A stretch of 34,305 bases of DNA from positions 1 to 34,305 of the IMG/VR virus record IMGVR_UViG_3300042332_000757; one strand, given 5' to 3'. The position numbers and the translations under genes were made by a program. The notes beneath the pieces are model-generated. The model saw only the letters and a list, made by a program, of their open reading frames with translations, did not search any database and was not told where the DNA came from. Source of the DNA: a virus. Below are positions 1-34,305 of this stretch, one piece after another; positions within the stretch are counted from its first letter, which is position 1; the number at the start of each line of letters is the position of its first letter.

Positions 1-83
1 CTTAACGCGAACATAAGCGACTTAAGCTTACTCTTAAGCTGCTCAAGCTTGTCATATACCGCCAACTTGTCCTTAAGCGTCAT
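1..83 (-). CDS. Partial lysine/leucine-rich coiled-coil protein (runs off left edge)
   Basis: Twenty-seven codons are visible before the window ends, starting MTLKDKLAVYDKLEQL. The ATG overlaps the TGA stop of the upstream gene (80..481) in an ATGA arrangement, which decides the start and implies translational coupling. The Leu/Lys heptad-like spacing suggests a coiled coil, and at DNA level it appears as repeated cttaag/aagctt words. No function can be assigned from this fragment. Confidence 0.55.
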   Translation of the reverse strand, partial: MTLKDKLAVYDKLEQLKSKLKSLMFAL

Positions 84-481
84 CTTATGCATAGCGTCTT
101 GTTCTTAACCCAAATACGTTGACCCTGCCGAAAGTTGATCCCCTTCATACCGACAAACACCATATCCTCAACGTCTGTTCTTACCCACCGCTTGTTGGGA
201 TACAAGTACACGATCCTCTGCTCCATAGACTCGTTATGTATCGGGATGTAGCGAGGTTCTGTAACAGGTGACTCTGGTGTCACTGGTGTAGGCTGCTCAA
301 CCGGCTGCTCGGCCACTTCACCCGGCAACGTGCCATCCAAGAGATCACTCCTGTAGATCCGCTTGAAGCTCTTGAAACACTTACGCTCGATATAGTCCTC
401 CCCGAGCTTGTATGCTAACGGCCTATACGCGCTCCCTAGATGCTGCTTAACAGTCTTTTCGCTTAGTGTGTACTTGGTCAT
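80..481 (-). CDS. Hypothetical protein with Pro/Glu/Thr-rich linker
   Basis: This 133-residue protein starts MTKYTLSEKTVKQHLG. An upstream in-frame extension exists but has no credible composition, so the ATG at 481 is preferred. It has a basic N-terminal part (residues 1-50), a low-complexity P/E/V/T linker (about 55-75) and a C-terminal part rich in aromatic and basic residues (about 80-133). The linker resembles the S-P-V-T-P-V-Q-P linker in the protein at 10070..10627. No family is recognised. It is the first leftward gene after the divergent non-coding region and is coupled to the next gene by an ATGA overlap. No Shine-Dalgarno is visible before the start. Confidence 0.6.
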   Translation of the reverse strand: MTKYTLSEKTVKQHLGSAYRPLAYKLGEDYIERKCFKSFKRIYRSDLLDGTLPGEVAEQPVEQPTPVTPESPVTEPRYIPIHNESMEQRIVYLYPNKRWVRTDVEDMVFVGMKGINFRQGQRIWVKNKTLCIR

Positions 482-663
482 AGTACTAGCGACGGTACAA
501 GAAAAGAAGCGGCAGCGCAAGCTTACGCCCAACAAGGGCCAGCTAACCGGGCGCCCGCTCGACGTGTACCCCCACAGAAACACGTCTATTGCCCCCAGCG
601 GCACAGCATGTACACACGCTGCCACACGTAAGCTAGGCCAAGCTACAGGTGTAGGGCAAGTGC

Positions 664-709
664 AAAAAGAAACCTCCCTTGGTGCGCATCGTAGAGAGGC
701 GTGGGAGGT
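664..709 (-). terminator. Hairpin plus T-tract, possible leftward terminator or attenuator
   Basis: Read on the minus strand, ACCTCCC (709-703) pairs with GGGAGGT (678-672), a 7-bp stem with a 24-nt loop. It is followed by a TTCTTTTT tract (671-664). This is the layout of an intrinsic terminator for leftward transcription, although the loop is long. It lies 180 nt upstream of the gene at 80..481, so it would act inside that gene's leader. Confidence 0.35.
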
Positions 710-710
710 G

Positions 711-737
711 TTGTTGCAGCGCAGTATAGCGCAACAA
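711..737. repeat. Inverted repeat TTGTTGC / GCAACAA
   Basis: TTGTTGC at 711-717 is the exact reverse complement of GCAACAA at 731-737. An alternative inner pairing is GCGC (719-722) with GCGC (729-732) around an AGTATA loop. On the minus strand the loop reads TATACT, which resembles a -10 box pointing left towards the hairpin at 664-709. It could be an operator or promoter element. Only the repeat itself is directly seen. Confidence 0.35.
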
Positions 738-1100
738 ACTTAGTGTGGCTAGTGTGCGCCCCTGTGAAGGAGAGACACGCAAGCCGGGATGTCTTGCCGG
801 ACGTAGGGGAATGTAGCATGGCGACGGGTGGCGTCAACTGCGAAGGGGGCCAGTTGGCGAAAAAAAGTCTGAGGGGGCTTATGCGTCGCCGTCGCCGTCG
901 TATAACCAGGTCGCATCCCCCCCGCCCCTATCGCCGGTTTCTCAGAGTAAAAACCCCATTCCATATGACGTACATTGTGCATCGTTATGGCCAACCCGCT
1001 CAACCGCAACAGCTTGCAAGGGCGGCTCAATCGTGGCGTGCCGGAAGCGCCGCTTTGGTGCTCGGTGAGGTCGCTTTTGGCGGGCCGATGGGACGTTGAC

Positions 1101-1127
1101 GGGTGAGCTGGGCGGGCGGGGCGTGGG
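1101..1127 (+). other. G-quadruplex-forming motif
   Basis: Five G-tracts of three or four G occur on the plus strand within 27 nt, separated by loops of 6, 1, 1 and 3 nt. This satisfies the usual G3+N1-7 quadruplex pattern with a spare tract. It lies in the divergent non-coding region about 270 nt upstream of the first rightward gene. Folding and function are inference. Confidence 0.5.
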
Positions 1128-1359
1128 CGCGCGGTCGTTGCTTGTGGCGCGGGGGCGGTAACGCATTTCTTTCGTGTACGAACTATCTCCGCCGCACGCA
1201 CCGACCGGACGTCACTCGCGAGCTCCCCGAACTGCTCCCCGAATTTGCACGCACGCACGCACTGCGCATCACGTCCCACGCTCGCATCGCCTGCGCATCC
1301 TCCGAGCTGCATGCACTCACCAGGACGCACGCTTTTCTTTACCCATCGTTTCTTTTTTG

Positions 1360-1388
1360 TTGCGTACTTATGCGGAGTGACGTACTTT
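1360..1388 (+). promoter_or_regulatory. Candidate sigma70-like rightward promoter
   Basis: TTGCGT at 1360-1365 and TACTTT at 1383-1388 are separated by exactly 17 nt, and each box matches consensus in about half or more of its positions. Transcription would start near 1395, only a few bases before the ATG at 1398, giving a nearly leaderless message. That would agree with the absence of a Shine-Dalgarno. The match is weak and the host sigma factor is unknown. Confidence 0.25.
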
Positions 1389-1397
1389 TACACCCGT

Positions 1398-1568
1398 ATG
1401 AATAACCAATCACTGATCGACTCCCTCAACGCAGAACTACAATCCGCGCACGCCGAAGTGCTTGCAATCCGCGCTGCCGGCATCTTCGGTAAAGCACGGC
1501 TTGCAGCATGCAAACGCGTAATCGTTGCGCTTGAAGCGCTTAACGCAGCTCAGAAGGCCAGCAAATAA
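1398..1568 (+). CDS. Small helical hypothetical protein, first gene of the rightward module
   Basis: This 56-residue, Ala-rich and probably all-helical protein starts MNNQSLIDSLNAELQSAHAE. It has acidic and polar heptads in the first half and a basic stretch (G-K-A-R-L-A-A-C-K-R) in the middle. An in-frame extension upstream to 1245 has unlikely composition, so the ATG at 1398 is preferred. No Shine-Dalgarno is present. It begins the rightward cluster that includes ArdA, so it is probably expressed early. No family is recognised. Confidence 0.55.
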   Translation: MNNQSLIDSLNAELQSAHAEVLAIRAAGIFGKARLAACKRVIVALEALNAAQKASK

Positions 1569-1591
1569 CCAACCTCAACCAACCTGCCGAT

Positions 1592-1738
1592 ATGAATCCT
1601 ACCGACATGAATGCCTTAGAATACGCGGGTTACACAAGATTGTGCCTTTTCCTCCTAATGGGAGGCTGCGCAATCATAACCGCATCCCTTTGGTTGTCAG
1701 TCTATTGCGACTGGCTCAAATCCAACCGCAACAAGTAA
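1592..1738 (+). CDS. Small single-pass membrane protein
   Basis: This 48-residue protein starts MNPTDMNALEYAGYTR. One hydrophobic segment of about 20 residues (around 16-38, C-L-F-L-L-M-G-G-C-A-I-I-T-A-S-L-W-L) is followed by a short basic tail ending K-S-N-R-N-K, which by the positive-inside rule would be cytoplasmic. It lies 23 nt after the preceding gene in a C/A-rich, SD-less spacer. Small early membrane proteins of phages often modify the host envelope or exclude other phages, but no function is shown here. Confidence 0.55.
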   Translation: MNPTDMNALEYAGYTRLCLFLLMGGCAIITASLWLSVYCDWLKSNRNK

Positions 1739-1749
1739 CCAACAACCCT

Positions 1750-1764
1750 AACACACTACAAAAA
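1750..1764 (+). repeat. Leader element AACACACTACAAAAA, copy 1
   Basis: The 15-mer occurs identically at 2080-2094. Both copies lie just upstream of an ATG (8 nt before 1773 and 4 nt before 2099). Similar A/C-rich words precede the minus-strand starts at 12431 (ACACTACAA), 10899 and 12075. It may stand in for a Shine-Dalgarno as an unstructured ribosome-loading leader. Confidence 0.5.
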
Positions 1765-1772
1765 ACACACTT

Positions 1773-2018
1773 ATGAACATACAGCACAGAACCCAACCAA
1801 AAATCCGCCGCAAGATGATGTTTAGCATTGATGCCATCATCCACGACCATCACCGCGCTATAGAGTCGCGAACATGGACGTTTTTTAGACCCTATTGCGC
1901 CAAAACTCCAACCTATCGGGGCGCCGCGCGCATGATAGCCCAATCATGCGACAGCAGGCCATCGCCCAAAGACGTCTCGGTTATCCGCATCCAGGCGCAT
2001 GTTTGCGAGTCTCGCTAG
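1773..2018 (+). CDS. Basic hypothetical protein
   Basis: This 81-residue protein starts MNIQHRTQPKIRRKMMFSI. It is rich in Arg and His with no recognisable domain. The start is supported by the A/C-rich leader element AACACACTACAAAAA (1750-1764), which recurs before the ArdA gene at 2099. The last 30 residues look less protein-like, so the call is moderate. It sits in the rightward early module between a small membrane protein and ArdA. Confidence 0.45.
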   Translation: MNIQHRTQPKIRRKMMFSIDAIIHDHHRAIESRTWTFFRPYCAKTPTYRGAARMIAQSCDSRPSPKDVSVIRIQAHVCESR

Positions 2019-2032
2019 CCTAGGTTCCCGAG

Positions 2033-2075
2033 CTGGTCATCCTGCGGGGTGGCCAGAGGGGAGCAAAGACGCTCC
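2033..2075 (+). other. Two tandem stem-loops in the ArdA gene leader
   Basis: CTGGTCATCC (2033-2042) pairs with GGGTGGCCAG (2047-2056) around a TGCG tetraloop: 10 bp with two G-U pairs. GGAGC (2060-2064) then pairs with GCTCC (2071-2075) around a 6-nt loop. Neither is followed by a U-tract, so they are not ordinary terminators. They sit 24-66 nt upstream of the ArdA start and could be a structured leader, an RNA-stability element or a protein-binding site. Confidence 0.4.
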
Positions 2076-2079
2076 GTCA

Positions 2080-2094
2080 AACACACTACAAAAA
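2080..2094 (+). repeat. Leader element AACACACTACAAAAA, copy 2
   Basis: This is an identical copy of the 15-mer at 1750-1764. It lies immediately upstream of the ArdA start at 2099, where a Shine-Dalgarno would be expected but none is present. Confidence 0.5.
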
Positions 2095-2098
2095 TTAT

Positions 2099-2611
2099 AT
2101 GACAACCACAACCACAGAACCACGCATCTACGTAGGAACCTACGCAAAATATAACTCAGGCTCTATCAAAGGAGCTTGGATTGATCTTGATGAGCATGAC
2201 GCTGACTCGTTTCGTGAAGCATGCTTGGAATTGCATGCCGATGAGCATGATCCTGAGCTCATGTTTCAAGACTTCGAAGGCTTCCCGAAGTCTCTCTATT
2301 CCGAATGCTCCTTGCCTTCAATCCTTTGGGATTGGATGGCATGTTTAGAGGAAGAGCGTGAGCTTTGGGAGGCATACGCGGAGGCCATTGGCTATCAGCT
2401 GGAAGAAACTACACTTGAGCAGGCGCAAGACGCTTACGCTGGCCAATACGACGACGTAGAACGCTTTTGCGAAGAGCATTGCCAGGAAACCGAGTGTCTC
2501 TCGGGCGTGCCTGACTTTCTTCGAAGCTGCATCGATTGGCGTGCAGTTTGGCAGTCAGCACTCCGCTTTGACTACTGCGAGCACAACGGGTTCTTTTTCC
2601 GTAACAACTAA
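2099..2611 (+). CDS. ardA: ArdA-family antirestriction protein
   Basis: This 170-residue, strongly acidic protein has the typical ArdA length. The N-terminal block contains R-I-Y-V-G-T-Y-A-K-Y-N-S-G-S-I-K-G-A-W, followed by E-L-H-A-D-E-H-D-P-E and M-F-Q-D-F-E-G-F-P, all hallmark ArdA motifs. ArdA proteins are negatively charged DNA mimics that bind and inhibit type I restriction-modification enzymes, protecting incoming DNA. The C-terminal third is more divergent but ends in the expected aromatic block (G-F-F-F-R). It is the largest gene of the rightward cluster. The ATG follows the A/C-rich leader repeat, with no Shine-Dalgarno. Early expression on infection is inferred. Confidence 0.9.
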   Translation: MTTTTTEPRIYVGTYAKYNSGSIKGAWIDLDEHDADSFREACLELHADEHDPELMFQDFEGFPKSLYSECSLPSILWDWMACLEEERELWEAYAEAIGYQLEETTLEQAQDAYAGQYDDVERFCEEHCQETECLSGVPDFLRSCIDWRAVWQSALRFDYCEHNGFFFRNN

Positions 2612-2628
2612 TCAACACGCTTAAAACT

Positions 2629-2802
2629 ATGAGACATCTATACACAGAAGAAGAAATTGAAGGCCTTGCCGAGCGGCGCATTGACCGCCTTGACGAAAGG
2701 CTAATGAGCAACCAACTCACGCAAGCGGAGTATGACGAAGCCATGCAGCGTCTAAACGAAGAGATTGAGCAGCTTTATCGAAAGGCTGGATTCAACGTCT
2801 AA
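2629..2802 (+). CDS. Small charged coiled-coil protein
   Basis: This 57-residue protein starts MRHLYTEEEIEGLAERRIDR. It has highly charged E/R/L heptads, predicted as one or two amphipathic helices, with an L-T-Q-A-E-Y-D-E-A-M turn resembling short SHOCT/helical-hairpin proteins. It follows ArdA after 17 nt and is the last gene before the rho-independent terminator at 2812, so it is probably co-transcribed with ArdA. No function is known. Confidence 0.6.
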   Translation: MRHLYTEEEIEGLAERRIDRLDERLMSNQLTQAEYDEAMQRLNEEIEQLYRKAGFNV

Positions 2803-2811
2803 CCACCAAAC

Positions 2812-2843
2812 GCCCCTAGGTTTCGCGCCTAGGGGCTTTTCTT
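2812..2843 (+). terminator. Rho-independent terminator of the rightward module
   Basis: GCCCCTAGG (2812-2820) pairs perfectly with CCTAGGGGC (2828-2836) around a 7-nt loop, followed by TTTTCTTT. This is a strong 9-bp intrinsic terminator placed 9 nt after the stop at 2802. It ends the rightward transcript that carries ArdA. Confidence 0.85.
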
Positions 2844-2854
2844 TGCCCTGATAT

Positions 2855-2989
2855 ATGACCTACCACGACATCGCATCATGTCCGTCCCTTTGGGCCGAGC
2901 ATACAGACGACGAGCCATTCGCCGGGACGCTAGCAGAGCGGATTGAGTTTCTCGAAACGCTCTTTCACTACGAGGCGCAAGACGCCTAA
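2855..2989 (+). CDS. Short hypothetical protein downstream of the terminator
   Basis: A 44-codon frame starts MTYHDIASCPSLWAEHTD and ends Y-E-A-Q-D-A. It is acidic and partly helical (L-A-E-R-I-E-F-L-E-T-L-F). It lies beyond the terminator at 2812 and has no Shine-Dalgarno or clear promoter. Its stop overlaps the end of the convergent leftward gene by 4 nt. The composition looks coding, but the frame is short and expression would need read-through or its own promoter. Confidence 0.4.
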   Translation: MTYHDIASCPSLWAEHTDDEPFAGTLAERIEFLETLFHYEAQDA

Positions 2990-3168
2990 TTCTGTCCCAC
3001 TCCTCGCACCTCTCGCGCCACCCTACGCAAGCCCTCTAGCAGCGTAGCGAGCTGGCGCGCCAACATCCGCTCACGCCTATGCACTAGCACATACATCCGC
3101 TTCCACTTCGCAGCTTCCTGCGCATAAAACTCCGCTTCATCCTCTAGCGTCTCGCAATCTGGGCACAT
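2986..3168 (-). CDS. Small CxxC / helical protein, last gene of the long leftward run
   Basis: From the ATG at 3168 this is a 60-residue protein starting MCPDCETLEDEAEFYAQEAA. One C-P-D-C pair is at the N-terminus, followed by a long charged helix. A TTG at 3222 could extend it by 18 residues. The ATG start overlaps the upstream gene by 25 nt. The single CxxC could form half of a zinc site in a dimer. No family is recognised. Confidence 0.5.
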   Translation of the reverse strand: MCPDCETLEDEAEFYAQEAAKWKRMYVLVHRRERMLARQLATLLEGLRRVAREVRGVGQN

Positions 3169-3461
3169 AGTTCGCTTTGCAAGCGTGCTATCTTGACGTG
3201 CTGCGCCTGTATGATGCGCCAATACCGCTCGGTAAGATCGCGCAGGTCGTGTACCTCATTGGCCAGGTCAATCCCGTTCGGTAAAACCAAATTTGAATTT
3301 TGAATTTGAGATTTGATTTTGAAATTTGAAATTTGATTTTCAATTTCGGATTTGGAATTTGAAATTTGATTTTTGAAGTCCACCTTGAAATTTAGAAGTT
3401 GAATGTCTGATTTGCAAGGTAGACCGGCCAGCGCATCACTCGTTTTCAATCGTTCCAACAT
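3144..3461 (-). CDS. Hypothetical protein containing a Q-I-S-N low-complexity repeat
   Basis: This 105-residue protein starts MLERLKTSDALAGLPCKS from the ATG at 3461. Residues about 25-60 form a low-complexity stretch of repeated Q-I-S-N, K-S-E-I-E-N and K-I-K-S-Q-I units, encoded by AT-rich aaatttga/gatttga words unlike the surrounding DNA. The C-terminal 45 residues (D-L-R-D-L-T-E-R-Y) look like an ordinary helix. The repeat probably extends a coiled coil and may be an insertion of a mobile or expandable sequence. The start overlaps the preceding gene by 26 nt. Confidence 0.5.
   Translation of the reverse strand: MLERLKTSDALAGLPCKSDIQLLNFKVDFKNQISNSKSEIENQISNFKIKSQIQNSNLVLPNGIDLANEVHDLRDLTERYWRIIQAQHVKIARLQSELCAQIARR
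3289..3381. repeat. AT-rich imperfect tandem repeat (aaatttgaattt family)
   Basis: About 90 nt are built from variants of gaaatttga, gatttgattt and gaattt in a locally >75% A+T context, inside otherwise about 50% GC DNA. A shorter relative containing aatttcggattt lies at about 4170-4210 in the gene at 4017..4262. It is in frame with the gene at 3144..3461. It is not CRISPR: unit length is irregular and there are no unique spacers. Confidence 0.65.
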
Positions 3462-4020
3462 GATCGTCAGGGGCTTTCGGCGGCTTAAGGGCCGCCATGA
3501 AAGCGGCAGAGATGTCGTTGTTCGTGTGCAGATGCACATGCTGGTGCAGCTGATCCGGCACCTTGTTCTTCTCTAGATTAGCATACTTGTCCAGTGTGAT
3601 CCCCAAGGCCAGCACAGCGTCCTTGGCGGACATCTCCGGCATCAACTCCATAACCCGCTGAGCAGCGCCGTCGATCACCGACTGTAGTTTGGCCTTCAAG
3701 TTCGTGTTGAAGTACGCATTCCTGAACTGGCTATCCATGTCCAGCGCCGACACCTTAATCTCATCCACGCTGCGCTCGCTGATCCCGAGCTGCATGGCTA
3801 TAGCTCTCGAGTGCTGCCCTGTGATGAACAGATCGAGCACCTTTTTCTGTATCTCAGGCGGTATCCCGGCCAAAGCACCTTGACCATTGACCTTCTCCTG
3901 TATGACACCTGGCACATGCTTCTCTATCTTCACGCCAGAAAGCCCGGCTAGTTGCCTAGCACGGGACTCTGGTGACCGATAGACTGCGTTTCTCTTTTTG
4001 CGCTTGGGTGCCTCGCTCAT
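3436..4020 (-). CDS. HTH protein, possible phage small terminase subunit
   Basis: This 194-residue protein has a basic N-terminal segment (R-K-K-R-N-A-V-Y-R-S), a helix-turn-helix around residues 66-90 (S-R-A-I-A-M-Q-L-G-I-S-E-R-S-V-D) and a helical region with S-A-K-D-A-V-L-A-L-G-I-T-L-D-K. HTH plus a helical A-L-G-I-x-x-D-K block is seen in small terminase-like phage proteins that recognise packaging sites. No large terminase is in the window, so the role stays uncertain; it could be another DNA-binding regulator. The ATG start overlaps the stop of 4017..4262 (ATGA). A His-rich patch (H-Q-H-V-H-L-H) lies near the C-terminus. Confidence 0.5.
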   Translation of the reverse strand: MSEAPKRKKRNAVYRSPESRARQLAGLSGVKIEKHVPGVIQEKVNGQGALAGIPPEIQKKVLDLFITGQHSRAIAMQLGISERSVDEIKVSALDMDSQFRNAYFNTNLKAKLQSVIDGAAQRVMELMPEMSAKDAVLALGITLDKYANLEKNKVPDQLHQHVHLHTNNDISAAFMAALKPPKAPDDHVGTIENE

Positions 4021-4262
4021 TCTCGTTCGCTCATAAATGACAGATCTTCCGCCGTGATACCGTGGATCTCACCAAAGGCGCTCTCCTTGATGGCTTGGAG
4101 CTGCATGTAGTAGTGATCCGCCTTGAGCGCGATGCGAAGCTGGATATCAGCTTCAATTTCACGTTCCTTTTTCAAAATTTGAATTTCGGATTTCAATCTT
4201 GAAATCTCCTCCTCGGCCTGAAGGAGTAGCATCTCCGTAGCGATAGCGTGTTCTGGTGTCAT
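4017..4262 (-). CDS. Coiled-coil hypothetical protein
   Basis: This 81-residue protein starts MTPEHAIATEMLLLQAEEEI. It is largely one charged coiled coil (L-K-S-E-I-Q-I-L-K-K-E-R-E-I-E-A). It carries a short AT-rich block (about 4170-4210) related to the low-complexity repeat at 3289-3381. ATGA overlaps on both sides place it in a translationally coupled series. Function unknown. Confidence 0.6.
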   Translation of the reverse strand: MTPEHAIATEMLLLQAEEEISRLKSEIQILKKEREIEADIQLRIALKADHYYMQLQAIKESAFGEIHGITAEDLSFMSERE

Positions 4263-4552
4263 TTGTTCTTTATGTACTCTATACCATGTTGATCAAGCAA
4301 CGCATACAGCCGTAATGCCTCACGCTTCCATGTCGCCGGCCTAGGTGGTACTGTCATGCCCGCAAGCGCCTTCAACTTGTTCATCGTACCAGCACCAATG
4401 CCATACACGCTTTTAGGCGTCGTAAACGACCAGCGTAAGTCCTGCATGTTGCTGATGTTCATTAGTTCGATGTACCGCGCCATCTTGAAGTCTAGGGGCG
4501 CGATCCCGCACCGAGCTTCAACTCGGCGTATCCATAACTGACGCTTATTCAT
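4259..4552 (-). CDS. Hypothetical protein with HhH-like G-I-G-A-G motif
   Basis: This protein of 97 residues (100 if the ATG at 4561 is used) starts MNKRQLWIRRVEARCG. The MNK start is favoured because the resulting ATGAATAA stop/start overlap recurs at 6541-6548 and 9385-9392. The central Y-G-I-G-A-G-T-M-N-K-L-K-A-L-A-G resembles a helix-hairpin-helix DNA-binding element, though this is weak. It follows the P-loop kinase-like gene. Function unknown. Confidence 0.6.
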   Translation of the reverse strand: MNKRQLWIRRVEARCGIAPLDFKMARYIELMNISNMQDLRWSFTTPKSVYGIGAGTMNKLKALAGMTVPPRPATWKREALRLYALLDQHGIEYIKNK

Positions 4553-5027
4553 TGCTGCCATATTTCTTAAGTTCGTGTAGTAGTATGTGTTTAAACGTCT
4601 CGCTGCCGTCGTTGATCAGCGTGAAGTCCGGGGTAATCTGCTCTTGCTCCGTCTCGGACACATGATCCATCGGATCCACGCCAAATCGCCTGACACGGAT
4701 GACGATGCCGCCTTCCTCGCGGATAGCCGCAGCCTCGTTCAGAAATCGCACGTCGTCGATAACAAGTAGTCTGTCTGGCGGCATGAAGCCCACCCACAAC
4801 TGCGGGTCATACGCTCGGCCTGCCATGCCCAGGTCTTGCAAGAGCTTGCGCCCACGCTCGTCCTTCTTGCCGTTCCAGCACATATAATAACGAGCAATCC
4901 GCTTTATCTCGTAAGCAAACGAAAACAGTCGATACGCAGGATAGCACTCCTTGACGACCGAAGCTGCGTAGCTCTTGCCTGAGCCGGACAGCCCAGTAAA
5001 GCCGATAATCTTTGTGCGGAGGATCAT
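4545..5027 (-). CDS. P-loop dNMP kinase-like protein
   Basis: This 160-residue protein has a Walker A G-L-S-G-S-G-K-S at about residues 12-19, then E-R-G-R-K-L-L-Q-D-L-G, then L-L-V-I-D-D-V-R-F-L-N-E-A (Walker B/DxR region) and S-E-T-E-Q. This pattern is shared by phage deoxynucleoside monophosphate kinases of the T4 gp1/T5 type, which phosphorylate dNMPs to dNDPs for phage DNA synthesis. A GTG two codons upstream is possible, but the ATG at 5027 gives the usual ATGA overlap. Substrate specificity cannot be read from sequence, so other adenylate-kinase-like P-loop roles remain possible. Confidence 0.75.
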   Translation of the reverse strand: MILRTKIIGFTGLSGSGKSYAASVVKECYPAYRLFSFAYEIKRIARYYMCWNGKKDERGRKLLQDLGMAGRAYDPQLWVGFMPPDRLLVIDDVRFLNEAAAIREEGGIVIRVRRFGVDPMDHVSETEQEQITPDFTLINDGSETFKHILLHELKKYGSNE

Positions 5028-5218
5028 TTCCACTCCTTCGTTGTCAGCTTATACGCCTGCGCCAACACAAGATCAGCATCAAGCAGTGCAGCTCGGTCAT
5101 TCGCAAACGCCGAGTTGGCGTCGTAGTGTCGCAGTAAAGAATGCTTAAGCTGCTCGATAGCCGATGCAGCTTGGACCAAAACGTGCCGGTACATGAGTAG
5201 TTCGTTTTGCGCGTCCAT
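5024..5218 (-). CDS. Small helical hypothetical protein
   Basis: This 64-residue protein starts MDAQNELLMYRHVLVQAAS. The ATG at 5218 forms a TAATG overlap with the preceding stop and is preferred to a GTG six codons upstream. It is predicted helical throughout, without cysteines or membrane segments. Its position directly upstream of the dNMP-kinase-like gene suggests an accessory role, but no family is recognised. Confidence 0.55.
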   Translation of the reverse strand: MDAQNELLMYRHVLVQAASAIEQLKHSLLRHYDANSAFANDRAALLDADLVLAQAYKLTTKEWK

Positions 5219-5559
5219 TAGTTGTACTTGTGCCACTTGTTATTTTGATTCACGCCCATCCGACGAAGAGCGGTTCTTTCCTCGTACCCGATGCTTAACA
5301 GCGCATCAACCATCTCCTCGTCAGTAGGACACACTTCCTTGCGAAAAGTGGAAGGATGTGCGCGGAGCCACATGTCTAGCTCAGGCCACCGGTTCGGCAC
5401 CGTCTTGTCGGCGAAGTAATCCCACCACACAATCTGCGCTACAAACACCTGCATCCGCATTGGTAGTTCCATGATCCGTGACTTCCAGTCCCGTGGATCT
5501 ACCTTCCGCAATTTGGCTACCCAGCCGTTCGATTGTCTCTGTCTTTGTCTGATTCTCAT
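5218..5559 (-). CDS. Hypothetical protein with W-W-D-Y-F block
   Basis: From the ATG at 5559 this is 113 residues; a shorter form of 84 residues would start at 5472 (MELPMRMQVFVAQIVWWDYF). Visible elements are an aromatic W-W-D-Y-F-A block, N-R-W-P-E-L-D-M-W-L and a C-terminal basic tail. Amino-acid composition is convincing across the whole length. It overlaps the coiled-coil gene at 5381..5632 in another frame by 179 nt (92 nt with the short start), which is unusual. The stop and the next start form TAATG. Function unknown. Confidence 0.6.
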   Translation of the reverse strand: MRIRQRQRQSNGWVAKLRKVDPRDWKSRIMELPMRMQVFVAQIVWWDYFADKTVPNRWPELDMWLRAHPSTFRKEVCPTDEEMVDALLSIGYEERTALRRMGVNQNNKWHKYN

Positions 5560-5632
5560 CTTTTAGTCGTTTGTTTTCTTGTGTTAACACATGGATCTTC
5601 TCCATGAGGTTGTCGATTAGTTGAGCACTCAT
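5381..5632 (-). CDS. Leucine-zipper-like coiled-coil protein
   Basis: This 83-residue frame starts MSAQLIDNLMEKIHVLTQEN. Residues 1-43 form a good coiled coil with Leu/Ile heptads. Residues 44-83 are less protein-like and lie over the 5' part of the gene at 5218..5559 in another frame. The ATG overlaps the TGA stop of the 28-residue membrane peptide gene (5629..5715) as ATGA, which supports the start. The long C-terminal extension may be unconstrained read-through. Function unknown. Confidence 0.5.
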   Translation of the reverse strand: MSAQLIDNLMEKIHVLTQENKRLKDENQTKTETIERLGSQIAEGRSTGLEVTDHGTTNADAGVCSADCVVGLLRRQDGAEPVA

Positions 5633-5715
5633 TCTCTGTCGAGGATAAAGCTCAGGGCCAAAGCTATGATGCTCAGCACAGCAATAGCAACCTGAATTTT
5701 AGGTGGGTTCTTCAT
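5629..5715 (-). CDS. 28-residue membrane peptide
   Basis: This tiny gene starts MKNPPKIQVAIAVLSIIALA. A single hydrophobic helix covers residues 8-24 with a basic/proline N-terminus and a charged L-D-R-E end. It is nested 17 nt into the end of the zinc-ribbon gene (5699..5845) and its stop overlaps the next start (ATGA). Both arrangements match the coupling used throughout the run and support a real gene despite its size. It could be a small regulatory or exclusion peptide; no function is known. Confidence 0.5.
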   Translation of the reverse strand: MKNPPKIQVAIAVLSIIALALSFILDRE

Positions 5716-5845
5716 TTTTCTTTGCGTCGCAGTCTTCGCAGATCCAGTCGTCGAACAAGTCTTGCGTAAGCCAGATGCCGCACTCGGGGCATGTGGGCAG
5801 CTCTGCCAGCGGATCGCTGTCGCCAGGGTAACCTGTGCTGATCAT
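5699..5845 (-). CDS. Small zinc-ribbon protein
   Basis: This 48-residue protein starts MISTGYPGDSDPLAELPTCP. Two knuckles, C-P-E-C-G at 19-23 and C-E-D-C-D at 36-40, are spaced as in a short zinc ribbon, in an otherwise acidic protein. The ATG overlaps the TGA of 5842..6330 (ATGA). Such phage ribbons bind nucleic acid or partner proteins; the target is unknown. Confidence 0.65.
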   Translation of the reverse strand: MISTGYPGDSDPLAELPTCPECGIWLTQDLFDDWICEDCDAKKNEEPT

Positions 5846-6330
5846 TTTGCCTCCTCTTTCACAGTTATTGCGTTGTGCATGTCCCAGATGTCCGAGACGA
5901 CCTTGTCATAGTCGGCCTCGTCACATTCATCAACAGGCTGCGACTGCATCACAAGCGATACACTTAAGTCTAGCAGAGCACGCAGCTTTAGTGTGACACA
6001 CGACAGTTCCGCTCGCAGGGAACTGATTTCAAACGCAATGTCAGCGTCTTCTCTGTGCTTTTGTTTAAGCTGTTTCTTGAGTTCTTTCACTTCATCAATG
6101 CGCTTATCGCGGATTGCTTGGGCACGCTTAAGCTTAACAAAGTCTCCGTTAGCAAGTTTAAGCTCGTTGCGCACCGCGTTGAATGACGTGGTGTACCGCC
6201 TGTGCATCTCTTCGCATGCAGCAATGCTGACTAGCTTACCATGAGCGTGTATTTCCAGCCTACCATGACAAGATCCTTCCTCGTCTGGGTAAAAAGCAAA
6301 TCGACCGTACTTAACTAGATCGTCTGTCAT
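5842..6330 (-). CDS. Coiled-coil hypothetical protein
   Basis: This 162-residue protein starts MTDDLVKYGRFAFYPDEEGS. An N-terminal region of about 45 residues with aromatic and polar residues is followed by a long coiled coil (about 55-125, E-V-K-E-L-K-K-Q-L-K-Q-K) and an acidic C-terminal helix (V-D-E-C-D-E-A-D-Y). ATGA overlaps occur at both ends. No family is recognised; similar coiled-coil proteins are common in phage early operons. Confidence 0.65.
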   Translation of the reverse strand: MTDDLVKYGRFAFYPDEEGSCHGRLEIHAHGKLVSIAACEEMHRRYTTSFNAVRNELKLANGDFVKLKRAQAIRDKRIDEVKELKKQLKQKHREDADIAFEISSLRAELSCVTLKLRALLDLSVSLVMQSQPVDECDEADYDKVVSDIWDMHNAITVKEEAK

Positions 6331-6548
6331 TTACCCCTCCATTCTTGCATCGCCGATACCGCAAACGCTGCGCTGGCCCAAAATAGGACGAGCAATACAA
6401 TGGCCTCCCATAGCTCTTCAGCGAAGTAAGCGATGGCAAGTCCGTCAAAGACGGCGAGAGTAGCAAAGCCCCAGAGGTACGGGACGGCTTTGTTGGAGTT
6501 GTCGGGTTCAATCTTCATATATGCTTGGTAGTGTTTGATTTTATTCAT
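6327..6548 (-). CDS. Small two-helix membrane protein
   Basis: From MNKIKHYQAYMKIEPDN this is 73 residues. Two hydrophobic segments (about 22-37 and 42-60, L-W-E-A-I-V-L-L-V-L-F-W-A-S-A-A-F-A) suggest a helical hairpin in the membrane. A basic W-R-G-K tail follows. The ATG lies in an ATGAATAA overlap with the stop of the helicase C-terminal half, so the two genes are coupled. Longer upstream starts would run through the helicase gene and are rejected. Function unknown. Confidence 0.6.
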   Translation of the reverse strand: MNKIKHYQAYMKIEPDNSNKAVPYLWGFATLAVFDGLAIAYFAEELWEAIVLLVLFWASAAFAVSAMQEWRGK

Positions 6549-7125
6549 TATGGAACGTAGCGGTTTTGCCTGTAAAGCGCAGATTTGCACTGACGCCGCA
6601 CGGGCCGTTTCGTTGGATGGGTATGCCAACCTCGCGGAACTCTGCGTCATCGGAAAGCTTCACAACCATCACGGCTGTAGCGTCTTGCCCGATTGCGCGA
6701 CTTTCGCGAGCTTTACCCTGCTCATTTAATTGCGTAATCGAGATGACTAAGCAACCTAATTCGATGCCAAGTAAGCGCAGGCTCCGGCTCACCTCAGCCA
6801 CTTCACGCTCACGGCTGCTGTCCTTGCCCAGGTCGCAGCGTACAAGCTGAATGTAGTCTACGAACAGCACGCCTAGACCATCCGGGCTCTTCGCCATAGC
6901 CCGTGCAGTGGCGCAAATGTTGGCTATGTCGTACAGGTCGTCGCGCACCACCAGACGGCTGTTATTGAGCTTCTGGATGGCGCTGTGGACGCCTCTGATG
7001 TCGCGCTCATGCTTTGCTCCTTCAGCGAGCGCACGCAGGCTGACATTGCCGAGCCGGGCGACAAGCCGGTCGATGATCTGGTTAGCTGGCATCTCCAGCG
7101 AGATGACGAGTATTCCTTTGTTCAT
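6541..7125 (-). CDS. DnaB-family replicative helicase, C-terminal half (split gene)
   Basis: This 194-residue protein starts MNKGILVISLEMPANQI, exactly where an intact DnaB reads on after the Walker A helix. It carries motif H1a (V-I-S-L-E-M-P, with the catalytic Glu), Walker B (L-F-V-D-Y-I-Q-L-V), motif H3 with the Gln sensor (I-S-I-T-Q-L-N-E), motif H4 (A-R-E-S-R-A-I-G-Q-D-A-T) and a C-terminal R-N-G-P-C-G arginine-finger region. It lacks a P-loop, which lies in the gene at 9385..10092, 2.3 kb upstream in transcription. The two must assemble in trans for ATPase activity if this is the phage's replicative helicase. The start overlaps the methyltransferase stop by 44 nt. Confidence 0.88.
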   Translation of the reverse strand: MNKGILVISLEMPANQIIDRLVARLGNVSLRALAEGAKHERDIRGVHSAIQKLNNSRLVVRDDLYDIANICATARAMAKSPDGLGVLFVDYIQLVRCDLGKDSSREREVAEVSRSLRLLGIELGCLVISITQLNEQGKARESRAIGQDATAVMVVKLSDDAEFREVGIPIQRNGPCGVSANLRFTGKTATFHNE

Positions 7126-8068
7126 TTAGTAATGTGGTAAAAGCTAATGCTGCCGTCGCTGGCACTACACCGTTTCCGAGGAGACGCAACTCGTCTGTGC
7201 GATTGTCACAGGTGACGTACAACTCGGCATCGTCCAGCCTATCGGTAATCCCATCAACGTCTCCACCCAACGTGGATTCAGTTTGCCCGTTGTGTTGTGT
7301 TGAGCTTGCTCGCCCAACCTGTGCCTCCCACTGTCCTCTTGTTTGTCCTGTGCCATTGAGCACCTTGGTGTTGCCCACGACTCTAGGCGGCTCCCATGCG
7401 TGCTGTGGTTGTCCTGGGCGGCTGGGCCAGAGATCGCAAATACGGCTCTTGCTAGTTGATCCGTCCTGTTGCGTTGCGATCCGTCTGGGTTGAGTCCAGT
7501 CTGCGCCATTCCACTCGAGTCCTTCCAGTCGCGTGCTGATGCAGTTGGCCAAGATGAACACGCGCTTCCGTTGGTGTGGCGCACCGCATTCAGCCGCCGA
7601 GAATATGCCCCACGACACTTTGTAACCCATTTCTTCCAGATCGCTGATAACAGTGGAGAGTCCCAGCGTAATATGTCCTTCGACGTTTTCAAATAGGCAA
7701 ACTCTTGGCTTGAGAATAGCGATGCCTTTAGCAATGTGTGGCCACAAGTGTCGTTCGTCTTCTGTCCCGAGTCGCTTTCCTGCTGCGCTGAATGGCTGGC
7801 AGGGGTAGCCTCCAGTGAGGATGTCCACTCGATCTCGAAAGCTTTCCCAAGGGAAGGTTTTAAGATCCGTCCAAACAGGTGCTGCGTCCATGAGTCCCGC
7901 TTCCATTTTTGCAACCAAGTTCGCAATGGCGAAAGCTTCGATCTCACAAAGAGCGACTGAGCGCAAAGCTGGGAGGACTCGTTTAAGTCCAAGCTCAATC
8001 CCTCCGTACCCTGCACAGAGGCCAACGTGTGTAATTGTTTCGGTAGTATCCACATTAGCGCGTTCCAT
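7082..8068 (-). CDS. dcm: Cytosine-C5 DNA methyltransferase
   Basis: This 328-residue protein has the full motif order of a C5 methyltransferase: motif I G-L-C-A-G-Y-G-G-I-E (SAM binding, about 16-25), motif IV G-G-Y-P-C-Q-P-F-S with catalytic Cys90, motif VI E-N-V-E (127-130), motif VIII Q-R-K-R-V-F (166-171), a variable target-recognition region (about 180-300) and motif X L-L-G-N-G-V-V-P. It transfers methyl from SAM to cytosine C5 within a specific site, probably protecting phage DNA from host restriction. No endonuclease partner is adjacent. The gene lies between the two helicase halves; its 3' end overlaps the C half by 44 nt. The ATG at 8068 is preferred to in-frame upstream codons within the previous gene. 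Confidence 0.93.
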   Translation of the reverse strand: MERANVDTTETITHVGLCAGYGGIELGLKRVLPALRSVALCEIEAFAIANLVAKMEAGLMDAAPVWTDLKTFPWESFRDRVDILTGGYPCQPFSAAGKRLGTEDERHLWPHIAKGIAILKPRVCLFENVEGHITLGLSTVISDLEEMGYKVSWGIFSAAECGAPHQRKRVFILANCISTRLEGLEWNGADWTQPRRIATQQDGSTSKSRICDLWPSRPGQPQHAWEPPRVVGNTKVLNGTGQTRGQWEAQVGRASSTQHNGQTESTLGGDVDGITDRLDDAELYVTCDNRTDELRLLGNGVVPATAALAFTTLLNEQRNTRHLAGDAS

Positions 8069-8297
8069 TGCCTGGCCTTGCAGACGTGTGCGAGTGCTGT
8101 CCCGTGTACGGCTCAAGCAGATACTTCACCTCGATCAGATCCGTCGATTGGTTCTCGGGCAGAAGCATAAGCGACTCCATCTTCGAGCCTAGTGCGTCTT
8201 TCGGGCCGATACAGATGACGTCCTGCGTCTTCTTTGGCCGTGGCAGCTCCACGTTTTGCAGCACGTTAGTGCGCCGGATGAGTACCCAGTCGCTCAT
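8055..8297 (-). CDS. Hypothetical protein between nuclease and methyltransferase
   Basis: This 80-residue protein starts MSDWVLIRRTNVLQNVELPR. The start is fixed by an ATGA overlap with the nuclease stop, and its 3' end overlaps the methyltransferase start by 14 nt. Visible blocks are V-E-L-P-R-P-K-K-T-Q-D-V-I-C-I-G and S-T-D-L-I-E-V-K-Y. The first looks like a small beta-barrel or KOW-like strand pattern, but this is only an impression. Function unknown. Confidence 0.6.
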   Translation of the reverse strand: MSDWVLIRRTNVLQNVELPRPKKTQDVICIGPKDALGSKMESLMLLPENQSTDLIEVKYLLEPYTGQHSHTSARPGNGTR

Positions 8298-9073
8298 GCT
8301 TCCTCCCATCTTCTTGGCAACATCACGCGCATCGTTGGTGGACCGGGCCACACGTCTTGATCGAGGCACAACTTGTACTGCGCCAGCGTCACGTCGAGTT
8401 GTTGGTTGGCGATGTCGATAAGTTCCGTGGATGCTTTCACCCACTGGCTCAAGTGAGGTGCTTGCATATCGACGACTAGGAAGTAGAAGTCGATGTCCTC
8501 TTGGCCGGTGATCTGCTCAAGGCCATAGGTGTACCAAGCAGCCTGCTTATCGTATCCAAAGCCAAAGAATTTGTGGTCGAATTTCGAGAAGTCGCTGGTC
8601 GTCTTTAAATCGACAATGGCTGGCCTACCCTTGATCTCTGTGATCATGTCAGGGCGCCCCTTGCATTGCACACCGTCACGCTCCCAGAACAGCGACGCTT
8701 CAATGATCTTGGCTGCTGTCACCATCTCAAGCAACGGCTCCACTGCCGCACAAGCGCCCTCAACACGCGCCCCTTCGTCTTCGTTAAGGATGACCTTGCC
8801 AATGTTCTCTTGGCAAAAGTTCTCCCACGTTAGCTTGCCCTCTTTGGTGCGACGATCACACGCTGGAGCAATAGCGTACTCACAGCGCCCCTCAAGAGCT
8901 AGGCTGTGGACAATCGTGCCCAGTTCCATCTCACGACTGGGTTTCCAGTCCTGCTTTTCCTTCCACTTGTAGTACGCCGGGCAGACTGCGAAGGCGTCGA
9001 GGCTATGCTTCGATAAACCGTGCATGGCACGGTAAGTTGTCATCTCTAAGTTTTGTAGTAGTTCTGTTTTCAT
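8294..9073 (-). CDS. RecE/Cas4-like PD-(D/E)XK exonuclease
   Basis: This 259-residue protein resembles the putative exodeoxyribonuclease 8 C-terminal family. Visible active-site elements are H56 (T-I-V-H-S-L-A-L-E), E126 (I-I-E-A-S-L), D142 (K-G-R-P-D), D155-x-K157 (I-V-D-L-K-T-T) and Q177 (Y-D-K-Q-A-A-W-Y). These enzymes degrade one strand of duplex DNA for single-strand annealing recombination or DNA processing. The SSB-like protein (11434..12075) is a likely partner; no annealase is recognised nearby. The start at 9073 follows the previous stop by 4 nt. An internal ATG at codon 11, preceded by a TACTACAAAACTT word, is an alternative start. Confidence 0.85.
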   Translation of the reverse strand: MKTELLQNLEMTTYRAMHGLSKHSLDAFAVCPAYYKWKEKQDWKPSREMELGTIVHSLALEGRCEYAIAPACDRRTKEGKLTWENFCQENIGKVILNEDEGARVEGACAAVEPLLEMVTAAKIIEASLFWERDGVQCKGRPDMITEIKGRPAIVDLKTTSDFSKFDHKFFGFGYDKQAAWYTYGLEQITGQEDIDFYFLVVDMQAPHLSQWVKASTELIDIANQQLDVTLAQYKLCLDQDVWPGPPTMRVMLPRRWEEA

Positions 9074-9077
9074 TTTG

Positions 9078-9392
9078 TTATGGGTTAATTTCAAGCGCCC
9101 CGCAGCCGACAATCTTACCGGCTCCGTCACGAATGAGTTTTGTTGGACTAGCCAAATCTGTTCTGTTGGGCAGTGCAGTACGCACATAGCCAGGCACAAT
9201 GTAAAGGATTCCTTTTACAGGGTCAGGCAGGTTGCTCACCTTGGCGTCTTTGCAGCACATGATGGGTACACCATCAACGTCTGCCACCTTGCTCAGGTGT
9301 GAGTGTACTTTCACCGAGTAACCGCTCGGCTCGATCACGCCGTAACCAGTGATGGTAATGTCGTGAGGTGTAAGGTTTACGAGTTTATTCAT
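9078..9392 (-). CDS. NLTPH-family uncharacterised protein
   Basis: This 104-residue protein starts MNKLVNLTPHDITITGYGV. It has the pattern of a widespread small phage/actinobacterial family: N-L-T-P-H-x-I near the N-terminus, a P-S-G turn, L-P-D-P, Y-I-V-P and a C-terminal R-D-x-x-G-x-I-V-G-C block. The family has no established function that I know. Its ATG sits in an ATGAATAA overlap with the stop of the helicase N half, so it is the first gene of the four-gene block that separates the helicase halves. Its first codons (M-N-K-L-V) resemble those of the C half (M-N-K-G-I-L-V). Confidence 0.75.
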   Translation of the reverse strand: MNKLVNLTPHDITITGYGVIEPSGYSVKVHSHLSKVADVDGVPIMCCKDAKVSNLPDPVKGILYIVPGYVRTALPNRTDLASPTKLIRDGAGKIVGCGALEINP

Positions 9393-10092
9393 TTATTAAG
9401 TTTGCAATGATGTTGAGTGCCAGCATGGTTTTGCCAGATTTGGTTTCGCCACCGATGACAACAAAGTCACCAAAGCGTATCGGGCAGATGTTGTCGATAG
9501 CAGAGTAGCCTGTTTTTATCCGCATGGACTCATCGTCGCCACTCTCGTAGCGGTTGAGCGCATTAATGAGCAGCGCCTTAGTGTCCATCACCTTTGGCGG
9601 AGCAAGTTCACGGGACAGCCCCTCGACCTTCATCACAACGTCACTTAGCAACTCCGGCGTCTGCCTGGTTGAGTCACCGATTGATAGAAGCGTCTCGTAA
9701 GCGACATGCTGCAAGGTGCGCCGTTTGGCCGTGTTCTTGACGATATCTACGAGGTCGCCTATCGCACCGGCGATTGGCATGAGCGTGTAGAGGTCGCTGA
9801 GTTGGTGAAACTCGGTCGCTGGTAGCGTCTCGCGACACTTCTCAAAGATCACACGGATCTCGGACGACGCATTGCGGGACTGCTGCTGCAAGATGATCTC
9901 GCACACCCGGTGACTGAGCGGGTCGAAGATGTCGCCCACCTTGAAGTTCTTCTCGCTTATGTGGTGCAGGAACACCTCAGGATGATTCAGCGCAATCGAC
10001 GCTATGCCGCGCTCGGCCTCTAGCGCAGTTGGCACCACCGTGTCAGGCGGTAGCTCCACCGGCCTGCGCCTACCAGCTTTCTTGTGTTCCAT
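9385..10092 (-). CDS. DnaB-family replicative helicase, N-terminal half (split gene)
   Basis: This 235-residue protein has a DnaB N-terminal helical domain (about 15-150, starting P-T-A-L-E-A-E-R-G-I-A-S), a linker helix, and the start of the RecA-fold core: K-T-G-Y-S-A-I-D, R-F-G-D-F-V-V-I-G-G and Walker A G-E-T-K-S-G-K-T at about 215-222. It stops 12 residues later (L-A-L-N-I-I-A-N-L-I-N-E), where DnaB would continue to motif H1a. Those remaining motifs are in 6541..7125. On its own it could bind a phosphate tail but lacks Walker B and the catalytic Glu. No intein or homing-endonuclease motif follows. The start overlaps the previous gene by 23 nt. Confidence 0.88.
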   Translation of the reverse strand: MEHKKAGRRRPVELPPDTVVPTALEAERGIASIALNHPEVFLHHISEKNFKVGDIFDPLSHRVCEIILQQQSRNASSEIRVIFEKCRETLPATEFHQLSDLYTLMPIAGAIGDLVDIVKNTAKRRTLQHVAYETLLSIGDSTRQTPELLSDVVMKVEGLSRELAPPKVMDTKALLINALNRYESGDDESMRIKTGYSAIDNICPIRFGDFVVIGGETKSGKTMLALNIIANLINE

Positions 10093-10627
10093 TTGTAGAC
10101 ATCAAACTATCGCGCTTGAGTAAGGTTTTGATCGGTGTCCGCACCATCGATGATGCACGGGAGAGCCAACCGTTCAGGAAGCGCCCCATGCCGCGTGGAG
10201 TCTTGCGGCGCTTAGGGTCAGCTTCGAGCCAAGCGTGGGCCTTCCATAACTCTTGCTCGACGGTCTTTTCTCCGTAGATCGTGATGAAGTCTTTCATCAG
10301 TCCCGGTGGCACCTTGTACTCCTTACCGTCTTGAGTGATGTACGTGATATCGTACAGGCTCATCGTCCTGCCTGCCTCTGGGTCTTGCTTAAGCTCATCG
10401 ACCATTTGATTGGCGGATATATATCGCCTGCCGGATGGCTTGAGTAATTCTAGCTCCTCGTCTGTAAGCACTGGGATGCCAGCCATCGCGTCTGCTAAGT
10501 CCTGCGCAGGTTGCACAGGTGTCACTGGTGACTCTGATTTACTGATGAGTTGCGCTGGCTCCTCGAGAGGGACGACCAGCTCGACCTTTGTGCCGGATGT
10601 ATATGTTATATTGATGCTGATGTTCAT
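10070..10627 (-). CDS. Replication/helicase-loader-like protein
   Basis: This 185-residue protein starts MNISINITYTSGTKVELVVP. It has an N-terminal beta segment, a disordered linker (S-E-S-P-V-T-P-V-Q-P-A-Q), a middle domain (T-Y-I-T-Q-D-G-K-E-Y), and a C-terminal helical motif K-A-H-A-W-L-E-A-D-P-K-R-R-K-T followed by M-G-R-F-L-N-G-W-L. That W-L-x-x-x-P-x-x-R-K-T/R-F-L-x-x-W-L signature occurs in phage replication accessory proteins next to DnaB-type helicases. The gene lies immediately upstream of the helicase N half (23-nt overlap), consistent with a loader or primosome role. Loader function is inferred from position and motif. Confidence 0.55.
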   Translation of the reverse strand: MNISINITYTSGTKVELVVPLEEPAQLISKSESPVTPVQPAQDLADAMAGIPVLTDEELELLKPSGRRYISANQMVDELKQDPEAGRTMSLYDITYITQDGKEYKVPPGLMKDFITIYGEKTVEQELWKAHAWLEADPKRRKTPRGMGRFLNGWLSRASSMVRTPIKTLLKRDSLMSTNGTQESW

Positions 10628-10899
10628 TATTGTTTTTTCTTAAAAAGGCGTCCACGAGTAAAATTCCAATATCTAAATAACCAGAGGGTTAAAAAGCGTG
10701 ACATTGCTTGCTTGGTTTTTCGCCTTTTTGGGTTTGCGGATAGCCAGTCTGCCGCCTTTACAAACTCTCTAATTACTGTTGGAAATCCACAGTATCCATA
10801 TATTTTCAACAACTCATCCGCGTAATTATCTGTGATAAAATACGTCCCGTCACTTGCTTGAAAGGCTATTTCTTGCAATTGCTCTCTATCTGTTTTCAT
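10627..10899 (-). CDS. Paralogue of the loader-like protein's C-terminal domain
   Basis: This 90-residue protein starts MKTDREQLQEIAFQASDGTY. It shares with the next gene the blocks Y-x-I-T-x-D/N, a Y-G turn, and K-A-x-x-W-L-S-A-N-P-K-R-R-K-T followed by M-S-R-F-L-T-L-W-L-F-R. It lacks the N-terminal beta segment and linker. The TAATG overlap with 10070..10627 shows coupling, and a local duplication is the simplest origin. Upstream, a TGCAGG/CCTGCA hairpin occurs at about 10920-10937 and an ACACATATTACAAA leader precedes the ATG. Confidence 0.6.
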   Translation of the reverse strand: MKTDREQLQEIAFQASDGTYFITDNYADELLKIYGYCGFPTVIREFVKAADWLSANPKRRKTKQAMSRFLTLWLFRYWNFTRGRLFKKKQ

Positions 10900-10947
10900 T
10901 TTGTAATATGTGTGCGTTGTGCAGGCGCACCCCTGCATGGTGCAGAA

Positions 10948-11283
10948 TTATTTGACCAAACCTTCCATCCCATCCCTAAGTAGCCGAAAGAACAACTCAG
11001 CGTTCATCGTAACTAACCAGGGGGTTCTGTTTTTTTTGTGTGCTACAATCCACGGTTTTCCAGCACCGTCACGCTCGGCCTGCTCTGTGGCTTTGATGAG
11101 ATTGAGGTTCTCCACAAACTTCACTTCTTGATGCAGGTTCTTGAGTTCCTCGCAGATGACATCCGGGCTGTCCGTTCCTCCGGCGAACTGCTGACCACGC
11201 CTTGCCGTGAAGCCAGCGGCCCGGAGTTCGTCGCGCCAGAGACGCTCGCCTCGACAGCCTTTAGCCCTGCTGTTTATTGGCAT
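10948..11283 (-). CDS. PD-(D/E)XK resolvase-like nuclease
   Basis: This 111-residue protein starts MPINSRAKGCRGERLWRDEL. It shows the pattern of small Holliday-junction-resolvase-like phage nucleases: G-C-R-G-E-R near the N-terminus (candidate Glu), a basic R-R-G-Q-Q-F, G-G-T-D-S-P-D-V (candidate Asp), H-Q-E-V-K-F-V-E (E-x-K), then Q-A-x-R-D and W-I-V-A-H-K-K-N-R-T-P-W-L. It probably resolves branched DNA during phage replication and packaging. A longer upstream start is possible, but the ATG at 11283 lies at the end of the HTH gene (23-nt overlap) and fits family length. Confidence 0.75.
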   Translation of the reverse strand: MPINSRAKGCRGERLWRDELRAAGFTARRGQQFAGGTDSPDVICEELKNLHQEVKFVENLNLIKATEQAERDGAGKPWIVAHKKNRTPWLVTMNAELFFRLLRDGMEGLVK

Positions 11284-11440
11284 CGCGTTTGGCCTGTAAC
11301 CAAGCGTTAACCTCAGCCACATCAAACCGCAGGCAGCGTGCGCTGATCCGGTGATGAGGGATCTTCCCTTCGCGGCACCACTTCAGGATGGTTTGAAGCG
11401 TGACACCGCACAACGTCGATATGTCTTTAGCTTTTACCAT
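11261..11440 (-). CDS. Excisionase-like HTH DNA-binding protein
   Basis: This 59-residue protein starts MVKAKDISTLCGVTLQTILK. It is a MerR/excisionase-type winged helix: D-I-S-T-L-C-G-V-T-L-Q-T-I-L-K-W as the HTH, W-C-R-E-G-K-I-P-H-H-R-I as the wing, then R-F-D-V-A-E-V-N-A-W-L. Such proteins bend DNA as excisionases or act as small regulators. No integrase is in the window, so a regulatory or replication-accessory role is as likely. The ATG overlaps the SSB-like gene stop by 7 nt. Confidence 0.8.
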   Translation of the reverse strand: MVKAKDISTLCGVTLQTILKWCREGKIPHHRISARCLRFDVAEVNAWLQAKRDANKQQG

Positions 11441-12075
11441 TTCAGGTCGTCCTCCTCAAGTTCAACAGGTTCGTCTTTCTTCACTGGCTTGGTCTGCGCT
11501 GAAGGGAATGCCTTCGCAAATCCCGCACGATCTGCGGATATAAAGAGTGATGTGGCAATAGCCTGGAGCTGCTCGGGCGTGACGCTGGCCTGACCGCCAA
11601 CCCACTCGGCTGCTTTGATAGCCTCAGCCATGAGTTGCGCCGCTTGGAACAGCGCACGCTTGGCGTCTGCTACGGTGAGTGACACAGGCGACGAAGCCTG
11701 CACTGGCTTGCGCGGGCCTGCTGCGGCTACGGCTGCACCAGCGTCGTCGATGATCGCGCATTGATCGGTGATCTTCAGCTCGTTTTCGCCGGAGTGTGTG
11801 CTGTGCTTGACTGAGATGCCCTGCAAGCCCTTCTTGCCTGCTTGGCTCTTGAGGGTCACCATCTGGCCCTTGAGGTCACCCATCTCGTCCGGCAACCAGA
11901 ACGATGCACGGCACTCGCCGGTGCTGTCCTGCAAGACACAGTTCTGTACGCGCCAAGGTCCAAACTTACCTTCACCAGTTTTAGGCGGGAACGTCGCTTT
12001 GATCGTCACCCGCATTTCTCCGATGACGCTGCCATCGGCCAAGTTCTGAATGTCGCTAATTTGTGCTACTTTCAT
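11434..12075 (-). CDS. OB-fold single-stranded-DNA-binding-like protein
   Basis: This 213-residue protein starts MKVAQISDIQNLADGSVIGE. Residues 1-110 have the beta-strand spacing of an OB fold (E-M-R-V-T-I-K-A-T-F, V-Q-N-C-V-L-Q-D, C-R-A-S-F-W-L). A helical region with Ala-rich segments follows (about 130-190), and the protein ends in an acidic tail with an aromatic tip (V-E-L-E-E-D-D-L-K-W), as in SSB and T7 gp2.5-like proteins. Its place among recombination and replication genes supports ssDNA binding. Family membership is by pattern only. The leader AAACACAACAAAA precedes the start and there is no Shine-Dalgarno. Confidence 0.6.
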   Translation of the reverse strand: MKVAQISDIQNLADGSVIGEMRVTIKATFPPKTGEGKFGPWRVQNCVLQDSTGECRASFWLPDEMGDLKGQMVTLKSQAGKKGLQGISVKHSTHSGENELKITDQCAIIDDAGAAVAAAGPRKPVQASSPVSLTVADAKRALFQAAQLMAEAIKAAEWVGGQASVTPEQLQAIATSLFISADRAGFAKAFPSAQTKPVKKDEPVELEEDDLKW

Positions 12076-12146
12076 TTTTGTTGTGTTTCATCGATGGACC
12101 ATCCACCGAATGCCTAGCAAAGTATACGTTGGTCTACTACGCGCAA

Positions 12147-12431
12147 CTACTTTTTTGCTTTTATTTTGTCGTCCTCGTCGTCGTCCTCGTCATCATCCTC
12201 ATCCCCACACTCTTCTATCCAAGAATGTTCCAGCACTCTTTCCTTGTGCATAAGGTTGATGTGCATGTCCCGAGCAAATCGATTGCCCCAACCACTCTCA
12301 TAGCGGTTCGTGTTGTCCGAGTCTTTCTCGTCCTGAGCTTGGACGAGGATCTCGCCACACTCAAAGTGCTCGGACAGAATGTCCTTTGCACGCTGGATGA
12401 TGGCTTGGCGTTCTTGTTCTTCGGGGCTCAT
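12147..12431 (-). CDS. Acidic-tailed hypothetical protein
   Basis: This 94-residue protein starts MSPEEQERQAIIQRAKDILS. It has a helical N-terminal half, a central F-A-R-D-M-H-I-N-L-M-H-K-E segment, and a C-terminal run of Asp/Glu (about 75-88) capped by K-I-K-A-K-K. Acidic tails of this kind are used for protein contacts or DNA mimicry. The start is coupled to the HTH gene stop by ATGA, preceded by an ACACTACAAGAT word. A 71-nt gap follows before the SSB-like gene and may hold a promoter. Confidence 0.6.
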   Translation of the reverse strand: MSPEEQERQAIIQRAKDILSEHFECGEILVQAQDEKDSDNTNRYESGWGNRFARDMHINLMHKERVLEHSWIEECGDEDDDEDDDEDDKIKAKK

Positions 12432-12685
12432 ATCTTGTAGTGTACTGTAAGCACGATTCTTCCGTCAGTCGTTTTGTGGTAAAACTTCTGTCGTACAGCT
12501 TTCTTTTGAGCAAGGATGTTCCGTGTAGCGGTTCTGCCAATTCCAAGCCGTTGAGCAATTTGTGAGAGTGTATACCACCCCGGAGGTGCGGGCTTTAGTT
12601 CTAGATTCTCCGCAAGTTGCGAGAGCCAGTCCCCTTCTACAGGGGCAGCTTGAAGCTTCCGTCCTTTAGTTCTTTTGTCAGCCAT
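12428..12685 (-). CDS. Helix-turn-helix DNA-binding protein
   Basis: This 85-residue protein starts MADKRTKGRKLQAAPVEGDW. A basic N-terminus is followed by W-L-S-Q-L-A-E-N-L and an HTH at about residues 38-60 (T-L-S-Q-I-A-Q-R-L-G-I-G-R-T-A-T-R-N-I-L), then a beta wing (G-R-I-V-L-T-V-H-Y). It is probably a phage transcriptional regulator. It overlaps the metallophosphoesterase 3' end by 49 nt in a different frame. Confidence 0.7.
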   Translation of the reverse strand: MADKRTKGRKLQAAPVEGDWLSQLAENLELKPAPPGWYTLSQIAQRLGIGRTATRNILAQKKAVRQKFYHKTTDGRIVLTVHYKI

Positions 12686-13389
12686 ACAATTGTCTCGTTG
12701 TCAGTATATTCGCCCCACGCCCAGCCTCTACTCCAAGCGGTGGTTGCAATTCTATTTTCCGCGTAGCCAGCCATTTCGGGATCTCCCAGCCACCCAACAG
12801 AGTAGCCAGTGACACCTTTAATGCGCCGACCTTCAGCGATTTGTACACGGTGGATATGCCCCATGACAAGCTTGGTGAATCGTCCATGACACATACGCTC
12901 TGCGCTGTCCCTGAGCGCCTGCTCACTGTGTAGATATCCGTGCTGGAAGAGAGCGTCACCTAGGCCAACAAAGCCGGTCTTGAGCTTGTAGTCGTAGACC
13001 TTGCACCTGATGGCCTTGGCCCGGTCGTGAATCTGGTGATACACACGAGTCGCCAGTGCCGAGATGATGGCTTTGGGGTGGCTCATCAGCGTGACAAGCC
13101 GGGCTTCATGGTTGCCAAGGAGGTAGTGCTGTGGTCTCAGCGCCGAGATAAATGCTAGGCCATCGTTTAGGTCAACCTCTGGGTCAACCGTAGCGTCGTG
13201 ACTATCAGCAGTGATAGCACCACTACGCAGGCACGTCATGTCGATGGCATCGCCAAGATGCAGCACTGTGTCCGGCTTCCATCGGTCACGAAAACGGAGC
13301 ACTTCCTTGAGTACAGCTTGGTCCGCCATGAACCCATGGCTGCAACTAACTGCAAGGAAGCGTTTCCACTTCCGTGTTATGTTTGCCAT
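12637..13389 (-). CDS. Calcineurin-like metallophosphoesterase
   Basis: This 250-residue protein has the binuclear-metal motif series: S-C-S-H-G (14-19), H-L-G-D-A-I-D (44-50, Asp47), L-G-N-H-E-A-R (91-97), F-Q-H-G-Y and M-G-H-I-H-R near the C-terminal third. The first motif has Cys16 where canonical D-x-H enzymes have the metal-binding Asp; G/S-C-x-H-G variants occur in phage members. Possible roles are nuclease, phosphodiesterase or nucleotide-signal hydrolysis, but the substrate is unknown. It lies at the boundary between the virion block and the replication block, 4 nt after a small basic protein gene. Confidence 0.85.
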   Translation of the reverse strand: MANITRKWKRFLAVSCSHGFMADQAVLKEVLRFRDRWKPDTVLHLGDAIDMTCLRSGAITADSHDATVDPEVDLNDGLAFISALRPQHYLLGNHEARLVTLMSHPKAIISALATRVYHQIHDRAKAIRCKVYDYKLKTGFVGLGDALFQHGYLHSEQALRDSAERMCHGRFTKLVMGHIHRVQIAEGRRIKGVTGYSVGWLGDPEMAGYAENRIATTAWSRGWAWGEYTDNETIVWLTKELKDGSFKLPL

Positions 13390-13392
13390 AGG

Positions 13393-13545
13393 CTATTTGC
13401 GCTTGGCAGCAGCGGCTTTCTTCGCGGCCTCACGTTGGACGCTGTACGCGATAGCGACGGCCTGCCTCTGTGGCTTACCAGCGCCGATCTCGCGCTTAAG
13501 GTTCTCGGTGAACGCTTTCTCGGATGCGGATTTCTTTAGTGGCAT
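13393..13545 (-). CDS. Small basic protein with K-P-Q-R-Q-A-V-A-I-A motif (DUF6496-like)
   Basis: This 50-residue, Lys/Ala-rich protein starts MPLKKSASEKAFTENLKREI. The block G-K-P-Q-R-Q-A-V-A-I-A-Y-S is characteristic of a widespread family of very small phage proteins, which I associate with DUF6496; the name should be confirmed. It follows the large internal protein by 4 nt. A role in the virion or in DNA compaction is plausible from charge and position but not shown. Confidence 0.75.
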   Translation of the reverse strand: MPLKKSASEKAFTENLKREIGAGKPQRQAVAIAYSVQREAAKKAAAAKRK

Positions 13546-13549
13546 AGTG

Positions 13550-16500
13550 TTATTTAGATCCAAATGCTTTTCGGACTGCTGCTCGTTTAGCTTCTATTCC
13601 AGAAGCATATACGCCTTCAAGTTGCTTTCTGTCGTTGTAAAGCCTAAAGTTGTTTTTGCCAGTCTCCACAATCCTGTAGCCAGTGAAGTTGTCAGTTGTG
13701 ACATTTCCACTCGGCAACTGCTGCTCATCGGAATTGATCTCGTTGAACGGTAGGCTCGCGCCAGATTGCGGGTACACACGCAACCAAGACTTGATGCGAG
13801 GCAGGGATTGCTGATCTAATGGGCGCAACAACTCAATAGCTGCTTGTGGGTCGATCATCGCGTTGACCAACATGCCATGCGCCTTCTTTGCGACATCACC
13901 GCGCCACATGCCGCGAAACAAATCCGTCATGCCAGACATTGGCCCGGTCAACTTCTTGATATCAGCGGGAACAACCGCTCCAGCAAGCCTGCCAAGTACA
14001 CCAAGTGTGTTTTCGGCCAAGCTAATATCGAGGTCACCTGCAAGCATTTGGTTGAGGCTTGTGACTGATTGGCCACCGGCAGCACGTTTACGGCGAGCAT
14101 ACAGCTCAATCTGCCTGCGAGCTTTGTCTAAGGCTTGAAGCTCTTGTGAGCCTTGTCCAAACAATACCTCAACTGCTGACCTTTGCGCCCCTTCGCCTAG
14201 GTACTTGTTAAGCTTATCAAACGAAAGCGAAAGGTCCGCTTTAGAGATCGGCTTGATGACATTCTCTGTTGACGCCACTTCACCAGTCCTACGGAGCACT
14301 GTGTTGAGGTAGTTCTTTAGGGCGTTCTTAAGCCCTTCGATTGCATCTCCGCTTGGATCTTGCGCTGCTCTAGCAACTAGCTCTTCCATGTAAACCACAG
14401 CGTTGTCGCTGTTAAGCACCTTGCCTATCGCTGACTCTGGAGCTGCCCCAATGTACTGAGCAGCCTGACTAGCCTGCACGGCCTTCTTCTCGTCTTGAAG
14501 CCTTATCTGAGCATCTGCTTTAGACTCGCTTTTTACTCTTAACGATTCAACCCTTGCCTCTTTAATCTTTTCAACTTCTAACTTCTTTGTTTCGATTGCT
14601 TTTTCTTTTGCTTTAGCAAGATTAAGTTCTTGAGCAGACTTTTGCTTTTCAGCAGATGCTAAAGCGGAAAGTTCTGGAGCAATCTTTGAATCGTAAACCT
14701 CTGGAAAAACATCGAGTAGCGTCCTGCCGCTTTTGCCGTTTACCCAATTTTGAATTGCCTTTGCAGTTGGATTTGCTCGCACAGAATCAAGCATTTGACC
14801 GTAAATCCAGTCTCCAACTGCCTTAATAGCATCTGGACGTTCATCGACAGCCAAACGAAGCTGTTGCAATGCCTCTTTTGAAGTGGCATATGCCTCAACT
14901 GTTTGAGATGGATACACGCCACCTTTGAGCACTCGTCCCGAAACGTCGTTAAGGTATTTGTCTGCGTATATCTTGTATTTTGCGTTTGCAATTTTAACGT
15001 CAGCAGACAATTCACCAAGAGCATCAAGGTCAGACTGAATGCCGTCCTTTAACTTTTTAAGCAACCTGACAGTGTTTGGGTTGCCTCCTGGGCCAGACTG
15101 TTCAGATATTGCGCCAGAAACAGACTGCAACACACTGATCAACTCTGACGCAGGACGCTCTTCGCCTTTGTATGCCGAAATAAAGTCCTTAACCTTTGAT
15201 GGCAGATTGTCCATCTTGGGTACTTCTGACTTGATTGCATCAGCGGCGGCACGGCCCTGTTCAAAGGTTGTGGTTATTCCCGCTGTGTCTAGCTCTTTGT
15301 ATGGAGCTTGCGCTTCAGCCTTTGCAAGCTGTTGCTCAGATTGAAGAACCTTAAACACTGCATCTCCAGCATTTGTTTGATCTCCACGCCGCATGGAGAT
15401 TTCACCCTGCGCACGCTCTAGTTCATTGGCTATTCTTGCGTTTGCCAATTCAACACTAAGCACACCTTCATCAACACGCTTTGCTTGTTCGAGCGCATTT
15501 TTATTTGCTCGATCCATGATGCTCTTCGATACAGCATCACCTTGTTCCTCAAGCCCTTTAGCCACTTCTTGCGCCCTAACAAGAAGCTCTTTGTTTTGCA
15601 TTGCAAAGATATCTTGCGAATATTTCGGCGAAACAGCGGACGGCTCAAGCGTAACGTCAACCTTCTTGGCTAAAGCTTCTGCGCTAGCTTGATCAATGTT
15701 TCTAAGTGTAGCCTCGCGGTTGCGTAGAGCCTGCTGAAGGCCAAGGAATCCTTCGTCACCCACAACGTCACCACTTAGCGGCCGCACCCCTTCGCCAGTA
15801 ACTTCACCGGCTCTTGCAAGCTTGGCGACAGCAGCGTCCTTGTCGCTGACAAACCTGTCCATGACATTGCCAGCAGCCTGGCGAGCAGCAATCTCCTGCC
15901 TAGCCTTTGGATCAAACAACCTTTGGCCAAACTTAGTTGGCTCAAGCACAGCGCCAGTGAGCGTGTCGAACGCCAGTCGCTCAAGGTCGGGCAACTCGCC
16001 TTGTGCTGCACTGCCAGCAATGGATACGCCTGCGCCTACGCCTGCGCCGATGCCCGCGCTTTTGGCTAATGCTTTACCGACTTGGATGTCACCGGCTAGT
16101 GCTGCGCCCATCTTTGACACAGGAACCTTGGCTACCATAAACTGAGGCACAACTTCACCTGCAAGTCTTGAGTAACGAGTTCCTGCCGATGCAGTGTCGA
16201 ACGCAGCTTGAGCACGCTCCTCAGATGACATTGGCATCATGCTTTCCTGCAAAGCTGAGCCAGCAGCAGATCCTGCCATGCCGCCTGCAAACGTGCCCGC
16301 CAGCGGAATAGGAGCCATTGAGCCAATTGCGCCGCCGCCAATTGCGCCTAACGTTGGGATGATTGCCCGTGTTGCGCCCCGGTATGCAGCACCAAGTGCG
16401 CTAGGTGCCATCTCTTTTTGATATTCTCTCCAAGCTGTCGAAAACTCGTCCGTGGCGTCATCTGCCGGCGTATACGTTGGCGAGATCAATCCTTCAGCTA

Positions 16501-16669
16501 CAGCAGTGTCGAGTATTTCTTTGGGCGTGTCGCCAAGCTGTTTTGGGTTTAAGTATCCAGTAACATCTGTAAACCTAGACTCAAAACTAGACGCAGGAGG
16601 ACGTTCTGGCTCCGTTTGTTGCAAAAGCGAGATTAACTGCTCGTCACTTAACTGTGAAATGTCAGCCAT
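13550..16669 (-). CDS. Large internal virion / DNA-ejection-like protein
   Basis: This 1039-residue protein starts MADISQLSDEQLISLLQQTE. Glycine-zipper hydrophobic stretches (about 91-140, G-A-I-G-G-G-A-I-G-S-M-A-P; and about 195-225, G-I-G-A-G-V-G-A-G-V) suit membrane insertion. Long helical regions follow, with a strong coiled coil near 665-740 (K-A-K-E-K-A-I-E-T-K-K-L-E-V). The C-terminus has a short beta domain (F-T-G-Y-R-I-V-E-T-G). Size, architecture and its place after smaller Gln-rich virion proteins match podovirus internal core proteins that form the ejection conduit. No lytic transglycosylase motif is seen. Not a tape measure by context, but that remains possible. Confidence 0.65.
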   Translation of the reverse strand: MADISQLSDEQLISLLQQTEPERPPASSFESRFTDVTGYLNPKQLGDTPKEILDTAVAEGLISPTYTPADDATDEFSTAWREYQKEMAPSALGAAYRGATRAIIPTLGAIGGGAIGSMAPIPLAGTFAGGMAGSAAGSALQESMMPMSSEERAQAAFDTASAGTRYSRLAGEVVPQFMVAKVPVSKMGAALAGDIQVGKALAKSAGIGAGVGAGVSIAGSAAQGELPDLERLAFDTLTGAVLEPTKFGQRLFDPKARQEIAARQAAGNVMDRFVSDKDAAVAKLARAGEVTGEGVRPLSGDVVGDEGFLGLQQALRNREATLRNIDQASAEALAKKVDVTLEPSAVSPKYSQDIFAMQNKELLVRAQEVAKGLEEQGDAVSKSIMDRANKNALEQAKRVDEGVLSVELANARIANELERAQGEISMRRGDQTNAGDAVFKVLQSEQQLAKAEAQAPYKELDTAGITTTFEQGRAAADAIKSEVPKMDNLPSKVKDFISAYKGEERPASELISVLQSVSGAISEQSGPGGNPNTVRLLKKLKDGIQSDLDALGELSADVKIANAKYKIYADKYLNDVSGRVLKGGVYPSQTVEAYATSKEALQQLRLAVDERPDAIKAVGDWIYGQMLDSVRANPTAKAIQNWVNGKSGRTLLDVFPEVYDSKIAPELSALASAEKQKSAQELNLAKAKEKAIETKKLEVEKIKEARVESLRVKSESKADAQIRLQDEKKAVQASQAAQYIGAAPESAIGKVLNSDNAVVYMEELVARAAQDPSGDAIEGLKNALKNYLNTVLRRTGEVASTENVIKPISKADLSLSFDKLNKYLGEGAQRSAVEVLFGQGSQELQALDKARRQIELYARRKRAAGGQSVTSLNQMLAGDLDISLAENTLGVLGRLAGAVVPADIKKLTGPMSGMTDLFRGMWRGDVAKKAHGMLVNAMIDPQAAIELLRPLDQQSLPRIKSWLRVYPQSGASLPFNEINSDEQQLPSGNVTTDNFTGYRIVETGKNNFRLYNDRKQLEGVYASGIEAKRAAVRKAFGSK

Positions 16670-16670
16670 A

Positions 16671-17636
16671 TTACTTAATAAGCCCGCGCCGTTTTGCGTC
16701 CATTAAAAGTTGCTCTCTGCTAAAGCCGCCTGGGTTTTGTCTGCTGATAACAGGAATAGCAAGAGATGGATTATAAGGCTTTATTGAGTTAACATCCAAT
16801 CCAAGCGACTCTGCAATTTCAGGGCTAGTTTGTTTTGCAATAGAGTTAAACTGAGATCTTGATCTGTTCACCATATAATCGTGAACTGTTTGAACTTGTT
16901 CTTTGTACTTTTTAACTCCAGCCTCAATTTTTGGAAAAACTGATTTTCCGCTTTTAGCTAAATTTGTTATATCAAGCACTGAATCATCAAGCGTTGGCAA
17001 AACACGCTTTGCTTCACCTTCTGATAGTGCATCTGGATTATCAGACAAAGAGGCATTGTAAATTTTACCTTGAGAAGCAAGTAGCCTTGCAAGATCGGCA
17101 AAATAAACGTCACGCTTGTCTTTATTTTTAGGCGCGTTTTCAAGTTTATAATCAATTAAGTCAACTATAGACTTTGAGTCTGAAATTGATCTAAACCTTC
17201 CAATGCTGGCAGATTGAATTTTTTCAGTAATTGGCTTAAGTAATGGATTTTTACTTAAAAAAGAATCAATGTTTGGTGTATCCTTTGGAATAAAATCTAT
17301 CTCAGACTCAAGCGACTTACGCAAATCATCGCGTTGATCCTTTGGCGCAGACAGCACAATTGAGTTAATCTGAGATGTCAGCATTCTTCTAGCCTCTTGC
17401 GCCTTTGCTGCCTTCCCAGCAAACTCATCGAACGGGAACGACACGGGTGCAGCCTGCTGCTGTGGCTGCGCAGGCGTAGGCTCCATGCTCAACACGGACA
17501 CAGTGCCAGGGCCACCGGCAGGCTGTTCTTGCGGTGGAGTCTGCTGAAGGAACTGCGTGTCAGACGCCATCTGTCGCGCCTGTTTGGATGGCTTTTCTGG
17601 GAAAAGCTCTAGAAAGTAATCAGATAGTGATGCCAT
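16671..17636 (-). CDS. Putative internal virion protein
   Basis: This 321-residue protein starts MASLSDYFLELFPEKPSKQA. It has a Pro/Gln-rich N-terminal linker (about 30-65) and a mostly helical, Ser/Lys-rich remainder ending R-E-Q-L-L-M-D-A-K-R-R-G-L-I-K. It lies 1 nt upstream of the large internal protein gene and follows another Met/Gln-rich virion-like gene, so it is probably part of the same ejection set. The 3' two-thirds is noticeably AT-richer than neighbouring genes. No domain is recognised. Confidence 0.6.
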   Translation of the reverse strand: MASLSDYFLELFPEKPSKQARQMASDTQFLQQTPPQEQPAGGPGTVSVLSMEPTPAQPQQQAAPVSFPFDEFAGKAAKAQEARRMLTSQINSIVLSAPKDQRDDLRKSLESEIDFIPKDTPNIDSFLSKNPLLKPITEKIQSASIGRFRSISDSKSIVDLIDYKLENAPKNKDKRDVYFADLARLLASQGKIYNASLSDNPDALSEGEAKRVLPTLDDSVLDITNLAKSGKSVFPKIEAGVKKYKEQVQTVHDYMVNRSRSQFNSIAKQTSPEIAESLGLDVNSIKPYNPSLAIPVISRQNPGGFSREQLLMDAKRRGLIK

Positions 17637-17647
17637 ACGTTGTTGGA

Positions 17648-18244
17648 CTACTGTGAAAACATGCCCCTGAATGACCCTAGACTTGATCTAAATTCATCGA
17701 TCTTGGCATTTACGCCTTTGTATCTCTCTTGCTCAGCTAAACGTTGTTTCCTCTGCTCCTCAAGCTGCGCATACTGTGGGCCAACGCCAACCATCGCACG
17801 ATTCATTGCTCCACCCTGTTCCGCCTCAATCTGCTGCATCTTGTGGTACTGCCCGATAGCCGGAGGCACGATCATGTTATAGACCATATTCTTCTCCGAC
17901 GGCTTCATGTCAGCAGTCTGCGCAATAAATTGAGAAGCTTGATCCTTGGCGGTAATTACGCCTTCTGGGCCTTGCTTATCTTTAAATAACATGTTCTGAA
18001 CCAAGGAATTCTTAAGCAAGTTCTCGTAAGACTTATTCTGCGACTCAAGTTGCTTGGCCTCTTTCATGTACCCAGCCACCGCTGACGCCGCACTTGTAAT
18101 CCCCTGTGCAATGCCCTGGCCCATTGCCATCATGCCCTGTCCTTCGATTCTGCCTGCGTTAGCATAAGCATCTGCGATTCCCTGCCCCATCATGCTCATC
18201 GCCTGAGGAGCTGGCGTATTATAAAGTTCACGAGGTCTTGCCAT
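17648..18244 (-). CDS. Putative internal virion protein, Met/Gln/Ala-rich
   Basis: This 198-residue protein starts MARPRELYNTPAPQAMSMMG. The first 60 residues are Gly/Met/Ala-rich with M-G-Q-G-I-A repeated twice (M-M-G-Q-G-I-A-D-A, M-G-Q-G-I-A-Q-G), resembling an amphipathic membrane-active segment. The rest is helical and Gln/Glu-rich. It groups with the neighbouring internal proteins by composition. Its start overlaps the YkgJ-like gene stop by 17 nt. Confidence 0.6.
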   Translation of the reverse strand: MARPRELYNTPAPQAMSMMGQGIADAYANAGRIEGQGMMAMGQGIAQGITSAASAVAGYMKEAKQLESQNKSYENLLKNSLVQNMLFKDKQGPEGVITAKDQASQFIAQTADMKPSEKNMVYNMIVPPAIGQYHKMQQIEAEQGGAMNRAMVGVGPQYAQLEEQRKQRLAEQERYKGVNAKIDEFRSSLGSFRGMFSQ

Positions 18245-18518
18245 AAAATTTGGTTCTAGCTTCTAAACAAAGAGTACTGCCCTTCTCGAACCGCTGGCAG
18301 GCTTGCGGTCTATGCTCATAGATTGTACACGAAACTTCCTGCCCAACAATCCCCGAAAGCGCAATACAGCGAGTTCCAACGCACTTAAGCAGTGGCAGAT
18401 CATCGCGGATGTACTCTTTGGGGATGTTAACTGCATCAGATCTATCCTTTCGCAGAATCGGCCAACTGGCCTTGTGGCTGCAACACGCTCCGCACTTTTG
18501 GCAGTCCAGTTCGGACAT
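18228..18518 (-). CDS. YkgJ-like cysteine-cluster protein
   Basis: From MSELDCQKCGACCSHKAS this is 96 residues. The pattern C-Q-K-C-G-A-C-C, then a central C-V-G-T-R-C-I-A-L, C-T-I-Y-E-H-R-P-Q-A-C-Q-R-F-E and a final C matches the YkgJ/zinc-iron-chelating cysteine-cluster family. Members are thought to bind Zn or an Fe-S cluster; the function is unknown. It overlaps the PAPS-reductase-like gene by 77 nt in another frame, suggesting tight co-expression and perhaps metal delivery or modification. An upstream ATG at 18560 is less likely. Confidence 0.8.
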   Translation of the reverse strand: MSELDCQKCGACCSHKASWPILRKDRSDAVNIPKEYIRDDLPLLKCVGTRCIALSGIVGQEVSCTIYEHRPQACQRFEKGSTLCLEARTKFYGKTS

Positions 18519-19284
18519 TGCAGTAGGGGATGACTGGCTCTTCGTGCAAGACAAACTCATGCAAGTTCTCTACGTCAGCGTTTAGCTTTGGACAATGCAC
18601 AAATGCAGATTCTCTACGATCAATACAACGGAAACAGGCATGAACGTAGTCACTGTTCATGTGCTTGTCCGGGCGGGACACAACATCCGTGTCATATCGA
18701 TTCTGGTCGTATTTGACGTTGTTGGATGTGATGTACAGAGAAACATCCTCGTCAGTCCACTCGCGAAGTGGGAACCACATCTCTGTGCCGTTACCCATAA
18801 ACTTCATGTCTACCATCAACGGAACTTTTCCGGTCAGAGGATCTTCATCGCTATTCTTGTGTCCGCAAAACAAAATATCAAAGTCGTTAACAACATTGGC
18901 CTTTGGCCTGTTAAGCCATTCCTTGCCGCACACCCAAGGCCTTGTAAGATCCAGCATTTCAGTGCCGCGCATCACCTTAAAGCAACTTGAGCCAAGTGAG
19001 TAGGTTTCACAGACATCAATGCGATTATTGCCGTGTGTTAGCGCAATAGATGACGGAACCCAGTCGTGGACGGTCAGCTTAAGTTCTTCCTGCACCTCAT
19101 GGTGATGTTTGTACTTGTGTGACAAGAACGGCAGCTTGAAGTGGATTACCTCAATGTCCGGTCTAATTTTCAGGCATAGATCCAACAGCACGGTAGAGTC
19201 CTTGCCGCCGCTCCATAGAACAGCGGGACGCCTAGCGCGTTTAAGTGCCTTATTTATTACATCTATAGCAGTAGTTGTATTCAT
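18442..19284 (-). CDS. PAPS-reductase / ATP-pyrophosphatase-like enzyme
   Basis: This 280-residue protein starts MNTTTAIDVINKALKRARRP. The PP-loop S-G-G-K-D-S-T is at 25-31, followed by D-L-C-L-K-I-R-P-D, a central L-F-C-G-H-K-N-S-D block, W-F-P-L-R-E-W-T-D-E-D-V (typical of CysH/DndC-like enzymes) and a late C-F-R-C-I-D-R-R cysteine pair. Such enzymes adenylate substrates or reduce PAPS; phage copies may serve sulfur metabolism or nucleic-acid modification. No dnd or tRNA-thiolation partners are present. It sits among virion genes, joined by TAATG to the preceding gene and overlapping the YkgJ-like gene by 77 nt. Cargo acquired from elsewhere is likely. Confidence 0.85.
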   Translation of the reverse strand: MNTTTAIDVINKALKRARRPAVLWSGGKDSTVLLDLCLKIRPDIEVIHFKLPFLSHKYKHHHEVQEELKLTVHDWVPSSIALTHGNNRIDVCETYSLGSSCFKVMRGTEMLDLTRPWVCGKEWLNRPKANVVNDFDILFCGHKNSDEDPLTGKVPLMVDMKFMGNGTEMWFPLREWTDEDVSLYITSNNVKYDQNRYDTDVVSRPDKHMNSDYVHACFRCIDRRESAFVHCPKLNADVENLHEFVLHEEPVIPYCNVRTGLPKVRSVLQPQGQLADSAKG

Positions 19285-20180
19285 TAGAAACCAACTGCGG
19301 CAAGCCCACCAATCTTTGCAGCCCCAAGCATTCCAACAGCACCAATTCCAGCGCCGCCTAATGAGCCAAGCATACCTTGACTTCCGGCACTCTTTGCCGC
19401 ATTAGCCTGCGCCTGACCAGCCGCCAACTGCATCTGTGCGTTGTACGCTCCGTAGATCGAGCCCATGCCAGTCTGTGACTCTGGGTTAAAGTACTGCGGG
19501 CCAGCCTGCTGTTGACCCATCATCGCGTTCTGCGCAACTTGACCGCCAAACGAACCAGCGTACATAGGCTGTTGGTAGAATGAGGTCAACGCAGGAGCGG
19601 CCTGCTGTTGGAAGTAACCACCCAATCCCGTACCAAGAGCCACAAGCTGCTGTTCCCGGGCCTGACGAGCGTTGTAGCGGTTCATCACCTCGGCAAGGTT
19701 ACTCTGCCCACCTAGCGACGTTCCCCGAGCTGCATAGCCCGCTCTGGCCTGCTGATCGAGCATACGCTGCTCTTCTGGAGAAAGATTTGTTCCATTAGCC
19801 TGCAATCCGCCGAGCTTCTGCTGGGCGTACTGTTGGAGTGCGCGGTTGATCCCGCCAACACCCTGCACATCCTGAAACGCTTGAACATATTCACCACCAC
19901 GCTGCTGCAAGCCGCGCAATTGCGCTGCCTGCTGACTCTTCATGTAATCCTCTTCTAGCTGCGAGTACGCAGGCTGAAGCTGTTGATACATGCCAATCTG
20001 ACTCTGGGCAGCTTGCCTAGCAATCTGATCCTGTAAGGCCTGATATTTAGGCTGATAGATCTCCTCACTGGCATACACCTGCGGGGCAAGATCAATCTGC
20101 GCCTGCAAAATAGACCGCATCGACTCCTGATAATTAGGAGCTGGTGGTGCTTGTACAACTTGAGTTTTACCTCCGCCCAT
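19284..20180 (-). CDS. Gln/Ala-rich putative internal virion protein
   Basis: This 298-residue protein starts MGGGKTQVVQAPPAPNYQES. The N-terminal 25 residues are Pro-rich, followed by Gln-rich helices (Q-A-L-Q-D-Q-I-A-R-Q-A-A-Q-S-Q). The last 30 residues are a hydrophobic glycine zipper (L-G-S-L-G-G-A-G-I-G-A-V-G-M-L-G). Gln-rich helices with a membrane-active Gly-rich end are typical of podovirus internal or ejected proteins, and the M-G-G-G-K start is common in that class. It follows the small gene at 20167..20565 with a 14-nt overlap. Confidence 0.6.
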   Translation of the reverse strand: MGGGKTQVVQAPPAPNYQESMRSILQAQIDLAPQVYASEEIYQPKYQALQDQIARQAAQSQIGMYQQLQPAYSQLEEDYMKSQQAAQLRGLQQRGGEYVQAFQDVQGVGGINRALQQYAQQKLGGLQANGTNLSPEEQRMLDQQARAGYAARGTSLGGQSNLAEVMNRYNARQAREQQLVALGTGLGGYFQQQAAPALTSFYQQPMYAGSFGGQVAQNAMMGQQQAGPQYFNPESQTGMGSIYGAYNAQMQLAAGQAQANAAKSAGSQGMLGSLGGAGIGAVGMLGAAKIGGLAAVGF

Positions 20181-20565
20181 ATAAAAGTCTTTCTAGTTTC
20201 CTTGGGGTTATTGGAATGGCATGATCATGTCTCCATGCCCACACTTGCGTGATTGGTGATTTGCGTTCAAAGAACTGGTTAAACATTTGAGCAACCGCTT
20301 CAGGTTCACTTGCCCATGCCATGTGGATCGTCCACAGGCCATCCTGCTTGCGCCACTTCCAATTAAAGTCGCTAACGCTAGGATGTGTAGTGCCGATGCC
20401 AGTGATGATGCCGTTGCGGCGAGCCACATAAATACTGTCATGGACACCATAAAAGCTGAGATATCCATCAACGTCGTCTCGGGAGACTTGTCCAAGAAGT
20501 TGAAGATGATTTCGGCATTGTTCATATAGTGTATCGACAAGTTGTTCCCAGTCTTGGACTGTCAT
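20167..20565 (-). CDS. Hypothetical virion-region protein, faintly GNAT/gp13-like
   Basis: This 132-residue protein starts MTVQDWEQLVDTLYEQCRNH. The central Y-V-A-R-R-N-G-I-I-T-G-I-G strand pattern and a W-K-W-R-K-Q-D-G-L-W-T-I-H-M-A-W segment give a mixed alpha/beta impression reminiscent of acetyltransferase-like small internal virion proteins (T7 gp13 type). The match is too weak to call. It is coupled on both sides, by TAATG to the tail-collar gene and a 14-nt overlap with the next. Confidence 0.55.
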   Translation of the reverse strand: MTVQDWEQLVDTLYEQCRNHLQLLGQVSRDDVDGYLSFYGVHDSIYVARRNGIITGIGTTHPSVSDFNWKWRKQDGLWTIHMAWASEPEAVAQMFNQFFERKSPITQVWAWRHDHAIPITPRKLERLLYGRR

Positions 20566-21323
20566 TAGGTTTTGACGATAAACATCAGGGCTACGTTGCG
20601 GGGACGGGTTTCAGTGCCGCCAGCACTTCCTGTTTGTGTATTGTTAGAGTTATTGTAAGCCAGACCTCCCGTCCCTTGCCAGTTAATCTGTGGGTCTGCA
20701 AACCCAATACAGTTGGATAAATGTGTGTGCGGCTGGATGTCTTGGCCTTGAGCTGACCTAATCACACGACCGGGGTCAATGCCCTTTCCATTGTCAAATC
20801 CACGAACAAACTCACCACGAAGATCTGGCACTGTTGAGCCAAACAGAGCGGCAAGAGCTGGATAACCAGAAGTAGATTGTCCTCCGCATTGAATCCACCC
20901 ACTTGGAGGAGAAGTTGTTCCCCACATTACAATTGTGCCTGACGGTACTCTAAGTGCAACTGCGCTGGCAGCTGCGCTGGCAGCCGTAGAGTCAACGTAG
21001 CCTTTACTGGCTGCTGTAGCGGATGTTGCTGGTGTGCTGTTATTCAGAATAAGCGGCCCAGTCATGGTGCCACCTGTAAACTGTACAAAAACGGCAGAAA
21101 ACAACGTCCTTATACTTTCAAGCGTATATTTAAAAAGCGATCCTGTACGTTCAGCGATAACAAAATCACCCACTTGTGGAGTGGATGAGCTTTGAGCTGA
21201 AATGGCACCGGGCAACAATACAGCCTGATCAACGTGGTCGTTGAGGTTGCCAGCAGTAACCTGCGAGTTCGCCGCTGGAAAGTCTGCGTAAGTTGTTCCC
21301 TTTTGAATTTGTTGAGCTGGCAT
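20565..21323 (-). CDS. Tail-collar-domain fibre protein
   Basis: This 252-residue protein starts MPAQQIQKGTTYADFPAANS. The C-terminal half carries the phage tail collar signature: P-S-G-T-I-V-M-W, P-S-G-W-I-Q-C-G-G-Q, V-P-D-L-R-G-E-F-V-R-G-F-D, Q-P-H-T-H and the terminal R-P-R-N-V-A-L-M-F-I-V-K. The N-terminal 80 residues probably attach to the virion, and a T-G-P-L-I-L-N-N-S-T-P-A repeat-like linker joins them. This is a short receptor-contacting fibre or tip. It follows the nozzle-like gene after 4 nt. Confidence 0.85.
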   Translation of the reverse strand: MPAQQIQKGTTYADFPAANSQVTAGNLNDHVDQAVLLPGAISAQSSSTPQVGDFVIAERTGSLFKYTLESIRTLFSAVFVQFTGGTMTGPLILNNSTPATSATAASKGYVDSTAASAAASAVALRVPSGTIVMWGTTSPPSGWIQCGGQSTSGYPALAALFGSTVPDLRGEFVRGFDNGKGIDPGRVIRSAQGQDIQPHTHLSNCIGFADPQINWQGTGGLAYNNSNNTQTGSAGGTETRPRNVALMFIVKT

Positions 21324-21327
21324 AAGG

Positions 21328-23274
21328 TTATTCCTGCGAGATCATTGGTCTATTAGCGGCTATAGCATAAACAGCCGTACTTTTCAAGGATGGTCTTCCA
21401 ACAACGAAATTTACAGTGCAGGCAATCGACGTTCCTCGGGCTGCAATGCGTGGGCGCAACGTGCCATCCGTAGTGCCACTAAAACTGTACCTTAACACTG
21501 TTTCAGTAGAGTCTGGATCGTAAGTGGTTGCATCAATCTGCACAAAATCATTTTGTACGTTATTGAAGGTAAATTCTCCTCGGCTAAACCGTTTTTCAGA
21601 AGTTCCACCAAACGCATACTCTCTAGTCTTTATAGATGCAGGAATATGAATAAAGTTTTGAGTAGTAGCAATTGTGGATTCAGTCTTAACTGGCTCGCCA
21701 TTTGGCTGAAGAGATGCAGGAAATAAGTTAAATGGCAATAATGGCGTTACATCAGATGTGTTAAACTCGTCGCCTTCAACTTGTTCTTCAGTTAAAAACA
21801 CGCCACCATATTGAGTTGATCCAGCAAAGTTAGTGATAATCATTAACCTGCGCTGATTGATATACGCAGACAAGATAAAGTTGTCTTGGAACAACCCAGT
21901 CGGATAATAGTCAATTGACTCCCACGCTTGGTTAAGTGTGTTGTAGACTAGGATCTTGTCGTTCCTCGTCGCCGTGCCAGTAGGCATGGCAATGTAAAAG
22001 CGGTTATTGAAGTAAGTCGCAACTGAGTTTTGAACAGTGTCGTAGTTTACTGTGTCAAAGAAGTCTGCGATTGGTTCACTGAGTGGCAGCGTGTTGCCTA
22101 GCAGCTTCAAGTCAAGCTGTGGCGTTAGCATGTGTACACCGTTGGCAGACAAGAAAAAGACGAACTGGCCAGCAGACACAATTGAGCGTCTAGCTAGACA
22201 TCCAATTTCAGTTGTCACTACCGTTGTGCTGCTCTGCGCCCCCGGCGGTGAATCAGTAGCGAAGTTGTCAGTCTCGACGTAGACAACATAAATACTCTTA
22301 GTCATAAAGACCAAGAACTGGTCCTGCACCCAAGGCAACACCCCCACAATCGAGTCATTTCCACCAGTGTTGATGATGAAATTATTGAGCGTCGTGTCGC
22401 ACTGCTCACTTAAGATGTCGCTCACCAACATCTGGTAGTCGCCGTACTTGAGAATGAGCCTATTCTGGAAGTACAGCCCAAAGTCAGCGCAAGGCACAGA
22501 CTCCGTAATTCCTGTAACTGTAGTTCCGTCTATCGTAAACTTCTGCTGTGCAAATGAAAGTGTTGCCTGCCCATCTTCCCATATTAGCGGCGGTTTGCCG
22601 CGTCGAGCTGTCCATCCCGATTGGCCAGTTTGAGCAATGTAAGTTGATGCCGTGTTGTTGGTGTACTGAAACGTAAACGTGGTTGGGCCAGTAACTGTGA
22701 TGATGTAGTTGTTAGTAACCGCCTGCCCCGGCGCGTCACTGCCAACTGTGCGCCCGATAGTAACTTCGTCGTTGTTGGAATAGCCATGATTGCCAACAGT
22801 GGTGATTGTGATCGTCCCTGTGTTTCCAGCAGCAATACTTGGGTTTGACGCACTGGCTGCAAATGTCGTCTTGTCGTACTTGCCTCGAAAGATGTAGACC
22901 TTATTGAGTGCTGTAACGACATCACAGATACCACCTACGGCAATTGTTCTGTTGGCAGGAAATAGAAATGCTTGGCTTAAATCTTCAGGATCTGAACCTT
23001 GAGCAGGCTTGTATAGGTACATCCTGTCGGTGAATACCAGCACAATGTTGTCATGCCCCGCGTCGTCAACGTACAGGCCCGATCCAACCATCGTCAGGTT
23101 GATAAGATCATTATCCGTAAGACGCTTGGTTCCTTTACGAGGTTGGGCAATGCCGCGCTGCAAGCGAGTGTTAAAGCTCGCCTGTAGCATGCCGGGCTTC
23201 AAGTTGGCAGGATCAAGCCTACTGGCAAAGCCAATAAACATGTCGTCACCTTCAGCTTGAAGTTCTTCTGCCAT
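21328..23274 (-). CDS. Putative tail tubular / nozzle protein
   Basis: This 648-residue, beta-rich protein starts MAEELQAEGDDMFIGFASRL. Repeated blade-like segments (L-V-F-T-D-R-M-Y-L-Y, Q-D-Q-F-L-V-F-M-T-K-S-I-Y-V-V, N-N-R-F-Y-I-A-M-P, D-K-I-L-V-Y-N-T-L-N-Q-A-W) resemble beta-propeller-containing podovirus nozzle (tail tubular B-like) proteins. Residues about 145-215 form an inserted Ig-like beta domain (G-T-I-T-I-T-T-V-G-N-H-G-Y). Size and genomic place between lysis and fibre/internal genes fit. Exact family is inferred from pattern. Confidence 0.6.
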   Translation of the reverse strand: MAEELQAEGDDMFIGFASRLDPANLKPGMLQASFNTRLQRGIAQPRKGTKRLTDNDLINLTMVGSGLYVDDAGHDNIVLVFTDRMYLYKPAQGSDPEDLSQAFLFPANRTIAVGGICDVVTALNKVYIFRGKYDKTTFAASASNPSIAAGNTGTITITTVGNHGYSNNDEVTIGRTVGSDAPGQAVTNNYIITVTGPTTFTFQYTNNTASTYIAQTGQSGWTARRGKPPLIWEDGQATLSFAQQKFTIDGTTVTGITESVPCADFGLYFQNRLILKYGDYQMLVSDILSEQCDTTLNNFIINTGGNDSIVGVLPWVQDQFLVFMTKSIYVVYVETDNFATDSPPGAQSSTTVVTTEIGCLARRSIVSAGQFVFFLSANGVHMLTPQLDLKLLGNTLPLSEPIADFFDTVNYDTVQNSVATYFNNRFYIAMPTGTATRNDKILVYNTLNQAWESIDYYPTGLFQDNFILSAYINQRRLMIITNFAGSTQYGGVFLTEEQVEGDEFNTSDVTPLLPFNLFPASLQPNGEPVKTESTIATTQNFIHIPASIKTREYAFGGTSEKRFSRGEFTFNNVQNDFVQIDATTYDPDSTETVLRYSFSGTTDGTLRPRIAARGTSIACTVNFVVGRPSLKSTAVYAIAANRPMISQE

Positions 23275-23519
23275 TAGGAAATGAGCTTACTGAGCTTGTC
23301 TACAACCCGCTGGAGGTCGTCACGCAGTTCAACCATGCGCTCCATATGACCTTCATCTTCGCCTTCTTCCTCGCCTTCGTGCTCCTCCTCTTCGCCGTAA
23401 CCGCACTCGGAACAAGTGCCATCAGACTCCATTGGAGAATCGCATTCAGGGCAGGAGCGGCTTTTGCCGCCCATAGGGCCACCAAGGATGGCCAGCATTG
23501 CATTCATTGACTTAGGCAT
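23274..23519 (-). CDS. Zinc-ribbon protein with acidic run
   Basis: This 81-residue protein starts MPKSMNAMLAILGGPMGGKS. The knuckles C-P-E-C and C-S-E-C-G (about 23-40) form a zinc ribbon. They are followed by about 18 residues of almost pure Glu/Gly/Asp and a short coiled coil (L-R-D-D-L-Q-R-V-V-D-K-L). It is TAATG-coupled to the nozzle-like gene. Its role is unknown; it may be a virion assembly factor. Confidence 0.65.
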   Translation of the reverse strand: MPKSMNAMLAILGGPMGGKSRSCPECDSPMESDGTCSECGYGEEEEHEGEEEGEDEGHMERMVELRDDLQRVVDKLSKLIS

Positions 23520-23523
23520 AAGA

Positions 23524-24000
23524 TTAAGCAGTTAAAGATTGTCCCTTGGTCCGGCGAACACGCAAATCAGCAAGAGAATAAGGAGTATCGTACTCAAAAT
23601 GAGGCGCATCGTAAATAGACTTGAAGTTGCCACCCCAGCGGAGCTTGTGCTTGGCGCAGAGCGTGGAGGCGTGCTTATGCATAAGGTCAGCGAGCTTCGC
23701 GTCAGCGGGTGTGCTGCCATCCATGTACACTTTGCCCTTGAACACGCCACAGTCGATGGCGAGTCCAAAGTTGTGCATGCTTGATCCTGGCTTGGCATTA
23801 GTCACCTTTGGCCCCGGAGCCGTGCGCCCCTTGGCGTACAGCGCCGCTTGTTCCTCGAACGTCCTAGTTCCACAGATGACCTTGTAGTCCAGTCCATTTT
23901 GAGCAACCAGTTCCTTCGCGTCTACGATGAACGCAATAAAAGCGTCCCTGACTTCAGGTGACAGCGTCGCTATGAACTTGGCTGACCGTTCGTCAATCAT
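23524..24000 (-). CDS. M15-family peptidoglycan peptidase (endolysin)
   Basis: This 158-residue protein is an L-alanyl-D-glutamate/D-Ala-D-Ala-type M15 peptidase. Visible are T-R-T-F-E-E-Q-A-A-L-Y (45-55), S-S-M-H-N-F-G-L-A-I-D with H76 and D83 as metal ligands, R-W-G-G-N-F (121-126) and D-A-P-H-F-E-Y with H134 and E136. It cleaves peptide crosslinks of murein at the end of infection. No signal peptide is present, so it needs the holin for release. It is the last gene of a lysis cassette, coupled by ATGA to a membrane protein. Confidence 0.92.
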   Translation of the reverse strand: MIDERSAKFIATLSPEVRDAFIAFIVDAKELVAQNGLDYKVICGTRTFEEQAALYAKGRTAPGPKVTNAKPGSSMHNFGLAIDCGVFKGKVYMDGSTPADAKLADLMHKHASTLCAKHKLRWGGNFKSIYDAPHFEYDTPYSLADLRVRRTKGQSLTA

Positions 24001-24173
24001 TTGTGTAACAGCTTGTATATCTTGGTCAGCGTATAAAAGATTGCGGCAATGCCACCCAGAATGCGAACTGTTTGCTCGATCTCGCTTAAAGACAATGCAA
24101 TTGCGGCTACGTTTATGCCCAAAACAGAGCCAATTTCTTTGAGATCGTCTAACATTTCACCGGGGCTTTCCAT
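23997..24173 (-). CDS. Small membrane protein of the lysis cassette (second holin candidate)
   Basis: From MESPGEMLDDLKEIGSVLGI this is 58 residues. One hydrophobic helix (about 36-50, I-L-G-G-I-A-A-I-F-Y-T-L-T-K-I) is preceded by an amphipathic helix and followed by a basic Y-K-L-L-H-K end. This pattern is common next to phage endolysins, either as a holin or antiholin. ATGA coupling to the endolysin supports a lysis role. An ATG at 24218 is a less likely alternative start. Confidence 0.65.
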   Translation of the reverse strand: MESPGEMLDDLKEIGSVLGINVAAIALSLSEIEQTVRILGGIAAIFYTLTKIYKLLHK

Positions 24174-24177
24174 TGCA

Positions 24178-24429
24178 TTACCTGTGTTGAGATTGTTTGG
24201 CGACAGAAGTGGCATCAATCAACTCCAGCTCAAGTTGCTGGTATCGGGAGTCTGAATGCCATTTCTGTGCCACCTCGGCAGTGTACGTCTGTCCAGCCTG
24301 AAGCTCAAGTATCTCCTTGCTGGGTGGATATAAGTATCTTGCTTGATCGCGTGAATTGGTAGCGCAGCCGGTCAGCCAAAGCATCACGGCCATTGGCCCT
24401 AGCCTCAAGGATCTGAGTTTCGACATCAT
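24178..24429 (-). CDS. Putative o-spanin lipoprotein (Rz1-like)
   Basis: This 83-residue protein starts MMSKLRSLRLGPMAVMLWLT. A basic N-region, a short hydrophobic stretch and the lipobox L-T-G-C (Cys22) mark a lipoprotein signal peptide. The mature part is Gln/Glu-rich (K-E-I-L-E-L-Q-A-G-Q-T). It overlaps the upstream gene (24305..24526) out of frame by 125 nt, the classic layout of Rz/Rz1 spanin genes. It would fuse or disrupt the outer membrane in a Gram-negative host. Confidence 0.7.
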   Translation of the reverse strand: MMSKLRSLRLGPMAVMLWLTGCATNSRDQARYLYPPSKEILELQAGQTYTAEVAQKWHSDSRYQQLELELIDATSVAKQSQHR

Positions 24430-24526
24430 CGCAGTACTTGGCTATGTCACGCTCTAGCTCCCATGATGCCCGTTTAGCCTTGATCTCCAACCACAGGCGC
24501 AGGATTTGCAGTAGGTTTTGTATCAT
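24305..24526 (-). CDS. Putative i-spanin-position protein
   Basis: This 73-residue protein starts MIQNLLQILRLWLEIKAKRA. An N-terminal amphipathic or weakly hydrophobic helix is followed by a coiled coil (E-T-Q-I-L-E-A-R-A-N-G-R-D-A-L-A-D-R-L). Position and overlap with the lipoprotein gene point to the inner-membrane spanin partner. However, the N-terminal segment is short and charged for a membrane anchor, so this is only probable. Confidence 0.5.
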   Translation of the reverse strand: MIQNLLQILRLWLEIKAKRASWELERDIAKYCDDVETQILEARANGRDALADRLRYQFTRSSKILISTQQGDT

Positions 24527-24689
24527 TGGACTCCTTGCGGATAACGTTGATTAGCCCGATAAGCGCCAGCCCAGTGGTCAGAATAGCCTCTTGCATCTCT
24601 GGGTGCAGTTTAATTCCAACTGCTGTGAGCAGCGCAAACACGCCGCGCCATGTAGATGGTTCTTTGATTCGCTCGAGTATATACTTCAT
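24474..24689 (-). CDS. Holin-like membrane protein
   Basis: This 71-residue protein starts MKYILERIKEPSTWRGVFAL. The W-R-G-V-F-A-L-L-T-A-V-G-I and E-A-I-L-T-T-G-L-A-L-I-G-L-I-N-V-I segments form two transmembrane helices, followed by a polar, Pro-rich tail. The K-E-P-S-T-W-R-G motif is typical of a common small phage holin class. It leads the lysis cassette and overlaps the next gene by 53 nt. Confidence 0.8.
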   Translation of the reverse strand: MKYILERIKEPSTWRGVFALLTAVGIKLHPEMQEAILTTGLALIGLINVIRKESNDTKPTANPAPVVGDQG

Positions 24690-24691
24690 AA

Positions 24692-24838
24692 TTACTTCTT
24701 CTTAGCGGTTTTGGCGGCTTGCTTGAACGCCTTTGCTGTTGGAGCGCCCTTAGTGCCAGGTTTGCGCATCTTCTCTTTGCTGCCAGCGGCGATACGCTCG
24801 CGCTTGGCGTGGATGTTGGAGTAGAGTCCTCGTTTCAT
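24692..24838 (-). CDS. Small basic phage protein (M-K-R-G-L-Y family)
   Basis: This 48-residue, Lys/Arg/Ala-rich protein starts MKRGLYSNIHAKRERIAAGS. The blocks G-L-Y-x-N-I-H-A-K and K-M-R-K-P-G-T-K-G-A-P-T belong to a recurrent family of tiny basic phage proteins with no assigned function that I know. It is preceded by CTAATCTT directly before the ATG (no Shine-Dalgarno) and lies between another small basic protein and the holin. Confidence 0.75.
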   Translation of the reverse strand: MKRGLYSNIHAKRERIAAGSKEKMRKPGTKGAPTAKAFKQAAKTAKKK

Positions 24839-24842
24839 AAGA

Positions 24843-25103
24843 TTAGCACTTCCATCTCCGCATGCTTGCTCTAGCTCGTTCTGCTGGGCCTTTAGCCTTG
24901 GCTACGACACCAGCCATTCTAGCGCAAAAACTCTTCTTGCGTCCAGCGTCAGCTTTTGTCTTTGGGTTGGGTGCAGGAGCTTTGAGGTTGCTGCCAGTGG
25001 CTCGATTGTACTTGGCGCGTCCTTTGGCTGTCAGACCTGCGCCTTTAGACACAGGCAGCTTTTCGCCGCGACCAACTGCTAGGGATACGGATTTTCTTGG
25101 CAT
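24843..25103 (-). CDS. Small basic protein with S-K-G-A-G-L-T-A-K-G-R-A motif (DUF6321-like)
   Basis: This 86-residue protein starts MPRKSVSLAVGRGEKLPVSK. The motifs S-K-G-A-G-L-T-A-K-G-R-A-K-Y-N-R-x-T-G-S-N-L-K and R-K-K-S-F-C-A-R-M match a widely distributed phage family that I associate with DUF6321; the name should be confirmed. Strong positive charge suggests contact with DNA or RNA, or a capsid role. Cys at the end (W-K-C) and in F-C-A-R-M could bind a metal. Confidence 0.75.
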   Translation of the reverse strand: MPRKSVSLAVGRGEKLPVSKGAGLTAKGRAKYNRATGSNLKAPAPNPKTKADAGRKKSFCARMAGVVAKAKGPAERARASMRRWKC

Positions 25104-25107
25104 AAGG

Positions 25108-27363
25108 TTAGCGAGCTAGAGCGTATTTGCTGGGCACTTCTGCGAAGGCTGCAAAGATGTACGATTCGCCGGTGGCATTGAGTGCATTTTCAAGTGTTCT
25201 AACTTTAAATCCATTAGATAATATATCTATTCCGCCAAACGATATTTCTATGCTAGAATTATTTGGATATAATTCGTTATCAGAAATATTTCCAGAATCT
25301 CTAGATGTATCAATAATACGCCAATTGTATCCAGTTAAAGTTGAAGACACAATCATTACAAACCTCGGTTTAAATCCACAAAAAACAAATGGGCCATTAG
25401 CGTTGCCATTGCCAGTATAACTGCCAAATTTATTAAAATCCGTAATTTCAGAAAAGCAATAAGCAATGTATTCTCTGCCTATTCCGTTCCCATTTGAAGA
25501 ATCAACAGATCCAGCTTGAATTGTAAACGTAGATGCGCTAGGGGAGGTTCCAACAGCTCCAGCACTTGTATTGCTAATTAACTTGCGCCCAGAAGGAGGG
25601 GTGCCAGTAATATCATTTAAGTTCATAAAATACCCAGCACCCATGTTTTTATGATATACAAGCCAGTTTACTTCAACTGGAGTTCTTGCCTTAAGGATAA
25701 TCATTGCTGGAACTACACCCAATCCGTGTCCAATTGTTGGATTATTTGTGCCTGTTCCGGTATACGACACGATACTAAAACCTGCTGTAGTATTTGCGTT
25801 TACTTGTGAGGTAACGGTGCCAGCATTGTTGGCGACTGCGCCTGTGCCTGCCTTCCACTGCCAAGCAATGTATGAGTTTGCGCCGCCTGTGCTTGAGTTA
25901 ACCAGTGTTGCGTCTGTTCCAAGGCTAAACCCATTTGCATTAAATGCCGTCAGCCCTTGCGTAAGCGTTCCTTCAACGGCTGGGGTATTTGAAGATAAAT
26001 ATTTTGTTGCGCCCCGCGTAGAATCAAACAAGGCATGATTTGTAGCGGCAGTGCGGTTCTTAATCCACACCAGATCCGGCTGGAACGACACGCCGTTTAC
26101 CACATTCGACAGTGACCTAGCAGTAGCATTGCCTGTGTAGGTCGTCGCTGCCATGAAATTCGCGCCATTTACAATCGACGGTGTCGGCAAGTTCTGTGTG
26201 TTGAGTGCGCGGAAACCAGCGGGGGGCGTGTAAGTGAAAGGGCGTTGGCCGAAGTTGGCGTATATAATTTTTGCGTTTGTTAAAGATCCAGCATACGGAA
26301 AATATCCGCCTCCAGTAAGACCTGTTGCAATCGACGTATACGTTGACCCATTAACGGTATAATCTAATGCACCGGTATCTGCATTAAAGCGAAGCCCAAT
26401 TACACTGGTTGTTGGAGTGACTGCAACTGTTGTTGCAGCAGCCTTATAAACACCAACAAGCTGAGATGCTGTTGCTGCGCTATATGCAATTTCCCAATAC
26501 CAACTGCCACTATCCATTGACATGCTGCCAATAATATTTTGAGCAGCAGCAGATGTAGTTTCAAGATTTGCAGCAGCTAGTGTAGCTGTAGTTATTCTAT
26601 CCAACGGATTCAACGTGCAGTAATTCCCCCTGCCATTCCCGCTATCACTGTAGTTCACCGGGACATCCAGCATGCTGTCGTACGTCACGCCCGGCGTCAC
26701 GCTGATGCCACTCGGTGTCCAGTTGTTGCCGTTCCCTGAGCTATCCTTGCCAATTGCGGCCGCCGTCGCGGCGCTGGCATCCGAAAACTTGAGGTAGAAC
26801 CCATTTGTGCCGTAAGTGCCAACGTACTGCTTAGGCGACCAGACGCCAGTGGTGGACTCGATCTGACCGAAGGACGATGGAGTCAGAGCTTGACCGTCGA
26901 TAAAATTAACATCGGTTAAATATCCATCAAAAAAGTTTGTCGTGTTTGTCGCGCCAATTTGATGAGCTATGGCCGTATTGAAAACGGTATTAGCAGTTGT
27001 TCCTGTGGCTACAGGTGTTTGATTAACATAAAGCGTTTGAGATGCTCCATTTTGAGCATAAACAATATGATACCAAGCAGATGGATCTCTAAATACAGCC
27101 GTTGAAGTAGCAGCAGAAGTCCCGTTAAGCGTAAGGTTTAATTGATCTGAGCTGTTAAACGTAAGAAACGTATTGGTGCTCGCCCCAAACAGCCGGTATG
27201 TGCCCGTCAATGCTCCTCTTTTTACCCAAGCAGACCAAGTAAAGACGGTTGAGCTTGTTGGCCCAGCAAACGTCCTGCTCAGGTAGGCAGACGCATTTGA
27301 CCTAAACCGAAGTGAGTTCGTGACAAAGTTTCCGCGCCTGAGACTGCCGAGTAAAGATAACAT
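25108..27363 (-). CDS. Tail appendage with LamG-like and SPRY-like domains
   Basis: This 751-residue protein starts MLSLLGSLRRGNFVTNSLRF. An N-terminal concanavalin/LamG-like domain (about 20-175, F-T-W-S-A-W-V-K-R-G, W-Y-H-I-V-Y-A-Q) is followed by a SPRY-like middle (W-Y-W-E-I-A-Y-S) and a C-terminal region repeating P-D-L-V-W-I-K-N-R-T and W-x-x-G-T-G-like blocks, seen in cyanophage and marine phage appendages (DUF7483-like; name to be confirmed). It probably binds carbohydrate on the host surface. Alternation of GC-rich and AT-rich stretches within the gene suggests mosaic assembly. Confidence 0.75.
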   Translation of the reverse strand: MLSLLGSLRRGNFVTNSLRFRSNASAYLSRTFAGPTSSTVFTWSAWVKRGALTGTYRLFGASTNTFLTFNSSDQLNLTLNGTSAATSTAVFRDPSAWYHIVYAQNGASQTLYVNQTPVATGTTANTVFNTAIAHQIGATNTTNFFDGYLTDVNFIDGQALTPSSFGQIESTTGVWSPKQYVGTYGTNGFYLKFSDASAATAAAIGKDSSGNGNNWTPSGISVTPGVTYDSMLDVPVNYSDSGNGRGNYCTLNPLDRITTATLAAANLETTSAAAQNIIGSMSMDSGSWYWEIAYSAATASQLVGVYKAAATTVAVTPTTSVIGLRFNADTGALDYTVNGSTYTSIATGLTGGGYFPYAGSLTNAKIIYANFGQRPFTYTPPAGFRALNTQNLPTPSIVNGANFMAATTYTGNATARSLSNVVNGVSFQPDLVWIKNRTAATNHALFDSTRGATKYLSSNTPAVEGTLTQGLTAFNANGFSLGTDATLVNSSTGGANSYIAWQWKAGTGAVANNAGTVTSQVNANTTAGFSIVSYTGTGTNNPTIGHGLGVVPAMIILKARTPVEVNWLVYHKNMGAGYFMNLNDITGTPPSGRKLISNTSAGAVGTSPSASTFTIQAGSVDSSNGNGIGREYIAYCFSEITDFNKFGSYTGNGNANGPFVFCGFKPRFVMIVSSTLTGYNWRIIDTSRDSGNISDNELYPNNSSIEISFGGIDILSNGFKVRTLENALNATGESYIFAAFAEVPSKYALAR

Positions 27364-27378
27364 AGAAGAGAACGTAAA

Positions 27379-30300
27379 TTACGTTGTTGCATCGCCACCA
27401 ACTACCCAGCTATTTGCGGCCACTTTGATTAGCGAAATGATTGCGTATTGTCCAGAAGTCTTTAAACCGTTCTTGCCGTTTACAGCAGTCGTCCCCGGAG
27501 TAACCGCCGAAACTGTCACTTGACCAGCGCCAAGCTGCATCACAAGGATTTGTGTGCCGATAGGGAAGTTGGCATTAGCCGTAGCGTCCGTTGGGATGCT
27601 AATCGTAATCGGCGAAGCATTGCTTGCGGTAATCAGCTTACCTGCATCCGAGCCGCCTGCAATATCCGTAACCGTGTAGGTAGTGCCAGTCTGCGCGTTG
27701 ATTAGCACCTTCGATGTAGCTACTGGCAACCGTTCAGCTGTAGACGTGGTCAGATACAACTGGTCGCCAAACCATTCAACGGCATTTGCCACCGGAGTTG
27801 CCATAAGCGCAACACCAGCTTGAAAAATGAGCGGGCAATTCTGTGCTCCGGTATTATTTGCGCGTAGTGTTTGCGGCCCAGTAAATACATTGCTGCTAAG
27901 ACTCGCAGGCGACGTTCTAAGATTAACGCGCACCATTGTAATGTTGGTTGTTCCAACAGTGATTTCAGTGGTCCCTGTTCCAGTCGGCCCCACAAATGAT
28001 TGAATAAAACCGTTTTGGGCTGAACCAAAACGAGTCATGTACATCGAATTTTTGACGACGCCCGTGTACCAAGATGGGCGAGTAAAAACAGCCTGCACCC
28101 CCGCAGCACCCACAGTTGTCACTTCCCAAAATCCGTTTTGTGTTAGATTTGTGGTCTGTAGTGCAAACGCAATAATGTCGCCCAGTACAGGAGTGTAACC
28201 GTCTGTTGCAAACACCCCTGGTGCCGTGACCGTAAACACATTACCAACCATCGTTCCCACAATATTGGCCGTTGTCTGCGCTTCGACCATCCGCATCCCA
28301 ATACCTAAGCTTGAGATGGCAGCTTGGGTACTTATTGCCCCAGTTCCACCCTTGTTAATCGCAAGTGGAGCAGCCGTCGTAAGTGCAGGCTGATAGGCCG
28401 CCAATTGGCTCGTAGAAGCGTACCCAGACAGTGCGTCAGTAGTGATGCCGCCGAGGTTGCTCAAGGCTGCTACAGCCGTTGTAGCGCCTGTTCCACCATT
28501 ACTGATGTCCAGCACACCAGTCAGGTTGAACGTGCCATTGTCAGTGATTGCGCTTGTTGGTGCGAAAGACAAACCAGACACTTGGCTCGTCATCGCAATG
28601 CTCGTAACCGTGCCAGCGCCAAGCTGCGACAAGGAAGCCGTCTCAAGTGCGCTGATGCGCCCATAAGCATCCACGCTAATGACTGGCACCGCTGCGCTGG
28701 AGCCTACGTTCGTCAACACACCCGGCCCAGCAGTCTCAAGGGCAATGATGCCGTCTGTCGTGATCGTTCCGCCTGTAAGGCCCGCGCCAGCCGTAATGGA
28801 CGTTACCGTGCCAGATCCTCCAACAGCAATAGCCTGCGTTGTAAGTGCGGTGATTTGACCGTAGATGTTGGCCGAGATAACAGGCACCGCCACAGACGAA
28901 CCCGCGCCAGTGATAGCAGCGATCCCAGTGGTTTGCAGTGCGAGAGTGCGGCTAGTCGAAAGATCTCCACCGCCAGTCAGGCCTGCACCAGCAGATACAC
29001 TAACTTGCGACATCTGCACCTTGCTAAGTGCAATGGCTGCGTCAGTAGCAATGTCAGCGTCGATGATGAATGAGGCTGGGTTCTGAGGAACACCGTTGAT
29101 GAGCTTAAGTACGCCCGTGCCACCAACTGACGGGATCGTTGTATGGACATGGCTAGGGGCGCCGTCACCGAAGTCAACCGTCACAGTGTGACCAGCGCCG
29201 GATGCCTGCACCTGAATGACGATGTACAACCTGTCAGCAGGTGTGATGTCCGTTTGTGAAATGACAAGTGAAATGGCTGTTTGAAGCGGTGTGCCGTTAT
29301 TTGGAACAACTGCATTACCAGAGGTTGCAATGTTTGTTGATGTCGTGCCGTCCCACTTGTTGACCTGAACACGCAGAACTGTAGGGGCGTTTGTGTTAGC
29401 CGTGCCAGCGCACCAGACGTTGAAGTCGAAGATACCAGCAGGCAGGAACTCAAGATTTGGATCTAGCGTGTCCGAGACAAACCCAGCAACGTCCGTCCAC
29501 ACGCCACTTGTAAGCGTAGGCGTCGTAATCGAGGACAACGCAACCTCAGCGGTGCGGCCCAGTTCTTTTGCGCCAACAGGCGCAGGCGCATCTGGGTTTG
29601 TGCCATAATTGAAGTAGAACAATACCCCGCCACCACCAGACCCACCAGAGGCTGGAGCTGTAGCCACCCACGTTGTTCCATTCCAAGTCAACACTTGACC
29701 TGTTCCAGGAGCAGCAGACGATACTGCTTGACCTTGCAGCTTTGCTACCGTTGGGTTGGGATAGTTCCCAGACAGATCTCCGCCAGCAGCAGCCGTAGCA
29801 GACAGTGCTCCGAGATTAGACAACGCAGCAACAGCAGTCGTTGCTCCTGTGCCACCCTGCGAAAGCGCAAGGGGCGCGGCAGATGTCAACGCAGGTTGAA
29901 GTGCATCAAGCTGGGTTGTTGTTGCATATCCGCTAAGCTGGTCAGTTGTGGCAAAGCCAGACAACTGTGAGGTGAAGGCGATTCCAGCAATCTGCGAAGT
30001 GGTCGCGTAGCCACCAAGCTGTGCTGTGGTCGCAAATCCCGTAATCTGCGCAGTAGTAAGCGCGTTCTGGTTGTAGTTAACAACTGAAACAACGATATCA
30101 CTAGACCCAACAGTAATTAATCCGTTTGTGGCTTTCCCACAGGTGTAAATGTATCCAGACCTTGTGTTGCCTTGACCAACACTGATTGTGACTGCCTGTC
30201 CAATTGCTCCACTAAACCAAGTTGGGCGAGTTAAAACAAACCCAGAGCTTCCAGTGTTTGCGGTAGTTGCAATCCAAGGCCCATTCTGCTTTGGATCAGC

Positions 30301-31227
30301 TTGTGCAGTGAAAAGCAAAAGGGTGCCAACAGAAATCAAAACAAGATCAACTTGCACGCTACCAAAAGTAGCGTAGGTAAATGTGTTTGGTGTAACTCCA
30401 GTATTGGAAGTCCCGGCTTGATTCGATGTGGCAGCTAAGTCTACTGCGTAATGACGAGTTGCTCCAGACTGAGTCGTGTTGTCGTAGAACAAGATTCCCT
30501 TGCTATCCACGGACAACGCAGCGCCTGTGCCGCTTTGTGTAATTGCAACAGCAGGAACAGTGCTGTTTGCCGCAAAAGTTGCTGCCCGACCTGTGCTGCT
30601 TGGATTAACCACAAGCGAGGTTACCGCTGTACCAGCGCCAATAGTTTGCTGCTGGTTAAATTGGTTTGCTTGAGAAAGACCAGCAACAGCCACAGCAGTT
30701 CCTGTGGTTGGTGAGAACGTCAGCTTGCTTTGATTGCTAATCCATACATCACCTGCAATGGACGATCCCGGCGCAGGGACAGCCAAAGCGCCCCCAATGT
30801 TTGCCTTAGCCTGATCCGTGGTTGCCGCCATAACAAGGCGACCTTCCATTGTCGAGCCAGACTTAAGCACATAAGCATTTAGCTGCTGTGTATCAAAAGC
30901 AGGCACTTGAGCGGAAGTAATCCCGCCAAGGTTGGTCAGCGCACTGACAGCATCAGTTGCTCCGGTTCCACCGTTACTGATAGCAATGACATCACTGGTT
31001 GCTACAGCTCCAATTGAGGCGGGTGTAATAGCAGCGATCTGCGCGGAAGCAAGGGCTTCAACCTGTGCGCTATCTGTAAGCCCGGATATTTGATCCGTTG
31101 TAGCCAGTCCAGCAACGATAAGGCTCTTCGCAGCAGTCTTGGTGTCGCCTGCTTGGTTTAAGACAACAATGTCATTGTCATTAACAATGCTTGCTACAGG
31201 AAGTTGAGAGATCTTGATGTCTGGCAT
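27379..31227 (-). CDS. Large tail fibre with G-G-T-G-A repeats
   Basis: This 1282-residue protein starts MPDIKISQLPVASIVNDNDI. The N-terminal module (1-40) is shared with the fibre at 32119..32952. G-G-T-G-A-T-x-A-V-x-A-L-x-N-L-G units occur near residues 86, 458, 911 and 960, a tail-fibre hallmark. A 9-residue tandem repeat (x-G-F-A-T-T-x-Q-L) covers about 395-440. Two copies of a domain with Q-N-G-x-W and L/F-T-R-P-x-W lie at about 290-385 and 1010-1105. A C-terminal beta domain ends the protein. It is probably a trimeric receptor-binding fibre assembled by module duplication. Confidence 0.85.
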   Translation of the reverse strand: MPDIKISQLPVASIVNDNDIVVLNQAGDTKTAAKSLIVAGLATTDQISGLTDSAQVEALASAQIAAITPASIGAVATSDVIAISNGGTGATDAVSALTNLGGITSAQVPAFDTQQLNAYVLKSGSTMEGRLVMAATTDQAKANIGGALAVPAPGSSIAGDVWISNQSKLTFSPTTGTAVAVAGLSQANQFNQQQTIGAGTAVTSLVVNPSSTGRAATFAANSTVPAVAITQSGTGAALSVDSKGILFYDNTTQSGATRHYAVDLAATSNQAGTSNTGVTPNTFTYATFGSVQVDLVLISVGTLLLFTAQADPKQNGPWIATTANTGSSGFVLTRPTWFSGAIGQAVTISVGQGNTRSGYIYTCGKATNGLITVGSSDIVVSVVNYNQNALTTAQITGFATTAQLGGYATTSQIAGIAFTSQLSGFATTDQLSGYATTTQLDALQPALTSAAPLALSQGGTGATTAVAALSNLGALSATAAAGGDLSGNYPNPTVAKLQGQAVSSAAPGTGQVLTWNGTTWVATAPASGGSGGGGVLFYFNYGTNPDAPAPVGAKELGRTAEVALSSITTPTLTSGVWTDVAGFVSDTLDPNLEFLPAGIFDFNVWCAGTANTNAPTVLRVQVNKWDGTTSTNIATSGNAVVPNNGTPLQTAISLVISQTDITPADRLYIVIQVQASGAGHTVTVDFGDGAPSHVHTTIPSVGGTGVLKLINGVPQNPASFIIDADIATDAAIALSKVQMSQVSVSAGAGLTGGGDLSTSRTLALQTTGIAAITGAGSSVAVPVISANIYGQITALTTQAIAVGGSGTVTSITAGAGLTGGTITTDGIIALETAGPGVLTNVGSSAAVPVISVDAYGRISALETASLSQLGAGTVTSIAMTSQVSGLSFAPTSAITDNGTFNLTGVLDISNGGTGATTAVAALSNLGGITTDALSGYASTSQLAAYQPALTTAAPLAINKGGTGAISTQAAISSLGIGMRMVEAQTTANIVGTMVGNVFTVTAPGVFATDGYTPVLGDIIAFALQTTNLTQNGFWEVTTVGAAGVQAVFTRPSWYTGVVKNSMYMTRFGSAQNGFIQSFVGPTGTGTTEITVGTTNITMVRVNLRTSPASLSSNVFTGPQTLRANNTGAQNCPLIFQAGVALMATPVANAVEWFGDQLYLTTSTAERLPVATSKVLINAQTGTTYTVTDIAGGSDAGKLITASNASPITISIPTDATANANFPIGTQILVMQLGAGQVTVSAVTPGTTAVNGKNGLKTSGQYAIISLIKVAANSWVVGGDATT
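29908..30055 (-). repeat. 27-bp tandem repeat inside the fibre gene
   Basis: Copies starting with aagctg/caactg/aatctg occur every 27 bp at 29908, 29935, 29962, 29989, 30016 and 30043. They encode 9-residue units of the form L-S-G-Y-A-T-T-S-Q. The copies are diverged at DNA level (about 60-75% alike by eye), so this is an old protein repeat rather than a recent slippage product. Confidence 0.8.
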
Positions 31228-31267
31228 AACTTTATTTGAGCTGCAAAAATAAACTTAACAATACTAG

Positions 31268-32119
31268 CTACGAAGTAAATACGATTGTACCAGATGCGTT
31301 AAATGTGTGCCTTGTAACCCCTCCAGATGAGCTAACTGTTCCACCTGTTGCACGTTGTGCCCCTGAGTAGTAAATTACAATTTTTCCACTTCCACCCGCC
31401 CCGCCAACGGTTCCTAAATCACCGCCTCCGCTGCCGCCGCCGCCGCCGCCTGTATTTGGAGTGCCGCTAACTCCGATTGATAATCCAGATTTTCCGCCAG
31501 CACCACCCCCGCCAGTGCCGCCAGTTCCAGATGTTGTTGTGCTAGATCCGCCGCCCCCGCCACCTGCAACTGTTTCTGGAACCCCACCAATTGTCACAGA
31601 TCTTCCAACGCCTCCATTTCCTCCTGCGGTTAATGTTGCATTAACTCCAACTGCTCCAGCTCCCCCGCCGCCGCCGCATTGGCCATTAGTAAATCCAGCT
31701 CCGCCGTTATTTCCTTGAGACGGACTTAGTGAAGGGATGTTTCCTAAGCCTCCAGATCCACCACCTCCTCCGAACGCTGGCGCTCCACCGCCACCAGAGC
31801 CTCCATTCCCTCCATTTGGCTCAAAACTAAAGTTTCCAGCAGCGCCGCCCCCGCCGCCTGCTACTTCGTACTCAAAAAATGAAGATTGCTCTCCATTTTG
31901 TCCATTGCCATTTACCGCAGCGCCACCTGCCCCAACAAATACCTCCAGCGCAACTCCAACTGGAACAGTAAACGCGCTTGTCTGAAGAACTCCCCCAGCT
32001 CCACCACCACCGCCGTTTTCAAATGAGCCGCCTGACCCACCACCTGCTACAAGTAATGCATTAATTCCAGCAGACTGCACTGCCTGACCTGCAAATAGAT
32101 TAAATGCTTTGGCAAACAT
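31268..32119 (-). CDS. Glycine-rich adhesin-like protein
   Basis: From MFAKAFNLFAGQAVQSAGIN this is 283 residues. About residues 20-260 are dominated by poly-Gly runs (G-G-G-G-G-A-G-G, G-G-N-G-G-S-G-G-G-G) interrupted by short beta strands, followed by a C-terminal V-T-R-H-T-F-N-A-S-G-T-I-V-F domain. This resembles polyglycine-II sandwich adhesins at fibre tips of T-even-like phages and other glycine-rich-domain phage proteins. TAATG coupling to the preceding fibre gene suggests it is that fibre's tip or partner. Confidence 0.75.
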   Translation of the reverse strand: MFAKAFNLFAGQAVQSAGINALLVAGGGSGGSFENGGGGGAGGVLQTSAFTVPVGVALEVFVGAGGAAVNGNGQNGEQSSFFEYEVAGGGGGAAGNFSFEPNGGNGGSGGGGAPAFGGGGGSGGLGNIPSLSPSQGNNGGAGFTNGQCGGGGGAGAVGVNATLTAGGNGGVGRSVTIGGVPETVAGGGGGGSSTTTSGTGGTGGGGAGGKSGLSIGVSGTPNTGGGGGGSGGGDLGTVGGAGGSGKIVIYYSGAQRATGGTVSSSGGVTRHTFNASGTIVFTS

Positions 32120-32952
32120 TAATAAGTGTAGTTTTTGGCAAAATTCCCATACCACTTCACTCCATCAGAAACAAAAGAAAATATATCAAGCCTCCCGGCT
32201 GTAGCAGTCATTACTGGTGCAGCGCCACTGGGCCAAGCAACACCCGTAAATGTAGCTGTCCCATTTCCTGTTGCCGCTGCTTGTTTAAGGTACAAAACAA
32301 ATGACTTTCCAGCACCTACTGGAGGCATTGTAAACGTGCAGGCTGTTGAAGCTGTAAGAGTGGCTGTTAAAACTGTGCCTGCTGTAATTGCCAATGTTGC
32401 TGATGCTGCAACAACCCCAAGGGCCACCGTTCCTTCCGTGTAGGCATTAATTGCGGGAGCAGACAGCGTTGGCCCGGTTGCAAACACACTTGCGCCTGTG
32501 CCAGTTTCGTCTGTCAGTGCGGCAGCTAAGTTTGCACTTGATGGCGTAGTAAGAAATGCCGAGACGTTTGCTCCAAGCTGTGATGTTGCAAGCGCACCAA
32601 TGGCGGCAGGCGTAATTGCAACAGCAGCCGCGCTTGTGATACGTCCCTTGCTATCTACTGTGAACTGACCAACTTCACCTGCTGACCCATAGGTAAGCGC
32701 AACAACTCCAGTCGTCGTCAGCGCAGGGCCGGGATAACTGCCAATCAAATCACCACTTGCTGCACCAGTTGGCGCGCGAGAATCACTTAAACGAGCATCG
32801 TTGCCTTCGCAGTTTGTGTTTGCTGATGTCCCAAAAGGAAGGCGCATCAAATCTGCATTAACCCTTTTGGTTGTGCCGTCTTGAACAATTGGCACTAAAT
32901 CCGTGTCATTAACGGATACGGCTTCTGGTAATTGGGAAATTTTAATGCTCAT
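32119..32952 (-). CDS. Tail fibre protein sharing the I-K-I-S-Q-L-P N-terminal module
   Basis: This 277-residue protein starts MSIKISQLPEAVSVNDTDLV. Its first 35 residues align with the fibre at 27379..31227 (K-I-S-Q-L-P, V-N-D-x-D, T-K-R). A D-A-R-L-S-D-S-R-A-P repeat-like element is followed by Ala/Thr-rich beta-prism-like sequence and a C-terminal beta domain (S-F-V-S-D-G-V-K-W-Y). The shared N-terminus probably docks to the virion. It ends in TAATG with the Gly-rich gene. Confidence 0.75.
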   Translation of the reverse strand: MSIKISQLPEAVSVNDTDLVPIVQDGTTKRVNADLMRLPFGTSANTNCEGNDARLSDSRAPTGAASGDLIGSYPGPALTTTGVVALTYGSAGEVGQFTVDSKGRITSAAAVAITPAAIGALATSQLGANVSAFLTTPSSANLAAALTDETGTGASVFATGPTLSAPAINAYTEGTVALGVVAASATLAITAGTVLTATLTASTACTFTMPPVGAGKSFVLYLKQAAATGNGTATFTGVAWPSGAAPVMTATAGRLDIFSFVSDGVKWYGNFAKNYTY

Positions 32953-32955
32953 GGG

Positions 32956-33153
32956 TTAACCAATGTTGATGCGCTGACTAGCCTCAGTATTAAGAAAATC
33001 ATCCGTTTGTGTCAAGAGACGTGAGCTTATTGGTACATCTATTTTTTTGAACACAAACGTTTGAGAATTGCCTCTGACTTGAATCCGGGCAAAGTTTTTG
33101 TTTACGTCAAGCGAAGTGTTTATGTTTCGCTTTCTAAGAAATCGCGTAATCAT
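32956..33153 (-). CDS. Hypothetical short virion-region protein
   Basis: This 65-residue protein starts MITRFLRKRNINTSLDVNKN. It has a basic N-terminus and a beta-rich remainder (F-A-R-I-Q-V-R-G-N-S-Q-T-F-V-F). It lies 1 nt after the structural gene at 33155 and 3 nt before the fibre gene, so it is probably a small structural or adaptor protein. No family is recognised. Confidence 0.55.
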   Translation of the reverse strand: MITRFLRKRNINTSLDVNKNFARIQVRGNSQTFVFKKIDVPISSRLLTQTDDFLNTEASQRINIG

Positions 33154-33154
33154 T

Positions 33155-34305
33155 TTAATAGGTATAAACCATGTTTAGCCGCTGATTTTGTGCTTGCTGG
33201 CGGATAAGAACGTCAATCTGCTGCTGAATTGCCGATTCAGCCAACTGCTCAAACACCATAGCTTCTTCAGCGCGACCTTCAGACTTAAGAAAATCAGCAG
33301 AAACTGAGTTTGCCAAGTAGTCGCGAAACCTCGCCGGAATCTCGACGATCTGCCAATTTTCTTCTGGTTGATCAGCGGGAGTTACCCCTGCTAGAATGTC
33401 AGTTTTTGCAAAAAAGAAGTTGCCCTTGCTTGGCTTGGTTTTGTCCGCAATAAAGTAATTTCCATTCCCCTGTCCAAGGTCAAAATAAATCTGCGCTCCT
33501 GCCGTGTATGCAGAGGTTGACTCGTACTTAATTCCAAACATGCGAGGCGGAACCAGCCTGTACTGCACAAATTGACGATCTGCCTGAAATGTTCTCAGGT
33601 AACTTACCTCGTCATCAAAAGACTCTGGAGTTTGGTCAGCAAAATCCTCCACAATAAACTGCACCGGAATAGACCTTGTTGACTGCCTTGGGTCGTTATT
33701 GAATACATTTAAACCGTGAAGTGATCCTTGTGGAATCTGAATCAACAACTGTCTATTGTCTAAAAACAACACCTTTGTCGTAAGTGGCCCGTTTGGCCCG
33801 GCATATGTGAAATAATTTGTGTTTGTAAATTCCGTCTCAATATCAATTGCCGTAATGTACTCCCCAATCTCGTCAGTTGCTGTTATGTAGGTAAAATTAT
33901 ACTGGTTGTCAGCAACAGATGTTAAGGCACCTTCATTTATAGTGCCGTAAAAAGGATTCAAAAACTTAACGTAAGACTCTGGTATTGTGCCTTTTTTGTA
34001 GGCATCATTCTCAAAGTCTTGCAAGTAAACCCGCTTGAAATTCGTATCAAAGTTAATGCGAGTTGTGTTGGTGTTTAAATCATTCTGAGTAAGAAGATCT
34101 TCCCCATCCTCAGACTCAATCAACTCGCTTGTTTCTGTTGAAATCGTATTTGTTGCAGACTCAATTGACTGCACAGGCATGCCTGGCCAAGTGTACATGT
34201 ACCGCTGCACATCAGGCCATTCCTCGCGATCCCATATCACAGACAACCTGCGTCCTGTGAAGTCGCGTATTGCGCCAAAAGACTTATCGTTTAGCGTAGC
34301 GCGAT
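33155..34305 (-). CDS. Structural protein, 5'-partial at right edge
   Basis: The frame stays open to the window end: codons upstream of the TTG at 34246 read R-A-T-L-N-D-K-S-F-G-A-I-R-D-F-T-G-R-R without a stop, so the gene almost certainly begins outside. The visible part is at least 383 residues, beta-rich and acidic, with Y-T-A-G-A-Q-I-Y-F, N-W-Q-I-V-E-I-P-A-R-F-R-D-Y and a C-terminal Gln-rich helix (Q-Q-Q-I-D-V-L-I-R-Q-Q-A-Q-N-Q). The position at the start of the fibre/tail block suggests a baseplate, adaptor or fibre-attachment protein. No firm family. Confidence 0.55.
   Translation of the reverse strand, partial: RATLNDKSFGAIRDFTGRRLSVIWDREEWPDVQRYMYTWPGMPVQSIESATNTISTETSELIESEDGEDLLTQNDLNTNTTRINFDTNFKRVYLQDFENDAYKKGTIPESYVKFLNPFYGTINEGALTSVADNQYNFTYITATDEIGEYITAIDIETEFTNTNYFTYAGPNGPLTTKVLFLDNRQLLIQIPQGSLHGLNVFNNDPRQSTRSIPVQFIVEDFADQTPESFDDEVSYLRTFQADRQFVQYRLVPPRMFGIKYESTSAYTAGAQIYFDLGQGNGNYFIADKTKPSKGNFFFAKTDILAGVTPADQPEENWQIVEIPARFRDYLANSVSADFLKSEGRAEEAMVFEQLAESAIQQQIDVLIRQQAQNQRLNMVYTY

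Follow-up and report, generated by a model that had tools for sequence, protein, structure and literature searches.

A pair of genes, encoding a PP-loop enzyme and a small CxxCxxCC protein, is located immediately behind a virion-type protein gene in the 34,305-base IMG/VR virus record analyzed here (hereafter the window). Among relatives, the two genes are paired in most loci, keep their position at the end of the same virion gene, and are swapped there with C-terminal extensions of the virion protein itself; the enzyme keeps an ATP-type loop motif and a set of conserved cysteines. We tentatively propose that the enzyme, together with its putative Fe-S partner where present, would form an exchangeable modification cassette tied to the upstream virion protein, its substrate and chemistry being what we infer from these features. 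Through this exclusive swap, an orphan enzyme pair becomes linked to a single protein. Many uncultured phages carry the pair beside an internal virion protein gene; it mostly receives a sulfate-metabolism label but probably has another role. Among the papers listed on YkgJ, PAPS reductase, cysH, Bcep22, PF03692, and internal virion proteins, no title or abstract opening contains a description of the pair.

Genomic organization of the locus

All genes of the block lie on the minus strand. The most upstream one considered here (19284-20180) encodes a virion-type protein of 298 residues with an MGG start and a glycine-rich hydrophobic C-terminal tail, which does not return any Pfam or PHROG match of its own. 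It is directly followed, with a 1-nt overlap at 19284, by the gene of the PP-loop (N-type ATP pyrophosphatase) enzyme (280 residues, 18442-19284), which is assigned to PF01507 (45.2 bits vs a Pfam gathering cut-off of 22.5). The ensuing partner gene (110 residues, 18228-18560), of the YkgJ type, is assigned to PF03692 (35.9 bits vs a gathering cut-off of 23) and, from its conserved start codon, shares an out-of-frame overlap of 119 nt with the enzyme gene (18442-18560). Both ORFs are therefore borne out where the preliminary description had placed them, and codon-position variability points to the selected frame in each, indicating that both genes are truly coding. The partner overlaps by 17 nt (18228-18244) a gene encoding 198 residues (17648-18244), which occupies, by position only, the slot of the Lessievirus virion-associated genes; its product has no significant blastp match. 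Two further genes of the same block, encoding 321 residues (16671-17636) and, as the last gene, 1039 residues (13550-16669), have no family match. Since the neighbours that return matches encode a peptidase, a metallophosphoesterase, a tail-collar protein, and a virion-structural-like protein, a virion block is a fair reading. The earlier view of a linked, cysteine-rich pair with redox- or metal-type features amid virion genes is supported.

Elsewhere in the window, a DnaB-type helicase looks split into two minus-strand segments (9385-10092 and 6541-7125), the first stopping just after the Walker A region and the second, downstream, corresponding to DnaB_C (108.6 bits). A cytosine methyltransferase (7082-8116), a PD-(D/E)XK protein (8294-9199), and a small gene lie between the two halves. 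The minus-strand segment 24843-25103 encodes a DUF6321 small protein (69 bits), a family for which no paper was found under its name; in the relative L246, the gene after the PP-loop gene resembles, by eye, this small protein.

The PP-loop enzyme

The ATP-type loop of the enzyme reads SGGKDS (residues 25-30), a motif found unchanged in 66 of the 70 alignment rows among the matches listed, whereas the E. coli PAPS reductase aligns SFGIQAAV at this position. Four cysteines, C119, C217, C220, and C231, are kept in the window and in all of the 66 clusters judged among the matches listed, with or without the partner (two clusters cut at contig ends were left out); the late C-x-x-C pair noticed in the preliminary description is present and belongs to these four. 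The AlphaFold model of the enzyme (pLDDT 89.7) aligns with CysD (Z 13.5, rmsd 2.7, 153 aligned residues), FAD synthase (Z 13.4, rmsd 3.1, 157 residues), and TtuA (Z 11.4, rmsd 4.1, 160 residues). With Z scores running from 13.5 down to 11.4, it lies at a similar distance from CysD, FAD synthase, the APS and PAPS reductases, and TtuA, in alignments that barely cover the enzyme past residue ~220. The last residues (262-280) are predicted to be disordered.

The CxxCxxCC partner and the gene overlap

The partner was noticed earlier to hold at least eight cysteines, and indeed eight are invariant across 24 relatives (C20, C23, C26, C27, C65, C78, C88, and C98). Its structure model is unusable (pLDDT 43). 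The start codon of the partner determines the length of the overlap. In the alignment of this region (188 loci reduced to 47 distinct sequences, of which 45 were kept), 40 of 45 sequences have the ATG at 18560, and 8 of 45 the internal ATG at 18518. Moreover, the enzyme histidine codon that creates the 18560 ATG is CAT in 41 of the 41 cases where it is followed by G, as compared with 154 of 290 for the remaining histidine codons that precede a G in these genes; these are related sequences, and the comparison is given with no probability. Given the much stronger conservation of the 18560 ATG and the invariable CAT of this histidine codon, the overlap most likely measures 119 nt. The 77 nt given in the preliminary description would hold if the partner started at the ATG at 18518, which is the less conserved of the two.

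Within the overlap, constraint acts on one frame at a time: that of the enzyme before the DC motif, that of the partner after it. Because constraint switches frame at this motif and the end of the enzyme is predicted to be disordered, the conserved parts of the two proteins abut. The formal overlap consists of an enzyme tail that crosses the partner gene in another frame and of a partner leader that crosses the enzyme gene in the same manner. Among the matches listed, 53 clusters have both genes on the same strand: the enzyme stop lies past the first cysteine of the partner in 44 and just before it in 6, and the remaining 3 exhibit a gap of 423-444 nt, which in L087 houses another virion-type gene. 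In these clusters, the relative frame of the pair is 1 in 24, 2 in 26, and 0 in 3. Two clusters (L345 and L343) and the contig L342 carry the partner on the opposite strand. The idea that the long overlap joins the two genes is hence unsupported, as the pair survives without overlap, in other frames, with an intervening gene, and on opposite strands; variable or absent overlap, opposite strands, and single-frame constraint rule out the overlap as the cause of the linkage.

Linkage of the two genes among relatives

Loci were gathered from separate searches (the best 80 each of 325, 460, 256, and 429 relatives, plus further matches), which yielded at least 412 redundant loci, including three from GTDB and that of the window. 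Both genes occur in at least 362 of them, the enzyme only in at least 48, and the partner only in at least 1. Among the matches listed, the enzyme accompanies the partner in 362 of 363 partner-bearing loci (redundant), the exception, L154, being cut at a contig end. After setting aside hits covering 200 profile positions or fewer, and L256, the 402 enzyme hits kept were grouped into 68 clusters at 90% identity. Contig ends cut 2 of these; in the 66 that can be judged among the matches listed, the partner is nearby in 55 and absent in 11, and profile A4 or PF03692 finds no partner anywhere on the contigs of these 11, which may be partial. The enzyme tree requires 9 changes of partner presence, of which at least 7 are forced by well supported branches; the partner was therefore lost or gained several times. 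The preliminary description held that the pair would be inherited together and named independent occurrence in relatives as evidence to the contrary: the enzyme does occur alone, in the 11 clusters just mentioned, and the partner was never found to do so among the matches listed, so that this contrary evidence is half present. Decay or a sequencing error has split the PP-loop gene of L050 (4929-5845), and likewise that of L138, into two overlapping frames.

Outside virus records, the scan of GTDB reports three loci, with the pair on two MAG contigs (L254 and L255) and neither gene on L256; the two bacterial MAG contigs with the phage pair are probably prophage or contamination. In 59 genomes of one phylum, coordinates read by eye place no PF01507 site within 10 kb of any of the 84 PF03692 sites. 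A phage-like contig in these genomes (G015:C85) carries the pair, its enzyme family member being picked up by profile A3 and not listed by PF01507. Among cultured phages (50,697 records), four PP-loop queries did not return any tblastn match; of the two partner queries, one had no match in these records and the other only a 31% match. One of the records matched, filed under the name of Acinetobacter phage MD-2021a (L422), holds fhuA, guaB, glmM, pdxH, and recJ, so that this part of it resembles bacterial chromosome.

Exchange with C-terminal extensions of the virion protein

The gene of the virion protein directly precedes the enzyme gene in all 68 clusters among the matches listed. The distance from its end to the enzyme gene is -1 to 26 nt in 67 clusters and 91 nt in the remaining one. 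The tail of the protein is glycine-rich and uncharged in 61 of the 68 clusters among the matches listed, a criterion that none of 478 control ORFs from these loci passes; many of the control ORFs are not real genes. Anchoring the comparison on the upstream protein (best 80 of 352 relatives) left 54 loci after removal of duplicates and of loci with 700 nt or less downstream. Among these 54, the PP-loop gene follows a protein free of any C-terminal extension in 28; in 25, the protein bears a C-terminal extension and the PP-loop gene is absent; one locus has neither. The extensions are of the Peptidase_S74 type with its SDKR motif in 20 loci and of a CWVAR type in 5. Pfam confirmed the S74 type in 3 of 3 tested; L510 and L516, missed by the pattern, were assigned to it by sequence reading, not by Pfam. 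The CWVAR type, which occupies the same slot in the same virion-protein family (in L459, L465, L471, and L486), returned no Pfam match in three tested. The tails of L463 and L473, which fail the tail criterion, look similar but contain a Gln. In whole-contig searches, the PP-loop gene was absent from 17 of 17 contigs with an extension or with neither, and was found in 6 of 6 positive controls. On the tree, the PP-loop label must have changed at least 9 times.

Three pairs of close relatives delineate the exchanged segment. In L505/L522, L527/L534, and L506/L476, DNA identity stays at 85-91% until 42-112 nt remain of the upstream gene; the two sequences become similar again near the end of the PP-loop gene (one member) or of the extension (the other member). 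Where the partner is present, as in L479 and L470, this return of similarity falls close to the partner's end. These breakpoints therefore define a cassette comprising the tail codons, the enzyme, and the partner where present. The upstream protein of L505 ends with ...GGGLLMGAGLAI, whereas that of L522 continues as ...GGGLLGGAGFAL-SDKREKKDIKP, so that the SDKR of the S74 form marks the point at which the PP-loop form of the virion protein stops. Peptidase_S74 domains cleave themselves off, and would do so near this SDKR point.

Putative function of the pair

In the mechanism that we propose, the pair would provide the enzymatic portion of the cassette exchanged at the 3' end of the gene of a virion protein, possibly of the ejection type. 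The PP-loop protein would bind ATP and adenylate a substrate, its four cysteines holding a metal or Fe-S centre. The CxxCxxCC protein may hold a second Fe-S centre and serve as a redox or cluster partner, presumably useful but dispensable in some phages. The substrate might be, with less certainty, the adjoining virion protein, whose glycine-rich tail moves together with the cassette and ends where other phages have the Peptidase_S74 chaperone domain. An action on the virion protein is the simplest reading because the cassette swaps with a chaperone-type extension and carries the tail of the protein itself. The enzyme probably acts not within the particle but in the infected cell, during the late phase of infection. 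Should the virion protein prove to be its substrate, the maturation of that protein would be of a new kind. A more specific version, in which the pair provides a trans-acting, ATP- and cluster-dependent maturation of the ejection protein that has repeatedly replaced a self-cleaving S74 domain, seems rather unlikely.

Nearly as likely as a modification of the virion protein is that the 3' end of its gene is a recombination hot spot, a cargo slot, and that the pair acts on a host or phage nucleic acid or metabolite, for instance in tRNA thiolation, and is unrelated to the virion protein. Mutual exclusion could then be plain recombination without any shared function, as exchange with unrelated domains (S74, CWVAR) is expected of a hot spot, and among the fold neighbours of the enzyme are TtuA, NcsA, and LarE, sulfur-transferases for tRNA or cofactors that have Fe-S forms. 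However, free cargo should be found elsewhere too, whereas the PP-loop gene follows a single gene type throughout the clusters among the matches listed and is exchanged along with the last codons of the virion gene; Lessievirus, ctyzp037, and phiA008 also have a PP-loop gene in a comparable position.

Readings drawn from the name of the enzyme family fare less well. Viral genes called 'cysH' or 'PAPS reductase' are often presented as belonging to sulfur metabolism, and the preliminary description likewise considered the enzyme PAPS-reductase-like. An auxiliary metabolic gene encoding a cysH-like PAPS/APS reductase that boosts host sulfate assimilation would agree with the PF01507 match and with the partial match to phrog_424 ('phosphoadenosine phosphosulfate reductase'), but the enzyme does not reach the cut-offs of the NCBIfam CysH models TIGR00434 (25.6 bits vs 165.1), TIGR02057 (22.5 vs 254.2), and TIGR02055 (15.0 vs 235.3), nor that of PRK02090 (30.6 bits vs 154). 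Furthermore, ECGxH, the C-terminal catalytic motif of the CysH PAPS/APS reductases, occurs in none of the 68 enzyme clusters among the matches listed (two of them cut at a contig end), SGGKDS is kept, and the linkage with a virion gene is constant. This reading is accordingly very improbable, the reductase activity suggested earlier is unsupported, and 'PAPS reductase' is, judging from these motifs and scores, a poor name for the family. At least the present branch of the enzyme should not be read as sulfate assimilation, because the ATP-type loop is kept, the reductase motif is absent, and the gene resides in a virion operon. DNA modification, such as phosphorothioation by a DndC-like enzyme, has just as slender a chance: DndC is a PP-loop protein with conserved cysteines, yet PADLOC reports BrxP (21.6 bits) and QueC (16.4 bits) and no DndC for the enzyme, no Dnd model for either gene of the pair, and none among the matches listed for ten other proteins of the window (the best 25 of 56 matches in the case of the methyltransferase), the window being a fragment. 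Of the sulfur modification of nucleic acid or virion protein envisaged in the preliminary description, the DNA part thus finds no Dnd model to lean on, and modification of a virion protein is possible and strengthened by the cassette exchange. Lastly, a programmed frameshift yielding a single PP-loop/CxxCxxCC fusion protein would make sense of the long out-of-frame overlaps in 44 of the 53 same-strand clusters among the matches listed, but three relative frames, no fused ORF, opposite strands in 2 clusters, and a conserved partner start codon leave it hardly any credit, and the varying frames and strands refute it as a general mechanism.

Comparison with known systems

The closest arrangement in cultured phages is that of the Burkholderia Lessievirus (Bcep22-like) 'PAPS reductase' genes (JC1 gp65, DC1 gp65, and BcepIL02 gp67), which encode PF01507 PP-loop proteins like that of the window and, as read in their sequences, display a four-cysteine pattern CC...CxxC. 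Their gene order also resembles that of the window: head closure, acetyltransferase, virion-associated protein, PP-loop gene, and virion-associated proteins. A PP-loop gene is found in a like place in ctyzp037 and in the Aeromonas phage phiA008; in the latter (L421, 5001-5687), the gene start may be annotated too late because the tblastn match of JC1 gp65 begins upstream of the annotated hypothetical gene. The JC1 protein is a distant relative of the window enzyme (22.7% identity by blastp, HMM E 8e-11). Unlike the window, the three Lessievirus PP-loop records searched have no PF03692 match, nor does any of the five cultured-phage records with a like arrangement; JC1 gp66 (99 residues), which adjoins the PP-loop gene, was considered as a candidate and is not a CxxCxxCC protein. 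The Lessievirus PP-loop gene has been described as a moron gene for sulfate reduction (PMC9144972). In the Burkholderia phage JC1, the upstream product and two downstream ones are virion proteins, and the PP-loop product is absent from the same list (PMC9144972, Table 6). This absence may not carry over to the family of the window, because the JC1 PP-loop protein is a distant relative and the record of this phage has no PF03692 match.

The CysH PAPS/APS reductases share the fold superfamily of the enzyme (Z 11.7-12.5) but differ from it by their family cut-offs, which it does not reach, by ECGxH, which it lacks, and by the loop, which it keeps intact as SGGKDS. CysD, TtuA/NcsA, and LarE exhibit the same PP-loop fold (Z 9.6-13.5), ~140-160 residues aligning with the enzyme at 12-24% identity. 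The entries of the TtuA/NcsA/LarE group (Z 9.6-11.4) include Fe-S forms; at the sequence level, the enzyme is not a member of CysD or LarE. For the partner, FliB offers a precedent of a PF03692-like cysteine motif with a [4Fe-4S] cluster in an enzyme modifying a filament protein: FliB holds eight cysteines, binds one cluster through a CX4CX3CC motif likened to PF03692 by its authors, and modifies its filament protein (PMC8598068). Both proteins have eight conserved cysteines; FliB, however, is a single-protein methyltransferase for which the account drawn on here mentions no PP-loop partner (PMC8598068), whereas the window combines CxxCxxCC with a separate enzyme. With regard to position, a counterpart of the cassette is the Peptidase_S74 chaperone domain, which fills this very slot in other members of the virion-protein family; it is a domain in cis, whereas the PP-loop enzyme is encoded by a separate gene.
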